A stretch of 41,118 nt of DNA from an uncultured bacterium (GCA_902796515.1 CADBOZ010000111.1:1-41118), one strand, 5' to 3'. Counted from the stretch's first letter, positions 1-41,118 are shown. Numbers and translations are program-made. Notes: a model not told the origin generated them from the sequence alone.

Positions 1-667
1 ATTCAATTTCATCACCAAAAAATGAGATTCTGTTTATTATTTTTTCAAAACTGGGCATAATTTCAACCACGTCGCCTCTGGCTCTGAATGTTGAGCGCTT
101 TAATTCAACATCATTTCTTTCATATCTGACCCCGACAAGATACGATAACAAATCTTTCCTTGTTATTTCTTGGCCGACAACTAGCGATATTGTCCCTCTG
201 AAGTAATTTTCAGGCAAACCTAAACCGTATATACAACTGACCGATGCAACAACAATAACGTCATTTCTTTCGTATAAACTTCTTGTGGTCTTATGGCGCA
301 GTCTATCTATTTCATCATTAATTGATGCTGATTTTTCAATATATGTATCGGTTCTCGGTATATATGCTTCAGGCTGATAATAATCATAGTAGGATATGAA
401 GTATTCAACCGCGTTATCGGGAAAAAGTTCTTTAAATTCGTTATATAATTGTGCTGCAAGCGTTTTGTTGTGAGCAATTACAAGGGTCGGTTTTTGAACT
501 TGTTGTATTACGTTTGCAATAGTAAATGTTTTACCCGAGCCCGTAACCCCAAGGAGAGTTTGAGAAGGCATTAAGGAATTTATCCCCTCAACAAGAGATT
601 TGATAGCTTTTGGCTGATCACCCGACGGCTTATAGTTTGATGAAATTTTAAAAAGATTGTTTTTCAT
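1..667 (-). CDS. uvrB: UvrABC excision nuclease subunit B, N-terminal 222 codons (cut by window edge)
   Basis: UvrB is the DNA-damage-verifying helicase-like subunit of nucleotide excision repair. It is loaded by UvrA and then recruits UvrC. The reading frame starts at the ATG on the complement of 665-667 and runs open off the left edge. Visible are the N-terminal SGDQPKAI motif (residues 15-22), Walker A GVTGSGKT (40-47), the HNKTLAAQL helicase motif (66-74) and the damage-binding beta-hairpin region [18 protein letters not shown] (93-110), all typical of UvrB. There is no Shine-Dalgarno sequence. A -10 box lies 7 nt before the ATG (see the promoter entry), so the mRNA is probably leaderless. 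The remaining two thirds of the gene lie outside the window. Confidence 0.97.
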
Positions 668-703
668 TAAATGTATATTAATTCAAGCAATTATTATCTT
701 CAA
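668..703 (-). promoter_or_regulatory. uvrB promoter, leaderless type
   Basis: On the minus strand, -35 TTGAAG (703-698), a 17-bp spacer, -10 TAATAT (680-675) and 7 nt (ACATTTA) lead straight into the uvrB ATG. The expected transcription start coincides with the start codon. Confidence 0.6.
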
Positions 704-796
704 TATTACATTATGTTAATTTTTTTTAATATTCTGCATAATAAAAAGCAATTTATTAATTCAGGTAACTTTAGATATTCAAAAAAGGAGATTTAT

Positions 797-2296
797 ATGC
801 AAATATCAAACATAACATTTAATCATAAATTAAAGTTAAATGAAATTAAATATGGTACAAATCCTTTAAGTTTCGGGTCGCAAAATATTCAACCCGATAC
901 TTTTGAAAAATCCGAAGAATCAAAACTTGCTCTATACAATAAACAACTTGAAAAAAATCCCAATACAGCGTTTTTATATAATCCTAACCTTACTCATATT
1001 GAAAAAATGCAAGAATTAAACAGGCATCCTGAAATAATCTCCGTCGGTGATGCGGTTAAAAATACACATGTTGGAACAGAAGCTGTTAAGGATGATATAT
1101 TTGATTTTGATGTTTTAGAAACCGAATATATGTCAAGAAATCAGAAAAAAACAAAGAAAACAAGATTAATAGACACAAGTTCCGAAAAAAACAAAAAAAC
1201 TATGGAAATATTATCAAAGAAAGGAAAAGATTTATTCGATTATCCTAATTTCAGAAACAAATTTAAAATGCCGCTTAGCACCTTCAGAGAATATATGACG
1301 CTCGGAAGGTTTGAAAAATTTAGCGTTGATTCTGAAAATCCAAATAACGAAGTTGAATCAAGAATAATTGATACTACGTCACCTAAAAATCAAAAAGCGA
1401 TATACTTGTATGAGACATTAAATCAGAGGGGAGTATATTTAGACAGATTACTGGGTGCAGAAAGAAAAGATAAAATATATGCTAACGCACATGATTTAAT
1501 AAACTACGGTATATATGATGAAGAAGAAATTGCCTCATTAATTCAAGACGGAATAATCGACGGTAAAATTGAACAAGATAATAATTCTGACGAAGTAAAA
1601 GTTTTGGTAAATTTAAACGACAGAAAAACCGAAGAAATGCTCAAAAAAATCAGGAGCAAAAACTGTCTTGATATAGAAACTTTTTCCCAAAGATACGATA
1701 TACCCGTTTCTGATATAGAAGATGCATTTTTGGACGGAAAAATTGACCTTTTATATAAACCTTTGTTTATAGGCGAACTCGGAAGAACAAAAGTTAATAC
1801 AAAATCAGAAAAAACATCCGCATTCCTTACTCAAAAACTGCTGCAAAAAGCAATTGAAGAAGAAATTCTTCAGGAGCATAAATTAAAATCAAGAATACTA
1901 AACTCACTTAAAATGAAAATAACCTGGTACTTATGTCCCGAAACAAAAAAAGTTGCAGAAAAAATCGTACAAAAAAATCCCGAAATAAGAGCAATTCTTG
2001 CAAAAAAGAATGAAATAGAAAAGATGAAAATGGATATAAGACAGGAAGAAACTATACCTGATGATAATATTGAAGAAGAAATTGAAGAAACAATTCCTAC
2101 TCTGACGGAAAGTGAAACAAGACTGCTAAATCAATATTTTAAAGGCATTTGGAAAATTGCGGGAACTGATGAATTTAGTCAGGCAAGAAGAAAAGCTAAC
2201 GAAATAATTAAAGAATATAAAAATCACGGAATTGGAAGCATTCAAGACCAATACATAAAAAATCTGCTCTTGAATTTTGAAAAAAAGTGTGATTAA
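797..2296 (+). CDS. Unrecognised 499-aa protein with internal repeats
   Basis: I do not recognise the family. The start is set at ATG 797 because AAGGAG lies 6 nt before it; the frame is open further upstream but without a ribosome-binding site. There is no signal peptide or membrane segment. An N-terminal stretch contains NPLSFGSQ (about residues 22-29). Then roughly 70-residue units begin alike: RLIDTSSEKNKKTMEIL (about 123), RIIDTTSPKNQKAI (about 189), VLVNLNDRKTEEML (about 269) and TKVNTKSEKTSAFL (about 331). The first three continue into similar segments (MPLSTFREYMTLGRFE, YDEEEIASLIQDGIIDGKI, IPVSDIEDAFLDGKIDLL) that read like a helix-turn-helix ending in a short hairpin. The C-terminal third is charged and helical, with an acidic patch (EEEIEETIP). 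The gene ends 13 nt from the convergent proC. A role as DNA-binding or scaffold protein is inference only. Confidence 0.7.
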   Translation: MQISNITFNHKLKLNEIKYGTNPLSFGSQNIQPDTFEKSEESKLALYNKQLEKNPNTAFLYNPNLTHIEKMQELNRHPEIISVGDAVKNTHVGTEAVKDDIFDFDVLETEYMSRNQKKTKKTRLIDTSSEKNKKTMEILSKKGKDLFDYPNFRNKFKMPLSTFREYMTLGRFEKFSVDSENPNNEVESRIIDTTSPKNQKAIYLYETLNQRGVYLDRLLGAERKDKIYANAHDLINYGIYDEEEIASLIQDGIIDGKIEQDNNSDEVKVLVNLNDRKTEEMLKKIRSKNCLDIETFSQRYDIPVSDIEDAFLDGKIDLLYKPLFIGELGRTKVNTKSEKTSAFLTQKLLQKAIEEEILQEHKLKSRILNSLKMKITWYLCPETKKVAEKIVQKNPEIRAILAKKNEIEKMKMDIRQEETIPDDNIEEEIEETIPTLTESETRLLNQYFKGIWKIAGTDEFSQARRKANEIIKEYKNHGIGSIQDQYIKNLLLNFEKKCD

Positions 2297-2309
2297 CGGT
2301 TTAAATAAC

Positions 2310-3113
2310 CTATCCGAGCGAAACAGCCTTCAGCATAGTGTCTTTTATTGTCTTATCAAGAATTTCATCAATATTTGAGTTTAAAAGCACATTATTTCCG
2401 ACTTCCGTACATCCTCCGGGTGTGGTTACGTTTTTAATTAACAATTCGGTATTAAAATTGTTTTCAATCATCATTTTTGCACTTCCAAGAGCGGTTTGAG
2501 CCGATAATAAAATCGCCTCATCATGGTTTAAACCTAGCTTAGCTGCGGCTTTTGCCATCAAATCTATAATCTTAAAATAATATGCAGGGCCGGAACCTGA
2601 TAATGCCGTAATTATATCAATTTTATCTTCGGTTGTTTTTATAACTTTTCCGCAATTAGACATCAGATTATAAACAAAATCAAACTCATCATTTGATACA
2701 TTTTCAGACGAACAAACGGCGCTCATACCCTCATTAACTAAAGCGGGAGTGTTTGGCATAATTCTGATTATTTTTGAATTCGGAAGAATATTCAGGTATT
2801 TTTGGATTTTTACGCCTGCAAGAATTGAAATAATAAGCTGGCTTTTATAGTTTAATTTTATTTCATTTAAAACTTCATCCGCCTTAAAAGGCTTAACTGC
2901 AAGAAATATTATATCTGCAGCTTCCAAAATGCTTTTAATCGAATTTTTACAATTAAAACCGTATTTTAAGGCTAAATCTTTGCAAGCTTGCTCGTTTATA
3001 TCGTAAAGAAAAATATTTTTCGGATTAATGAAATTACTTGCCGCAACTCCGCCAAGTATTGCGCTTGCCATTTTTCCGCAACCTATAACCCCTAATTTTA
3101 CATTTGCATTCAT
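2310..3113 (-). CDS. proC: Pyrroline-5-carboxylate reductase
   Basis: ProC catalyses the last step of proline synthesis, NAD(P)H-dependent reduction of 1-pyrroline-5-carboxylate, in the cytoplasm. The 267-residue length fits the family. The Rossmann motif GVIGCGKMASAILGG is at residues 8-22 and PNTPALVNEGMSA is the family signature. LSGSGPAYYFKIID and TPGGCTEVG are the C-terminal substrate and dimerisation motifs; the last is usually TPGGTT, and here a Cys replaces the first Thr. The start has AAGG upstream (ATAAGGTGTCAAGATT then ATG). The gene is divergent from rpmH with about 95 bp between them, which must hold both promoters. A TTGACA is visible on the minus strand at 3172-3177, but its best -10 match is not at ideal spacing. 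Confidence 0.96.
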   Translation of the reverse strand: MNANVKLGVIGCGKMASAILGGVAASNFINPKNIFLYDINEQACKDLALKYGFNCKNSIKSILEAADIIFLAVKPFKADEVLNEIKLNYKSQLIISILAGVKIQKYLNILPNSKIIRIMPNTPALVNEGMSAVCSSENVSNDEFDFVYNLMSNCGKVIKTTEDKIDIITALSGSGPAYYFKIIDLMAKAAAKLGLNHDEAILLSAQTALGSAKMMIENNFNTELLIKNVTTPGGCTEVGNNVLLNSNIDEILDKTIKDTMLKAVSLG

Positions 3114-3208
3114 AATCTTGACACCTTATTTTGTCTAATATAGTATAGTTAATACCGACATTGTTATTATGTCAATAAAAAAATTAAAATTAACAAGGAG
3201 AAAATAAA

Positions 3209-3361
3209 ATGCGTCGTACTTTGGAAGGTACAAAAAGAAAAAGACAAAATGTTAGCGGTTTTAGAGCAAGAATGGCTACTAAAAACGGAAGACGTGTTAT
3301 TAATGCAAGACGTTCTAAAGGTCGTCACAGCGTTTCTATCGTTGCAAAAAAACTTGCTTAG
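3209..3361 (+). CDS. rpmH: 50S ribosomal protein L34
   Basis: This 50-residue, very basic protein starts [22 protein letters not shown] and contains [16 protein letters not shown], the standard L34 sequence. L34 is a late-assembling protein of the large ribosomal subunit. A strong AAGGAG lies 8 nt before the ATG. rnpA follows after 14 nt, the usual bacterial rpmH-rnpA pair. In many bacteria this pair sits near the replication origin and is followed by yidD and yidC. Here a kinase gene follows and yidC is 6 kb away. Confidence 0.98.
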
Positions 3362-3375
3362 TCATAAATTTTGTC

Positions 3376-3741
3376 GTGCTTAAGGAAGAAAACAGACTAA
3401 AAGCCAATTGCGCATACAATGCAACATATAATAATAAAAACGTTTTTACTACGGATTTACTTGTAATGTATGCGGGCAAACAAAAAGAAAACAAAGACTA
3501 CCCCACAAAGGTAGGTTTTGTTGTATCTAAAAAAATTCATAAGCGCGCGGTAAGAAGAAACAGAATAAAAAGACTAATAAGAGAAAATTTCAGACTGTTA
3601 CTTAAGGACAATAATCCGACAATAAATACTTATCAGAGCATAATTATTATGCCAAAATACGACATCTCAAATAAAACATACGCGGAAATTAATAAATCAA
3701 TTTTAATATTACTCAACAAATTGGCAAATAAAAATATTTAG
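3376..3741 (+). CDS. rnpA: Ribonuclease P protein component
   Basis: RnpA is the protein cofactor of RNase P, which removes tRNA 5' leaders. The 121-residue length is normal. The central RNR motif region reads VGFVVSKKIHKRAVRRNRIKRLIRENFR (about residues 47-74), which is diagnostic. The only in-frame start near the family N-terminus is GTG at 3376; there is no good Shine-Dalgarno, so translation may be coupled to rpmH, which ends 14 nt upstream. Confidence 0.96.
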   Translation: MLKEENRLKANCAYNATYNNKNVFTTDLLVMYAGKQKENKDYPTKVGFVVSKKIHKRAVRRNRIKRLIRENFRLLLKDNNPTINTYQSIIIMPKYDISNKTYAEINKSILILLNKLANKNI

Positions 3742-3760
3742 CATTATTATATAAAGTACA

Positions 3761-4627
3761 ATGAATACTCTTGTTCAAAATTTATTAGAAAATCAAACCA
3801 AAGAAAAAATACAAAAACCCAACTGTCAAACACGTTCGGGACGTTCGTTACTTGCGTTTTACCTTCAAACAAAATTTAAACAAATAATAAACCACGACAA
3901 AAAATCCGATAAGCAAATTATAATTGATTATAAGAATAATTTTCTGGATAATTTTTGTCAGAGATTGATAGACAGACACGAAGACAGAATTTTAATTGCT
4001 CTCAGCGGAGAGTCTGCAAGCGGTAAATCTACAATTTGCAAACAAATTCAAACTTGCATTACGGAACTTAAACTTCCGGTTACTATATTAACGGCTGACA
4101 ATTATTTTAAGGATATCTCCGAATTAATCACAAAATACGGAAATTTTGATTTATTGCGTGATGCGGGATACGATGTTGATTCTCCCGATAATTTTGATTT
4201 GGATTTATTAAAAGAAGACTTGCTTAAACTTCAAAAGGGCGAAGATATTTTATCGCCCGAATATCTTGTAAACGGCACAGGAAAATCAAAACCCAAATCA
4301 ATACCTGTTAAATCCAATAAAATCATAGTCGTAGAAGGTATGTGCTCAATATATGACACAGTTAGAGATATTTTTGATATAAAAATTTATATTGATTTAG
4401 ATAACGAAGAACGCAAGCAAAGATTTTTAAACCGCGCTAAATCAAGAAATCAGGATGAAATAAATGCTCTTAAGCACTGGGAATATATTAAATCTGCGGG
4501 TCAAAAATACTTAATACCGCACAAAAAGCATTGCGATATTATTATAAACGGCGAGTGCGATTTAAAATATTTTCAGGATATGGTGATGTATATAAACCTT
4601 ATAACTAATAATTTCTATGAAGAATAG
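3761..4627 (+). CDS. Uridine kinase-like P-loop kinase
   Basis: This 288-residue cytoplasmic protein belongs to the phosphoribulokinase/uridine kinase family of P-loop kinases. It has an N-terminal helical extension of about 75 residues, then Walker A GESASGKST (83-91), a TADNYFKDISELITKYGNFD segment matching the uridine-kinase substrate region, DSPDNFDLDLL, a Walker-B-like strand IIVVEGMCSIYD, and RFLNRAKSRNQ as the lid. Substrate is not fixed by the sequence: uridine/cytidine is likely, another small metabolite is possible. It is 19 nt downstream of rnpA, with TATATA 7 nt before the ATG and no Shine-Dalgarno, so it may also have its own leaderless promoter. Its 3' end overlaps the convergent dNMP-kinase-like gene by 23 bp. 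Confidence 0.8.
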   Translation: MNTLVQNLLENQTKEKIQKPNCQTRSGRSLLAFYLQTKFKQIINHDKKSDKQIIIDYKNNFLDNFCQRLIDRHEDRILIALSGESASGKSTICKQIQTCITELKLPVTILTADNYFKDISELITKYGNFDLLRDAGYDVDSPDNFDLDLLKEDLLKLQKGEDILSPEYLVNGTGKSKPKSIPVKSNKIIVVEGMCSIYDTVRDIFDIKIYIDLDNEERKQRFLNRAKSRNQDEINALKHWEYIKSAGQKYLIPHKKHCDIIINGECDLKYFQDMVMYINLITNNFYEE

Positions 4628-5132
4628 CTTCGGCAAGCTTTTGAACTTTATCATCCAAATATTCATATGTAGAATTATTTTCGATTATGTAATCCCATTT
4701 GTTATAGTTATCAAGCGATGTTTCCGTTGCATCTTGATTACTTACAATTACCCCTCTTTTGCTTCTTGTTTCAAAACTTGCTTCAACACGTAATAATATT
4801 GCACCCTTGGATTTAAAATACTCCATTTCATAAACCATTCTTAAATCGGGAACAATAATATTGCTAAATCCCGTAAGATTGTTCAACCAATAATCGGGAC
4901 TGATACTTCTTCCCCAATTCCCGAGTCTTATAAGCTCTTCCCGATAAAGATGTTTATTGTTATAAATCTCATTAAGCGATATTCCTTTTTGCTCGGCAAG
5001 TTTTATTTTAATTGCATCTCCTATGCCTATTCTTTTGTATTCCGGCATGTATTTAAGAAGTAACTCCGCAACCGTATCTTTGCCGGAATATTGTTTTCCG
5101 GATATTGCAATTATGTTTTTAGTATCATTCAT
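4605..5132 (-). CDS. Deoxynucleoside monophosphate kinase-like P-loop protein
   Basis: This 175-residue protein has an N-terminal Walker A (SGKQYSGKDT, residues 11-20) of the type found in phage-like dNMP kinases and related AAA/adenylate-kinase-fold enzymes. Later segments IIVPDLRMVYEMEYFKSKG and LLRVEASFETRSKRG match the core and Arg-rich lid of this group. DATETSLDNY and WDYIIENNSTYEYL complete the family pattern. The likely reaction is phosphorylation of a nucleoside monophosphate, but the substrate is unknown. TATAAT lies 10 nt before the ATG and no Shine-Dalgarno is evident. The gene overlaps the convergent uridine-kinase-like gene by 23 bp. Confidence 0.72.
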   Translation of the reverse strand: MNDTKNIIAISGKQYSGKDTVAELLLKYMPEYKRIGIGDAIKIKLAEQKGISLNEIYNNKHLYREELIRLGNWGRSISPDYWLNNLTGFSNIIVPDLRMVYEMEYFKSKGAILLRVEASFETRSKRGVIVSNQDATETSLDNYNKWDYIIENNSTYEYLDDKVQKLAEAILHRNY

Positions 5133-5453
5133 TTCATAATTATATTCTAAATTTCATTTTTGTATTGTTAAGATTTGTTAACAAATTATTAAATAAAAAG
5201 CAATATTTAAAGAGAAAAATACTTTATTAAATTGTGGGATTACATACTACTTAACGAACACGATTTAAAACATAAATAAATCAAGACGTTAAAGGGTAAG
5301 ATTCCGCAAGGGTTAAATTTTATAGGGGAATATGATGATTTACTTAAATTATTTTTAAGAATATCTGATTATGTGTGTGGTAAAAGCTTTGCTGAAATAG
5401 CTTAAAATTTCAGAAAATGTGGTAGTTATAAAAAATTATAAGGTGTGTGTATT
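5133..5453. other. Intergenic region and long 5' leader before the first MGW gene
   Basis: This gap holds the probable dNMP-kinase promoter (TATAAT on the minus strand near 5142-5147), the three-block promoter of the first MGW gene (5166-5238) and a predicted leader of about 218 nt. The leader contains the hairpin CTGAAAT/ATTTCAG (5392-5398 with 5407-5413) and a start-less open frame (5280-5405, see findings). No complete gene is seen. Confidence 0.6.
5166..5244 (+). promoter_or_regulatory. Three-block promoter of MGW gene 1
   Basis: Blocks are TGTTAAG (5166-5172) repeated 10 bp on as TGTTAAC (5176-5182), GCAATATTTAA (5200-5210) and a -10-like TATTAA (5225-5230) followed by GGGATTACA (5236-5244). 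The same blocks at the same spacing precede the other two MGW genes. The -35 region is poor, so the tandem repeat may be an activator site of response-regulator type. The function is inferred. Confidence 0.6.
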
Positions 5454-7112
5454 ATGGGTTGGATTACTCTTACTGCAAGAGACATGAGCAATAGTGTTAT
5501 GCAAAACGAATATAATCTTGAATTATTTCGTATTGCAAACAGAAGAGAACGTCTTAAAAGCGAAGAATCTTTAAGATTAAGAAAGCTTCAAAACGAACAA
5601 GATGAAGCTATAAAAAACAACTATGCGCACATTAAATACGACGAAGCAAAAAAAGCTCTTGATGAAGCTAAAAAAACAACTAATGTTGCAGCCGCTGCCG
5701 AAGAAAAAACTAATCCGTTTGATGATATTAAAGAATTCAGCTATGAAGAAGCATCTAACTTAGGATTACTAAATAAAACACAAAATGCCGCTTATAATAT
5801 GGTTAAAAAATATGCAGATACAAGCAGATGCACACAGGTATATAATTCTGAAAGTAAAGAACTTACCATAACAACTGAAAAAGGTATAAACTACACAATT
5901 TCAGACGAAGGCACAATAACAGTTGATATACCTGAATATTCCGTAGATAACGAAAAATATGAAGCAGTAAGCTTTGAAATGACTTCTCCCTTAAAAGCAA
6001 TGGAACAAGGTGTTAAAGTTAATTATAAATCCATAATGGACACATTAGAAACTGCAAACAGCATTGATATGGGTCCTAATTCTAATTACAATGTTACTCA
6101 ACAACAAAAAGAAGTTTTAAAAAACGGCGGACTAAATTTAAACAATAATTCAGATGTATACTTATACAACAACACAATAGTTGTAAAAGGTAAATATGAC
6201 GATTATTGCGTAATTGATGCAAACGGTAATGTAGGCCGTTTTGATGCTAACGGTATGATGATGCAAATTGTTCACTACGGTATAGGCGGATGCTGCGAAG
6301 GTACATCTACCAGAACAAGGGAATTTGATGCACACGGCGTAAGCCAACCAAGACAAGCAAGCGATTTTTGCACATACGAAGATGCTAAAAAAACCAATAA
6401 ACTTACTCAAGAACAACAACAGGCATACAAAAAAGTACAAAACAGTATATCTAACTTTAATAAAAATACCGTAACAAGATTTGATAAAAACAGCGGTAAT
6501 ATAACAATTAACTGCAAGGACGGCACAGTTCACGTTATTGATAAAGAAGGTAATGACACAATCACTCTTTCTGGCGATATAACATATACAAGAACTTGTG
6601 ACGGCAAAAATCAATTTGGCGGACTTGACTTAGGTGAATTTGTTAACAGTTTGTCAAATGCTCAACTTAAAGAATTAGTTGAAATGACGGGCGTTGATGA
6701 TGCAGATACATTATTGGTATATGCTAAATATCCTACAATGGGTAAAATTGATGAATTAAAAGGTGCATTATTCTTTATAGATGAATCCGGCAATGCAACT
6801 ATAATAAAATCCGACAACACAATAGTTACAATAGAAAAAAATAATACGGAAAGCGAACAAAAACAGCAAATTACAAAAGCCGAAAGCGAATTAAAAAATG
6901 CAGAATGCGACTGGCAAAATGAACAATTGATTATAAACAGAACTTATGCTGATTTTCAGGATGATATAGAATCCGAAATCACGGATGAAGAAAATATGCT
7001 TGCACGCGAACAAGCAAACATAGAACATATTTTACAACAATTAAGTGCTGAAAGCGAAACATTAAACAGTAATATCCCGACAGCAATTCAAAAATCAACA
7101 ATATTTGCTTAA
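5454..7112 (+). CDS. MGW family coiled-coil protein 1 (552 aa, unrecognised)
   Basis: I do not recognise this family. The start is ATG 5454 rather than the in-frame GTG 5445, because the protein then begins MGWITLTARDM like its two neighbours (MGWVTL). Residues 1-75 are a charged amphipathic helix and residues 465-552 a second one (ESELKNAECDWQNEQL, DEENMLAREQANIEHILQQL). The ends resemble the shorter paralogues but are more divergent. Between them lies a beta-rich centre with two similar units: about 95-159 (FSYEEASNLGLLNKTQNAAY, then LTITTEKGINYTISDEGTITV) and about 305-375 (CTYEDAKKTNKLTQEQQQAY, then ITINCKDGTVHVIDKEG). Weaker copies may be present at 235-262 and 437-461. There is no signal peptide or membrane span. 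A weak AAGG lies 10 nt before the start. Self-assembly through the terminal helices with a displayed central domain is inference. Confidence 0.75.
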   Translation: MGWITLTARDMSNSVMQNEYNLELFRIANRRERLKSEESLRLRKLQNEQDEAIKNNYAHIKYDEAKKALDEAKKTTNVAAAAEEKTNPFDDIKEFSYEEASNLGLLNKTQNAAYNMVKKYADTSRCTQVYNSESKELTITTEKGINYTISDEGTITVDIPEYSVDNEKYEAVSFEMTSPLKAMEQGVKVNYKSIMDTLETANSIDMGPNSNYNVTQQQKEVLKNGGLNLNNNSDVYLYNNTIVVKGKYDDYCVIDANGNVGRFDANGMMMQIVHYGIGGCCEGTSTRTREFDAHGVSQPRQASDFCTYEDAKKTNKLTQEQQQAYKKVQNSISNFNKNTVTRFDKNSGNITINCKDGTVHVIDKEGNDTITLSGDITYTRTCDGKNQFGGLDLGEFVNSLSNAQLKELVEMTGVDDADTLLVYAKYPTMGKIDELKGALFFIDESGNATIIKSDNTIVTIEKNNTESEQKQQITKAESELKNAECDWQNEQLIINRTYADFQDDIESEITDEENMLAREQANIEHILQQLSAESETLNSNIPTAIQKSTIFA

Positions 7113-7134
7113 TAGCGGATAAATACAGATAAAA

Positions 7135-7213
7135 TGTTAAGTTTTGTTAAGTAAATTATAAAAATTGCGCAATTTTTAAAGCGCAATTTTTTTTATTATG
7201 GTGTGGGATTACA
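7135..7213 (+). promoter_or_regulatory. Three-block promoter of MGW gene 2
   Basis: TGTTAAG (7135-7141) and TGTTAAG (7145-7151) are 10 bp apart. GCAATTTTTAA is at 7169-7179, TATTAT at 7194-7199, and GGGATTACATACTACTTAAC starts at 7205. The last block is identical to the one before gene 1, and all distances from the first TGTTAAG (34 and 70 nt) match exactly. Confidence 0.62.
7161..7194 (+). terminator. Terminator of MGW gene 1
   Basis: A 10-bp stem AAAATTGCGC/GCGCAATTTT (7161-7170 with 7181-7190), a 10-nt loop and a following T run form an intrinsic terminator 48 nt after the stop codon. It overlaps the promoter of the next gene. Confidence 0.8.
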
Positions 7214-7381
7214 TACTACTTAACGGAAAAACTTTAAAACATTTACTCTTAATTATTTACTTCTCAAATTAAAACCTAAAATTAACAAGGTATGGTTTTA
7301 ATATAAGTCCGAATTAAAGAAACGTTAACTGGTGTAGACACAGGGAAATAGGGTTAATATTATTAGAAAAGAGGACACACT

Positions 7382-8221
7382 ATGGGTTGGGTTACATTAA
7401 ACTTGCGCAAAATGGATGATCAGGTTTTGCACAACAATTTTCAGGCACAATTACTTGAAATTTCAAGAAGACGTCAACAGGTAGCACGTAACAAAGGTTT
7501 GCAATCGTTATTAATAAATAATGAAAGAAAAACTATGTTATCCGATGCAAAAGTTGATAAGGAAAATAAATACAAAGAATATCAGGAAGCATACGACAAG
7601 TATACAAAACTGAAAAAAGCATACGACAAAGCAAAAAGCAATTCGCAAACATACAAAAATAAAGCAAACGATAAATATTCTAAAGTCATAACAGATGAAA
7701 ACTTTAATCCGGTATTAAAGGATGGCAAACCGCAAGAACTTGAATCTGCATATAAAGACAAAGACGGAAATTATTATAAAGAAAATAATAGTGAAGGAAC
7801 GTATGAAGCAGCACAAACAGGTTATTGGCTCGGAGATAATTACAAGGTAGTTGATGATAAAAACATACTTACCGACGTAAATTACTATAAAGACGGCGAT
7901 AATGACCCCGCGCTTGTATTAAGTGAAAGTCAGTTAGAAGCGCTAAAAGCTCAGGTTGATGCTGCGGAAGGTGAAAAAACACTGATTTACACCGAATATA
8001 ACGAAGAAGTAACAAGATACGAAGAAAATAAGAAAAACTTAAACGACGATTTTGATATGCAGCAACAAACATTAGAAGAAGAAACAACAACGGAAGAAAA
8101 CAGTATCGATTTAGAGCAAACGCAAATTGAAACACAATTAGAATCGTTCACTCAAGAACTTCAAGCGGTTAAACAACAAGTAAGTCAAGATATGCAAAAT
8201 GTTGTTATAAAACTCGGATAA
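7382..8221 (+). CDS. MGW family coiled-coil protein 2 (279 aa, unrecognised)
   Basis: This is the second paralogue, with GAGG before the ATG. The first 50 residues (MGWVTLNLRKMDDQVLHNNF onward) match paralogue 3 at 35 of 50 positions by my count, and the last 65 at about 44 of 65, ending IKLG in both. The middle (about residues 85-185) is unrelated to either neighbour: a hydrophilic, Tyr/Asp/Lys-rich segment with GYWLGDNYKVVDD and YYKDGDNDPALVL. Residues 55-85 and 185-270 are heptad-like and probably coiled coil. There is no signal peptide, membrane span or known domain. The gene is preceded by its own promoter and followed by its own terminator, so it forms a single-gene unit. Confidence 0.75.
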   Translation: MGWVTLNLRKMDDQVLHNNFQAQLLEISRRRQQVARNKGLQSLLINNERKTMLSDAKVDKENKYKEYQEAYDKYTKLKKAYDKAKSNSQTYKNKANDKYSKVITDENFNPVLKDGKPQELESAYKDKDGNYYKENNSEGTYEAAQTGYWLGDNYKVVDDKNILTDVNYYKDGDNDPALVLSESQLEALKAQVDAAEGEKTLIYTEYNEEVTRYEENKKNLNDDFDMQQQTLEEETTTEENSIDLEQTQIETQLESFTQELQAVKQQVSQDMQNVVIKLG

Positions 8222-8239
8222 AAAATATAGTTAACTTTT

Positions 8240-8275
8240 CAGATACAAGGTCACCGCCTTGTATCTGATATAAAA
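8240..8275 (+). terminator. Terminator of MGW gene 2
   Basis: A perfect 11-bp stem CAGATACAAGG/CCTTGTATCTG (8240-8250 with 8257-8267) encloses the loop TCACCG, 18 nt after the stop codon. A weak A/T tail follows. The same core and loop recur in the terminator of MGW gene 3. Confidence 0.75.
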
Positions 8276-8310
8276 AAATTTCCTTTCATATTAGGTGTTT
8301 TCAGGTGAAT

Positions 8311-8390
8311 TGTTAAGTTTTGCAAAGTAATTTAATCAAAACAGGCAATTTTAACCTGAAATTTTTCTTTATTATAATGTAGGGATTACA
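8311..8390 (+). promoter_or_regulatory. Three-block promoter of MGW gene 3
   Basis: TGTTAAG (8311-8317) and the degenerate TGCAAAG (8321-8327) are 10 bp apart. GCAATTTTAA follows at 8345-8354, exactly 34 nt from the first block as in the other copies. TATTATAAT (8370-8378) is followed by GGGATTACA from 8382 (71 nt). Confidence 0.6.
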
Positions 8391-8551
8391 AAAAACAAAC
8401 GGGAAACAACAAGGGATAAAAAGGTTTATTTAATTTTTTCGGGGATTAGATTAAACAATAGGGAACAAAAAACACACTGCTTATTCAGCGTTTAACGTAA
8501 TTTTTGTAAACACTAAAAGGGTTACATTATTATTAAGAAAGAGGGCACACT

Positions 8552-9181
8552 ATGGGATGGGTTACTTTGAGTTTACGCAGAATGGAAGATCAGGTTCTGC
8601 ACAACAATTTGCAACTTGAATTATTAGGAATTTCAAGACAAAGACAGCAACTTGCAAGACACAAACAGTATGAGTCACTTATGATTAACAATCAAAGAAA
8701 AGCTGAAATTAAAGCTGCAAAAAGCGGTAAAGACAGCGCTTACCAAACGTATTTGGATCTTCAAAAAGAATATAGCGCACTAAAAGGATTAGAATCAGCA
8801 AATAAAGCCAAAACTGATGCTGAAAATTCGGGAGTTACCGGTACCGATTTGAATAAATACAAAAAAGCGATAGAAATTGCTGAAAGCAAAACAGCAGGTT
8901 CTAAACATCAGGATTCAAACTCTGCAAAAACCGAACTTGAAACAGCACAGCTGGAATACAGCAATCAATCTACCGAATATGAAGAAACAAAGATGAACAT
9001 AAATGATATGTACGATCAGCAATTACAAGATTTAGAAGAAGAAACTACCATGGAAGAAAACTTCCTCGATATGCGCCAAACGGAAATAGAAGCACAACTG
9101 GAAGCAATTACTCAGGAACTCCAGGCAGTAAAACAACAAGTAAGCACAGATATCCAAAATTCAACAATAAAATTAGGATAG
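8552..9181 (+). CDS. MGW family coiled-coil protein 3 (209 aa, unrecognised)
   Basis: This is the shortest paralogue and probably closest to the minimal form of the family. It has an N-terminal conserved block (residues 1-50, MGWVTLSLRRMEDQVLHNN), a short Ala/Lys/Ser-rich linker (about 55-140) and the conserved C-terminal coiled coil (145-209, with LEEETTMEEN and ITQELQAVKQQVS) ending IKLG. AAGAGGGCACACT lies before the ATG. It lacks any signal peptide, Cys residue or known catalytic motif. The pattern of constant ends with a variable centre recalls filament subunits such as flagellins, but I see no flagellin sequence signature, so that is only an analogy. Confidence 0.75.
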   Translation: MGWVTLSLRRMEDQVLHNNLQLELLGISRQRQQLARHKQYESLMINNQRKAEIKAAKSGKDSAYQTYLDLQKEYSALKGLESANKAKTDAENSGVTGTDLNKYKKAIEIAESKTAGSKHQDSNSAKTELETAQLEYSNQSTEYEETKMNINDMYDQQLQDLEEETTMEENFLDMRQTEIEAQLEAITQELQAVKQQVSTDIQNSTIKLG

Positions 9182-9230
9182 ATAAGCTAAGATTATGTAA
9201 CCATCAAACTCTTAATAATAGTGAAAATTA

Positions 9231-9262
9231 CAATGCAAGGTCACCGCCTTGCATTGTTTTTA
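9231..9262. terminator. Bidirectional terminator between MGW gene 3 and yidC
   Basis: A perfect 10-bp stem CAATGCAAGG/CCTTGCATTG (9231-9240 with 9247-9256) has loop TCACCG and T5 downstream. It can serve the plus-strand gene 3 and, less well, the minus-strand yidC. Core and loop (CAAGGTCACCGCCTTG) are identical to the gene 2 terminator. Confidence 0.8.
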
Positions 9263-9267
9263 TATAT

Positions 9268-10374
9268 TTATTTTTTATCTTTGTTTTCTATAACTTCGGC
9301 ATTAATTACTTTGGTATCAACTATTCCTGCAGCTTCATCTTTTTGTTTTTGTTTTATATTTTCTTCAATCAAAAGCTGTTTATTAATAATTACCGTTTGT
9401 GCTATTTGGAAAATATTGCTTGTAACAAGGTACAATAAAGCACCTGCAGGAATTGGTATAAACACAAAAGTAATAATAATCATAATCGGCATTATTCTGC
9501 CCATAGATTTTTGCATGGCAGCTTGAGTCGGGTCTTGATTTTTGCTTTGAGTTGTTGCCATCATAACTTTTTGAGAAAGCCAGATTGTAACACCAAACAG
9601 AGCAACAAGTAATATTACATCCCAATGCACATCTTCTTTAACGGGAACGGTAGGATAAGAAACGGTTAGAATATCACCGTTACGCTCAAATGTAACGTTT
9701 TCCGTTTCCTTGGTCATTATGTTCATAACCGAAACTTCGGCTTTTTGAACTTTGTTTAACTGTTCAAATTTTAAGTTCAAACTGTCAAGACCCATTTTAA
9801 GGTCTATTGGCTGATTTTCGGTAATATCACCCTGAATTACAATTGCCTTTTGCGGTTTTTCAATTTTAACATTATCAATAACATTATCCGTTAAATAAAC
9901 TTTTGCGGTTTTTCCGGACTGGAATTGAGCATTCTTACTAACCGAGAATTTACCGTCCAGAGAAACACCCGCATTTGATTTAATTGTTGAATCAAGTCTG
10001 TTTATAAAGAGAAAATGAGTATTGCCTGCCATTTGAATAAACTGGGGACTCATAAGAGCGCTATATAGCATAATGAACACGGGAATTTGAATTAACATAG
10101 GCAAGCATCCCGCCATGGGGTTAAAATTATGCTCTTTATAAAATTCCATCATTTTCTGCTGCATTAATTGAGGATTATTTTTATATTTTTCCTGTATCAT
10201 TTTCATTTTAGGACCCAGGTTCTGCATATTTTTCATTGAACGCTGCTGGGTAACATTAATCGGCCATAGGCAAAGTCGCATGATAATTGTAAAAATTATA
10301 ATTGCCATACCGTAACTTCCGACAATAGCTGCGAGTTTACCTAATATTTCTATAGTCAGTACAACGAAGTCCAT
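9268..10374 (-). CDS. yidC: YidC/Oxa1-type membrane protein insertase
   Basis: YidC inserts and folds inner-membrane proteins, alone or with SecYEG. The 368-residue protein has a hydrophobic N-terminal segment, TM1 with the conserved groove Arg (IIMRLCLWPI, R33), the cytoplasmic helical hairpin (about 42-85), TM2 PMLIQIPVFIMLYSAL (92-107), and three C-terminal segments (about 254-270, 293-308, 309-330). Between TM2 and the third segment is an extracytoplasmic insertion of about 120 residues (128-250) that short Gram-positive homologues lack. It carries no large N-terminal P1 domain. GAGGAG lies just upstream of the ATG. It is divergent from mnmE, a neighbour it has in many bacteria. Confidence 0.93.
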   Translation of the reverse strand: MDFVVLTIEILGKLAAIVGSYGMAIIIFTIIMRLCLWPINVTQQRSMKNMQNLGPKMKMIQEKYKNNPQLMQQKMMEFYKEHNFNPMAGCLPMLIQIPVFIMLYSALMSPQFIQMAGNTHFLFINRLDSTIKSNAGVSLDGKFSVSKNAQFQSGKTAKVYLTDNVIDNVKIEKPQKAIVIQGDITENQPIDLKMGLDSLNLKFEQLNKVQKAEVSVMNIMTKETENVTFERNGDILTVSYPTVPVKEDVHWDVILLVALFGVTIWLSQKVMMATTQSKNQDPTQAAMQKSMGRIMPIMIIITFVFIPIPAGALLYLVTSNIFQIAQTVIINKQLLIEENIKQKQKDEAAGIVDTKVINAEVIENKDKK

Positions 10375-10427
10375 TTTATACTCCTCAATTTAAAGTCATG
10401 TTTAATAGTATAAATTTTACTATAAAC

Positions 10428-10444
10428 ATGCTAAAATTTTTCTT
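10428..10444 (+). promoter_or_regulatory. mnmE promoter, extended -10, leaderless type
   Basis: ATGC precedes the -10 TAAAAT (10432-10437), which is 7 nt before the mnmE ATG. The TGC gives an extended -10 and no clear -35 is seen. An imperfect inverted repeat TAGTA-TAAATTT-TACTA lies just upstream (about 10406-10422). Confidence 0.45.
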
Positions 10445-11767
10445 ATGGAAAACAATTTTGATACAATTGTTGCAATTGCAACCCCTATGGCAAAATCCGC
10501 TATCGGTATTATAAGAATATCGGGCAGCAAGGCATTTGACATTGCAAAATCAATATTTAAAGGAAAAATCGAAAATCATAAAATCTGTTTTGGGCATATT
10601 GTTGACCGTGATAAAAGGTTGGATGAAGTTATACTGCTGCCTTTTGAAGCACCAAGGAGTTATACGGGCGAGGATGTAATTGAAATACAGTCGCACGGCT
10701 CATTTACAATATTAAACAATATTTTGGAGCTTGCAATATCCAAAGGTGCAAGACCCGCTCAAAGAGGAGAATTTACAAAACGCGCCTTCCTGAACGGAAG
10801 ATTGGATTTATCTCAAGCGGAAGCGGTACTTGACCTGATAAATTCAAAGTCTTCAAAATCAGTTGATAGCGCATTAAATAACCTTGAAGGATATTTAAAA
10901 GCAAAAATAAATATAATTAAAAAAAATCTTACGGATTTATATTCAAAACTGATTGCATCCGTGGATTTTCCCGAAGATGTTGCTGAAGTAGATAATAATT
11001 ATATCGTAACGATATGTAACGATAATATTCAAGAGATTAATAAAATTCTGTCTGCCTCAAAATCGCACGATTTTTTAAGAGATGGTATAAATGCCTGCCT
11101 AATCGGAAGACCTAATGTCGGCAAAAGCTCACTTTTTAACGCTTTATTAAATTACAATCGTTCTATTGTAACCGAAATAGAGGGAACAACAAGAGATACA
11201 ATTAAAGAAAATATTAATATAGGCGGTTTTCTGGTTAATTTTTGCGACACGGCAGGAATTAGAGATAAAAAAAATGCCGATAAAGTTGAAAAAATAGGAA
11301 TTGATAATTCAATTGAAGCAATTAAACAATCGGAAATAATCTTATTTTTATTTGAAAAAAATATTTCTGAAATTGATGAAAATTTATTAAACCTTGCAAA
11401 AGATAAAAAAATAATATTAATTAAAACAAAATCCGATATAAACCCGAAAAATATTGAAAATGCTCTAAATATAAGTTCGGTAACGGGAAACGGAATAGAA
11501 GAGCTAAAAAGCAAAATACTTGATGTAATACGGGAAATAATACCTGAAGACACGGACTATACAACAAATAAACGTCATCAAACCTGTCTTATAAAATCTA
11601 AAGAAGCGCTCTTAAATGTAATAAATACCGTAAATTCAAACCGGCTGGCTGATTTATGCGCATCAGACCTTAAAGAAGCGATATTATCACTCGATGAAAT
11701 TACGGGAGAAGTTTTAACCGATAACATACTTGAAAATATATTTGATAATTTTTGTATAGGAAAATAA
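10445..11767 (+). CDS. mnmE: tRNA modification GTPase MnmE (TrmE)
   Basis: MnmE works with MnmG to place the 5-(carboxymethyl)aminomethyl group on wobble uridine 34 of certain tRNAs. The 440-residue protein has the folate-binding N-terminal domain (1-118, with APRSYTGEDVIEIQSHG and RAFLNGRLDLSQAEAV), a helical domain and an embedded GTPase: G1 GRPNVGKS (221-228), GTTRD (247-251), DTAG (268-271) and G4 TKSD. It ends FCIGK, the conserved C-terminal Cys motif. No Shine-Dalgarno is present. The stop codon abuts the end of the convergent FAD gene with no gap. Confidence 0.97.
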   Translation: MENNFDTIVAIATPMAKSAIGIIRISGSKAFDIAKSIFKGKIENHKICFGHIVDRDKRLDEVILLPFEAPRSYTGEDVIEIQSHGSFTILNNILELAISKGARPAQRGEFTKRAFLNGRLDLSQAEAVLDLINSKSSKSVDSALNNLEGYLKAKINIIKKNLTDLYSKLIASVDFPEDVAEVDNNYIVTICNDNIQEINKILSASKSHDFLRDGINACLIGRPNVGKSSLFNALLNYNRSIVTEIEGTTRDTIKENINIGGFLVNFCDTAGIRDKKNADKVEKIGIDNSIEAIKQSEIILFLFEKNISEIDENLLNLAKDKKIILIKTKSDINPKNIENALNISSVTGNGIEELKSKILDVIREIIPEDTDYTTNKRHQTCLIKSKEALLNVINTVNSNRLADLCASDLKEAILSLDEITGEVLTDNILENIFDNFCIGK

Positions 11768-13063
11768 CTATATTAATTTGCTTATATATTTAGCGATACC
11801 TTCTGCCATTGACATGCAGCTTTTCTGGACTCTAAGAGCGCTATGTGCTTCAAATTCCGCACCGACAAGTTTTCCTGATACAAATAAATTTTGAACATCC
11901 TTACTTATAAGCGATTCGACGGGAAGCTCGTAAGTTACATCTTTTTTATGAGTTGACATATTTTTGTTTGAATGTACGTCTATTCCGTAATTAGAAATCA
12001 GTACGGGATTTTTGAATTTTTTGGACTTTATCAAATCAACTTTTTTATAGATATATTGAGATACAATGCGCCGCTCTTCGCGAGAACCCGTAACGGTTGC
12101 AATATTAACAATGTATGAATTTTCAAACCCCGGAAAATATTTTTTTACAAAATTATACAGGCGCCAAATTGCTTTATATCCTGATATAAGCGATAAAGAT
12201 GACTTATATATATCATTGTTGAAATTTTTAATCCTCGGGCAATTAAAAGCAACTTCACCTTTTGCGCCCGCAACTGAAAAAAGCTGAAAATAAGCTCTGT
12301 CTGTTTCTTTAAGACTGCCGTCTTTGACTCCAAGCTTTAAATATTTGTCTAAAGCCCAAACTTTATCGGTATTTTTGGTTGAAGCCGTAGTAAAATGCAA
12401 TTCAAAGTCGGAAGATACATCATTATTTATATCGTCACGATTGGTATTGGTAATATCACGGTCTTTATCTGTTTCTAAAATAAATTTTGTGAATTTTTTA
12501 ATATCAACGTTACCGACAATAAACCGAAGTGAATTTTCTTGTTTAACAGAATTATCGGTTAAAAATTTACATCCCGCTTTTTTTGAAAATTCACCCGAAC
12601 CCGTACAGTCAATATAATATTTCGATACGACAGGTATTGATAATAACTTAGAATTTAAAATTACTTTTTTTATATTCCTGCCATTTTTAATTACTTCATC
12701 AACTGAGGTTTCAAATAAAATATTGAGGTATTTTTTTGTAGAGGTTGAAGTTAATAAATCAACAAGAGCAATTTTTAAAATTTCAGGATTTAACCAGCCG
12801 TCATTTTTATCCGAATAAGTTATTTGCGCATTATATTTTTTTGCAATTTTAATAAGTTTTTTATAATAATCTGTATTTAATTCTGAAACGGAAGATTTCA
12901 TGACCGGAATAACAAGTCCGCCGGTCATTAATCCGCCTAAATAATTGTTTTTTTCAACAAGAAGAGTTTTAAGTTTTAATTTTGCACAATTATATGCCGC
13001 TGCACAACCTGATGTTCCGCCACCGATTATAACAACATCATATTTTTTTAAAAGTTTTGTCAT
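11768..13063 (-). CDS. FAD-dependent oxidoreductase (FAD_oxidored family)
   Basis: This 431-residue flavoprotein has an N-terminal dinucleotide-binding motif (YDVVIIGGGTSGCAAA, GG-G--G at 14-19), then VEKNNYLGGLMTGG, the family's FAD contact. It has a YYIDCTGSGEFSKKAGC motif in the middle and a C-terminal LFVSGKLVGAEFEAHSALRVQ that closes the FAD site. The substrate cannot be read from the sequence. The start is taken at ATG 13063 because the Rossmann motif begins 9 residues later and a good promoter (-10 TATAAT) ends 7 nt before it; 40 codons further upstream are open but non-conserved-looking. It is convergent with mnmE and probably monocistronic. Confidence 0.82.
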   Translation of the reverse strand: MTKLLKKYDVVIIGGGTSGCAAAYNCAKLKLKTLLVEKNNYLGGLMTGGLVIPVMKSSVSELNTDYYKKLIKIAKKYNAQITYSDKNDGWLNPEILKIALVDLLTSTSTKKYLNILFETSVDEVIKNGRNIKKVILNSKLLSIPVVSKYYIDCTGSGEFSKKAGCKFLTDNSVKQENSLRFIVGNVDIKKFTKFILETDKDRDITNTNRDDINNDVSSDFELHFTTASTKNTDKVWALDKYLKLGVKDGSLKETDRAYFQLFSVAGAKGEVAFNCPRIKNFNNDIYKSSLSLISGYKAIWRLYNFVKKYFPGFENSYIVNIATVTGSREERRIVSQYIYKKVDLIKSKKFKNPVLISNYGIDVHSNKNMSTHKKDVTYELPVESLISKDVQNLFVSGKLVGAEFEAHSALRVQKSCMSMAEGIAKYISKLI

Positions 13064-13099
13064 ACTAAAAATTATATTCTTTTTAATATCCGTTTGCAA
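13064..13099 (-). promoter_or_regulatory. FAD oxidoreductase promoter, leaderless type
   Basis: TTGCAA (13094-13099), a 17-bp spacer and TATAAT (complement of 13071-13076) lie 7 nt (TTTTAGT) before the ATG. This is the clearest leaderless promoter of the window and also fixes the start codon. Confidence 0.65.
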
Positions 13100-13393
13100 A
13101 TTATTAACAATCTTGTTGTTATTGCGTTTAATTGGTGTTTGCATGCTAATCGTTAGGTATCGATAATGTATATTATGTAACAATATGACAAAACTAAAAT
13201 ATCGAGCAATTGCATTAAATTATAATTCATTAAGCCTTAAAAGGCAAAATATAAACAGGTGTTATATCCTGTATCGAATATAAAATTGATTAGAATTAGA
13301 AATAAATATATATTATACAAATGCGTTTATACTCAATATTAATATTTTTTACATACTAAATTGATATTCTGATATAGAAATAAGGAGGAAAGA
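13064..13393. other. Divergent intergenic region, oxidoreductase to response regulator
   Basis: Besides the oxidoreductase promoter it holds small inverted repeats GCCTT-AA-AAGGC (13234-13245) and ACAGG-TGTTATAT-CCTGT (13255-13272). An AT-rich run with possible promoter TTTACA (near 13350) precedes the response regulator. No gene is seen. Confidence 0.5.
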
Positions 13394-14083
13394 ATGAATA
13401 ACAATATTGCAGAACAAAATAAAGATAAAACAAGAGTTATTCTTGTAGATGATCATAAATTATTCAGATTCGGAATAAAGTCATTGTTTGAAAATTCCGA
13501 CAGTATTTGCGTGGTTGCCGAAGCACAATGCGGGAAAGACGGAATAAATAAAATAATTGCACAAAATCCTGATGTTGTTTTATTGGATTTAGAGCTGGGA
13601 GATATTAACGGACTTGAATTAATCGAAAAAGTAAACGAAAAATGTCCGAATATAAAATTTATTATTTTAACATCACATATAAATGAACATGTTGTTGCAA
13701 AAGCTATGAAAATGGGAATATATGCTTACATTCTAAAAGATATTAATTCCGAAATGCTTGATATGATTGTAAAATCAGTGTCACGCGGAGCTATGTGGAT
13801 TGATAACAAGGCGGTACAAATTTTAAGGGAAATGAATACCAATGTTATTCCTGCAGTTCAAACCACAAGACAAAATTTCAGAACAAAGCATGCTAACCTT
13901 ACAGCAAGGGAATACGAAGTATTAAAGCTTGTTGTGGACGGTAAATCAAACCAACAAATAGCAAACGAACTGCATATTTCAGAGCATACATCTAAAGCAC
14001 ATGTTTGTAATATTATACAAAAACTTGTTGTAGATGACAGAACACAGGCTGCTGTTAAAGCAATTCGCGAGGGAATTGTTTAG
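13394..14083 (+). CDS. NarL/LuxR-family response regulator (orphan)
   Basis: This two-component transcription regulator has 229 residues. The receiver domain (about 14-130) has acidic pocket DD (19-20), phospho-acceptor Asp65 (VVLLDLELGD), Thr93 and Lys115. A linker is followed by the LuxR-type helix-turn-helix (about 168-229, LTAREYEVLKLVVDGKSNQQIA and SEHTSKAHVCNIIQKL). All residues needed for phosphorylation are present. AAGGAGGAAAG before the ATG is the strongest ribosome-binding site in the window. No histidine kinase is nearby, so the partner is encoded elsewhere. It may control local accessory genes, but nothing in the sequence proves it. Confidence 0.92.
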   Translation: MNNNIAEQNKDKTRVILVDDHKLFRFGIKSLFENSDSICVVAEAQCGKDGINKIIAQNPDVVLLDLELGDINGLELIEKVNEKCPNIKFIILTSHINEHVVAKAMKMGIYAYILKDINSEMLDMIVKSVSRGAMWIDNKAVQILREMNTNVIPAVQTTRQNFRTKHANLTAREYEVLKLVVDGKSNQQIANELHISEHTSKAHVCNIIQKLVVDDRTQAAVKAIREGIV

Positions 14084-14145
14084 TATTTTATCATTATCAA
14101 TCTTATCGATGTATTAATTTAATCTATAAATTCGGATTTATGAAA

Positions 14146-15132
14146 TTATTGATATTCATAAAACGGTCTGCCGTTTTTAGCTTTGAACGAACCGATTTCC
14201 GGTTGCTTCAATGAACCATCATTGTAAAAATTTCTGCTGAATTTATAAATTTCGGTTATACTTCTTGAGTAATCGGGTGCATCTTCCCTTTGCATACTGT
14301 AATCTTCAACAAGTTTACCGTCGGAAGTAGCAGTATATCCTGCAGAAGAACGAAGTATTCCGTCAATATCATATGTATTTGTGAAACAAGTAGTCATACC
14401 TGCAACTAAGTCGTAATAAAGTATATCCTTTTCGTATGACAATTCATGCTCATGATATTCCTCGCGATATATGCTTGTTTCTTTGCCGTCGGCATCATAA
14501 GTATTTTGTACAAGATAATTCGGCGCATTGAAGTCAGCATCGTTATTGTATTTTATTTTAGTTTCGGTTTTTGAGCCGTCATCGGGATTTTCGGAAATTT
14601 CTCTGTAAATATCCAAAATTCCGTTATTATCTGTATCCTGATAACCCTTCTTATTATTTCCGTTTGATACGGATACAAGCACACTATCGGTTCTCGGGCT
14701 GTATGGTATATTATTATCTATTGAATTTTTTAAATCGACTTTATCTTGCGGGGTTAACAAATGTTCTTTTGTTGTAAATACTCCGTCGTTAGAAAATATT
14801 GATGTATTTGATGTAGTTTCAGCTATCATATCAATTGAACCGTCATTATCAAAATCGGCATATGTCATTTTGGTATTTGAACCGTTTTGAACTTCACTAT
14901 ATAATAATCCTTCTTCAAAAGGTTCATACCACATATATTTTGATCCGTCATTTATAACATTTGACGGTGCATTATTTTGACGAACAACATCAAAGGGGTT
15001 TTTGTTTAAATTCACATCCTGCATATTTGAAGAATCAAACAAACTTTTATATTCATTGCTTTTAGCAACCGTATCATTAGGAGTGGTCTTAGCACCGCAA
15101 TCGGTAAAATTATATTCAATACCGTTAAACAT
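14146..15132 (-). CDS. Unrecognised DxDxDG-loop protein A (328 aa)
   Basis: I know no family name for this. The start is set at ATG 15132 (MFNGIEYNF) because GAAAGGA lies just upstream; the open frame extends 8 codons further. Acidic loops of calcium-binding type recur: DFDNDGSIDMI, DTDNNGILDIYREI and YDADGKETSIY, each followed by a beta-strand-like stretch. The C-terminus (YKFSRNFYNDGSLKQPEIGSF) resembles that of protein B (EKFSRIYDKPDLKKHEQSGVY). There is no signal peptide or membrane helix, although such loops are usual in extracellular proteins. It is convergent with the response regulator (62 nt gap). Calcium binding is inferred from the loops. Confidence 0.72.
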   Translation of the reverse strand: MFNGIEYNFTDCGAKTTPNDTVAKSNEYKSLFDSSNMQDVNLNKNPFDVVRQNNAPSNVINDGSKYMWYEPFEEGLLYSEVQNGSNTKMTYADFDNDGSIDMIAETTSNTSIFSNDGVFTTKEHLLTPQDKVDLKNSIDNNIPYSPRTDSVLVSVSNGNNKKGYQDTDNNGILDIYREISENPDDGSKTETKIKYNNDADFNAPNYLVQNTYDADGKETSIYREEYHEHELSYEKDILYYDLVAGMTTCFTNTYDIDGILRSSAGYTATSDGKLVEDYSMQREDAPDYSRSITEIYKFSRNFYNDGSLKQPEIGSFKAKNGRPFYEYQ

Positions 15133-15290
15133 AACTATCCTTTCAATATCTGTCATCTATAGTTATATATATAAAGTATATATCTTATAAATAATTGATA
15201 GTATATTAAGAAATCTTTACATTTAACTTAATATTTACATCATATAAACTATGACAGGTAAGCTATGGTGTAATAAAATACATATGGATA

Positions 15291-15314
15291 AAAAAAAGCC
15301 CAAAAATGGGCTTT
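15291..15314 (-). terminator. Intrinsic terminator, minus strand
   Basis: A 7-bp stem AAAGCCC/GGGCTTT has loop ATTTTT and is followed on the minus strand by a run of T. It lies about 190 nt after the protein B stop codon and beyond that gene's own terminator, so it more likely ends the candidate small RNA. Confidence 0.7.
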
Positions 15315-15386
15315 AAGATTTACTAACGATACAAGTTCTTTTTAAACAATCCTGATTAAATTATCAGTTGATTGCTTTATGTGACA
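15291..15386 (-). ncRNA. Candidate small RNA, about 96 nt, unidentified
   Basis: On the minus strand, -35 TTGCAT (15421-15416), a 17-bp spacer and -10 TAGTAT (15398-15393) predict a start near 15386. The transcript would form a hairpin CAATC-AA-CTGAT / ATCAG-GATTG with a 6-nt loop (15374-15347). It ends in an intrinsic terminator AAAGCCC/GGGCTTT (15314-15295) followed by a T run. Promoter, structure and terminator fit one short RNA. I recognise no family, and no expression evidence is available. Confidence 0.4.
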
Positions 15387-15444
15387 AGGAATATACTATT
15401 ATAAATATTTTTTTAATGCAATATTATTGTTACATAAATTAATA

Positions 15445-15474
15445 TCAAAACAAAAGGGAGTACAATGTACTCCC
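15445..15474 (-). terminator. Terminator of DxDxDG protein B
   Basis: A perfect 8-bp stem GGGAGTAC/GTACTCCC (15456-15463 with 15467-15474), a 3-nt loop and TTTTGTTTT downstream on the minus strand, 30 nt after the stop codon. Confidence 0.8.
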
Positions 15475-15504
15475 CTGACTATAATTGAAAGAGATATGTT
15501 AATT

Positions 15505-16308
15505 TTATAATTCTGTTGTATTGATTATACTTGTAAAATCGTCGTTAAAGTAATTTGTAATACATTTATATTTATTATTAACTTTATCATATACTCCGGA
15601 CTGTTCATGCTTTTTCAAGTCGGGTTTGTCGTAAATTCTGCTGAATTTTTCAAATTCAGGTGTAGATTTATAGGTATATATGGTATCTATTTTGCTGTCA
15701 CCGTCAGAATCTTCAAATAATCTTATATCGGTATCATCAATACCGTTTTCACGTACTACACCAAATTCCGTATAATCAGCAGTCGGCTGGTAATTTTTAT
15801 AGGTTCTTTGAGCTTCCTTAAAAGCATCTTTTTCTTCTTTATCCAGCTCGTCAATCATTGTGAGTTTGTAGTTAAAGTCACACCATGACAAAGATTGAAC
15901 AATTCTGTCAACTTCTCTGTCGCCGTCATCATCATAATAAGCAACCGTATCAAGTACCGATTGACCCTCGATACCTCTAAATACGCCGTAATCGTAGTAA
16001 TTTTTATTTAAACCGTTATACTGATGAGTTGTTCCTCTGAATATATTGTCATTATCTATCATTTGTCTTTCTAAACCAAACAGAGGTAAAGATTTTGAAC
16101 CTTGTTCCGATGAGCTTAGCGGGCTGAAATTTGTCTTATTAAATTTGTCTTTGTTTTTTCTGTCGAGTCTCGATTGCGTCTCATCCGCATATGTATATAC
16201 CGAACCGTTAAACATATCCGTACTTGTTGCAACAGGTTTCATTTTACCGTAATTATCAATCCAGCCTTGAGCGTTTGGAAGGTCCGGTGCAACATTTTGC
16301 AAACTCAT
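15505..16308 (-). CDS. Unrecognised DxDxDG-loop protein B (267 aa)
   Basis: This is a relative of protein A. The start is ATG 16308 (MSLQNVAPDLPN), with AAAGGA about 9 nt upstream; six further codons are open. Calcium-type loops are YDDDGDREVDRIVQ and EDSDGDSKIDTIYTY; GIDDTDIRLF may be another. The C-terminal half shares the KFSR...LK..E.G pattern with protein A. No signal peptide, membrane helix or enzyme motif is evident. Promoter and leader (GATAT-TACTTTAT-ATATAACTATA, then TATTGAAAGGATA) are almost the same as for protein A, which points to duplication and co-expression. The function is unknown. Confidence 0.72.
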   Translation of the reverse strand: MSLQNVAPDLPNAQGWIDNYGKMKPVATSTDMFNGSVYTYADETQSRLDRKNKDKFNKTNFSPLSSSEQGSKSLPLFGLERQMIDNDNIFRGTTHQYNGLNKNYYDYGVFRGIEGQSVLDTVAYYDDDGDREVDRIVQSLSWCDFNYKLTMIDELDKEEKDAFKEAQRTYKNYQPTADYTEFGVVRENGIDDTDIRLFEDSDGDSKIDTIYTYKSTPEFEKFSRIYDKPDLKKHEQSGVYDKVNNKYKCITNYFNDDFTSIINTTEL

Positions 16309-16321
16309 TCTTATATATCCT

Positions 16322-16354
16322 TTCAATAATATAGTTATATTAATAAAGTAAATA
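16322..16354 (-). promoter_or_regulatory. Shared-type promoter of DxDxDG protein B
   Basis: On the minus strand GATATTTACTTTAT, then ATATAACTATA and TATTGAAAGGATA line up closely with the sequence before protein A (about 15137-15180). A related TACTTTATA with ATAAC precedes the 27100 gene. The motif probably includes the -10 region; the start site is not determined. Confidence 0.45.
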
Positions 16355-16433
16355 TCGAATTAAAATTTGACTATTTATTACGAAATATTAAATTTAATTT
16401 TTAAAAGATTTTGTTTTGTAGTATTTTTATTAT

Positions 16434-17402
16434 GTGAAATTCAAAAAAATTAAACAAGATTACTGCATAACATTACTGGACAGGCTAACACGTTTTGAAC
16501 CCGCCTCGGTCAGATATAAAAGACTTTTTGATGATATAATATCTAAGTTTTATCTTGAAACAGACGTAAAAAAATTGTCGGATACCGATAAAATAAATAT
16601 AGCTGCGGAAATAATTAATAACTCATTTCCTTATTGCGAATTTGACGATTATTTTTATACACTTTTTATGAAGCTTGAAGAATTTTATTTTAAAAATGAT
16701 TCAGTATCTTATCAATACCTATCTAAACGATTGAATATTTGTAATATAATTTCTTCTCTTGAAAAAAATTCTATCAAACAAAAAAATATTTTATGGCTGA
16801 TGAAAATATTTGAAAACAAGCCGGATTTAAAAAATCTTGAAAATCCTAATTCTGTTTTATATCCCGTTAAAAAAATAATATTATGTGAAGGTCAGACGGA
16901 ATTTATACTGCTTTCGACCATATTTAAGCTGTTTGATACGGATTTAGAAAACTCGGGCGTATATATACTTCCTGCAGGCGGAAAAAATCAAGTGGCTAGA
17001 AAATACTATAAGATGTCAGATATATACAATATACCGTTTTTTATACTTCTTGACAATGATGCTGCAGCCGTAAAAGACACTATACTGGCTAAACTCAGGT
17101 CTAATGACAGGCTATATCTTATTAAAAGCGGCGAATTTGAGGATTTAATCCCCGCGCAAATCATTAAATTAACACTGAATTATATCCATAAAAACGACTA
17201 TAATTGCACTACGGAGGATTTTAACACCGCTCTTCCGATGGTTAAAAATATTGAAAATATCTGCAAAAAATACGGTTTTGGCGAATACAAAAAAGCTTCT
17301 TTTGCCTCTTACCTAAATGATTACATTAAATCATGCTGCACAAAATCAGACTTTTTTGAATCCGAAATAACGGAAATAATAGATGCATTTAAAACCTTAT
17401 AA
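16434..17402 (+). CDS. Stand-alone TOPRIM-domain protein (OLD-like)
   Basis: In this 322-residue protein residues 1-145 are helical and unrecognised. Residues 147-240 form a TOPRIM domain of the OLD-nuclease type: catalytic Glu in ILCEGQTEF (E152), the acidic pair LLDNDAAA (D207, D209), and SGEFEDLIP (232-240). OLD nucleases cut DNA and usually carry an N-terminal ABC-type ATPase; that ATPase is absent here, so this is not a complete OLD protein. The start is GTG 16434, because the overlapping ATG is followed at once by a stop. There is no Shine-Dalgarno, and a -10-like TATTTT ends 6 nt upstream. Nuclease activity is plausible but unproven. The SDR gene follows after 36 nt. Confidence 0.72.
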   Translation: MKFKKIKQDYCITLLDRLTRFEPASVRYKRLFDDIISKFYLETDVKKLSDTDKINIAAEIINNSFPYCEFDDYFYTLFMKLEEFYFKNDSVSYQYLSKRLNICNIISSLEKNSIKQKNILWLMKIFENKPDLKNLENPNSVLYPVKKIILCEGQTEFILLSTIFKLFDTDLENSGVYILPAGGKNQVARKYYKMSDIYNIPFFILLDNDAAAVKDTILAKLRSNDRLYLIKSGEFEDLIPAQIIKLTLNYIHKNDYNCTTEDFNTALPMVKNIENICKKYGFGEYKKASFASYLNDYIKSCCTKSDFFESEITEIIDAFKTL

Positions 17403-17403
17403 C

Positions 17404-17438
17404 TTTACATGATTTCAAAATCAATTTAGAATTATAGT
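17404..17438 (+). promoter_or_regulatory. SDR gene promoter, leaderless type
   Basis: TTTACA (17404-17409), a 17-bp spacer and TAGAAT (17427-17432) lie 6 nt before the ATG at 17439. It starts two bases after the TOPRIM stop codon, so the SDR gene can be transcribed on its own. Confidence 0.55.
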
Positions 17439-18323
17439 ATGAAAAAAATCCTTATAACAAAAGCATCGGGGTGTATCGGAGTAAATCTTGCAAATTTGCT
17501 TCTTGAAGATGATAAATCCGTAATTTTAGGATACGATGACAAGTTAAGCAACAACACTTCTTCTATATATTCACTTCTGAAAAATGACAGATATAACTTT
17601 ACCGAATATGATTTAACACAGGAAATAAACGAGTATTCGGACGAAATATACTTTCTTTCACCTTGTATTGACAGTACGCTATACCTTGATGATAAATATG
17701 GTTATATTGTAAGGCAAATCAGAATTTTAAATAACATACTGAATTATGCGTCTTCCTGCGGAGCAAAAATTATATTTGTAAATAATTTTTGCAATTATAA
17801 TTCCGTAAATACGGAATTCTATCCATTATATAGCGCAATTTTAGCCATGCAAAATATGGTTAAAGTGTTTTCGGCAAAAAACAAGCTGAATTATAAAATC
17901 ACGCAAATTTCAAGTTGTTACGGAACGCATTCATATCCGAATTTGGATAACTTTGTCGGAGAATATATATTCAAATCGTTCCATAATGAAAAAATAGATA
18001 TTGGCAAAGATGAACTCATATACATAACCTTTTCACAGGATATTACAAGAGCACTTAAAAAAATTATGGAATCATACACAGATACAAATTTCTTTGATAT
18101 CTCAAATCCTAATCCCTGCTTAAAATCCGACATAGCAAGACTTGTATCTAATTTTACAAAATCACGTTCGGAAATTGTATACAGCGAAAGTAAAGCGGAA
18201 GAACCGGCATTTAAACCCGATATATCAAAGCTAAACAATGAACTTGATTTCAGATGCTCAACATCAATTCTTGATGGTGTATCAAAGACAATTGATTATT
18301 ATAAAACAATGTATTTTTCATGA
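17439..18323 (+). CDS. NAD-dependent epimerase/dehydratase-like (extended SDR), altered active site
   Basis: This 294-residue protein has the fold pattern of nucleotide-sugar epimerases and dehydratases. The N-terminal strand and loop KILITKASGCIGVNLANLL replaces the usual TGGAGFIG: the first Gly of the motif is missing. IIFVNNF stands where the catalytic Ser/Thr strand normally ends, and YPLYSAILAMQNMVK replaces the usual YxxxK, with Leu where Lys is expected. ITQISSCYGTHSYPN and YITFSQDITRALKKIME are recognisable later motifs. The changes suggest weak or no redox chemistry, perhaps a binding or regulatory role. It is followed by an intrinsic terminator. Confidence 0.72.
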   Translation: MKKILITKASGCIGVNLANLLLEDDKSVILGYDDKLSNNTSSIYSLLKNDRYNFTEYDLTQEINEYSDEIYFLSPCIDSTLYLDDKYGYIVRQIRILNNILNYASSCGAKIIFVNNFCNYNSVNTEFYPLYSAILAMQNMVKVFSAKNKLNYKITQISSCYGTHSYPNLDNFVGEYIFKSFHNEKIDIGKDELIYITFSQDITRALKKIMESYTDTNFFDISNPNPCLKSDIARLVSNFTKSRSEIVYSESKAEEPAFKPDISKLNNELDFRCSTSILDGVSKTIDYYKTMYFS

Positions 18324-18326
18324 AAA

Positions 18327-18351
18327 AAAACTCCCAAACAAGGGGAGTTTT
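18327..18351 (+). terminator. Terminator after the SDR gene
   Basis: A 9-bp stem AAAACTCCC/GGGAGTTTT (18327-18335 with 18343-18351) has a 7-nt loop, 4 nt after the stop codon. Confidence 0.75.
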
Positions 18352-18357
18352 ATATTT

Positions 18358-18485
18358 GTATTGGGAAAAGGTGGAAAGGTTAGGAAAAATGTAGGGAATA
18401 TGATTAAGCATTAGGTAAGGGTCAGCTTAATCCATATATATAATTCCACCGGAGAAAAAATGATAACCGAATTTATATCATAGTT
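18358..18485 (+). ncRNA. Candidate structured RNA, unidentified
   Basis: Nested complementarity is visible: GGTGGAA (18370-18376) pairs with TTCCACC (18444-18450), enclosing ATATGATTAAGC (18398-18409), which pairs with GCTTAATCCATAT (18424-18436) with one bulged C. A third stem ATGATA/TATCAT follows (18460-18465 with 18476-18481). The left part is purine-rich and unlike its AT-rich surroundings. I tested SRP RNA, 6S RNA and common riboswitch signatures by eye and found none. The strand is a guess, since the hairpins would fold on either. Confidence 0.35.
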
Positions 18486-18612
18486 ACAAATCTTAATATT
18501 ATTTTCTACACTTAATATATATCCTGCATTTCAAACATTATATAGCACTAAATTTCAGTAATAGTAAGATATACACTTAATAATTCAGTAAAATTTATTG
18601 TTATATCAGGGG

Positions 18613-18641
18613 TTGAGGCACTTTTAATTTTGTGTTATACT
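18613..18641 (+). promoter_or_regulatory. Promoter of the NAGPA-like gene
   Basis: TTGAGG (18613-18618), a 17-bp spacer and TATACT (18636-18641) predict a start near 18648, about 28 nt before the chosen ATG. Confidence 0.55.
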
Positions 18642-18676
18642 ATTAGTAGAGCATACTGGCATTTATGAGGTGCGAT

Positions 18677-19981
18677 ATGATAAATTCCCCGCAAAAGGAC
18701 TATTATATTGACTATTACGGCGTTAATTTGTTTAATTACGCAATGCAGAATAAAAAGAGGAGTAAAAGTATTGATGTAATAATAATTACGGTAATTCTGA
18801 CTCTTCTTGCAGCTTGTTTTGTAATTTCAAAACCGATATTTGCAAACAGCGATGTAGAAATAATAAAACAATCGGATACGGGAAAAGAAATTTATCTTGA
18901 AAAAAACTTCAAAGAAAATATAAAAAACAAATATGCAGGAGCTTACATAAATTTCCCGTCAGCAGGTATAGCGCATATCAAAAAAACAAAATACATTAAT
19001 TCAAAACCTATAAAAATCAATATCGTAGAACTAAATACAAATGTAAATCCAAATCTTAAAATTAAGCCGCAAATCGCATCATTTAAATTAAACGCAAAAA
19101 CAACGGTAAGAAAAATAGCGCAAAAGGAAAATTCGCTCGCAGCAATAAACGGAAGCTTCTTTAAACCGCAAACAGGAGTTCCGCTCGGAGCTTTAATGAT
19201 TAATAAAGAGGTTATGACAGGCCCTATATACAATAGAGTGGGGATTGCAATTTTTGAGGAGAACAATCAAACATCTTTTAAAATGTTAAATATCGATTTT
19301 GATATTTCAGCCATCACACCGAATTTTAAAATCAAAATAGATAACATAAATCAACCGAGGATGTTATCAACGCATTTACTTATGTATACATCACTCTGGG
19401 GAAAGATTTCGCCCCCTCCTCCGCAAAACGGATACAACATGGTAATCAGAGATAAAAAACCGATAAAAATATCGGCAAACCCTGTTGAAATATCAGAAGG
19501 GGATATTGTATTACAGGGAAGTAAAGAAATAATATCAAAATTGGGAAAAGAAAATTCAATTCTAACGAACATTAAACTACAGGATGAAATCAAAGATGCA
19601 GTGCACATTATCGGCGCAGGCCCGTATCTGGTAAAAAATTCGGAAGTATACGTAGATTATAAAGAACAAAAACTTCAGGCAATTTCCGGCAAGAACCCGA
19701 GAAGCGCTGTAGGATTTAAAAAAGACGGAACATTTATAATAGTTACAATAGACGGAAGAGAACAAAAATCCGTAGGAATGACGCTATTTGAACTTGCAAA
19801 ATTTATGAAAAGTATCGGATGTGAATATGCAATGAATTTTGACGGAGGTTCATCAAGTGCAATGTATGTCAAAGGAAGCATAGTAAATGATGCCGTAAAT
19901 AAAGAAGGAATAGCGGTATCAAACGCACTTGTAATTAATGAAATTGACAGCAGCAATATTAAAATATCAAGCTTAAATTAA
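18677..19981 (+). CDS. Phosphodiester glycosidase family (NAGPA/DUF2233-like) membrane-anchored protein
   Basis: This 434-residue protein has a cytoplasmic N-terminus, one membrane segment (about 32-52) and a large outside domain. The domain has the hallmarks of the NAGPA family: AINGSFF (156-162), GALMINKEV (171-179), IIGAGPYLV (311-319), NPRSAVGF (340-347) and NFDGGSSSAM (387-396). Family members cleave phosphodiester-linked sugars; in bacteria they are linked to exopolysaccharide or cell-wall glycans. The ATG at 18677 is preferred because GAGG lies 6 nt before it; an in-frame ATG four codons upstream overlaps that site. LAAC (44-47) in the membrane segment looks like a lipobox, but the 30-residue cytoplasmic lead argues for a plain anchor. 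Confidence 0.82.
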   Translation: MINSPQKDYYIDYYGVNLFNYAMQNKKRSKSIDVIIITVILTLLAACFVISKPIFANSDVEIIKQSDTGKEIYLEKNFKENIKNKYAGAYINFPSAGIAHIKKTKYINSKPIKINIVELNTNVNPNLKIKPQIASFKLNAKTTVRKIAQKENSLAAINGSFFKPQTGVPLGALMINKEVMTGPIYNRVGIAIFEENNQTSFKMLNIDFDISAITPNFKIKIDNINQPRMLSTHLLMYTSLWGKISPPPPQNGYNMVIRDKKPIKISANPVEISEGDIVLQGSKEIISKLGKENSILTNIKLQDEIKDAVHIIGAGPYLVKNSEVYVDYKEQKLQAISGKNPRSAVGFKKDGTFIIVTIDGREQKSVGMTLFELAKFMKSIGCEYAMNFDGGSSSAMYVKGSIVNDAVNKEGIAVSNALVINEIDSSNIKISSLN

Positions 19982-19983
19982 AG

Positions 19984-20877
19984 TTAAACGCTCAATAAGG
20001 ATTTTATTGCTATAGGAATATATCTTACAAGAGTTGAAGCTAAAACTCCATATTCGGAGAATGTTTTAGATGCAATTTCAGCTGCAAGTCCATGCAAGAA
20101 TACAGCGCAACATGCTGCACTTTCAAGACTTAAACCCTGTGCGCAAAAACCCGCTATCATACCGGTTAATACATCTCCGCTTCCTGCCTTAGACAGAGCC
20201 GAATTTCCGGTATGATTAATAAATATTTTTCCGCTCGGGGAAGAAATAACTGTTTCATAACCTTTTAATAAAACCATGCAGTCAAATTCTTTACTTGCTT
20301 CCCATGCCCACTTAGCTCGATTTTGCTGAATTTCTTTAACATCAACCCCCATTAGTCTGCTAAGCTCCAACGGGTGCGGAGTAATTATAGAATTTAGCGG
20401 AAAATTAAACACCTTCGCATCACTGATTATATTTATGGCATCAGCATCAATAATAATCGGTGTGTAAGCCTTTTTGTTGCGTTTCAGGAAGTTAAGCACA
20501 AAATCACTGACACCTCCTATCAGGTTTATTCCGCAGCCGATTGATACAACGTCATAGTTTGCTATTGCCTGAATTATCTTTATAGCGTCTTTTGGAATGG
20601 TACCGTAACTTGATTGTCCGAGATCAAGAAAAGTAATATCCGGAGTATTTGCGGCAACGGAAGGAATTACATCGGAACAGGTTGCAAGCATACAATAGCC
20701 CGCTCCTGAAATAAGAGATGATATTGAACTTAAATATGCCGCTCCCTGATATTGACAGGAGCCTGAAATATTTAAAACTCTGCCGTATGTACCTTTATGA
20801 GAATTTTGAATTCTTTTGGGGAACATTTTTAATATAATATCTTTGCCTAATACCTGTATATCTGTTTGTTGTGTCAT
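19984..20877 (-). CDS. nnrD: ADP-dependent (S)-NAD(P)H-hydrate dehydratase
   Basis: NnrD repairs hydrated, inactive NAD(P)H. This 297-residue cytoplasmic protein corresponds to the dehydratase half only; the epimerase NnrE, often fused in front, is not attached. Motifs are KGTYGRVLNISGS near the start (about 28-40), IIDADAIN, ITPHPLELSRLMG, VLLKGYETVI and the catalytic region ALSKAGSGDVLTGMIAGF. The ATG at 20877 is used: it lies one base after the trmL stop, and GAGGAAA within the end of trmL serves as ribosome-binding site. Last gene of the envelope cluster, convergent with the NAGPA-like gene, with 2 nt between them. Confidence 0.9.
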   Translation of the reverse strand: MTQQTDIQVLGKDIILKMFPKRIQNSHKGTYGRVLNISGSCQYQGAAYLSSISSLISGAGYCMLATCSDVIPSVAANTPDITFLDLGQSSYGTIPKDAIKIIQAIANYDVVSIGCGINLIGGVSDFVLNFLKRNKKAYTPIIIDADAINIISDAKVFNFPLNSIITPHPLELSRLMGVDVKEIQQNRAKWAWEASKEFDCMVLLKGYETVISSPSGKIFINHTGNSALSKAGSGDVLTGMIAGFCAQGLSLESAACCAVFLHGLAAEIASKTFSEYGVLASTLVRYIPIAIKSLLSV

Positions 20878-20878
20878 T

Positions 20879-21361
20879 TTATATTTCCTCATTTATATAA
20901 CCGAATTGGCGGACGACTTCATACGCTGCAATTGCAACCGAGTTTGAAAGATTTAAACTTCTGGTTATATTACGCATTGGTATAGTTAAACAGTTTTTTT
21001 GATATTTGTTTAAAATAGCTTCCGGAATTCCTCTTGTTTCCGGCCCGAACATTAAAAAATCGCCTTTTTGAAATCGGTTTTCTGTGTATAGTTGTTTAGT
21101 TTTTGTAGTAAAAAAATAAAAATTTGAATCATTGTATTTATTATAAAGTTCTTCAAACGTTAAAACATGCTCAATATCCAGCTTGTCCCAATAATCAAGC
21201 CCTGCACGTTTAAGATACTTATCTGATAAACTGAAACCCAGTCTTCCGACAAGATATAACTTAACACCTATGCAGGCGCATAATCTTGCAATATTTCCCG
21301 TATTTTGAGGGATTTCCGGTTCAAATAAAACAATGTTTAAATAATCTGATTTTTCTGACAT
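20879..21361 (-). CDS. trmL: tRNA (cytidine(34)-2'-O)-methyltransferase TrmL
   Basis: TrmL is a SPOUT-family methyltransferase that 2'-O-methylates the wobble nucleotide of tRNA-Leu species. The 160-residue length is typical. Motifs are LFEPEIPQNTGNIARLCA (12-29), LMFGPETRGIPEAIL and IPMRNITRSLNLSNSVAIAAYE, which form the trefoil-knot SAM site. It is 8 nt downstream of the phosphatidyltransferase gene and 1 nt upstream of nnrD, so it is transcribed as part of the envelope cluster although its function is translational. Confidence 0.94.
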   Translation of the reverse strand: MSEKSDYLNIVLFEPEIPQNTGNIARLCACIGVKLYLVGRLGFSLSDKYLKRAGLDYWDKLDIEHVLTFEELYNKYNDSNFYFFTTKTKQLYTENRFQKGDFLMFGPETRGIPEAILNKYQKNCLTIPMRNITRSLNLSNSVAIAAYEVVRQFGYINEEI

Positions 21362-21369
21362 TGTACTTA

Positions 21370-21987
21370 TTAATCCTCGGTGAAAAATCTTTTAGACTCA
21401 ATTACAACGGGTATTCCCCTTAATACACAAAAAGCAACGGAAATAACGGTGCATATTATACCTGCTTCAAGAACATAATTTTGACCCGTAAATGCAATCG
21501 GGAAATGGCCGAGTATTAAAAGGAAAAATGCAACAGCTTTACATACCGCATAGGTAAATCTGCAAAAGTTTGATGCAACTATAAATTTAGCTATTTTTCC
21601 CTGCATCATTGTATTTTTACCAAAAGCGGTATAACCTTTTTCAAAAGCCAGAGTCCTTAAGGAGTCCGTAATTATTCCTCTTGTAAGAACAATAATCGGA
21701 ACACAAACATTAATCCAACCCAAAGCTGAAAAAGTAATCCAAAAAACATTCTCAACAATTCTGTCGCCCATAATATCAAACAATGCGCCGAATTTTGAAA
21801 CAATATTAAACTTGCGTGCAACAAATCCGTCTAATCCGTCAAACCACATCAATATTGCAGTAATTACGAGCGCTGTTATATAAGAATACTCACACTCTCT
21901 GCAAAACAAAAGACTTACAACAATAAAAACAAGGAAAATTCTTGATAATGTTATTATGTTTGCCAGATTTTTTTTAATATTATTCAT
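21370..21987 (-). CDS. CDP-alcohol phosphatidyltransferase
   Basis: This 205-residue integral membrane enzyme of phospholipid synthesis has the CDP-alcohol motif complete: DGLDGFVARKFNIVSKFG, then ALFDIMGD (pattern D-x2-DG-x2-AR-x8-G-x3-D-x3-D, about residues 49-74). Hydrophobic segments follow at about 78-100, 137-160 and 170-195. It may be a phosphatidylglycerophosphate synthase (PgsA), but the alcohol substrate cannot be decided from the motif, so no symbol is given. It overlaps the end of lpxB by 8 bp, which suggests translational coupling. Confidence 0.85.
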   Translation of the reverse strand: MNNIKKNLANIITLSRIFLVFIVVSLLFCRECEYSYITALVITAILMWFDGLDGFVARKFNIVSKFGALFDIMGDRIVENVFWITFSALGWINVCVPIIVLTRGIITDSLRTLAFEKGYTAFGKNTMMQGKIAKFIVASNFCRFTYAVCKAVAFFLLILGHFPIAFTGQNYVLEAGIICTVISVAFCVLRGIPVVIESKRFFTED

Positions 21988-23101
21988 TGTTATCTCCTAA
22001 ATCATTTTTTATTACATTTGCTACCATTTCAACACAATGAGTGCTTCCAAGCAGTTTTTTTGTCTCAATACAACCTTCTATAATATGTTTTCGCACTTTA
22101 GAATTATCCAGTATTTCAATTAATTTGTTTTTTATGTTTTCGGGTTTGGCATCAAACATCAATAACTCGTCAACATAGTCTTTGCCGGTTATAATATTAA
22201 CAAGGCAAGCTCTTTTAATATTTCTTACAATAAGATAAATTAAATAAAAGAAGATAGGCCCTTTGTAAGCAATAATCATCGGTGTTTCATACATTGCAGC
22301 TTCAAGTGCAACAGTTCCCGATGCAAGCAGCAGGGCATCAGAATATGCAAGAAGGGAATGATTATCGTCGTTTATTGTTTTATAGTCAACCTTAAAAGCA
22401 TCTTCTTTTAAACTTTTTGCATGTGAAAAAACAAACTGAACATCATTTCTGACTTTTTCTATCAGCTTTGCCGCTTTTACAAAAATTTTTAACAAAAACT
22501 TAATCTCAAATATTCTTGAACCGGGAAAAACTCCGATTAATTTTTTATTTTTATCAAGCCCGTATTTTTCAAAAAATTCATCTTTTTTATTACATTCGGG
22601 AAGCTCGGAAACTATCGGATGACCAACATATTGCGCATTTATTCCTTCTTTTTCATAAAAATCCTTCTCAAAAGGAAAAATTGTAAAGACCTTATCAATA
22701 TTCTTTTTAATCGTCTTTAGTCTATATTTACGTGAAGCCCAAATTTGCGGAGGTATAAAATAATAAATTTTAAAACCTTCTTTTTTCAGCAACTTTGAAA
22801 CGGAAAGATTAAACGCACCATAGTCAACCAATAAAACAAGATCGGGCTTAAATTCGTTTTTTAAATAGTTTACAATATCAAGACCGAGAAAAATGTGATT
22901 AAACAAATTTTTCGGAGTAATACCGACCTCGCCCATTTTTTCATGATTTCGAAAGAGTTTAACACCTTCCTTTTCAAGATTAGATTCTCCAACCCCCTCT
23001 ATAATCACATCAGGGCAAATTTTCTTTAATTCTCTTACAACGCCGCTTGCATGCTTATCGCCCGAATATTCGCCTGTTATTATAAAAATCTTCTTTGTCA
23101 T
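21980..23101 (-). CDS. lpxB: Lipid-A-disaccharide synthase
   Basis: LpxB is a GT19 glycosyltransferase that joins UDP-2,3-diacylglucosamine and lipid X into the lipid A disaccharide at the inner membrane. The 373-residue protein shows the family motifs in order: TGEYSGDKHASGVV (9-22), GVGESNLEKEG, IPPQIWASRKYRLK, YVGHPIV, FPGSRIFEIKF and LLASGTVALEAAMYETPMIIAYK. It follows lpxI by 12 nt; LpxI makes its substrate lipid X. This is direct evidence that the organism has lipid A and therefore an outer membrane. Confidence 0.96.
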   Translation of the reverse strand: MTKKIFIITGEYSGDKHASGVVRELKKICPDVIIEGVGESNLEKEGVKLFRNHEKMGEVGITPKNLFNHIFLGLDIVNYLKNEFKPDLVLLVDYGAFNLSVSKLLKKEGFKIYYFIPPQIWASRKYRLKTIKKNIDKVFTIFPFEKDFYEKEGINAQYVGHPIVSELPECNKKDEFFEKYGLDKNKKLIGVFPGSRIFEIKFLLKIFVKAAKLIEKVRNDVQFVFSHAKSLKEDAFKVDYKTINDDNHSLLAYSDALLLASGTVALEAAMYETPMIIAYKGPIFFYLIYLIVRNIKRACLVNIITGKDYVDELLMFDAKPENIKNKLIEILDNSKVRKHIIEGCIETKKLLGSTHCVEMVANVIKNDLGDNNE

Positions 23102-23113
23102 AGTATAACCAGC

Positions 23114-23935
23114 CTAAAGAGCAACTATAATAATATTGTGCTTGTTTGCATACTGAAGCATTTTTTCCTGATTAACAATAATTGTTTCACCGCTTTCGAG
23201 CGCCAGTATGTTTGCGCCGTATTTACGCATAGTTTTAATAGTTTTGAGCCCTACTGCGGGAATGTCAAATCTTTTATCCTGATGCGGTTTTGAAACCTTA
23301 ACAACAATGGCATTTTTTCTTCTTGCAAGTTTACATCCGCGTTTTATACACTTATCTGTTCCTTCAATAGCTTCTATTGCCATTATCATGCGGTCTTTAA
23401 CCACAACAGATTGTCCGATATCAAGCCTTCCCATCTCTTTAGCAATTGAAAAACCGTAATCAATTTCTTCATACTGCTCTTTTGTCGGCATCAGGTTCGT
23501 TAAGACACCTTTTTGCACCATTAAATTTTTGATAAAAATAGTCTGATCAAGTATTGTAATTCCTAATTTTTCCAGTTGCTCAATTATCTTTAGCATAACA
23601 GCATCATCATTACAACGGGTCATTTCTTTCAAAAGCTCAAGAGCTGTTTTATCAAATAACGGACGTTTTAAGAGCATTGTCTTTGAAACTTTTCCCAAAA
23701 AGGTTAGCTGTTTTATCTCGTTTTCTTTTAAAAATGCTTTAATAGAGTCAACCTGACCGGGGCCTAAAGAAACGATTTTTGAACAATACTTTTTTAAATG
23801 TTTATAGTTATCTGATGATAAAGATATGCAAATTACTTCAAACCCGTTTTGCTTTGCACTTTTTGCCATTTGAACGGGCAAATTACCGTCTCCCGCAATT
23901 AAGCATTGTTTATGTTCAAGAATTAAATTTTCCAT
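23114..23935 (-). CDS. lpxI: UDP-2,3-diacylglucosamine pyrophosphatase LpxI
   Basis: LpxI (formerly DUF1009) hydrolyses UDP-2,3-diacylglucosamine to lipid X and UMP. It is found in bacteria that lack LpxH. The 273-residue protein has IAGDGNLPVQMAKSAKQ (13-29), TFLGKVSKTMLL, DYGFSIAKEMGRLDIGQSVVV, EAIEGTDKCIKRG and the C-terminal DKRFDIPAVGLKTIKTM with catalytic-region Asp, all characteristic. It sits between the lptA-like gene (2 nt upstream) and lpxB (12 nt downstream), as expected for consecutive lipid A steps. Confidence 0.95.
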   Translation of the reverse strand: MENLILEHKQCLIAGDGNLPVQMAKSAKQNGFEVICISLSSDNYKHLKKYCSKIVSLGPGQVDSIKAFLKENEIKQLTFLGKVSKTMLLKRPLFDKTALELLKEMTRCNDDAVMLKIIEQLEKLGITILDQTIFIKNLMVQKGVLTNLMPTKEQYEEIDYGFSIAKEMGRLDIGQSVVVKDRMIMAIEAIEGTDKCIKRGCKLARRKNAIVVKVSKPHQDKRFDIPAVGLKTIKTMRKYGANILALESGETIIVNQEKMLQYANKHNIIIVAL

Positions 23936-23937
23936 AA

Positions 23938-24924
23938 TTATAAGCTAAACTCCATTTTATCATTGTTTTTGTCGGAAGAAGTATCCTGTTCGATAACAGT
24001 TTTAACATTTCCCGTTGCTTCAAATTTTTTAGGATTAACAATCATTATTATTCTGTCAGCCTCAACAGAATTCACGTTTTTTTGAATAATTTTCGATCTT
24101 CCCTGAAATACTATTTTTTCGGGCTTGTTTGTTTTTTTATTTATGTACATTAAAGCCTTTGGCCCTACTGCAAAATAATCCGAATATTTTACATTAACAT
24201 TTCCGTTTGCCATTATTACGTTTGAACGACGGTCATACTGCTGATTTCTCGCAGTAACAATTACCCTGTCGCCGTTTTCAAATGTAACATCCGACATTGT
24301 ATTTCCGCTTACCGTAATATCCTGTTTTTGTTTTGAATACTGGATTATATCACCTTTGATAAAGCTTTTATCCTGTTTAATCGTGGCATGCGAAACAAGT
24401 TTTATGTTATGAACATCTCCCTGTTTATCCATAAGTGCATATCCGGTATCGGAAGTTGCGGTCATATCTTCATAATTTATAACAACCGAGCCCGTAGCCT
24501 TCATGAGGTGAGTATTGGTATCATATTCCTGTTCATCCGCCGTTATAATTATTGTCGGTTTTTTATCTTCAAGAACATTTGTTTGTGTATTTCCTTTTGC
24601 GGTTATAATTTTTTTAATTAATGAAACTTCAATAATATCCGCTTTTACTTCGTGTTTTTTATTGCCCTTTATTTGTTTTGCGTACGGTTTATCGAAAAAT
24701 TTCGCAAGAGAAGGTTTTTTTGTAGCGGGTTCAATATCTAAATCAGCTCTCGGAGATTCAACAACAACGTCACCAACCTGTACTTTAACGTCGCCCCTGA
24801 AATATCCTTTATTATTGTCAAGCTGGATATCCTGCTCTTTTGACTCAATTGTTATTGCAAGAACTCCGCCCGTAAGCATTAACATTAAAAATACTATAAA
24901 TAATTTTAAATTTATCTTTTTCAT
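23938..24924 (-). CDS. LptA/OstA-like LPS transport protein
   Basis: This 328-residue exported protein has a signal peptide (KINLKLFIVFLMLMLTGGV, probable cleavage after VLA near residue 23). The mature part is built of OstA-type beta-jellyroll repeats: GYFRGDVKVQVGDVVVESPRA, MKATGSVVINYEDMTATSD and IMANGNVNVKYSDYFAVGP, plus a C-terminal EATGNVKTVI. LptA bridges LPS across the periplasm. At 328 residues it is longer than enterobacterial LptA and may form a longer bridge on its own. It follows the lptC-like gene by 21 nt and has its own -10 (TAGATT, complement of 24932-24937) 7 nt before the ATG, so a second leaderless start within the operon is possible. Confidence 0.82.
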   Translation of the reverse strand: MKKINLKLFIVFLMLMLTGGVLAITIESKEQDIQLDNNKGYFRGDVKVQVGDVVVESPRADLDIEPATKKPSLAKFFDKPYAKQIKGNKKHEVKADIIEVSLIKKIITAKGNTQTNVLEDKKPTIIITADEQEYDTNTHLMKATGSVVINYEDMTATSDTGYALMDKQGDVHNIKLVSHATIKQDKSFIKGDIIQYSKQKQDITVSGNTMSDVTFENGDRVIVTARNQQYDRRSNVIMANGNVNVKYSDYFAVGPKALMYINKKTNKPEKIVFQGRSKIIQKNVNSVEADRIIMIVNPKKFEATGNVKTVIEQDTSSDKNNDKMEFSL

Positions 24925-24945
24925 AATATCTAATCTAGCATAAAA

Positions 24946-25536
24946 TTAAAGTTGTGCATATTTTTTCTTGTCATTTTCATCGGAATATATTTTTGTTTTT
25001 GTTTTTCCGATAACTCTGAAATTTGTGAGCGTAGAATTAAACACGGCTTTGTCGGCTTTGGTTACAAGTTTGTCTTTATGAATAAACTGAACGTTTCCGT
25101 TTGCAAGTATGTCCTTATCTTCGCCCTGCCAGATTAATTCATCCGCATACAATTCGGAGCCGTCTTTTCCGACAAATAAATTATCACCGTTCAAAACAAC
25201 TTTTTTTGATTTTTCGTCATATGTTCCTTTATCGGATTTAAAGCTTACGGAAACCTCATCGTTTTTATCATAAAAATTACCGATAACATCGTTTAATTTT
25301 ACCGAGTTGTTTTCGGAAGTATATTCGCCCGATTTTGCATAAAACTCCCAGTATTTTTTTTCTTCCTTTGTTTCGGTAACAATTATATTTTTAACAACAG
25401 CATGCTGATTTTTCATGCTACTGTCCGAGTTATTTTTTCTGACGGTACGGGTTACAAACCACGACCAAATTACCCCCCATAAAATCAGCAGAACAACAGA
25501 TAGAAAAACAATTTTTAATAATCTCTTTTTGCTCAT
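24946..25536 (-). CDS. lptC: LptC-like LPS export protein
   Basis: LptC is anchored in the inner membrane and passes LPS from LptBFG to LptA. The 196-residue protein has one N-terminal membrane helix (about 7-28) and a periplasmic LptC jellyroll: KYWEFYAKSGEYTSENNSV, FKSDKGTYDEKSKKVVLNGD, LYADELIWQGEDKDILANGN and TKADKAVFNSTLTNFRVIG. First gene of the seven-gene minus-strand cluster. There is no Shine-Dalgarno; an extended -10 TGC-TAGTAT (complement of 25543-25548) lies 6 nt before the ATG, again leaderless in appearance. Confidence 0.85.
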   Translation of the reverse strand: MSKKRLLKIVFLSVVLLILWGVIWSWFVTRTVRKNNSDSSMKNQHAVVKNIIVTETKEEKKYWEFYAKSGEYTSENNSVKLNDVIGNFYDKNDEVSVSFKSDKGTYDEKSKKVVLNGDNLFVGKDGSELYADELIWQGEDKDILANGNVQFIHKDKLVTKADKAVFNSTLTNFRVIGKTKTKIYSDENDKKKYAQL

Positions 25537-25551
25537 ATAAAAATACTAGCA
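25537..25551 (-). promoter_or_regulatory. Promoter of the lptC-nnrD cluster, extended -10
   Basis: On the minus strand ATGC precedes TAGTAT (25548-25543), then 6 nt (TTTTAT), then the lptC ATG. There is no convincing -35. The TGC before the -10 resembles the mnmE, lptA-like and GT-C promoters. Confidence 0.45.
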
Positions 25552-25584
25552 TAAAACAAACACTAAAAGTTTAATTATTAACTT

Positions 25585-26391
25585 TTACAAATAGCATTTG
25601 CTTTCATCACCTTTTACGCCCGCATATAGCTCAACGAAATCTTTAGCGGGGCTTGAATCAATTTTAGTCAATAAAACTTCTTCAACCTGAAAAAATCCGA
25701 CATCTCCTGACATTTCGACATCAATTCTTATCGGTCTGCGGGAGCCTTCGCTGATTATAATTCTTTCAATCGCATTAGCCGAATACTTGTGAATATCGCC
25801 GACTCTGGGGTGTTTATTTATCGAGAGAGGAATTCTTGCCCTGCCCTTAGTCATATCACAGCCGTCAGCAATAAGAATAATGCCCGCCTCAATTGAATTG
25901 ATTTTTTTTGATGACATATGTCCGACGATTGCTTCAGTGGTAAGGGCTTTAATAATTGTACGTTTTTTTATGTTATCCGGAAATATATGCATCAAAGCTC
26001 TGTCAATAATAGGTTGAGCTAAAATAGCAGACATATCCTCATGGTTTTGTCTTGTGATTGACATTCCGATATCATGCATTAAACTTGCAAGAATAACGGC
26101 ACACATACTATCTTCAAAAGTACCGATTTCTTCAGTTTCAAGCGAAGTCTTAATACCGGTTCTTTGAAGAATATTAAGCATTTTAATCGCATTTCCCGCA
26201 ACCTGTCGCATATGAACAGGCCCGTGATCGTTATATCCCAGCCTTTTTATGGAAACATTATTGGCATATTCCTGAAGTTCCTGCAATTCTTCATCATTAA
26301 ATAAAAAATTAACAAGCTCAAAACATGTTTTATTGTGTTCAACTCTTTTGATTATTTTTGCTTCTATTGATTGTTCTTTAATTGATTTCAT
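25585..26391 (-). CDS. HD-domain phosphohydrolase-like protein
   Basis: This 268-residue cytoplasmic protein has HD superfamily metal-binding residues: YNDHGPVHMRQV (first His region), SLMHDIGM (His-Asp pair) and NHEDMSAIL; LIADGCDMTKGRARIP is a conserved-looking final block. The C-terminal part (about 200-268) is a mixed beta domain (IERIIISEG, IRIDVEMSGDVGFFQVEEVL). HD enzymes hydrolyse phosphate esters, often of nucleotides or signalling molecules; the substrate here is unknown. ATG 26391 (MKSIKEQ) is chosen over the ATG 9 bases upstream, because that one sits directly against the -10 box. Confidence 0.78.
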   Translation of the reverse strand: MKSIKEQSIEAKIIKRVEHNKTCFELVNFLFNDEELQELQEYANNVSIKRLGYNDHGPVHMRQVAGNAIKMLNILQRTGIKTSLETEEIGTFEDSMCAVILASLMHDIGMSITRQNHEDMSAILAQPIIDRALMHIFPDNIKKRTIIKALTTEAIVGHMSSKKINSIEAGIILIADGCDMTKGRARIPLSINKHPRVGDIHKYSANAIERIIISEGSRRPIRIDVEMSGDVGFFQVEEVLLTKIDSSPAKDFVELYAGVKGDESKCYL

Positions 26392-26429
26392 AATAAACAT
26401 ATTCTAACCTAAAAATTGACAAATGTTAA
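26392..26429 (-). promoter_or_regulatory. HD gene promoter, overlapping the divergent tag promoter
   Basis: TTAACA (26429-26424), a 17-bp spacer and TAGAAT (26406-26401) lie 9 nt before the ATG on the minus strand. It shares bases with the tag promoter in the 60-bp divergent gap. Confidence 0.55.
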
Positions 26430-26451
26430 GGCTTTATTATATTTTAGTAAA
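26416..26451 (+). promoter_or_regulatory. tag promoter, leaderless type
   Basis: Consensus TTGACA (26416-26421), a 16-bp spacer and TATATT (26438-26443) lie 8 nt before ATG 26452. An in-frame TTG start at 26416 would lie inside the -35 box. Confidence 0.6.
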
Positions 26452-26994
26452 ATGAAAAGATGCAAATGGGTTGAAAATCAAGATAAATTATATATTGAGT
26501 ACCACGACAACGAATGGGGTATAGCTAAATATAACGACAGGGACTTGTTTGAACTTCTTATACTTGAAGGTTTTCAAGCAGGCCTCAGCTGGTGGTGTAT
26601 ATTAAAAAAACGTGAAGCGTTCAGGCTTGCTTTTGACGGGTTTGATGTAAATAAAGTTGCATTATACAACGATGAAAAAGTAAAAGAGCTTTTACGCAAT
26701 GAAAAAATAGTCAGAAGCAAAAGCAAAATATTATCCGCAATAAATAACGCCAAAATTTTTATTGAAATACAAAAAGAATTTGGTTCTTTTTCAAACTATA
26801 TTTGGGGATTTACCAATAATAAAATAATCAAAAATAAAACAGATAACATTCCCGCAAAAAACGAATTATCGGATAAAATTTCAAAAGACCTTAAAAAAAG
26901 AGGTATGAAATACACGGGCTCAGTTATAATTTATTCCTATTTGCAAGCTATAGGGGTCGTAGATGACCATGAAACCTCTTGCTTTAAATATTAA
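26452..26994 (+). CDS. tag: DNA-3-methyladenine glycosylase I
   Basis: Tag removes 3-methyladenine from alkylated DNA, the first step of base excision repair. The 180-residue length is typical. It starts MKRCKWVENQDKLYIEYHDNEWG, with the zinc-binding Cys4 and a His near position 18, continues DLFELLILEGFQAGLSW (helix-hairpin-helix core), and ends DDHETSCF, giving the His-x3-Cys zinc ligands. The ATG at 26452 matches the family N-terminus. No Shine-Dalgarno is present and the promoter ends 8 nt upstream. Divergent from the HD gene. Confidence 0.95.
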   Translation: MKRCKWVENQDKLYIEYHDNEWGIAKYNDRDLFELLILEGFQAGLSWWCILKKREAFRLAFDGFDVNKVALYNDEKVKELLRNEKIVRSKSKILSAINNAKIFIEIQKEFGSFSNYIWGFTNNKIIKNKTDNIPAKNELSDKISKDLKKRGMKYTGSVIIYSYLQAIGVVDDHETSCFKY

Positions 26995-27099
26995 AAAATG
27001 TTAAGTGCTTTTATAGGAATAAGTCAATTTTTTAAAAAATAAATACTTTATATTACCATAACGAATTATTTTAAACATAAAAGAGGGGACTAAGTATTT

Positions 27100-27729
27100 A
27101 TGACAAGCACAAACGGATTAACAGGATTAGTAACAGGAAAAGATTATTTTAGAAATTCAACTTTTGACAAACCGGATGAAGCAGCACCGCTTCCGAAATT
27201 TTCTACTTTTGCAAATCGTAAAATCGAAGATTTATTGAGTGCAAATAATGTTGAAAACGGCAAATTCGACTTATTAAATGATAAAACCGGCATGCCGTCC
27301 GGAGATATATTGCAATGGCAGCTTGCACTTATGGAATGCAACGCAGATAATTTAGAATCAAAAGAACCGTTAAGAGTAATGGATGACGGCGACGGATGGT
27401 TCAAATACGACTCAAACGGCGACGGACATTATGAAACATCTGTTTGGTTTAACGACAAAAAAGAATTAGGCGGATTTTCTATCTACGACGAATATGATAC
27501 CGATTTGGAATCAGTTCACGTGTTTAACAATGAATGCAAAGTTAATTTCGGTAAGGGAACCGAATATTATGAATTTGCAGACACTAAAATTTTGAATAAA
27601 GATATCGAAAACAAAGTAGCAAGTGAAAATACAAATGCATTCATATTCTCTGAACAAAACGGAAGGAATAAAGAAATATACAACGTAACATATAAAGACA
27701 ATAAACCTGAATCTATAGAAAAACTCTAA
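27100..27729 (+). CDS. Unrecognised DxDxDG-type protein C (209 aa)
   Basis: I do not recognise the family. The N-terminus (MTSTNGLTGLVTGKDYF) has no signal peptide. The centre has acidic loops VMDDGDGWFKYDSNGDGHYETSVWFND (about 92-118) resembling EF-hand or thrombospondin type-3 calcium loops; the rest is mixed alpha/beta. It is only loosely related to proteins A and B, by the loops and perhaps by its promoter (TACTTTATA at 27044-27052, then ATAAC). GAGGGG lies 12 nt before the ATG, a long spacing. A bidirectional terminator follows. Confidence 0.68.
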   Translation: MTSTNGLTGLVTGKDYFRNSTFDKPDEAAPLPKFSTFANRKIEDLLSANNVENGKFDLLNDKTGMPSGDILQWQLALMECNADNLESKEPLRVMDDGDGWFKYDSNGDGHYETSVWFNDKKELGGFSIYDEYDTDLESVHVFNNECKVNFGKGTEYYEFADTKILNKDIENKVASENTNAFIFSEQNGRNKEIYNVTYKDNKPESIEKL

Positions 27730-27751
27730 TTAGTAAAGCAAATTAGTTACA

Positions 27752-27780
27752 AAAACAGGAAGCTATTCGCTTCCTGTTTT
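27752..27780. terminator. Bidirectional terminator between protein C and nifJ
   Basis: A perfect 12-bp stem AAAACAGGAAGC/GCTTCCTGTTTT (27752-27763 with 27769-27780), loop TATTC, with A/T tails on both sides. It ends the convergent protein C and nifJ transcripts. Confidence 0.88.
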
Positions 27781-27799
27781 ATTATATAAGCGTCAAATG

Positions 27800-30700
27800 C
27801 TACTTCATTAATTCTCCGACTGCTTTATATACACTCATTCTTTGAGCTGCATCGTGTTCAGCTTGAGCATATAGTTTTTCGGCAGCATCAGGATTTGTCT
27901 TAAGAAGAGATTTATATCTGCCTTCACTTCTGATAAATTCCTGATAGTTTCCTTTAGGATCTTTAGCATCCCATGTAAACGGATTTTCATTAGCCGGATT
28001 ATATCTGTACAGAGGGTAGTATCCTGCTTCAACCGCTCTTTTTTGTTCGGTTTGAGTTTTGGACATATCAATACCGTGAGCAATACAAGGAGCATAAGCA
28101 AATATAATCGACGGGCCGTTATATGCTTCAGCTTCCTGAAAAGCTTTTAAGGTTTGTGCTCTGTCTGCACCGAGCGCAACGGAAGCAACATAAACATAGC
28201 CGTATGACATACTCATAAGACCCATATTCTTTTTATATGTCTTTTTACCGCCTGTTGCGAATTTTGCAACAGCACCCGTAGGAGTAGACTTTGATGCTTG
28301 TCCGCCTGTGTTTGAATATACTTCGGTATCAAGAACAAGGATATTAACATTCATATTTTGAGCCAATACATGGTCAATACCGCCGTATCCGATATCATTT
28401 GCCCAACCGTCACCACCGATTATCCAAACTGATTTATCGGTAAAGTAATCTTGAAGTTCGCGAATTTTTGCACATGCAGGACACATATCGTTACTGTGAG
28501 CTGCCAACACTTCCTTAACCTTATTTTGCGCTTCAACGGCTTCCGGAGTTTTTGAATTATCCCAGTACTTCATAGCATTTTGCAATGCTTCTTTTACGTC
28601 AGCCTTAGCATCGGGATTGTTAAGAACTTTTTCAACATTTTCTTTTAAAAGTTCTCTGTTGGAATCAACAGCCAATCTCATACCGAAACCAAATTCAGCA
28701 TTATCTTCAAATAACGAGTTTGCCCAAGCGGGACCTCTGCCTTCTTTTGTTTTTGTATAAGGTATTGTCGGATAAGTACCGGAATAAATTGAAGAACATC
28801 CTGTAGCATTTGCAACAATTGCATTTTCACCGAATAATTGAGAAACAAGTTTAACATAAGGAGTTTCTCCGCAGCCTGCACAAGCGCCTGAGAATTCAAA
28901 TAACGGTTTTCTGAGCATTGCACCTTTGATTGTTGCAGTTGTATTTTTACCCATAACATTGTCGGGTAACTCATCAAAGAAAATTTGGTTTTCTTTTTCG
29001 CCTGCTTCAAGTTCAGTTTCAATTGAAGACCAGCTAATAGCAGGTTTTGCAGGATTTTTTGCCATCGGGCATTGATCCATACACACACCGCATCCCGTAC
29101 AATCTTCACAATATACTTGAAGTTTAAATTTTTCACCGTGATCATTTGGTTTAGCATCAACCGTATTAAATGAAGCGGGAGCATTTGCCAAATCTTTTTC
29201 TTCAATTAATTTTGTTCTGATTGCCGCATGCGGACAAGCGGAAGCGCAAATACCGCATTGAATGCAGTTTTCACTGTTCCAATGAGGAACACGAGGAGCA
29301 ATTCCGCGTTTTTCAAGACATGCTGTACCTGTCGGGATAACACCGTCAACAGACATAGCAGAAACGGGGATATCATCACCTTTTTGACGCATTGAAGGTT
29401 CAATAATATTTTTAGCAAACGCATCTGCATTATCATCGATTAATTTTGCATAATCTGCATGAGTAACACCATCTAAAGAAGCGGGAATAGTAACTTCTTC
29501 GGTAGCATTAACTGCCGCATCAATAAGTGCAAGGTTCATATTAACAACGTCATCGCCTTTTTTCTTAAAGGTCTTGGTTGTCATAGCTTTCATACCTTCT
29601 AAAGCTTGATCAAACGGAATAATACCCGAAACTTTAAAGTATGCAACCATCATAACCGTATTAGCACCTTTTCCTCTAAGACCGGGTTGTTCTTTGATTA
29701 ATTTTTCCGCATCAACATTGTAGAATTTGATTTTCTTGTTGATTATGGTTTCTTGCATATCTCTTGTTAAGTGAGAGAATGCTTCATCTTTTGTCCATGG
29801 AGAATTCAGCAGGAATGTGCCGCCTTCTTTTATACCTTTTAATAAATCATATCTTCCGATGTATGCATGAGCAGAGCATGATACAAAGTCAGGTGCGGTA
29901 ATTAAATAAGTTGATTTAATCTTGGTATCGCCAAATCTTAAATGAGATACCGTAACACCAAACGATTTTTTTGAGTCGTATGCAAAATAAGCCTGAGCAT
30001 CTTTATCTGTATATTGACCGATAATTTTAATTGAGTTTTTATTTGCACCGACAGTACCGTCAGAACCTAAGCCCCAGAACATACAATTTGTAGTTCCTGC
30101 GGGTTCTGTTACGATATGTTCTTCAACATTCAAAGATTTATGTGTAAGGTCGTCGTTAATACCTACGGTAAATCCATGGAAGCCGTTGTTAGCAAGATGT
30201 TTATATACGGCTAAAATCATGGACGGAGTAAATTCTTTGGAAGATAAACCGTATCTGCCGCCGATAACTCTTATATTTTTGTTTTCAAGAGCAGCAACAA
30301 CATCTAAGTATAAAGGTTCGCCGATTGAACCCGGTTCTTTTGTTCTGTCAAGAACTGCAATTCTTTGAGTTGTTTTAGGCAATGCGTCATTGAAACGTTT
30401 AACATCAAAAGGTCTGTACAATCTTACTTTAATAAGACCGTATTTTGTACCTCTGGTTGAATTTAAGTATTCAATAGTTTCTTCAATGGCTTCGCAACCG
30501 CTACCCATTGCAACAATAACATCGGTAGCATCTGCAGCTCCGACATAATCAAACGGATGATATTGTCTGCCGGTTAATTTTGCAACTTTATCCATGTATT
30601 CCTGAACAATTTCGGGAACGGCTTCGTAATATTTATTTGATGTTTCTCTTCCCTGGAAGTATACATCACCGTTTTGTGCACCAACTTTACATACGGGAGC

Positions 30701-31333
30701 TTCCGGACGAAGAGCTCTTTGTCTGAATTCTTCGATATATTTAGGTTCAACTAAACTTGCAATTTCATCGTATGTTATTTCTTCAATTTTATGAATTTCA
30801 TGAGAAGTTCTAAAACCGTCAAAGAATTGCAAGAAAGGAACTTTTGCTTTATATGTGGCTAAATGCGCAACAAGAGCTAAATCCATTTCTTCTTGTACGG
30901 AATTTGCGGCAAGCATTGCATAACCTGTGTTACGACAAGCCATAACATCGGTGTGGTCGCCAAAAATTGCCAATGATTGAGCAGCAAGGGCACGAGCCGC
31001 AACATGAATTACATGCGGAAGCATTTCACCCGCAACTTTATGCATAACAGGTATCATTAACAATAAGCCTTGAGAAGCGGTATATGTTGAAGTCAAAGCA
31101 CCTGCAGCAAGGGAGCCATGAACGGCACCTGCAGCACCGGCTTCCGATTGCATTTCGACAACCTTAACTTCTTTACCCCAAATATTTTTTTTGTGTTGAG
31201 AAGCCCACTCATCTACCCATTCACCCATTGTTGAAGATGGAGTGATAGGATAAATGGCAGATACTTCACTTAAAGCGTACGCAACGTGAGCGGCAGCATA
31301 GTTACCGTCAACCGTAATAGTGTTTTTAGTCAT
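27800..31333 (-). CDS. nifJ: Pyruvate:ferredoxin (flavodoxin) oxidoreductase
   Basis: This single-chain 1177-residue enzyme oxidises pyruvate with CoA to acetyl-CoA and CO2 and reduces ferredoxin. The N-terminal domain I starts ITVDGNYAAAHVAYALSE with YPITPSSTMGEW. The ferredoxin domain has two 4Fe-4S motifs, CIQCGICASACPHA and CEDCTGCGVCMDQCPMA. The C-terminal TPP domain has GCGETPYVKL, GGDGWANDIGYGG and LDTEVYSNTGGQASKSTPTG. The length and the fused domain order are standard for NifJ/PFOR. AGGGAGAT precedes the ATG. Oxygen-sensitive iron-sulfur clusters mark an anaerobe. Together with hydG/hydF 3 kb away it indicates ferredoxin-linked H2 production. Confidence 0.98.
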   Translation of the reverse strand: MTKNTITVDGNYAAAHVAYALSEVSAIYPITPSSTMGEWVDEWASQHKKNIWGKEVKVVEMQSEAGAAGAVHGSLAAGALTSTYTASQGLLLMIPVMHKVAGEMLPHVIHVAARALAAQSLAIFGDHTDVMACRNTGYAMLAANSVQEEMDLALVAHLATYKAKVPFLQFFDGFRTSHEIHKIEEITYDEIASLVEPKYIEEFRQRALRPEAPVCKVGAQNGDVYFQGRETSNKYYEAVPEIVQEYMDKVAKLTGRQYHPFDYVGAADATDVIVAMGSGCEAIEETIEYLNSTRGTKYGLIKVRLYRPFDVKRFNDALPKTTQRIAVLDRTKEPGSIGEPLYLDVVAALENKNIRVIGGRYGLSSKEFTPSMILAVYKHLANNGFHGFTVGINDDLTHKSLNVEEHIVTEPAGTTNCMFWGLGSDGTVGANKNSIKIIGQYTDKDAQAYFAYDSKKSFGVTVSHLRFGDTKIKSTYLITAPDFVSCSAHAYIGRYDLLKGIKEGGTFLLNSPWTKDEAFSHLTRDMQETIINKKIKFYNVDAEKLIKEQPGLRGKGANTVMMVAYFKVSGIIPFDQALEGMKAMTTKTFKKKGDDVVNMNLALIDAAVNATEEVTIPASLDGVTHADYAKLIDDNADAFAKNIIEPSMRQKGDDIPVSAMSVDGVIPTGTACLEKRGIAPRVPHWNSENCIQCGICASACPHAAIRTKLIEEKDLANAPASFNTVDAKPNDHGEKFKLQVYCEDCTGCGVCMDQCPMAKNPAKPAISWSSIETELEAGEKENQIFFDELPDNVMGKNTTATIKGAMLRKPLFEFSGACAGCGETPYVKLVSQLFGENAIVANATGCSSIYSGTYPTIPYTKTKEGRGPAWANSLFEDNAEFGFGMRLAVDSNRELLKENVEKVLNNPDAKADVKEALQNAMKYWDNSKTPEAVEAQNKVKEVLAAHSNDMCPACAKIRELQDYFTDKSVWIIGGDGWANDIGYGGIDHVLAQNMNVNILVLDTEVYSNTGGQASKSTPTGAVAKFATGGKKTYKKNMGLMSMSYGYVYVASVALGADRAQTLKAFQEAEAYNGPSIIFAYAPCIAHGIDMSKTQTEQKRAVEAGYYPLYRYNPANENPFTWDAKDPKGNYQEFIRSEGRYKSLLKTNPDAAEKLYAQAEHDAAQRMSVYKAVGELMK

Positions 31334-31458
31334 TTGTATCTCCCTTTAACTGATATCAAAAAGTATAAAAAAATTATATCGCTAACAAAATTCGTTGCAA
31401 ATTCATTTTCTACAATAAAAATAAAAATAAAATCAAATAACGGCAAAAATTGTAAATT

Positions 31459-32229
31459 TTACTTATGGAGCCAGTATTCGATATAAGCACTTTCACCCTT
31501 TGAACCGGAGGCAGCCGATTTAAATGGCCCTGTTGAAACACCGTCAAGTGTCACATATATATAAAATCTGTCATAATATTCTATTAATCCGTTAGCATCC
31601 GTTTCCGTTACCGGTTTATTATAAAACTCATTCGGCCCTTTATTTAAACCGTTTATATCGACAGCAACAACAAGACATGCGGCAAGATTAGAAGATTTTC
31701 TCGTGTTATCGAGGTCAGCATGGTATAAATCAGCATTCGAACCGCAGGTATCTTCAAAAGCAGTGCCTTTTTTAATTTTTGAATCAGCATTTACCGAGTA
31801 TGCTAAACCGTTTTCCGTAACTATCCACGGGCTAAAACCGTCATTTTGAGTTATCCCGTCATTTGAAGAGGGGTCGCCAAGAACAACAGAATTAACCGAG
31901 CCATCCGACCAAGTTGCTTTTCTGTGTATTTTAACATCGTCACCCGATGTACTCTGGGATAATTTTGTACCGCCTTTAGCATAACCAATAACGGGCATAT
32001 TTCTGTCAAGCAGCTGCCATAATTTTTGACCTGAATTTTCTTTTGCATCAACAATCATAGCCTCAGAGGCTGCATTTTTTACCTGTTCAAATGCTGTTTT
32101 ATACGCGGTTTTATTTTTATTAACAATTACGCCTTTTCCGACATTAGGAAGAATTAATGCCATAATTATTCCTAAAAACATTGTGGCAAGTATAAGTTCT
32201 GTTATAGTAAACGCTTTATATTTTCTCAT
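31459..32229 (-). CDS. Prepilin-like protein 3 of the operon (256 aa)
   Basis: This is a type IV pilin/pseudopilin-like protein. The short basic leader MRKYKA is followed by FTITELILATMFLGIIMALIL: cleavage would be after Ala, leaving N-terminal Phe and Glu at +5 as in class III signal peptides. Normally Gly precedes the cleavage site; Ala is tolerated in some pilins. The rest is a globular domain with segments shared with prepilin 2: LWQLLDRNMPVIGY, SPWIVTENGLAYSVN, VDINGLNKGPNEF and DRFYIYVTLDGVSTGP, ending IEYWLHK. The Asp/Asn-rich GPN loop may bind metal. GAGG lies 11 nt before the ATG. No pilus motor or peptidase genes are in the window. Confidence 0.82.
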   Translation of the reverse strand: MRKYKAFTITELILATMFLGIIMALILPNVGKGVIVNKNKTAYKTAFEQVKNAASEAMIVDAKENSGQKLWQLLDRNMPVIGYAKGGTKLSQSTSGDDVKIHRKATWSDGSVNSVVLGDPSSNDGITQNDGFSPWIVTENGLAYSVNADSKIKKGTAFEDTCGSNADLYHADLDNTRKSSNLAACLVVAVDINGLNKGPNEFYNKPVTETDANGLIEYYDRFYIYVTLDGVSTGPFKSAASGSKGESAYIEYWLHK

Positions 32230-32260
32230 AAAATTATGTCCTCAAACAACCTTTTAAAAC

Positions 32261-33091
32261 TTATTTTCTCTCATGCATCCAGTGTTCTATATATGCTTTT
32301 TTAGTATTTTGATCATACGGCCCTGCGGAAACTCCGTCAAAAGTAACATAGGCATGAAATCTGTCACATTTCCTTAAATTTTTCATCATTTCTTTTTCTG
32401 TCATGCTCATATCACAAAACTGGTTTGGCCCTTTATTCGGCCCGTTTACATCGATAAAGACATCGGCACAGGAATAATATTCATAATAATAATTTTCAAC
32501 GCTACCGTTGTGTCTTTTGTCGTTGACTTTTAGATTATAAAGTACCGAGCTGTTTTGACATCCGTACTCTTTATCTGTAGTGTTAACAGCAAAAGAAAGT
32601 CCGTTTTCGGAAACAAGCCATGGTGATTGACCCGTTTCGTTATCAACCATATCTGACGGATCACCTAAAATATTATATTTGGATTTTGAAACTATCTTAT
32701 TTCCGTCGGCATCGCGAAGATAATTTCCGTCAGAATCCTTTTCATAACTATCCTTATGCCATCTTGCGCCTTTACGCAATTTGCAGTTGCTTTTTCCGAT
32801 ACGGGTATCACTGTTACAACTTTTATCTACATAACCGATAATAGGTAAATTCTTATTAAGCGTACCCCAGAGAATTTGTGCTTGTGATTCCGTGGGAGGC
32901 GGAACAATTCCCGCTTCACTCGCCGCTTCATATACCTTTTTAAACGCAAGGTTATAAGCGGTAATACGCTCTTTTGCAATAATGTTTAAACCGATTGTAG
33001 GTAGTATTAAAGCCATAATTGCGCCCATAAATATTGTTGCAATTATAAGTTCCGTTAAAGAAAAACCTGAATTTTTATTTTTAAACTTCAT
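32261..33091 (-). CDS. Prepilin-like protein 2 of the operon (276 aa)
   Basis: The leader MKFKNKNSG is followed by FSLTELIIATIFMGAIMALIL, a good prepilin cleavage site (Gly then Phe, Glu at +5). The body shares with its neighbour LWGTLNKNLPIIGY, SPWLVSENGLSFAVN, VDVNGPNKGPNQF-like (here DVNGPNKGPNQF) and DRFHAYVTFDGVSAGP. Several Cys residues (CNSDTRIGKSNC, YGCQ, YSCADV, DMS, RKC) may form disulfides in the periplasm. It is 16 nt downstream of prepilin 1 and 31 nt upstream of prepilin 3. Confidence 0.84.
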   Translation of the reverse strand: MKFKNKNSGFSLTELIIATIFMGAIMALILPTIGLNIIAKERITAYNLAFKKVYEAASEAGIVPPPTESQAQILWGTLNKNLPIIGYVDKSCNSDTRIGKSNCKLRKGARWHKDSYEKDSDGNYLRDADGNKIVSKSKYNILGDPSDMVDNETGQSPWLVSENGLSFAVNTTDKEYGCQNSSVLYNLKVNDKRHNGSVENYYYEYYSCADVFIDVNGPNKGPNQFCDMSMTEKEMMKNLRKCDRFHAYVTFDGVSAGPYDQNTKKAYIEHWMHERK

Positions 33092-33107
33092 ATTTTATAT
33101 CCGTATC

Positions 33108-33956
33108 TTAATGTGTACTTTTAGCTTTAGTTAAGAAATATTCGACCATACCTTTATTATCGGCATTAGAGTATGCGCCGAAAGAAATTTGTTTATTTGA
33201 GCCAATCCATATATCATATGTATCGGCAAACCTTGCTAAATCACGAAATCTGCTTTCTTCAATTATTCCGTCACCTTCACCGTTTAAGCCCTTAGCATCG
33301 AGAGTTTGATTGGGATTGGTATCAAGACCGTTTACATCAATAAGCACATACATGCAGCTGTTTTTTCTAAGGGCATCTCTTACATTTTTATCATCTTTTT
33401 TATGCAAAAAACCGAGAGTAGCGGTATCAGAACAATTGATTGATTTAGTGTCAACATATCTTACCGAAAAAGAAAGTCCGTTTGAAGTATTAATCCATGG
33501 ACTTACAGTCTTACTTTTATATTTATGAGTATCAGCGGAAGGGGTTCCGGCTGTAACACATCCTGAAGTACCGTTTTCGCACCATTCTATACTTGGATAA
33601 GCATTTGTACTGCCGACACTATAGCTTGAAACCGGCAATTTTGTACTTAAAATTTGCCACAAAACCTGCGCATTATGAGTATTTCTTTTGATTTCCGCAG
33701 GCTTAGGCGGCAATATCGAAACATCTGTCGGCGGTTGAGGAGCGATAATACCCCTACTTACTCCTGCATCTGACTTATCAAAATAATTATCCGCTTCAAT
33801 TAAAGCTTTATTTACAATCTCGTAAGCCGTATTATAAGCAACAGACCTCTCGTTTACAATCTTACTGTTCATCATATCGGGAATTGTAAGTATCGCAAGC
33901 ACACCCATAAATGTAGCCGCAATCATAATCTCAGCTAAAGAAAATGCTTTTTTCAT
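33108..33956 (-). CDS. Prepilin-like protein 1 of the operon (282 aa)
   Basis: First gene of the prepilin operon. The very short leader MKKA precedes FSLAEIMIAATFMGVLAILTI (cleavage after Ala, Glu at +5). The body is more divergent than in the other two: LWQILSTKLPVSSY, SPWINTSNGLSFSVRYVD, MYVLIDVNGLDTNPNQTLD and a proline-rich insert near residues 74-87. It keeps the Asn/Asp loop before the last strands, and has Cys pairs (WCENGTSGC). It is divergent from hydG. Confidence 0.82.
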   Translation of the reverse strand: MKKAFSLAEIMIAATFMGVLAILTIPDMMNSKIVNERSVAYNTAYEIVNKALIEADNYFDKSDAGVSRGIIAPQPPTDVSILPPKPAEIKRNTHNAQVLWQILSTKLPVSSYSVGSTNAYPSIEWCENGTSGCVTAGTPSADTHKYKSKTVSPWINTSNGLSFSVRYVDTKSINCSDTATLGFLHKKDDKNVRDALRKNSCMYVLIDVNGLDTNPNQTLDAKGLNGEGDGIIEESRFRDLARFADTYDIWIGSNKQISFGAYSNADNKGMVEYFLTKAKSTH

Positions 33957-33996
33957 AATAAAATTTAAAACTACCTCTTAATAAACTTTTAAGAAA

Positions 33997-34025
33997 ATTT
34001 TATATTTATCTGTAGGCAAAGTCAA
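33997..34025 (-). promoter_or_regulatory. Prepilin operon promoter
   Basis: TTGACT (34025-34020), a 17-bp spacer and TAAAAT (34002-33997) lie about 40 nt before the prepilin 1 ATG on the minus strand. Confidence 0.55.
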
Positions 34026-34056
34026 GGAATTAACACATAAATTACATCAATTTCGC

Positions 34057-34085
34057 TTGACTAAAATATATGCCTGCTGAATAAT
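34057..34085 (+). promoter_or_regulatory. hydG-hydF promoter
   Basis: TTGACT (34057-34062), a 17-bp spacer and AATAAT (34080-34085). GAGG precedes the hydG ATG at 34104. Confidence 0.45.
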
Positions 34086-34103
34086 ATTTAAGCGAGGTAA
34101 AAT

Positions 34104-35543
34104 ATGTACGACAAATTATCATCAAAAGCTGAAGAATTTATTAACAACGAAGAAATTCTTGAAACATTACAATATGCAAAAGAAAATAAAAATAATCTTG
34201 AACTAATAAATAAAATTTTAGAAAAAGCGGAGCCTAAAAAAAACGGTTCGGACATTTGTTGTTCGGGTCTAACTCACAGAGAAGCAAGCGTACTTCTTGA
34301 ATGCGAAGATAAGCAAATCTTAGAAAAGATATACAAGCTTGCAAATAAAATCAAACAAGCTTTTTACGGTGACAGAATAGTTATTTTTGCACCCTTGTAT
34401 TTATCAAATTATTGTGTAAACGGCTGTGTATATTGCCCTTATCACAGACAAAACACATCTATCCCGAGGAAAAAATTAACTCAGGAAGAAATCAAAAAAG
34501 AAGTTATAGCCCTTCAGGATATGGGGCACAAACGGCTTGCCCTTGAAACGGGTGAAGACCCCGTTAATAATCCGATAGAATATGTTTTAGAAAGTATTAA
34601 AACAATTTATTCAATAAAACACAAAAACGGAGCAATAAGAAGAGTAAATGTTAATATTGCGGCAACAACCGTTGAAAACTACAAAAAATTAAAAGAAGCA
34701 GGAATAGGCACATATATACTGTTTCAAGAAACATATCATAAAGAAAGCTATGAAAAACTTCATCCGACAGGGCCTAAAGCAAACTATGCATATCACACCG
34801 AAGCAATGGATAGAGCTATGACAGGCGGTATTGATGACGTCGGACTCGGAGTATTATTCGGTCTTGAAAGATATAAATATGAATTTGCAGGATTATTGAT
34901 GCATGCAGAGCATCTTGAGGCAAAATTCGGCGTAGGCCCGCACACAATATCTGTTCCGAGAGTAAAACATGCGGATGATATTGATCCGGATAAATTTGTA
35001 AACGGAATTGATGATGAAACGTTTAAAAAAATAGTTGCACTTACAAGAATTGCAGTTCCCTATACAGGCATCATAATTTCGACAAGAGAATCGCAAAAAA
35101 TAAGAGCTGAGTTGATTAATCTCGGAGTATCACAAGTTTCGGGAGCATCAAGAACAAGTGTCGGAGGATACTCGGAACAAGAACGTCCGCATGACACCGA
35201 ACAATTTGATGTATCTGACCAGAGAACACTTGACGAAGTTGTAAAATGGCTTATCGAATCAAATCACATTCCGTCTTTTTGTACCGCTTGCTACAGAGAA
35301 GGCCGCACCGGTGACAGATTTATGTCACTTTGTAAAACAGGTCAAATTCAAAACTGTTGTCATCCTAACGCATTAATTACTCTGAAAGAATTTCTGGAGG
35401 ATTACGCAACAAAAGAAACAAAAATCCTCGGAGATAAATTAATTCAGAAAAAAATTGATGTTATCGATAATGAAGCCGTAAAGAAAAAATTAATTGAAAA
35501 TTTAAGTGAAATTGAAAAGGGTAACAGAGATTTCAGATTTTAA
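34104..35543 (+). CDS. hydG: [FeFe]-hydrogenase maturase HydG (tyrosine lyase)
   Basis: HydG is a radical SAM enzyme that splits tyrosine to supply the CO and CN ligands of the H-cluster. The 479-residue protein has the SAM-cluster motif C-x3-C-x2-C (CVNGCVYCPY, Cys104/108/111). The C-terminal cluster motif C-x2-C-x22-C (CTACYREGRTGDRF then C in IQNCCHPN) separates HydG from ThiH. LALETGEDP and LFQETYHKESYEKLHPTGPK are further family segments. GAGG lies upstream of the ATG. hydF follows after 10 nt. HydE and the hydrogenase itself are not in the window. Confidence 0.96.
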   Translation: MYDKLSSKAEEFINNEEILETLQYAKENKNNLELINKILEKAEPKKNGSDICCSGLTHREASVLLECEDKQILEKIYKLANKIKQAFYGDRIVIFAPLYLSNYCVNGCVYCPYHRQNTSIPRKKLTQEEIKKEVIALQDMGHKRLALETGEDPVNNPIEYVLESIKTIYSIKHKNGAIRRVNVNIAATTVENYKKLKEAGIGTYILFQETYHKESYEKLHPTGPKANYAYHTEAMDRAMTGGIDDVGLGVLFGLERYKYEFAGLLMHAEHLEAKFGVGPHTISVPRVKHADDIDPDKFVNGIDDETFKKIVALTRIAVPYTGIIISTRESQKIRAELINLGVSQVSGASRTSVGGYSEQERPHDTEQFDVSDQRTLDEVVKWLIESNHIPSFCTACYREGRTGDRFMSLCKTGQIQNCCHPNALITLKEFLEDYATKETKILGDKLIQKKIDVIDNEAVKKKLIENLSEIEKGNRDFRF

Positions 35544-35553
35544 GGGAAATTAA

Positions 35554-36732
35554 ATGCTTACAAATACTCCAACATCGGAAAGAATTCATATCTCAATTTT
35601 CGGCAAAACAAATGCCGGCAAATCCAGTATATTTAATGCAATAACAAATCAAAATATCTCAATTGTTTCTGACATATCGGGAACTACGACCGATCCGGTT
35701 AAAAAAACAATGGAAATACTTCCGCTTGGCGCAGTTATAGTTTTTGACACAGCAGGAATTGATGACAACAGCGAACTTGGGCTAAAAAGATATCAAAAAA
35801 CACTGGAGGTATTAAATAAAACAGATATTGCACTTTTTGTGACAGATATAAATAAACAGCTTGAAAATTCGGAAAAAGAATTTATAGAAAAAATCAAATC
35901 CAAAAAAATCCCGTATTTAATTGTATACAACAAATCCGATGACAATAATTCCGAAAAAAACGGCAACGAGATTGAAACAAGTATTAAAACAGGAAAAAAC
36001 ATCGAACTTCTAAAAAATAAAATTGCGAACCTATCCCCAAAAAAAGAAAAATTTATAATATCGGACAGATTAAATAAATTTGATACGGTAATTCTTGTTA
36101 TTCCGATTGATGAATCAGCCCCGAAGGGCAGACTTATTTTACCGCAGCAGCTTGTGTTAAGAGAACTGCTCGATAAAATGTGTACCGTTATTTGTACTCA
36201 GCCGGATAATCTTAAAAACACTTTAAGAAATTTAAAAAATCCGCCGCAACTTGTTATAACAGACTCACAGGCATTTGGAATAATAAAAGAAATTGTACCG
36301 GAAACAATAAAATTAACTTCATTTTCAATATTATTTGCAAACTATAAAGGAGATTTAAAAACTCTTGTCGAAGGCGCAAAACATATCTTAAATCTAAAGG
36401 ATAATGATAAAGTCCTGATTTCCGAAGGATGCACACATCACCGACAATGTAATGATATAGGTACGGTTAAAATTCCGAAACTGATTAAAAATTTCACAAA
36501 TAAAAACATAGACTTTGATTTTACACAAGGCGGAGAGTTTCCCGATGACATTTCCAAATACAACCTAATAGTACACTGCGGAGGATGTATGTTAAACGAA
36601 CAAGAGATGAAATCAAGACTTAAAAAAATAACATCAAAAAACATTCCCGTTGTTAATTACGGAATTTTAATATCATACATTAACGGTATTTTGCCGAGAG
36701 CTTTGGAAATATTTCCTGAGATTATGATTTAG
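35554..36732 (+). CDS. hydF: [FeFe]-hydrogenase maturation GTPase HydF
   Basis: HydF is the scaffold on which the 2Fe subcluster is assembled before transfer to the hydrogenase. The 392-residue protein has a GTPase domain with P-loop GKTNAGKS (17-24), SGTTTDP (42-48), DTAGID (65-70) and NKSD. A dimerisation part follows, and the C-terminal cluster-binding motif CTHHRQC...HCGGC supplies the Cys ligands. AGGGAAAT precedes the ATG. The last 4 bp overlap the end of the convergent EF-hand gene. Confidence 0.95.
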   Translation: MLTNTPTSERIHISIFGKTNAGKSSIFNAITNQNISIVSDISGTTTDPVKKTMEILPLGAVIVFDTAGIDDNSELGLKRYQKTLEVLNKTDIALFVTDINKQLENSEKEFIEKIKSKKIPYLIVYNKSDDNNSEKNGNEIETSIKTGKNIELLKNKIANLSPKKEKFIISDRLNKFDTVILVIPIDESAPKGRLILPQQLVLRELLDKMCTVICTQPDNLKNTLRNLKNPPQLVITDSQAFGIIKEIVPETIKLTSFSILFANYKGDLKTLVEGAKHILNLKDNDKVLISEGCTHHRQCNDIGTVKIPKLIKNFTNKNIDFDFTQGGEFPDDISKYNLIVHCGGCMLNEQEMKSRLKKITSKNIPVVNYGILISYINGILPRALEIFPEIMI

Positions 36733-37268
36733 CCGAACACCTTATTTGATTTATCGGCAGAAGTTTCAGTGTCGTTAGCAACTGAAGACTCAACAAACAT
36801 TGACATTTGAGTAGGATTAACCTTTGGAAATTTATCTTTAACGTCTTTTATCTCTTCGTTAATTCTATATGCATTAATTTCACCCTGCGTAATTCTACCG
36901 TCGTGATTGGTGTCTATTTCATTAAAATTGGATAACACCGTATCCAATAAACTCGACATGTTACCTTGTCCGGCAACACATAATTGAGCAAGCTCATTAT
37001 ATGTCATGCCTTGAGTTTTTAATCTTGAAGCATAATTTGAAATATCGTCGGTGGATATCTTTCCGTCGCCGTCCAAATCTATATTGTTAAAATTATTCAG
37101 CATATAAGTTCTAAATGTTTGATTTACCGAATATTTAACGGAATCATTTTTAGGATTTAAAATGTTATCTAAAGTCAAACTCTTATTACCGTCAAGCAAA
37201 AGCAAATAGTTTGAATTTAATCCTGAAATCGCACCTGTAAATATACTATTACCTAATAAATTTGCCAT
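36729..37268 (-). CDS. EF-hand calcium-binding protein (179 aa)
   Basis: Two canonical EF-hand loops are visible: DLDGDGKISTDD (64-75; position 12 is Asp instead of the usual Glu) and DTNHDGRITQGE (119-130). They are separated by about 44 residues and flanked by helices (VNQTFRTYMLNNFNNI, LDTVLSNFNEI). The N-terminus (MANLLGNSIFTGAISGLNSN) is not a convincing signal peptide. GAGGTAATT precedes the ATG. Its partner is unknown; with the DxDxDG proteins it is the fourth calcium-type protein of the window without a signal peptide. Confidence 0.85.
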   Translation of the reverse strand: MANLLGNSIFTGAISGLNSNYLLLLDGNKSLTLDNILNPKNDSVKYSVNQTFRTYMLNNFNNIDLDGDGKISTDDISNYASRLKTQGMTYNELAQLCVAGQGNMSSLLDTVLSNFNEIDTNHDGRITQGEINAYRINEEIKDVKDKFPKVNPTQMSMFVESSVANDTETSADKSNKVFG

Positions 37269-37353
37269 AATTACCTCAAAATTTCATACTCTAGATAAAT
37301 TTAATGTTTTTTTTAAAAAAGTAAAACAGATATTTAGAGGATTTGTTAAATTT

Positions 37354-37390
37354 TTGCAATGAAAAATTTGAAATGCTAACATAAAATCAA
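37354..37390 (+). promoter_or_regulatory. GT-C gene promoter, leaderless type
   Basis: TTGCAA (37354-37359), a 17-bp spacer ending TGC, and TAACAT (37377-37382) lie 8 nt before the ATG at 37391. Confidence 0.55.
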
Positions 37391-39241
37391 ATGAAACTGA
37401 TCAAAAACAATATTGTTCTAATTTTAATTTTTATTTTGTGTATCGTATTAAGAATAAATGCCGACACTTTTTTTTCGGGCTACAATTACGATGAAATAGC
37501 AATAATGGGAGTTGCAAAAAGTTCTTTTCCTTTCGGAATAATCAAAAATCTTGCGCTTTTGGATTATCATGCGCCATTATATTACTTTATCGCACACTTT
37601 TTTACGTATATAAATGAGGAATGGCTCTGGCTTCGTTTATTAAATATACTTATAAATATTTTAAATATACAGTTGTTTTACAAAATAGGAAAATTAATAA
37701 GAGACAAAAAAACAGGTTATATTTTAGCATCACTGCTTTGTGTTAATCATTTATTCATAAGTCTTACCAATTATGTAAAATTTTATACGTTATGCTTTCT
37801 GATAGCTTCATTTTGCTGCTACTACCTTCTTAAGATTTTAAAAGAAAATAAAGGATATATAAAATTTGCCGCAGCCAATGCCTTCTTTTGCTACAGTGCC
37901 ACTTTTGGGTTTATCTTTGTGGGACTGGAATACATATACTTATATTTTGTTAAAAAAGAAAACACAAAAGATTTGATAAAATCAGCTCTTATTTCGTCAA
38001 TCGGTTTTCTTTTATATTTACCCGTTCTTGTTTTTCAGACGTATTATGCATTCAATAATATAATAAGTCCCCATGGCGGCGCTTATCAAAAGGTGGATTT
38101 TTATGCTATATATCAACTTTTTAACGACTATTTTACCCCGCTTCTTGATTACTCATTAAATACCGAAACACTTGATTTAGCCTCATTTTTAACCGATATA
38201 CTTCAATCGCTCGGAAAAAATTCCATGGATTGGATTTCGTTATTTGTAGTAATATTTTTATCTTTAATTCCGGTTATAATTGCGGTTTATCTGCTTATAA
38301 AGTTAAAAAACAAACACGTCAAACATCTGTTTAACATTGCCTTAATATACATTGTAATTTTTCTTTTGATGGTTGAGGTTAAAATTGTCGGGTACACTCC
38401 GATATACTTGTATCCTGCGGGATTGATTTTACTTATATCGGCAGGTGTGTCTTTAGCTGATTTAAAATCAAAAAAACTGCTGAGATTTATTTTTTTATAC
38501 CTGCTGTTGTCACAGCTTATAATTCCGAATTGTTATCCTGTTGAAAAAAGAACAAGAGAACAAGGTAACAGTAAGACATATTACTGTCTTGAAAAGTATT
38601 TTGAAGATAACAAGGATAACAGAATGTATATAATGACCGCGGGAGGAAGATTTGTTGAAAAATATTATAAAGAGAAAAATATATTTTCATTTGATTGCGA
38701 ACAAACGGGACTTACTCACAACAGAAAATTTATAACGCTTTTATACGGTAACGAAAATGTACAAAAACTGAATAAAAATAATATAACAACCGTATTGCCG
38801 GAGCTTATAAAAAAACCATGCGGAAAAGAATTTGAAGATTATATTATTGAAAACATAATCAATAAATTAAAATCCGGCGAAAAACTGACATATGTTATGA
38901 ATGTCGACGGGTGTACATTTCTGTTAAAAGATGAAGAAATCGCATCGGTCTTAAAGAAACCTTATATAAAAACATTAAGCGGATTTGACACAATAAGGAT
39001 GATGAACCAATTTCTACTTACACAATCAACTATGTCAGACATATCAACATCATACGCGAACAGTTGTCTTGTAAATATACTCGATAAAAATTTAAAAAGA
39101 ATTAAAATAGAACAATATATTGATGATATTGAAGGAAAATTTCATAAAACTTTTTCTACCGATGAATTTGCATATTCAACCGAATGGATTGGAAAGAATG
39201 CCATAAACGGCTGGGTATTTATTACATATACAAAAGAATAA
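37391..39241 (+). CDS. GT-C fold membrane glycosyltransferase (GT39/ArnT-like)
   Basis: This 616-residue multi-spanning protein has about nine to ten hydrophobic segments in residues 1-390 and a soluble C-terminal domain. Family marks are the Asp-Glu after the first span (GYNYDEIAIMG, catalytic pair of GT-C enzymes), HAPLYYFIAHFF and WLRLLNILINILNI. Such enzymes take a sugar from a polyprenyl-phosphate donor on the outer face of the inner membrane and put it on protein, lipid A or another glycan. The acceptor cannot be predicted. The C-terminal part contains TYVMNVDGCTFLLKDEE. No Shine-Dalgarno is seen. Confidence 0.78.
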   Translation: MKLIKNNIVLILIFILCIVLRINADTFFSGYNYDEIAIMGVAKSSFPFGIIKNLALLDYHAPLYYFIAHFFTYINEEWLWLRLLNILINILNIQLFYKIGKLIRDKKTGYILASLLCVNHLFISLTNYVKFYTLCFLIASFCCYYLLKILKENKGYIKFAAANAFFCYSATFGFIFVGLEYIYLYFVKKENTKDLIKSALISSIGFLLYLPVLVFQTYYAFNNIISPHGGAYQKVDFYAIYQLFNDYFTPLLDYSLNTETLDLASFLTDILQSLGKNSMDWISLFVVIFLSLIPVIIAVYLLIKLKNKHVKHLFNIALIYIVIFLLMVEVKIVGYTPIYLYPAGLILLISAGVSLADLKSKKLLRFIFLYLLLSQLIIPNCYPVEKRTREQGNSKTYYCLEKYFEDNKDNRMYIMTAGGRFVEKYYKEKNIFSFDCEQTGLTHNRKFITLLYGNENVQKLNKNNITTVLPELIKKPCGKEFEDYIIENIINKLKSGEKLTYVMNVDGCTFLLKDEEIASVLKKPYIKTLSGFDTIRMMNQFLLTQSTMSDISTSYANSCLVNILDKNLKRIKIEQYIDDIEGKFHKTFSTDEFAYSTEWIGKNAINGWVFITYTKE

Positions 39242-39257
39242 CTTGACACTTGTCAAG
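39242..39257. promoter_or_regulatory. Inverted repeat upstream of fusA, possible operator
   Basis: CTTGACA-CT-TGTCAAG is a 7-2-7 perfect palindrome just after the GT-C stop codon. It contains a TTGACA hexamer, but no -10 sits at proper distance; TAGAAT boxes occur at 39278 and 39288. It may be a regulator site. No T run follows, so it is not an intrinsic terminator. Confidence 0.3.
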
Positions 39258-39321
39258 ATACTTGTTTATGCGAAAATTAGAATAGATTAGAATTACCAAA
39301 TTAAGAAAAGGAAAATAAAAA

Positions 39322-41118
39322 ATGCCAAGAAAAACATCTCTGGAAAAAATACGTAATATTGGTATTGCAGCGCACATTGATGCCGGTAAAACCACAACTA
39401 CCGAACGTATTTTATTCTATACAGGAAAAACTCACAAAATTGGTGAAGTGCATGATGGTGCTGCTGTTACCGATTTTATGGATCAGGAAAGAGAAAGAGG
39501 TATTACAATTCAGTCAGCTGCGGTTACGGCAGAATGGAAAGGTCACCAAATAAACGTTATCGACACCCCCGGACACGTTGACTTTACGATTGAAGTAGAA
39601 CGTTCTTTACGTGTACTTGACGGTGTTGTTGCCGTATTCTGTGCTGTAGGCGGTGTACAATCTCAATCCGAAACGGTATGGCGTCAAGCTAACCGCTACG
39701 AAGTACCGAGAATGGTATTTGTAAACAAAATGGACAGAACAGGTGCAGACTTCTACCGTGTAGTTGATCAAATTAAAAACAGACTGGGTGCAAATGCAGT
39801 TCCTATCCAACTTCCTATCGGTGCTGAAGATAACTTCACCGGTCTTGTAGACTTAATGACAATGAAAGCGGAAATATACACAAATGACCTCGGAACGGAT
39901 ATCAGAGAAGAAGATATTCCCGCAGAACTAAAAGACAAAGCAAAAGAATATCATGATGCAATGGTTGAAGCAATCGCAGGCGAAGACGATGCATTAATGG
40001 AAAAATTCTTTGAAGACCCTGATTCAATCACGGTTGACGAATTAAAGAAAGTATTAAGAAAAGCGGTTTGTGAAAATAAAATTGTTCCTGTATGCTGCGG
40101 TACGGCTTTCAAGAACAAAGGTGTACAACTGCTGTTAAATAACGTTGTTGATTACATGCCATCACCTGTTGATGTTAAAGCAATAGAAGGCGAACTTGAA
40201 GACGGAACAAAAACAGAACGCCACTCTTCAGATTCTGAACCCTTCAGTGCATTAGCATTCAAGGTTATGACCGATCCGTTTGTAGGACGTTTGACATTCT
40301 TAAGAGTATATTCAGGCGTTATTACATCAGGTTCATATGTTTTAAATTCAACAAACGGAAAGAAAGAACGTATCTCAAGATTGGTTAGAATGTATGCAGA
40401 CCAAAGACTTGAAGAACAAGAAGTCTATGCAGGCGATATCTGTGCGGCAGTAGGTTTAAAAGAAACAACAACAGGTGATACTTTATGCGATGAAAATGCA
40501 CCGATTATTCTTGAAAAAATGACATTCCCCGAACCGGTTATTTCGGTTGCAATTGAACCAAAAACCAAAGCTGACCAAGATAAAATGGGCATTGCCCTTC
40601 AAAAACTTGCCGAAGAAGATCCGTCATTCCGTGTTAAATCAGACACAGAAACAGGACAAACCATTATATCCGGTATGGGCGAACTTCACCTTGATATTAT
40701 CGTAGACAGAATGCTTAGAGAATTTAAAGTTGAAGCAAATATCGGTAAACCGCAAGTTGCTTACCGTGAAACAATCAGAGGCACAGCTGACCAAGACTCT
40801 AAATTCATTCGTCAGTCAGGTGGTAAAGGTCAATACGGTCATGTTAAAGTTAAAATCTCTCCTGCGGGCGAAAACGAAGGATTTGTATTTGAAAACAAAA
40901 TCGTCGGCGGTGCAATTCCGAAAGAATACATCGAACCTGCAAGAAAAGGTATGGAAGAAGCGCTTGAAGGCGGTATATTAGCAGGTTATCCGTTAATTGA
41001 CGTCAAAGTTGAACTTTATGACGGAAGCTTCCACGAAGTTGACTCGTCCGAAATGGCATTCAAAATCGCAGGTTCAATGGCAATGAAGGAAGGTTGTAAA
41101 AAAGCAAGTCCTTGCATA
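39322..41118 (+). CDS. fusA: Elongation factor G, N-terminal 599 codons (cut by window edge)
   Basis: EF-G is the translocation GTPase of protein synthesis. The frame starts ATG 39322 after AAAAGGAAAAT and runs open to the window end. Visible are G1 AHIDAGKTT (residues 17-25), [35 protein letters not shown] (G4), domain [15 protein letters not shown], domain [30 protein letters not shown] and domain IV ESR-type loop region [12 protein letters not shown]. About 95-100 residues should follow outside the window. No rpsL/rpsG genes precede it, so it is separated from the usual str operon neighbours. Confidence 0.97.

What the first reader, a model, noticed from the sequence alone, without database searches (positions are those of the whole stretch)
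5454..9181. Three tandem MGW genes: constant ends, unrelated centres
Three consecutive genes encode proteins starting MGW(I/V)TL and ending in a Glu/Gln-rich coiled coil. Paralogues 2 and 3 match at about 35/50 N-terminal and 44/65 C-terminal residues by eye, while their centres (and the 400-residue centre of paralogue 1) do not align. There are no signal peptides, membrane spans or known domains. Conserved helical ends with a swapped, displayed centre is the layout of self-assembling filament subunits (flagellin, hook and type III filament proteins) or of a diversifying surface or bait protein. I recognise no described family. This is my best candidate for an undescribed system.
Basis: partly seen in the sequence, partly recalled or inferred. 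Interest (0 to 1): 0.72.

Follow-up and report, generated by a model that had tools for sequence, protein, structure and literature searches.

The report
Hairpin proteins with hypervariable centres
Three neighbouring genes belong to a large undescribed family of rod-like hairpin proteins, found only in a group of mostly gut-dwelling non-photosynthetic cyanobacterial relatives, whose two ends stay constant while the middle changes fast; they are probably exported by, and displayed on, a little-studied flagellum-like secretion machine.

Summary
Paralogues 2 and 3 match at 35/50 N-terminal and 44/65 C-terminal residues. The three genes belong to an undescribed superfamily: about 150 members were read here, 95 to 531 aa long, in Candidatus Gastranaerophilales and sister families. 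The shortest members (about 96 aa) are just the N-end joined to the C-end; longer ones carry an insert. AlphaFold gives paralogue 3 as one long helical hairpin (pLDDT 92.8). Against the nearest relative, the ends of paralogues 2 and 3 are 85-91% identical while their centres are 46-47% identical with large indels; two other syntenic slots repeat this. No Pfam, NCBIfam, PHROG or PDB relative was found. Every genome with the family carries a second flagellar-type type III secretion system, without recognisable FliG; at least 15 such genomes have no flagellin. Superfamily genes lie beside flagellin, FliF1 or second-system operons in several genomes, and share a promoter-like motif (29/47 versus 8/596 other genes). 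Best reading: signal-less subunits exported by type III secretion and displayed or polymerised outside, with a diversifying centre. Export and polymerisation are inferred, not shown. The second system also occurs in lineages where this family was not detected, which limits the inference.

The parts
5454..7112 (+). MGW paralogue 1, 552 aa: helical ends (2-74 and 464-551) around a ~390-residue alpha/beta centre that holds a repeated module
   Evidence: ORF; AlphaFold (pLDDT 73.6); internal repeat Z=5.9; syntenic MAW orthologue L088:2947-4542
7382..8221 (+). MGW paralogue 2, 279 aa
   Evidence: ORF; orthologue L088:4817-5665, ends 91/89% identical, centre 47%
8552..9181 (+). MGW paralogue 3, 209 aa; predicted single long helical hairpin H2-92 / H122-208
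   Evidence: ORF; AlphaFold (pLDDT 92.8); orthologue L088:6001-6492, ends 85/88%, centre 46% with 48 gap columns
5168..5180 (+). promoter-like box TTAAGATTTGTTA (2 mismatches to TTAAGTTTTGTAA)
7137..7149 (+). promoter-like box TTAAGTTTTGTTA (1 mismatch)
   Evidence: box (<=1 mismatch) upstream of 29/47 superfamily genes versus 8/596 other genes
8313..8325 (+). promoter-like box TTAAGTTTTGCAA (1 mismatch)
5234..5256 (+). repeated leader element GTGGGATTACATACTACTTAACG, also at 7203-7225; GGGATTACA at 8382-8390
   Evidence: sequence; same element upstream of the L088 orthologues
8239..8268 (+). terminator-like hairpin after paralogue 2
   Evidence: fold
9230..9257 (+). terminator-like hairpin followed by T-run after paralogue 3, same TCACCG loop
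   Evidence: fold

Best explanation
The three genes encode variable-centre subunits of a lineage-wide superfamily of signal-less helical-hairpin proteins. The N- and C-terminal helices are the constant export and assembly module. The centre is a fast-evolving insert that sits at the tip of the hairpin. The proteins are most likely exported by flagellar-type type III secretion, most likely the second system that these bacteria keep even when they lose flagellin, and then displayed or polymerised on the cell surface, so that the variable centre faces the host or other microbes. Shown: family membership, hairpin prediction, constant ends with diversifying centre, lineage distribution, neighbourhood and shared upstream motif. 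Inferred: export route, surface location and assembly.
For: (1) Hairpin: paralogue 3 pLDDT 92.8, helices 2-92 and 122-208, with the variable part at the turn. (2) Compact 95-111 aa relatives are just N-end plus C-end, with optional insert between; separate MGL-only and MGW-only profiles find each other's C-modules (44/77 and 39/53 members at E<=1e-3), the N-modules only weakly (6/77, 0/53); hhalign E=1.9e-5 on the C-module. (3) Ends fixed, centre fast: window versus L088; syntenic slots B and C, ends 0.85-0.90, centres 0.46 and 0.43, neighbour genes 0.74-0.89. (4) Two flagellar-type systems in most of 21 relatives. G010 lost flagellin and all three system-1 markers but keeps system 2 and the family; 14 other 99%-complete genomes have no flagellin and no FlhA1, keep FlhA2, and give 16-27 family matches. 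No genome seen with the family lacks FlhA2. (5) Neighbours: a member lies directly beside the system-2 operon (L228), the FliF1 operon (L227) and flagellin (L149, own genome); a member pair lies 6-11 kb from FlhA2 in ten genomes. (6) Shared upstream box, 29/47 versus 8/596. (7) Above-average codon adaptation, 88th-97th percentile, like flagellin.
Against: No secretion or localisation data exist. Generic coiled coils match the predicted fold just as well, and sequence profiles find no type III needle, tip or flagellin relative. The window locus itself has no secretion genes beside it. The FlhA tree puts class families f10-f12 in the system-2 clade, but the superfamily was not detected there, so the family is not an obligate part of system 2. 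Presence of the family may be only one ancestral event, so co-occurrence statistics are weak, and the 6-11 kb synteny is inherited and interrupted by housekeeping genes.
Confidence: 0.45

Rival explanations
1. Cytosolic coiled-coil scaffold or chaperone-like proteins, unrelated to secretion; the centre varies because it is a loosely constrained linker.
For: No signal peptide; acidic coiled coil; generic coiled-coil structural hits; weak prefoldin-like matches; the window locus sits among housekeeping genes.
Against: Multiplication to about 16-27 profile matches per genome in small genomes; a folded alpha/beta centre in paralogue 1 rather than a linker; repeated adjacency to flagellar or secretion operons.
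Confidence: 0.27
2. Type III-secreted effectors, tip or translocator proteins delivered to host or neighbour cells rather than structural subunits.
For: Scattered multi-copy genes with constant N-termini and variable bodies; a conserved Gly-rich companion with a hydrophobic double stretch directly downstream of a member; the companion's C-end matches the MGL C-module profile at E=5e-6.
Against: Both ends, not only the N-end, are conserved; compact 96-aa members have no room for an effector domain; the companion was not seen in the own-genome stretches read.
Confidence: 0.15
3. Subunits or accessory proteins of the ordinary flagellum of these bacteria.
For: Members beside flagellin (L149) and the FliF1 operon (L227).
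Against: Retained in G010 and in 14 other genomes without flagellin or FlhA1; absent from flagellin-bearing family f10.
Confidence: 0.06
4. ESAT-6/WXG100-like hairpins exported by a type VII-like system.
For: About 100-aa helical hairpins without signal, multi-copy; sub-threshold Pfam matches to WXG100 and EspC.
Against: No WXG turn motif; matches in only 1-2 of 26 members; the presence of a type VII ATPase was not tested.
Confidence: 0.05

Closest known systems
Bacterial flagellin (Flagellin_N PF00669 with a C-terminal partner)
   Same: Conserved helical N- and C-ends, hypervariable centre, no signal peptide, multi-gene, high codon adaptation
   Different: No sequence match; conserved ends only about 50 aa each; persists in genomes with no flagellin
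Type III secretion needle/filament/tip proteins (SctF, EspA, SipD/IpaD)
   Same: Small helical hairpin, both ends conserved; adjacent to a flagellar-type secretion operon in some genomes
   Different: No significant profile match (SipD C-end at E=0.4 among noise); copy number far higher; long inserts
WXG100/ESAT-6 proteins
   Same: About 100-aa helical hairpins, multi-copy, no signal peptide
   Different: No WXG motif at the turn; conserved residues are at the two termini; no curated match

Membership tests
MGL/MGW hairpin superfamily (defined here) | N-module (MGx..., about 50 aa) and C-module (..L..E...iE.q..a...E...v...i...i...s, about 48 aa) both present | tested here: met
   Paralogue 3: N 3e-19, C 3e-21; paralogue 1's C-module 2e-9 (local HMMs); reciprocal MGW/MGL profiles strong for C, weak for N
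MGL/MGW hairpin superfamily (defined here) | Ends conserved, centre variable between orthologues | tested here: met
   slot A (155 aa, short centre) shows it only mildly (0.72 versus 0.81-0.90)
Flagellin | Flagellin_N domain | tested here: not met
   No Pfam or NCBIfam match for the three proteins or other members
Type III needle/filament/tip proteins | Sequence match to a known needle, EspA or tip family | tested here: not met
   nothing significant
Type III needle/filament/tip proteins | Helical hairpin fold with packed N- and C-helices | tested here: inconclusive
   Paralogue 3 is a helical hairpin, but the PDB matches are generic coiled coils
Type III-secreted substrate | Export by a flagellar or injectisome apparatus | not testable with these tools
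   Only neighbourhood and distribution evidence
WXG100/ESAT-6 | WXG motif at the hairpin turn | tested here: not met
   Alignments A3, A5 and A6 show none; the conserved W is residue 3
Phage structural proteins | Homologues in phage families or viral contigs | tested here: not met
   PHROGs no significant match; two viral-contig scans found no relative

The most novel reading that the evidence does not exclude
The second flagellar-type system, spread across much of the class Vampirovibrionia and previously read as a partial or decaying flagellum, is a functional non-rotary secretion machine, and the MGL/MGW superfamily is its own class of surface-polymer subunit: a hairpin with an interchangeable, diversifying insert that replaced flagellin and needle proteins.
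Probability: 0.25. Interest if true: 0.85.

Novelty: new variant of a known kind. Interest (0 to 1): 0.6.

Why it matters
Gastranaerophilales are widespread, uncultured animal-gut relatives of cyanobacteria whose interaction with hosts is almost unknown. An undescribed, multi-copy, probably exposed protein family with constant ends and fast-changing centres would be a first candidate for their surface or secreted interface. It would also give a purpose to flagellar genes that earlier papers read as an incomplete flagellum (PMC3787301, PMC4040986).

Tried and rejected
Known families: Pfam, NCBIfam, PHROGs and PDB sequence profiles gave nothing significant. Structure comparison: only generic coiled coils; no needle or flagellin fold stood out, which excludes nothing. 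Phage origin: no viral relatives. Ordinary flagellar role: rejected because the family persists without flagellin. Perfect co-occurrence with system 2: my first reading (FlhA2 in exactly the same 27 genomes) was wrong; the FlhA tree shows that f10-f12 also have system-2-type FlhA without detected family members. A 317-aa gene in the second system that I first called FliG by position has no FliG match. dN/dS of the centres is saturated (dS over 1.4), so positive selection could not be tested; only higher dN is shown. A literature search found no description of this family or of a type III system in these bacteria in the open papers held.

Full report
What is there. The window (contig C111 of a 1.85 Mb draft genome, 91% complete) carries three consecutive + strand genes at 5454-7112, 7382-8221 and 8552-9181. 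Each is preceded by a long intergenic stretch, and the second and third end in terminator-like hairpins, so they look like separate transcription units. Paralogue 1 is clearly related at the N-end and more weakly at the C-end.

Family. A search with paralogue 3 found relatives in all 13 genomes of the genus examined, often in tandem. A profile reached other genera of the family, and named records place the hits in Candidatus Gastranaerophilales and other gut cyanobacterial relatives. Weak hits led to a larger superfamily with N-termini such as MGLAASQARFLxLTARKSDLE and a matching C-end. Local HMMs of the two ends collected 154 distinct sequences, some of them truncated at locus edges, of 95-531 aa with a wide score gap to everything else. 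The shortest are the two ends joined directly. Because those HMMs were seeded with both groups, I repeated the test with each group alone: the C-modules find each other reciprocally, the N-modules only weakly, and hhalign agrees for the C-module (E=1.9e-5). So the MGW genes are a branch of this superfamily; the N-end relation is less sure than the C-end relation.

Constant ends, changing centre. The closest locus (L088, RUG14156 MAG) has the same gene order and all three genes. Ends of paralogues 2 and 3 are 85-91% identical, centres 46-47%, with 48 gap columns in paralogue 3. Paralogue 1 shows the same trend less strongly (71/54% ends, 39% centre). Most flanking genes are 74-95% identical; one more distant neighbour is 33%. 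In six other genomes, syntenic slots B and C show ends 0.85-0.90 and centres 0.46 and 0.43; slot A, with a short centre, is more even.

Shape. AlphaFold gives paralogue 3 as a long helical hairpin with pLDDT 92.8. Paralogue 1 has helical ends around alpha/beta modules, two of which are detectable repeats; this model is weaker (pLDDT 73.6). PDB comparison returns only generic coiled coils.

Secretion context. Most of the 21 relatives examined carry two FlhA, two FliP and two FliF genes. The second system has FliE, a divergent FliF, FliH, FliI, rod proteins and a transglycosylase, but the gene in FliG's place has no FliG match. A tree of FlhA splits into two old clades. Genome G010 lacks flagellin and every system-1 marker searched but keeps the second system and the family; so do 14 further 99%-complete genomes, judged by FlhA and flagellin. 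Earlier papers describe such genomes as having only a subset of flagellar genes (PMC4040986) or as lacking filament, cap and junction (PMC3787301). Superfamily genes lie immediately beside the second-system operon in L228, beside the FliF1 operon in L227, beside flagellin in the window's own genome (L149) and about 1 kb from FlhB2 (L151). In ten genomes of sister genera a member pair lies 6-11 kb from FlhA2. Members share the upstream box TTAAGTTTTGTAA: 29 of 47 versus 8 of 596 other genes at one mismatch or fewer; the three window genes carry it with 2, 1 and 1 mismatches. Codon usage is above average (small reference set).

Interpretation and limits. Together these fit signal-less proteins exported through a flagellar-type gate and displayed with a variable tip. 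Steps shown: family, hairpin prediction, divergence pattern, distribution, neighbourhood and shared motif. Steps inferred: export, surface position, assembly. The main weakness is that system-2-type FlhA also occurs in class families where the superfamily was not detected, so the link is not obligate, and presence of the family may be one ancestral event. A cytosolic role remains a serious rival.

Verdict. A real, undescribed and lineage-specific protein superfamily with unusual evolution; mechanism plausible but unproven.

Noticed in passing
L228:12040-18655; L048; L056; L219: Second flagellar-type type III secretion system in all genomes of the genus examined and, judged by FlhA, through much of the class; rod proteins and FliE present, no recognisable FliG, FliF below the flagellar cut-off. 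FlhA forms an old separate clade.
   Followed up: partly
L041:10997-12448 (own genome contig C10): A protein that matches only the C-terminal part of FlhA/SctV (FHIPEP positions 321-656), without the membrane part, present in nearly all relatives; next to FliJ/FliK/FlgD/FlgE-like genes in L055.
   Followed up: partly
L241:4585-5403; L250:5524-6432; L255:5295-6167; also L137, L138, L165, L171, L184: Undescribed 272-302 aa Gly-rich companion (MSYKND...) with a hydrophobic double stretch, directly downstream of a superfamily member; its C-end weakly resembles the family's C-module. Translocator-like by anatomy.
   Followed up: partly
L190-L214: Exact TTAAGTTTTGTAA boxes also precede several tiny proteins (54-68 aa, some Ser/Thr/Asn-rich), a 146-aa gene beside a MAW gene (L042:6094-6534) and other unknown genes: a possible regulon.
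   Followed up: partly
window 5234-5256, 7203-7225, 8382-8390: Repeated leader element GTGGGATTACATACTACTTAACG upstream of the genes, also in L088 but not in other genus members; role unknown.
   Followed up: partly
L045:8483-8956 and 9215-9688: Two MGW genes with identical proteins in tandem (genome G008): a very recent duplication or an assembly copy.
   Followed up: no
L043:6319-6855; L044; L046; L050; L053: An EF-hand protein gene lies beside one MGW slot in several genomes (EF-hand E=2e-11).
   Followed up: no
L053:2519; L044:3439; L187:14164; L226:14065: Many otherwise unrelated proteins in these genomes share a short N-terminal stretch like (I/V/L)(N/S/T)F(x)G; possibly a sorting or secretion signal.
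   Followed up: no
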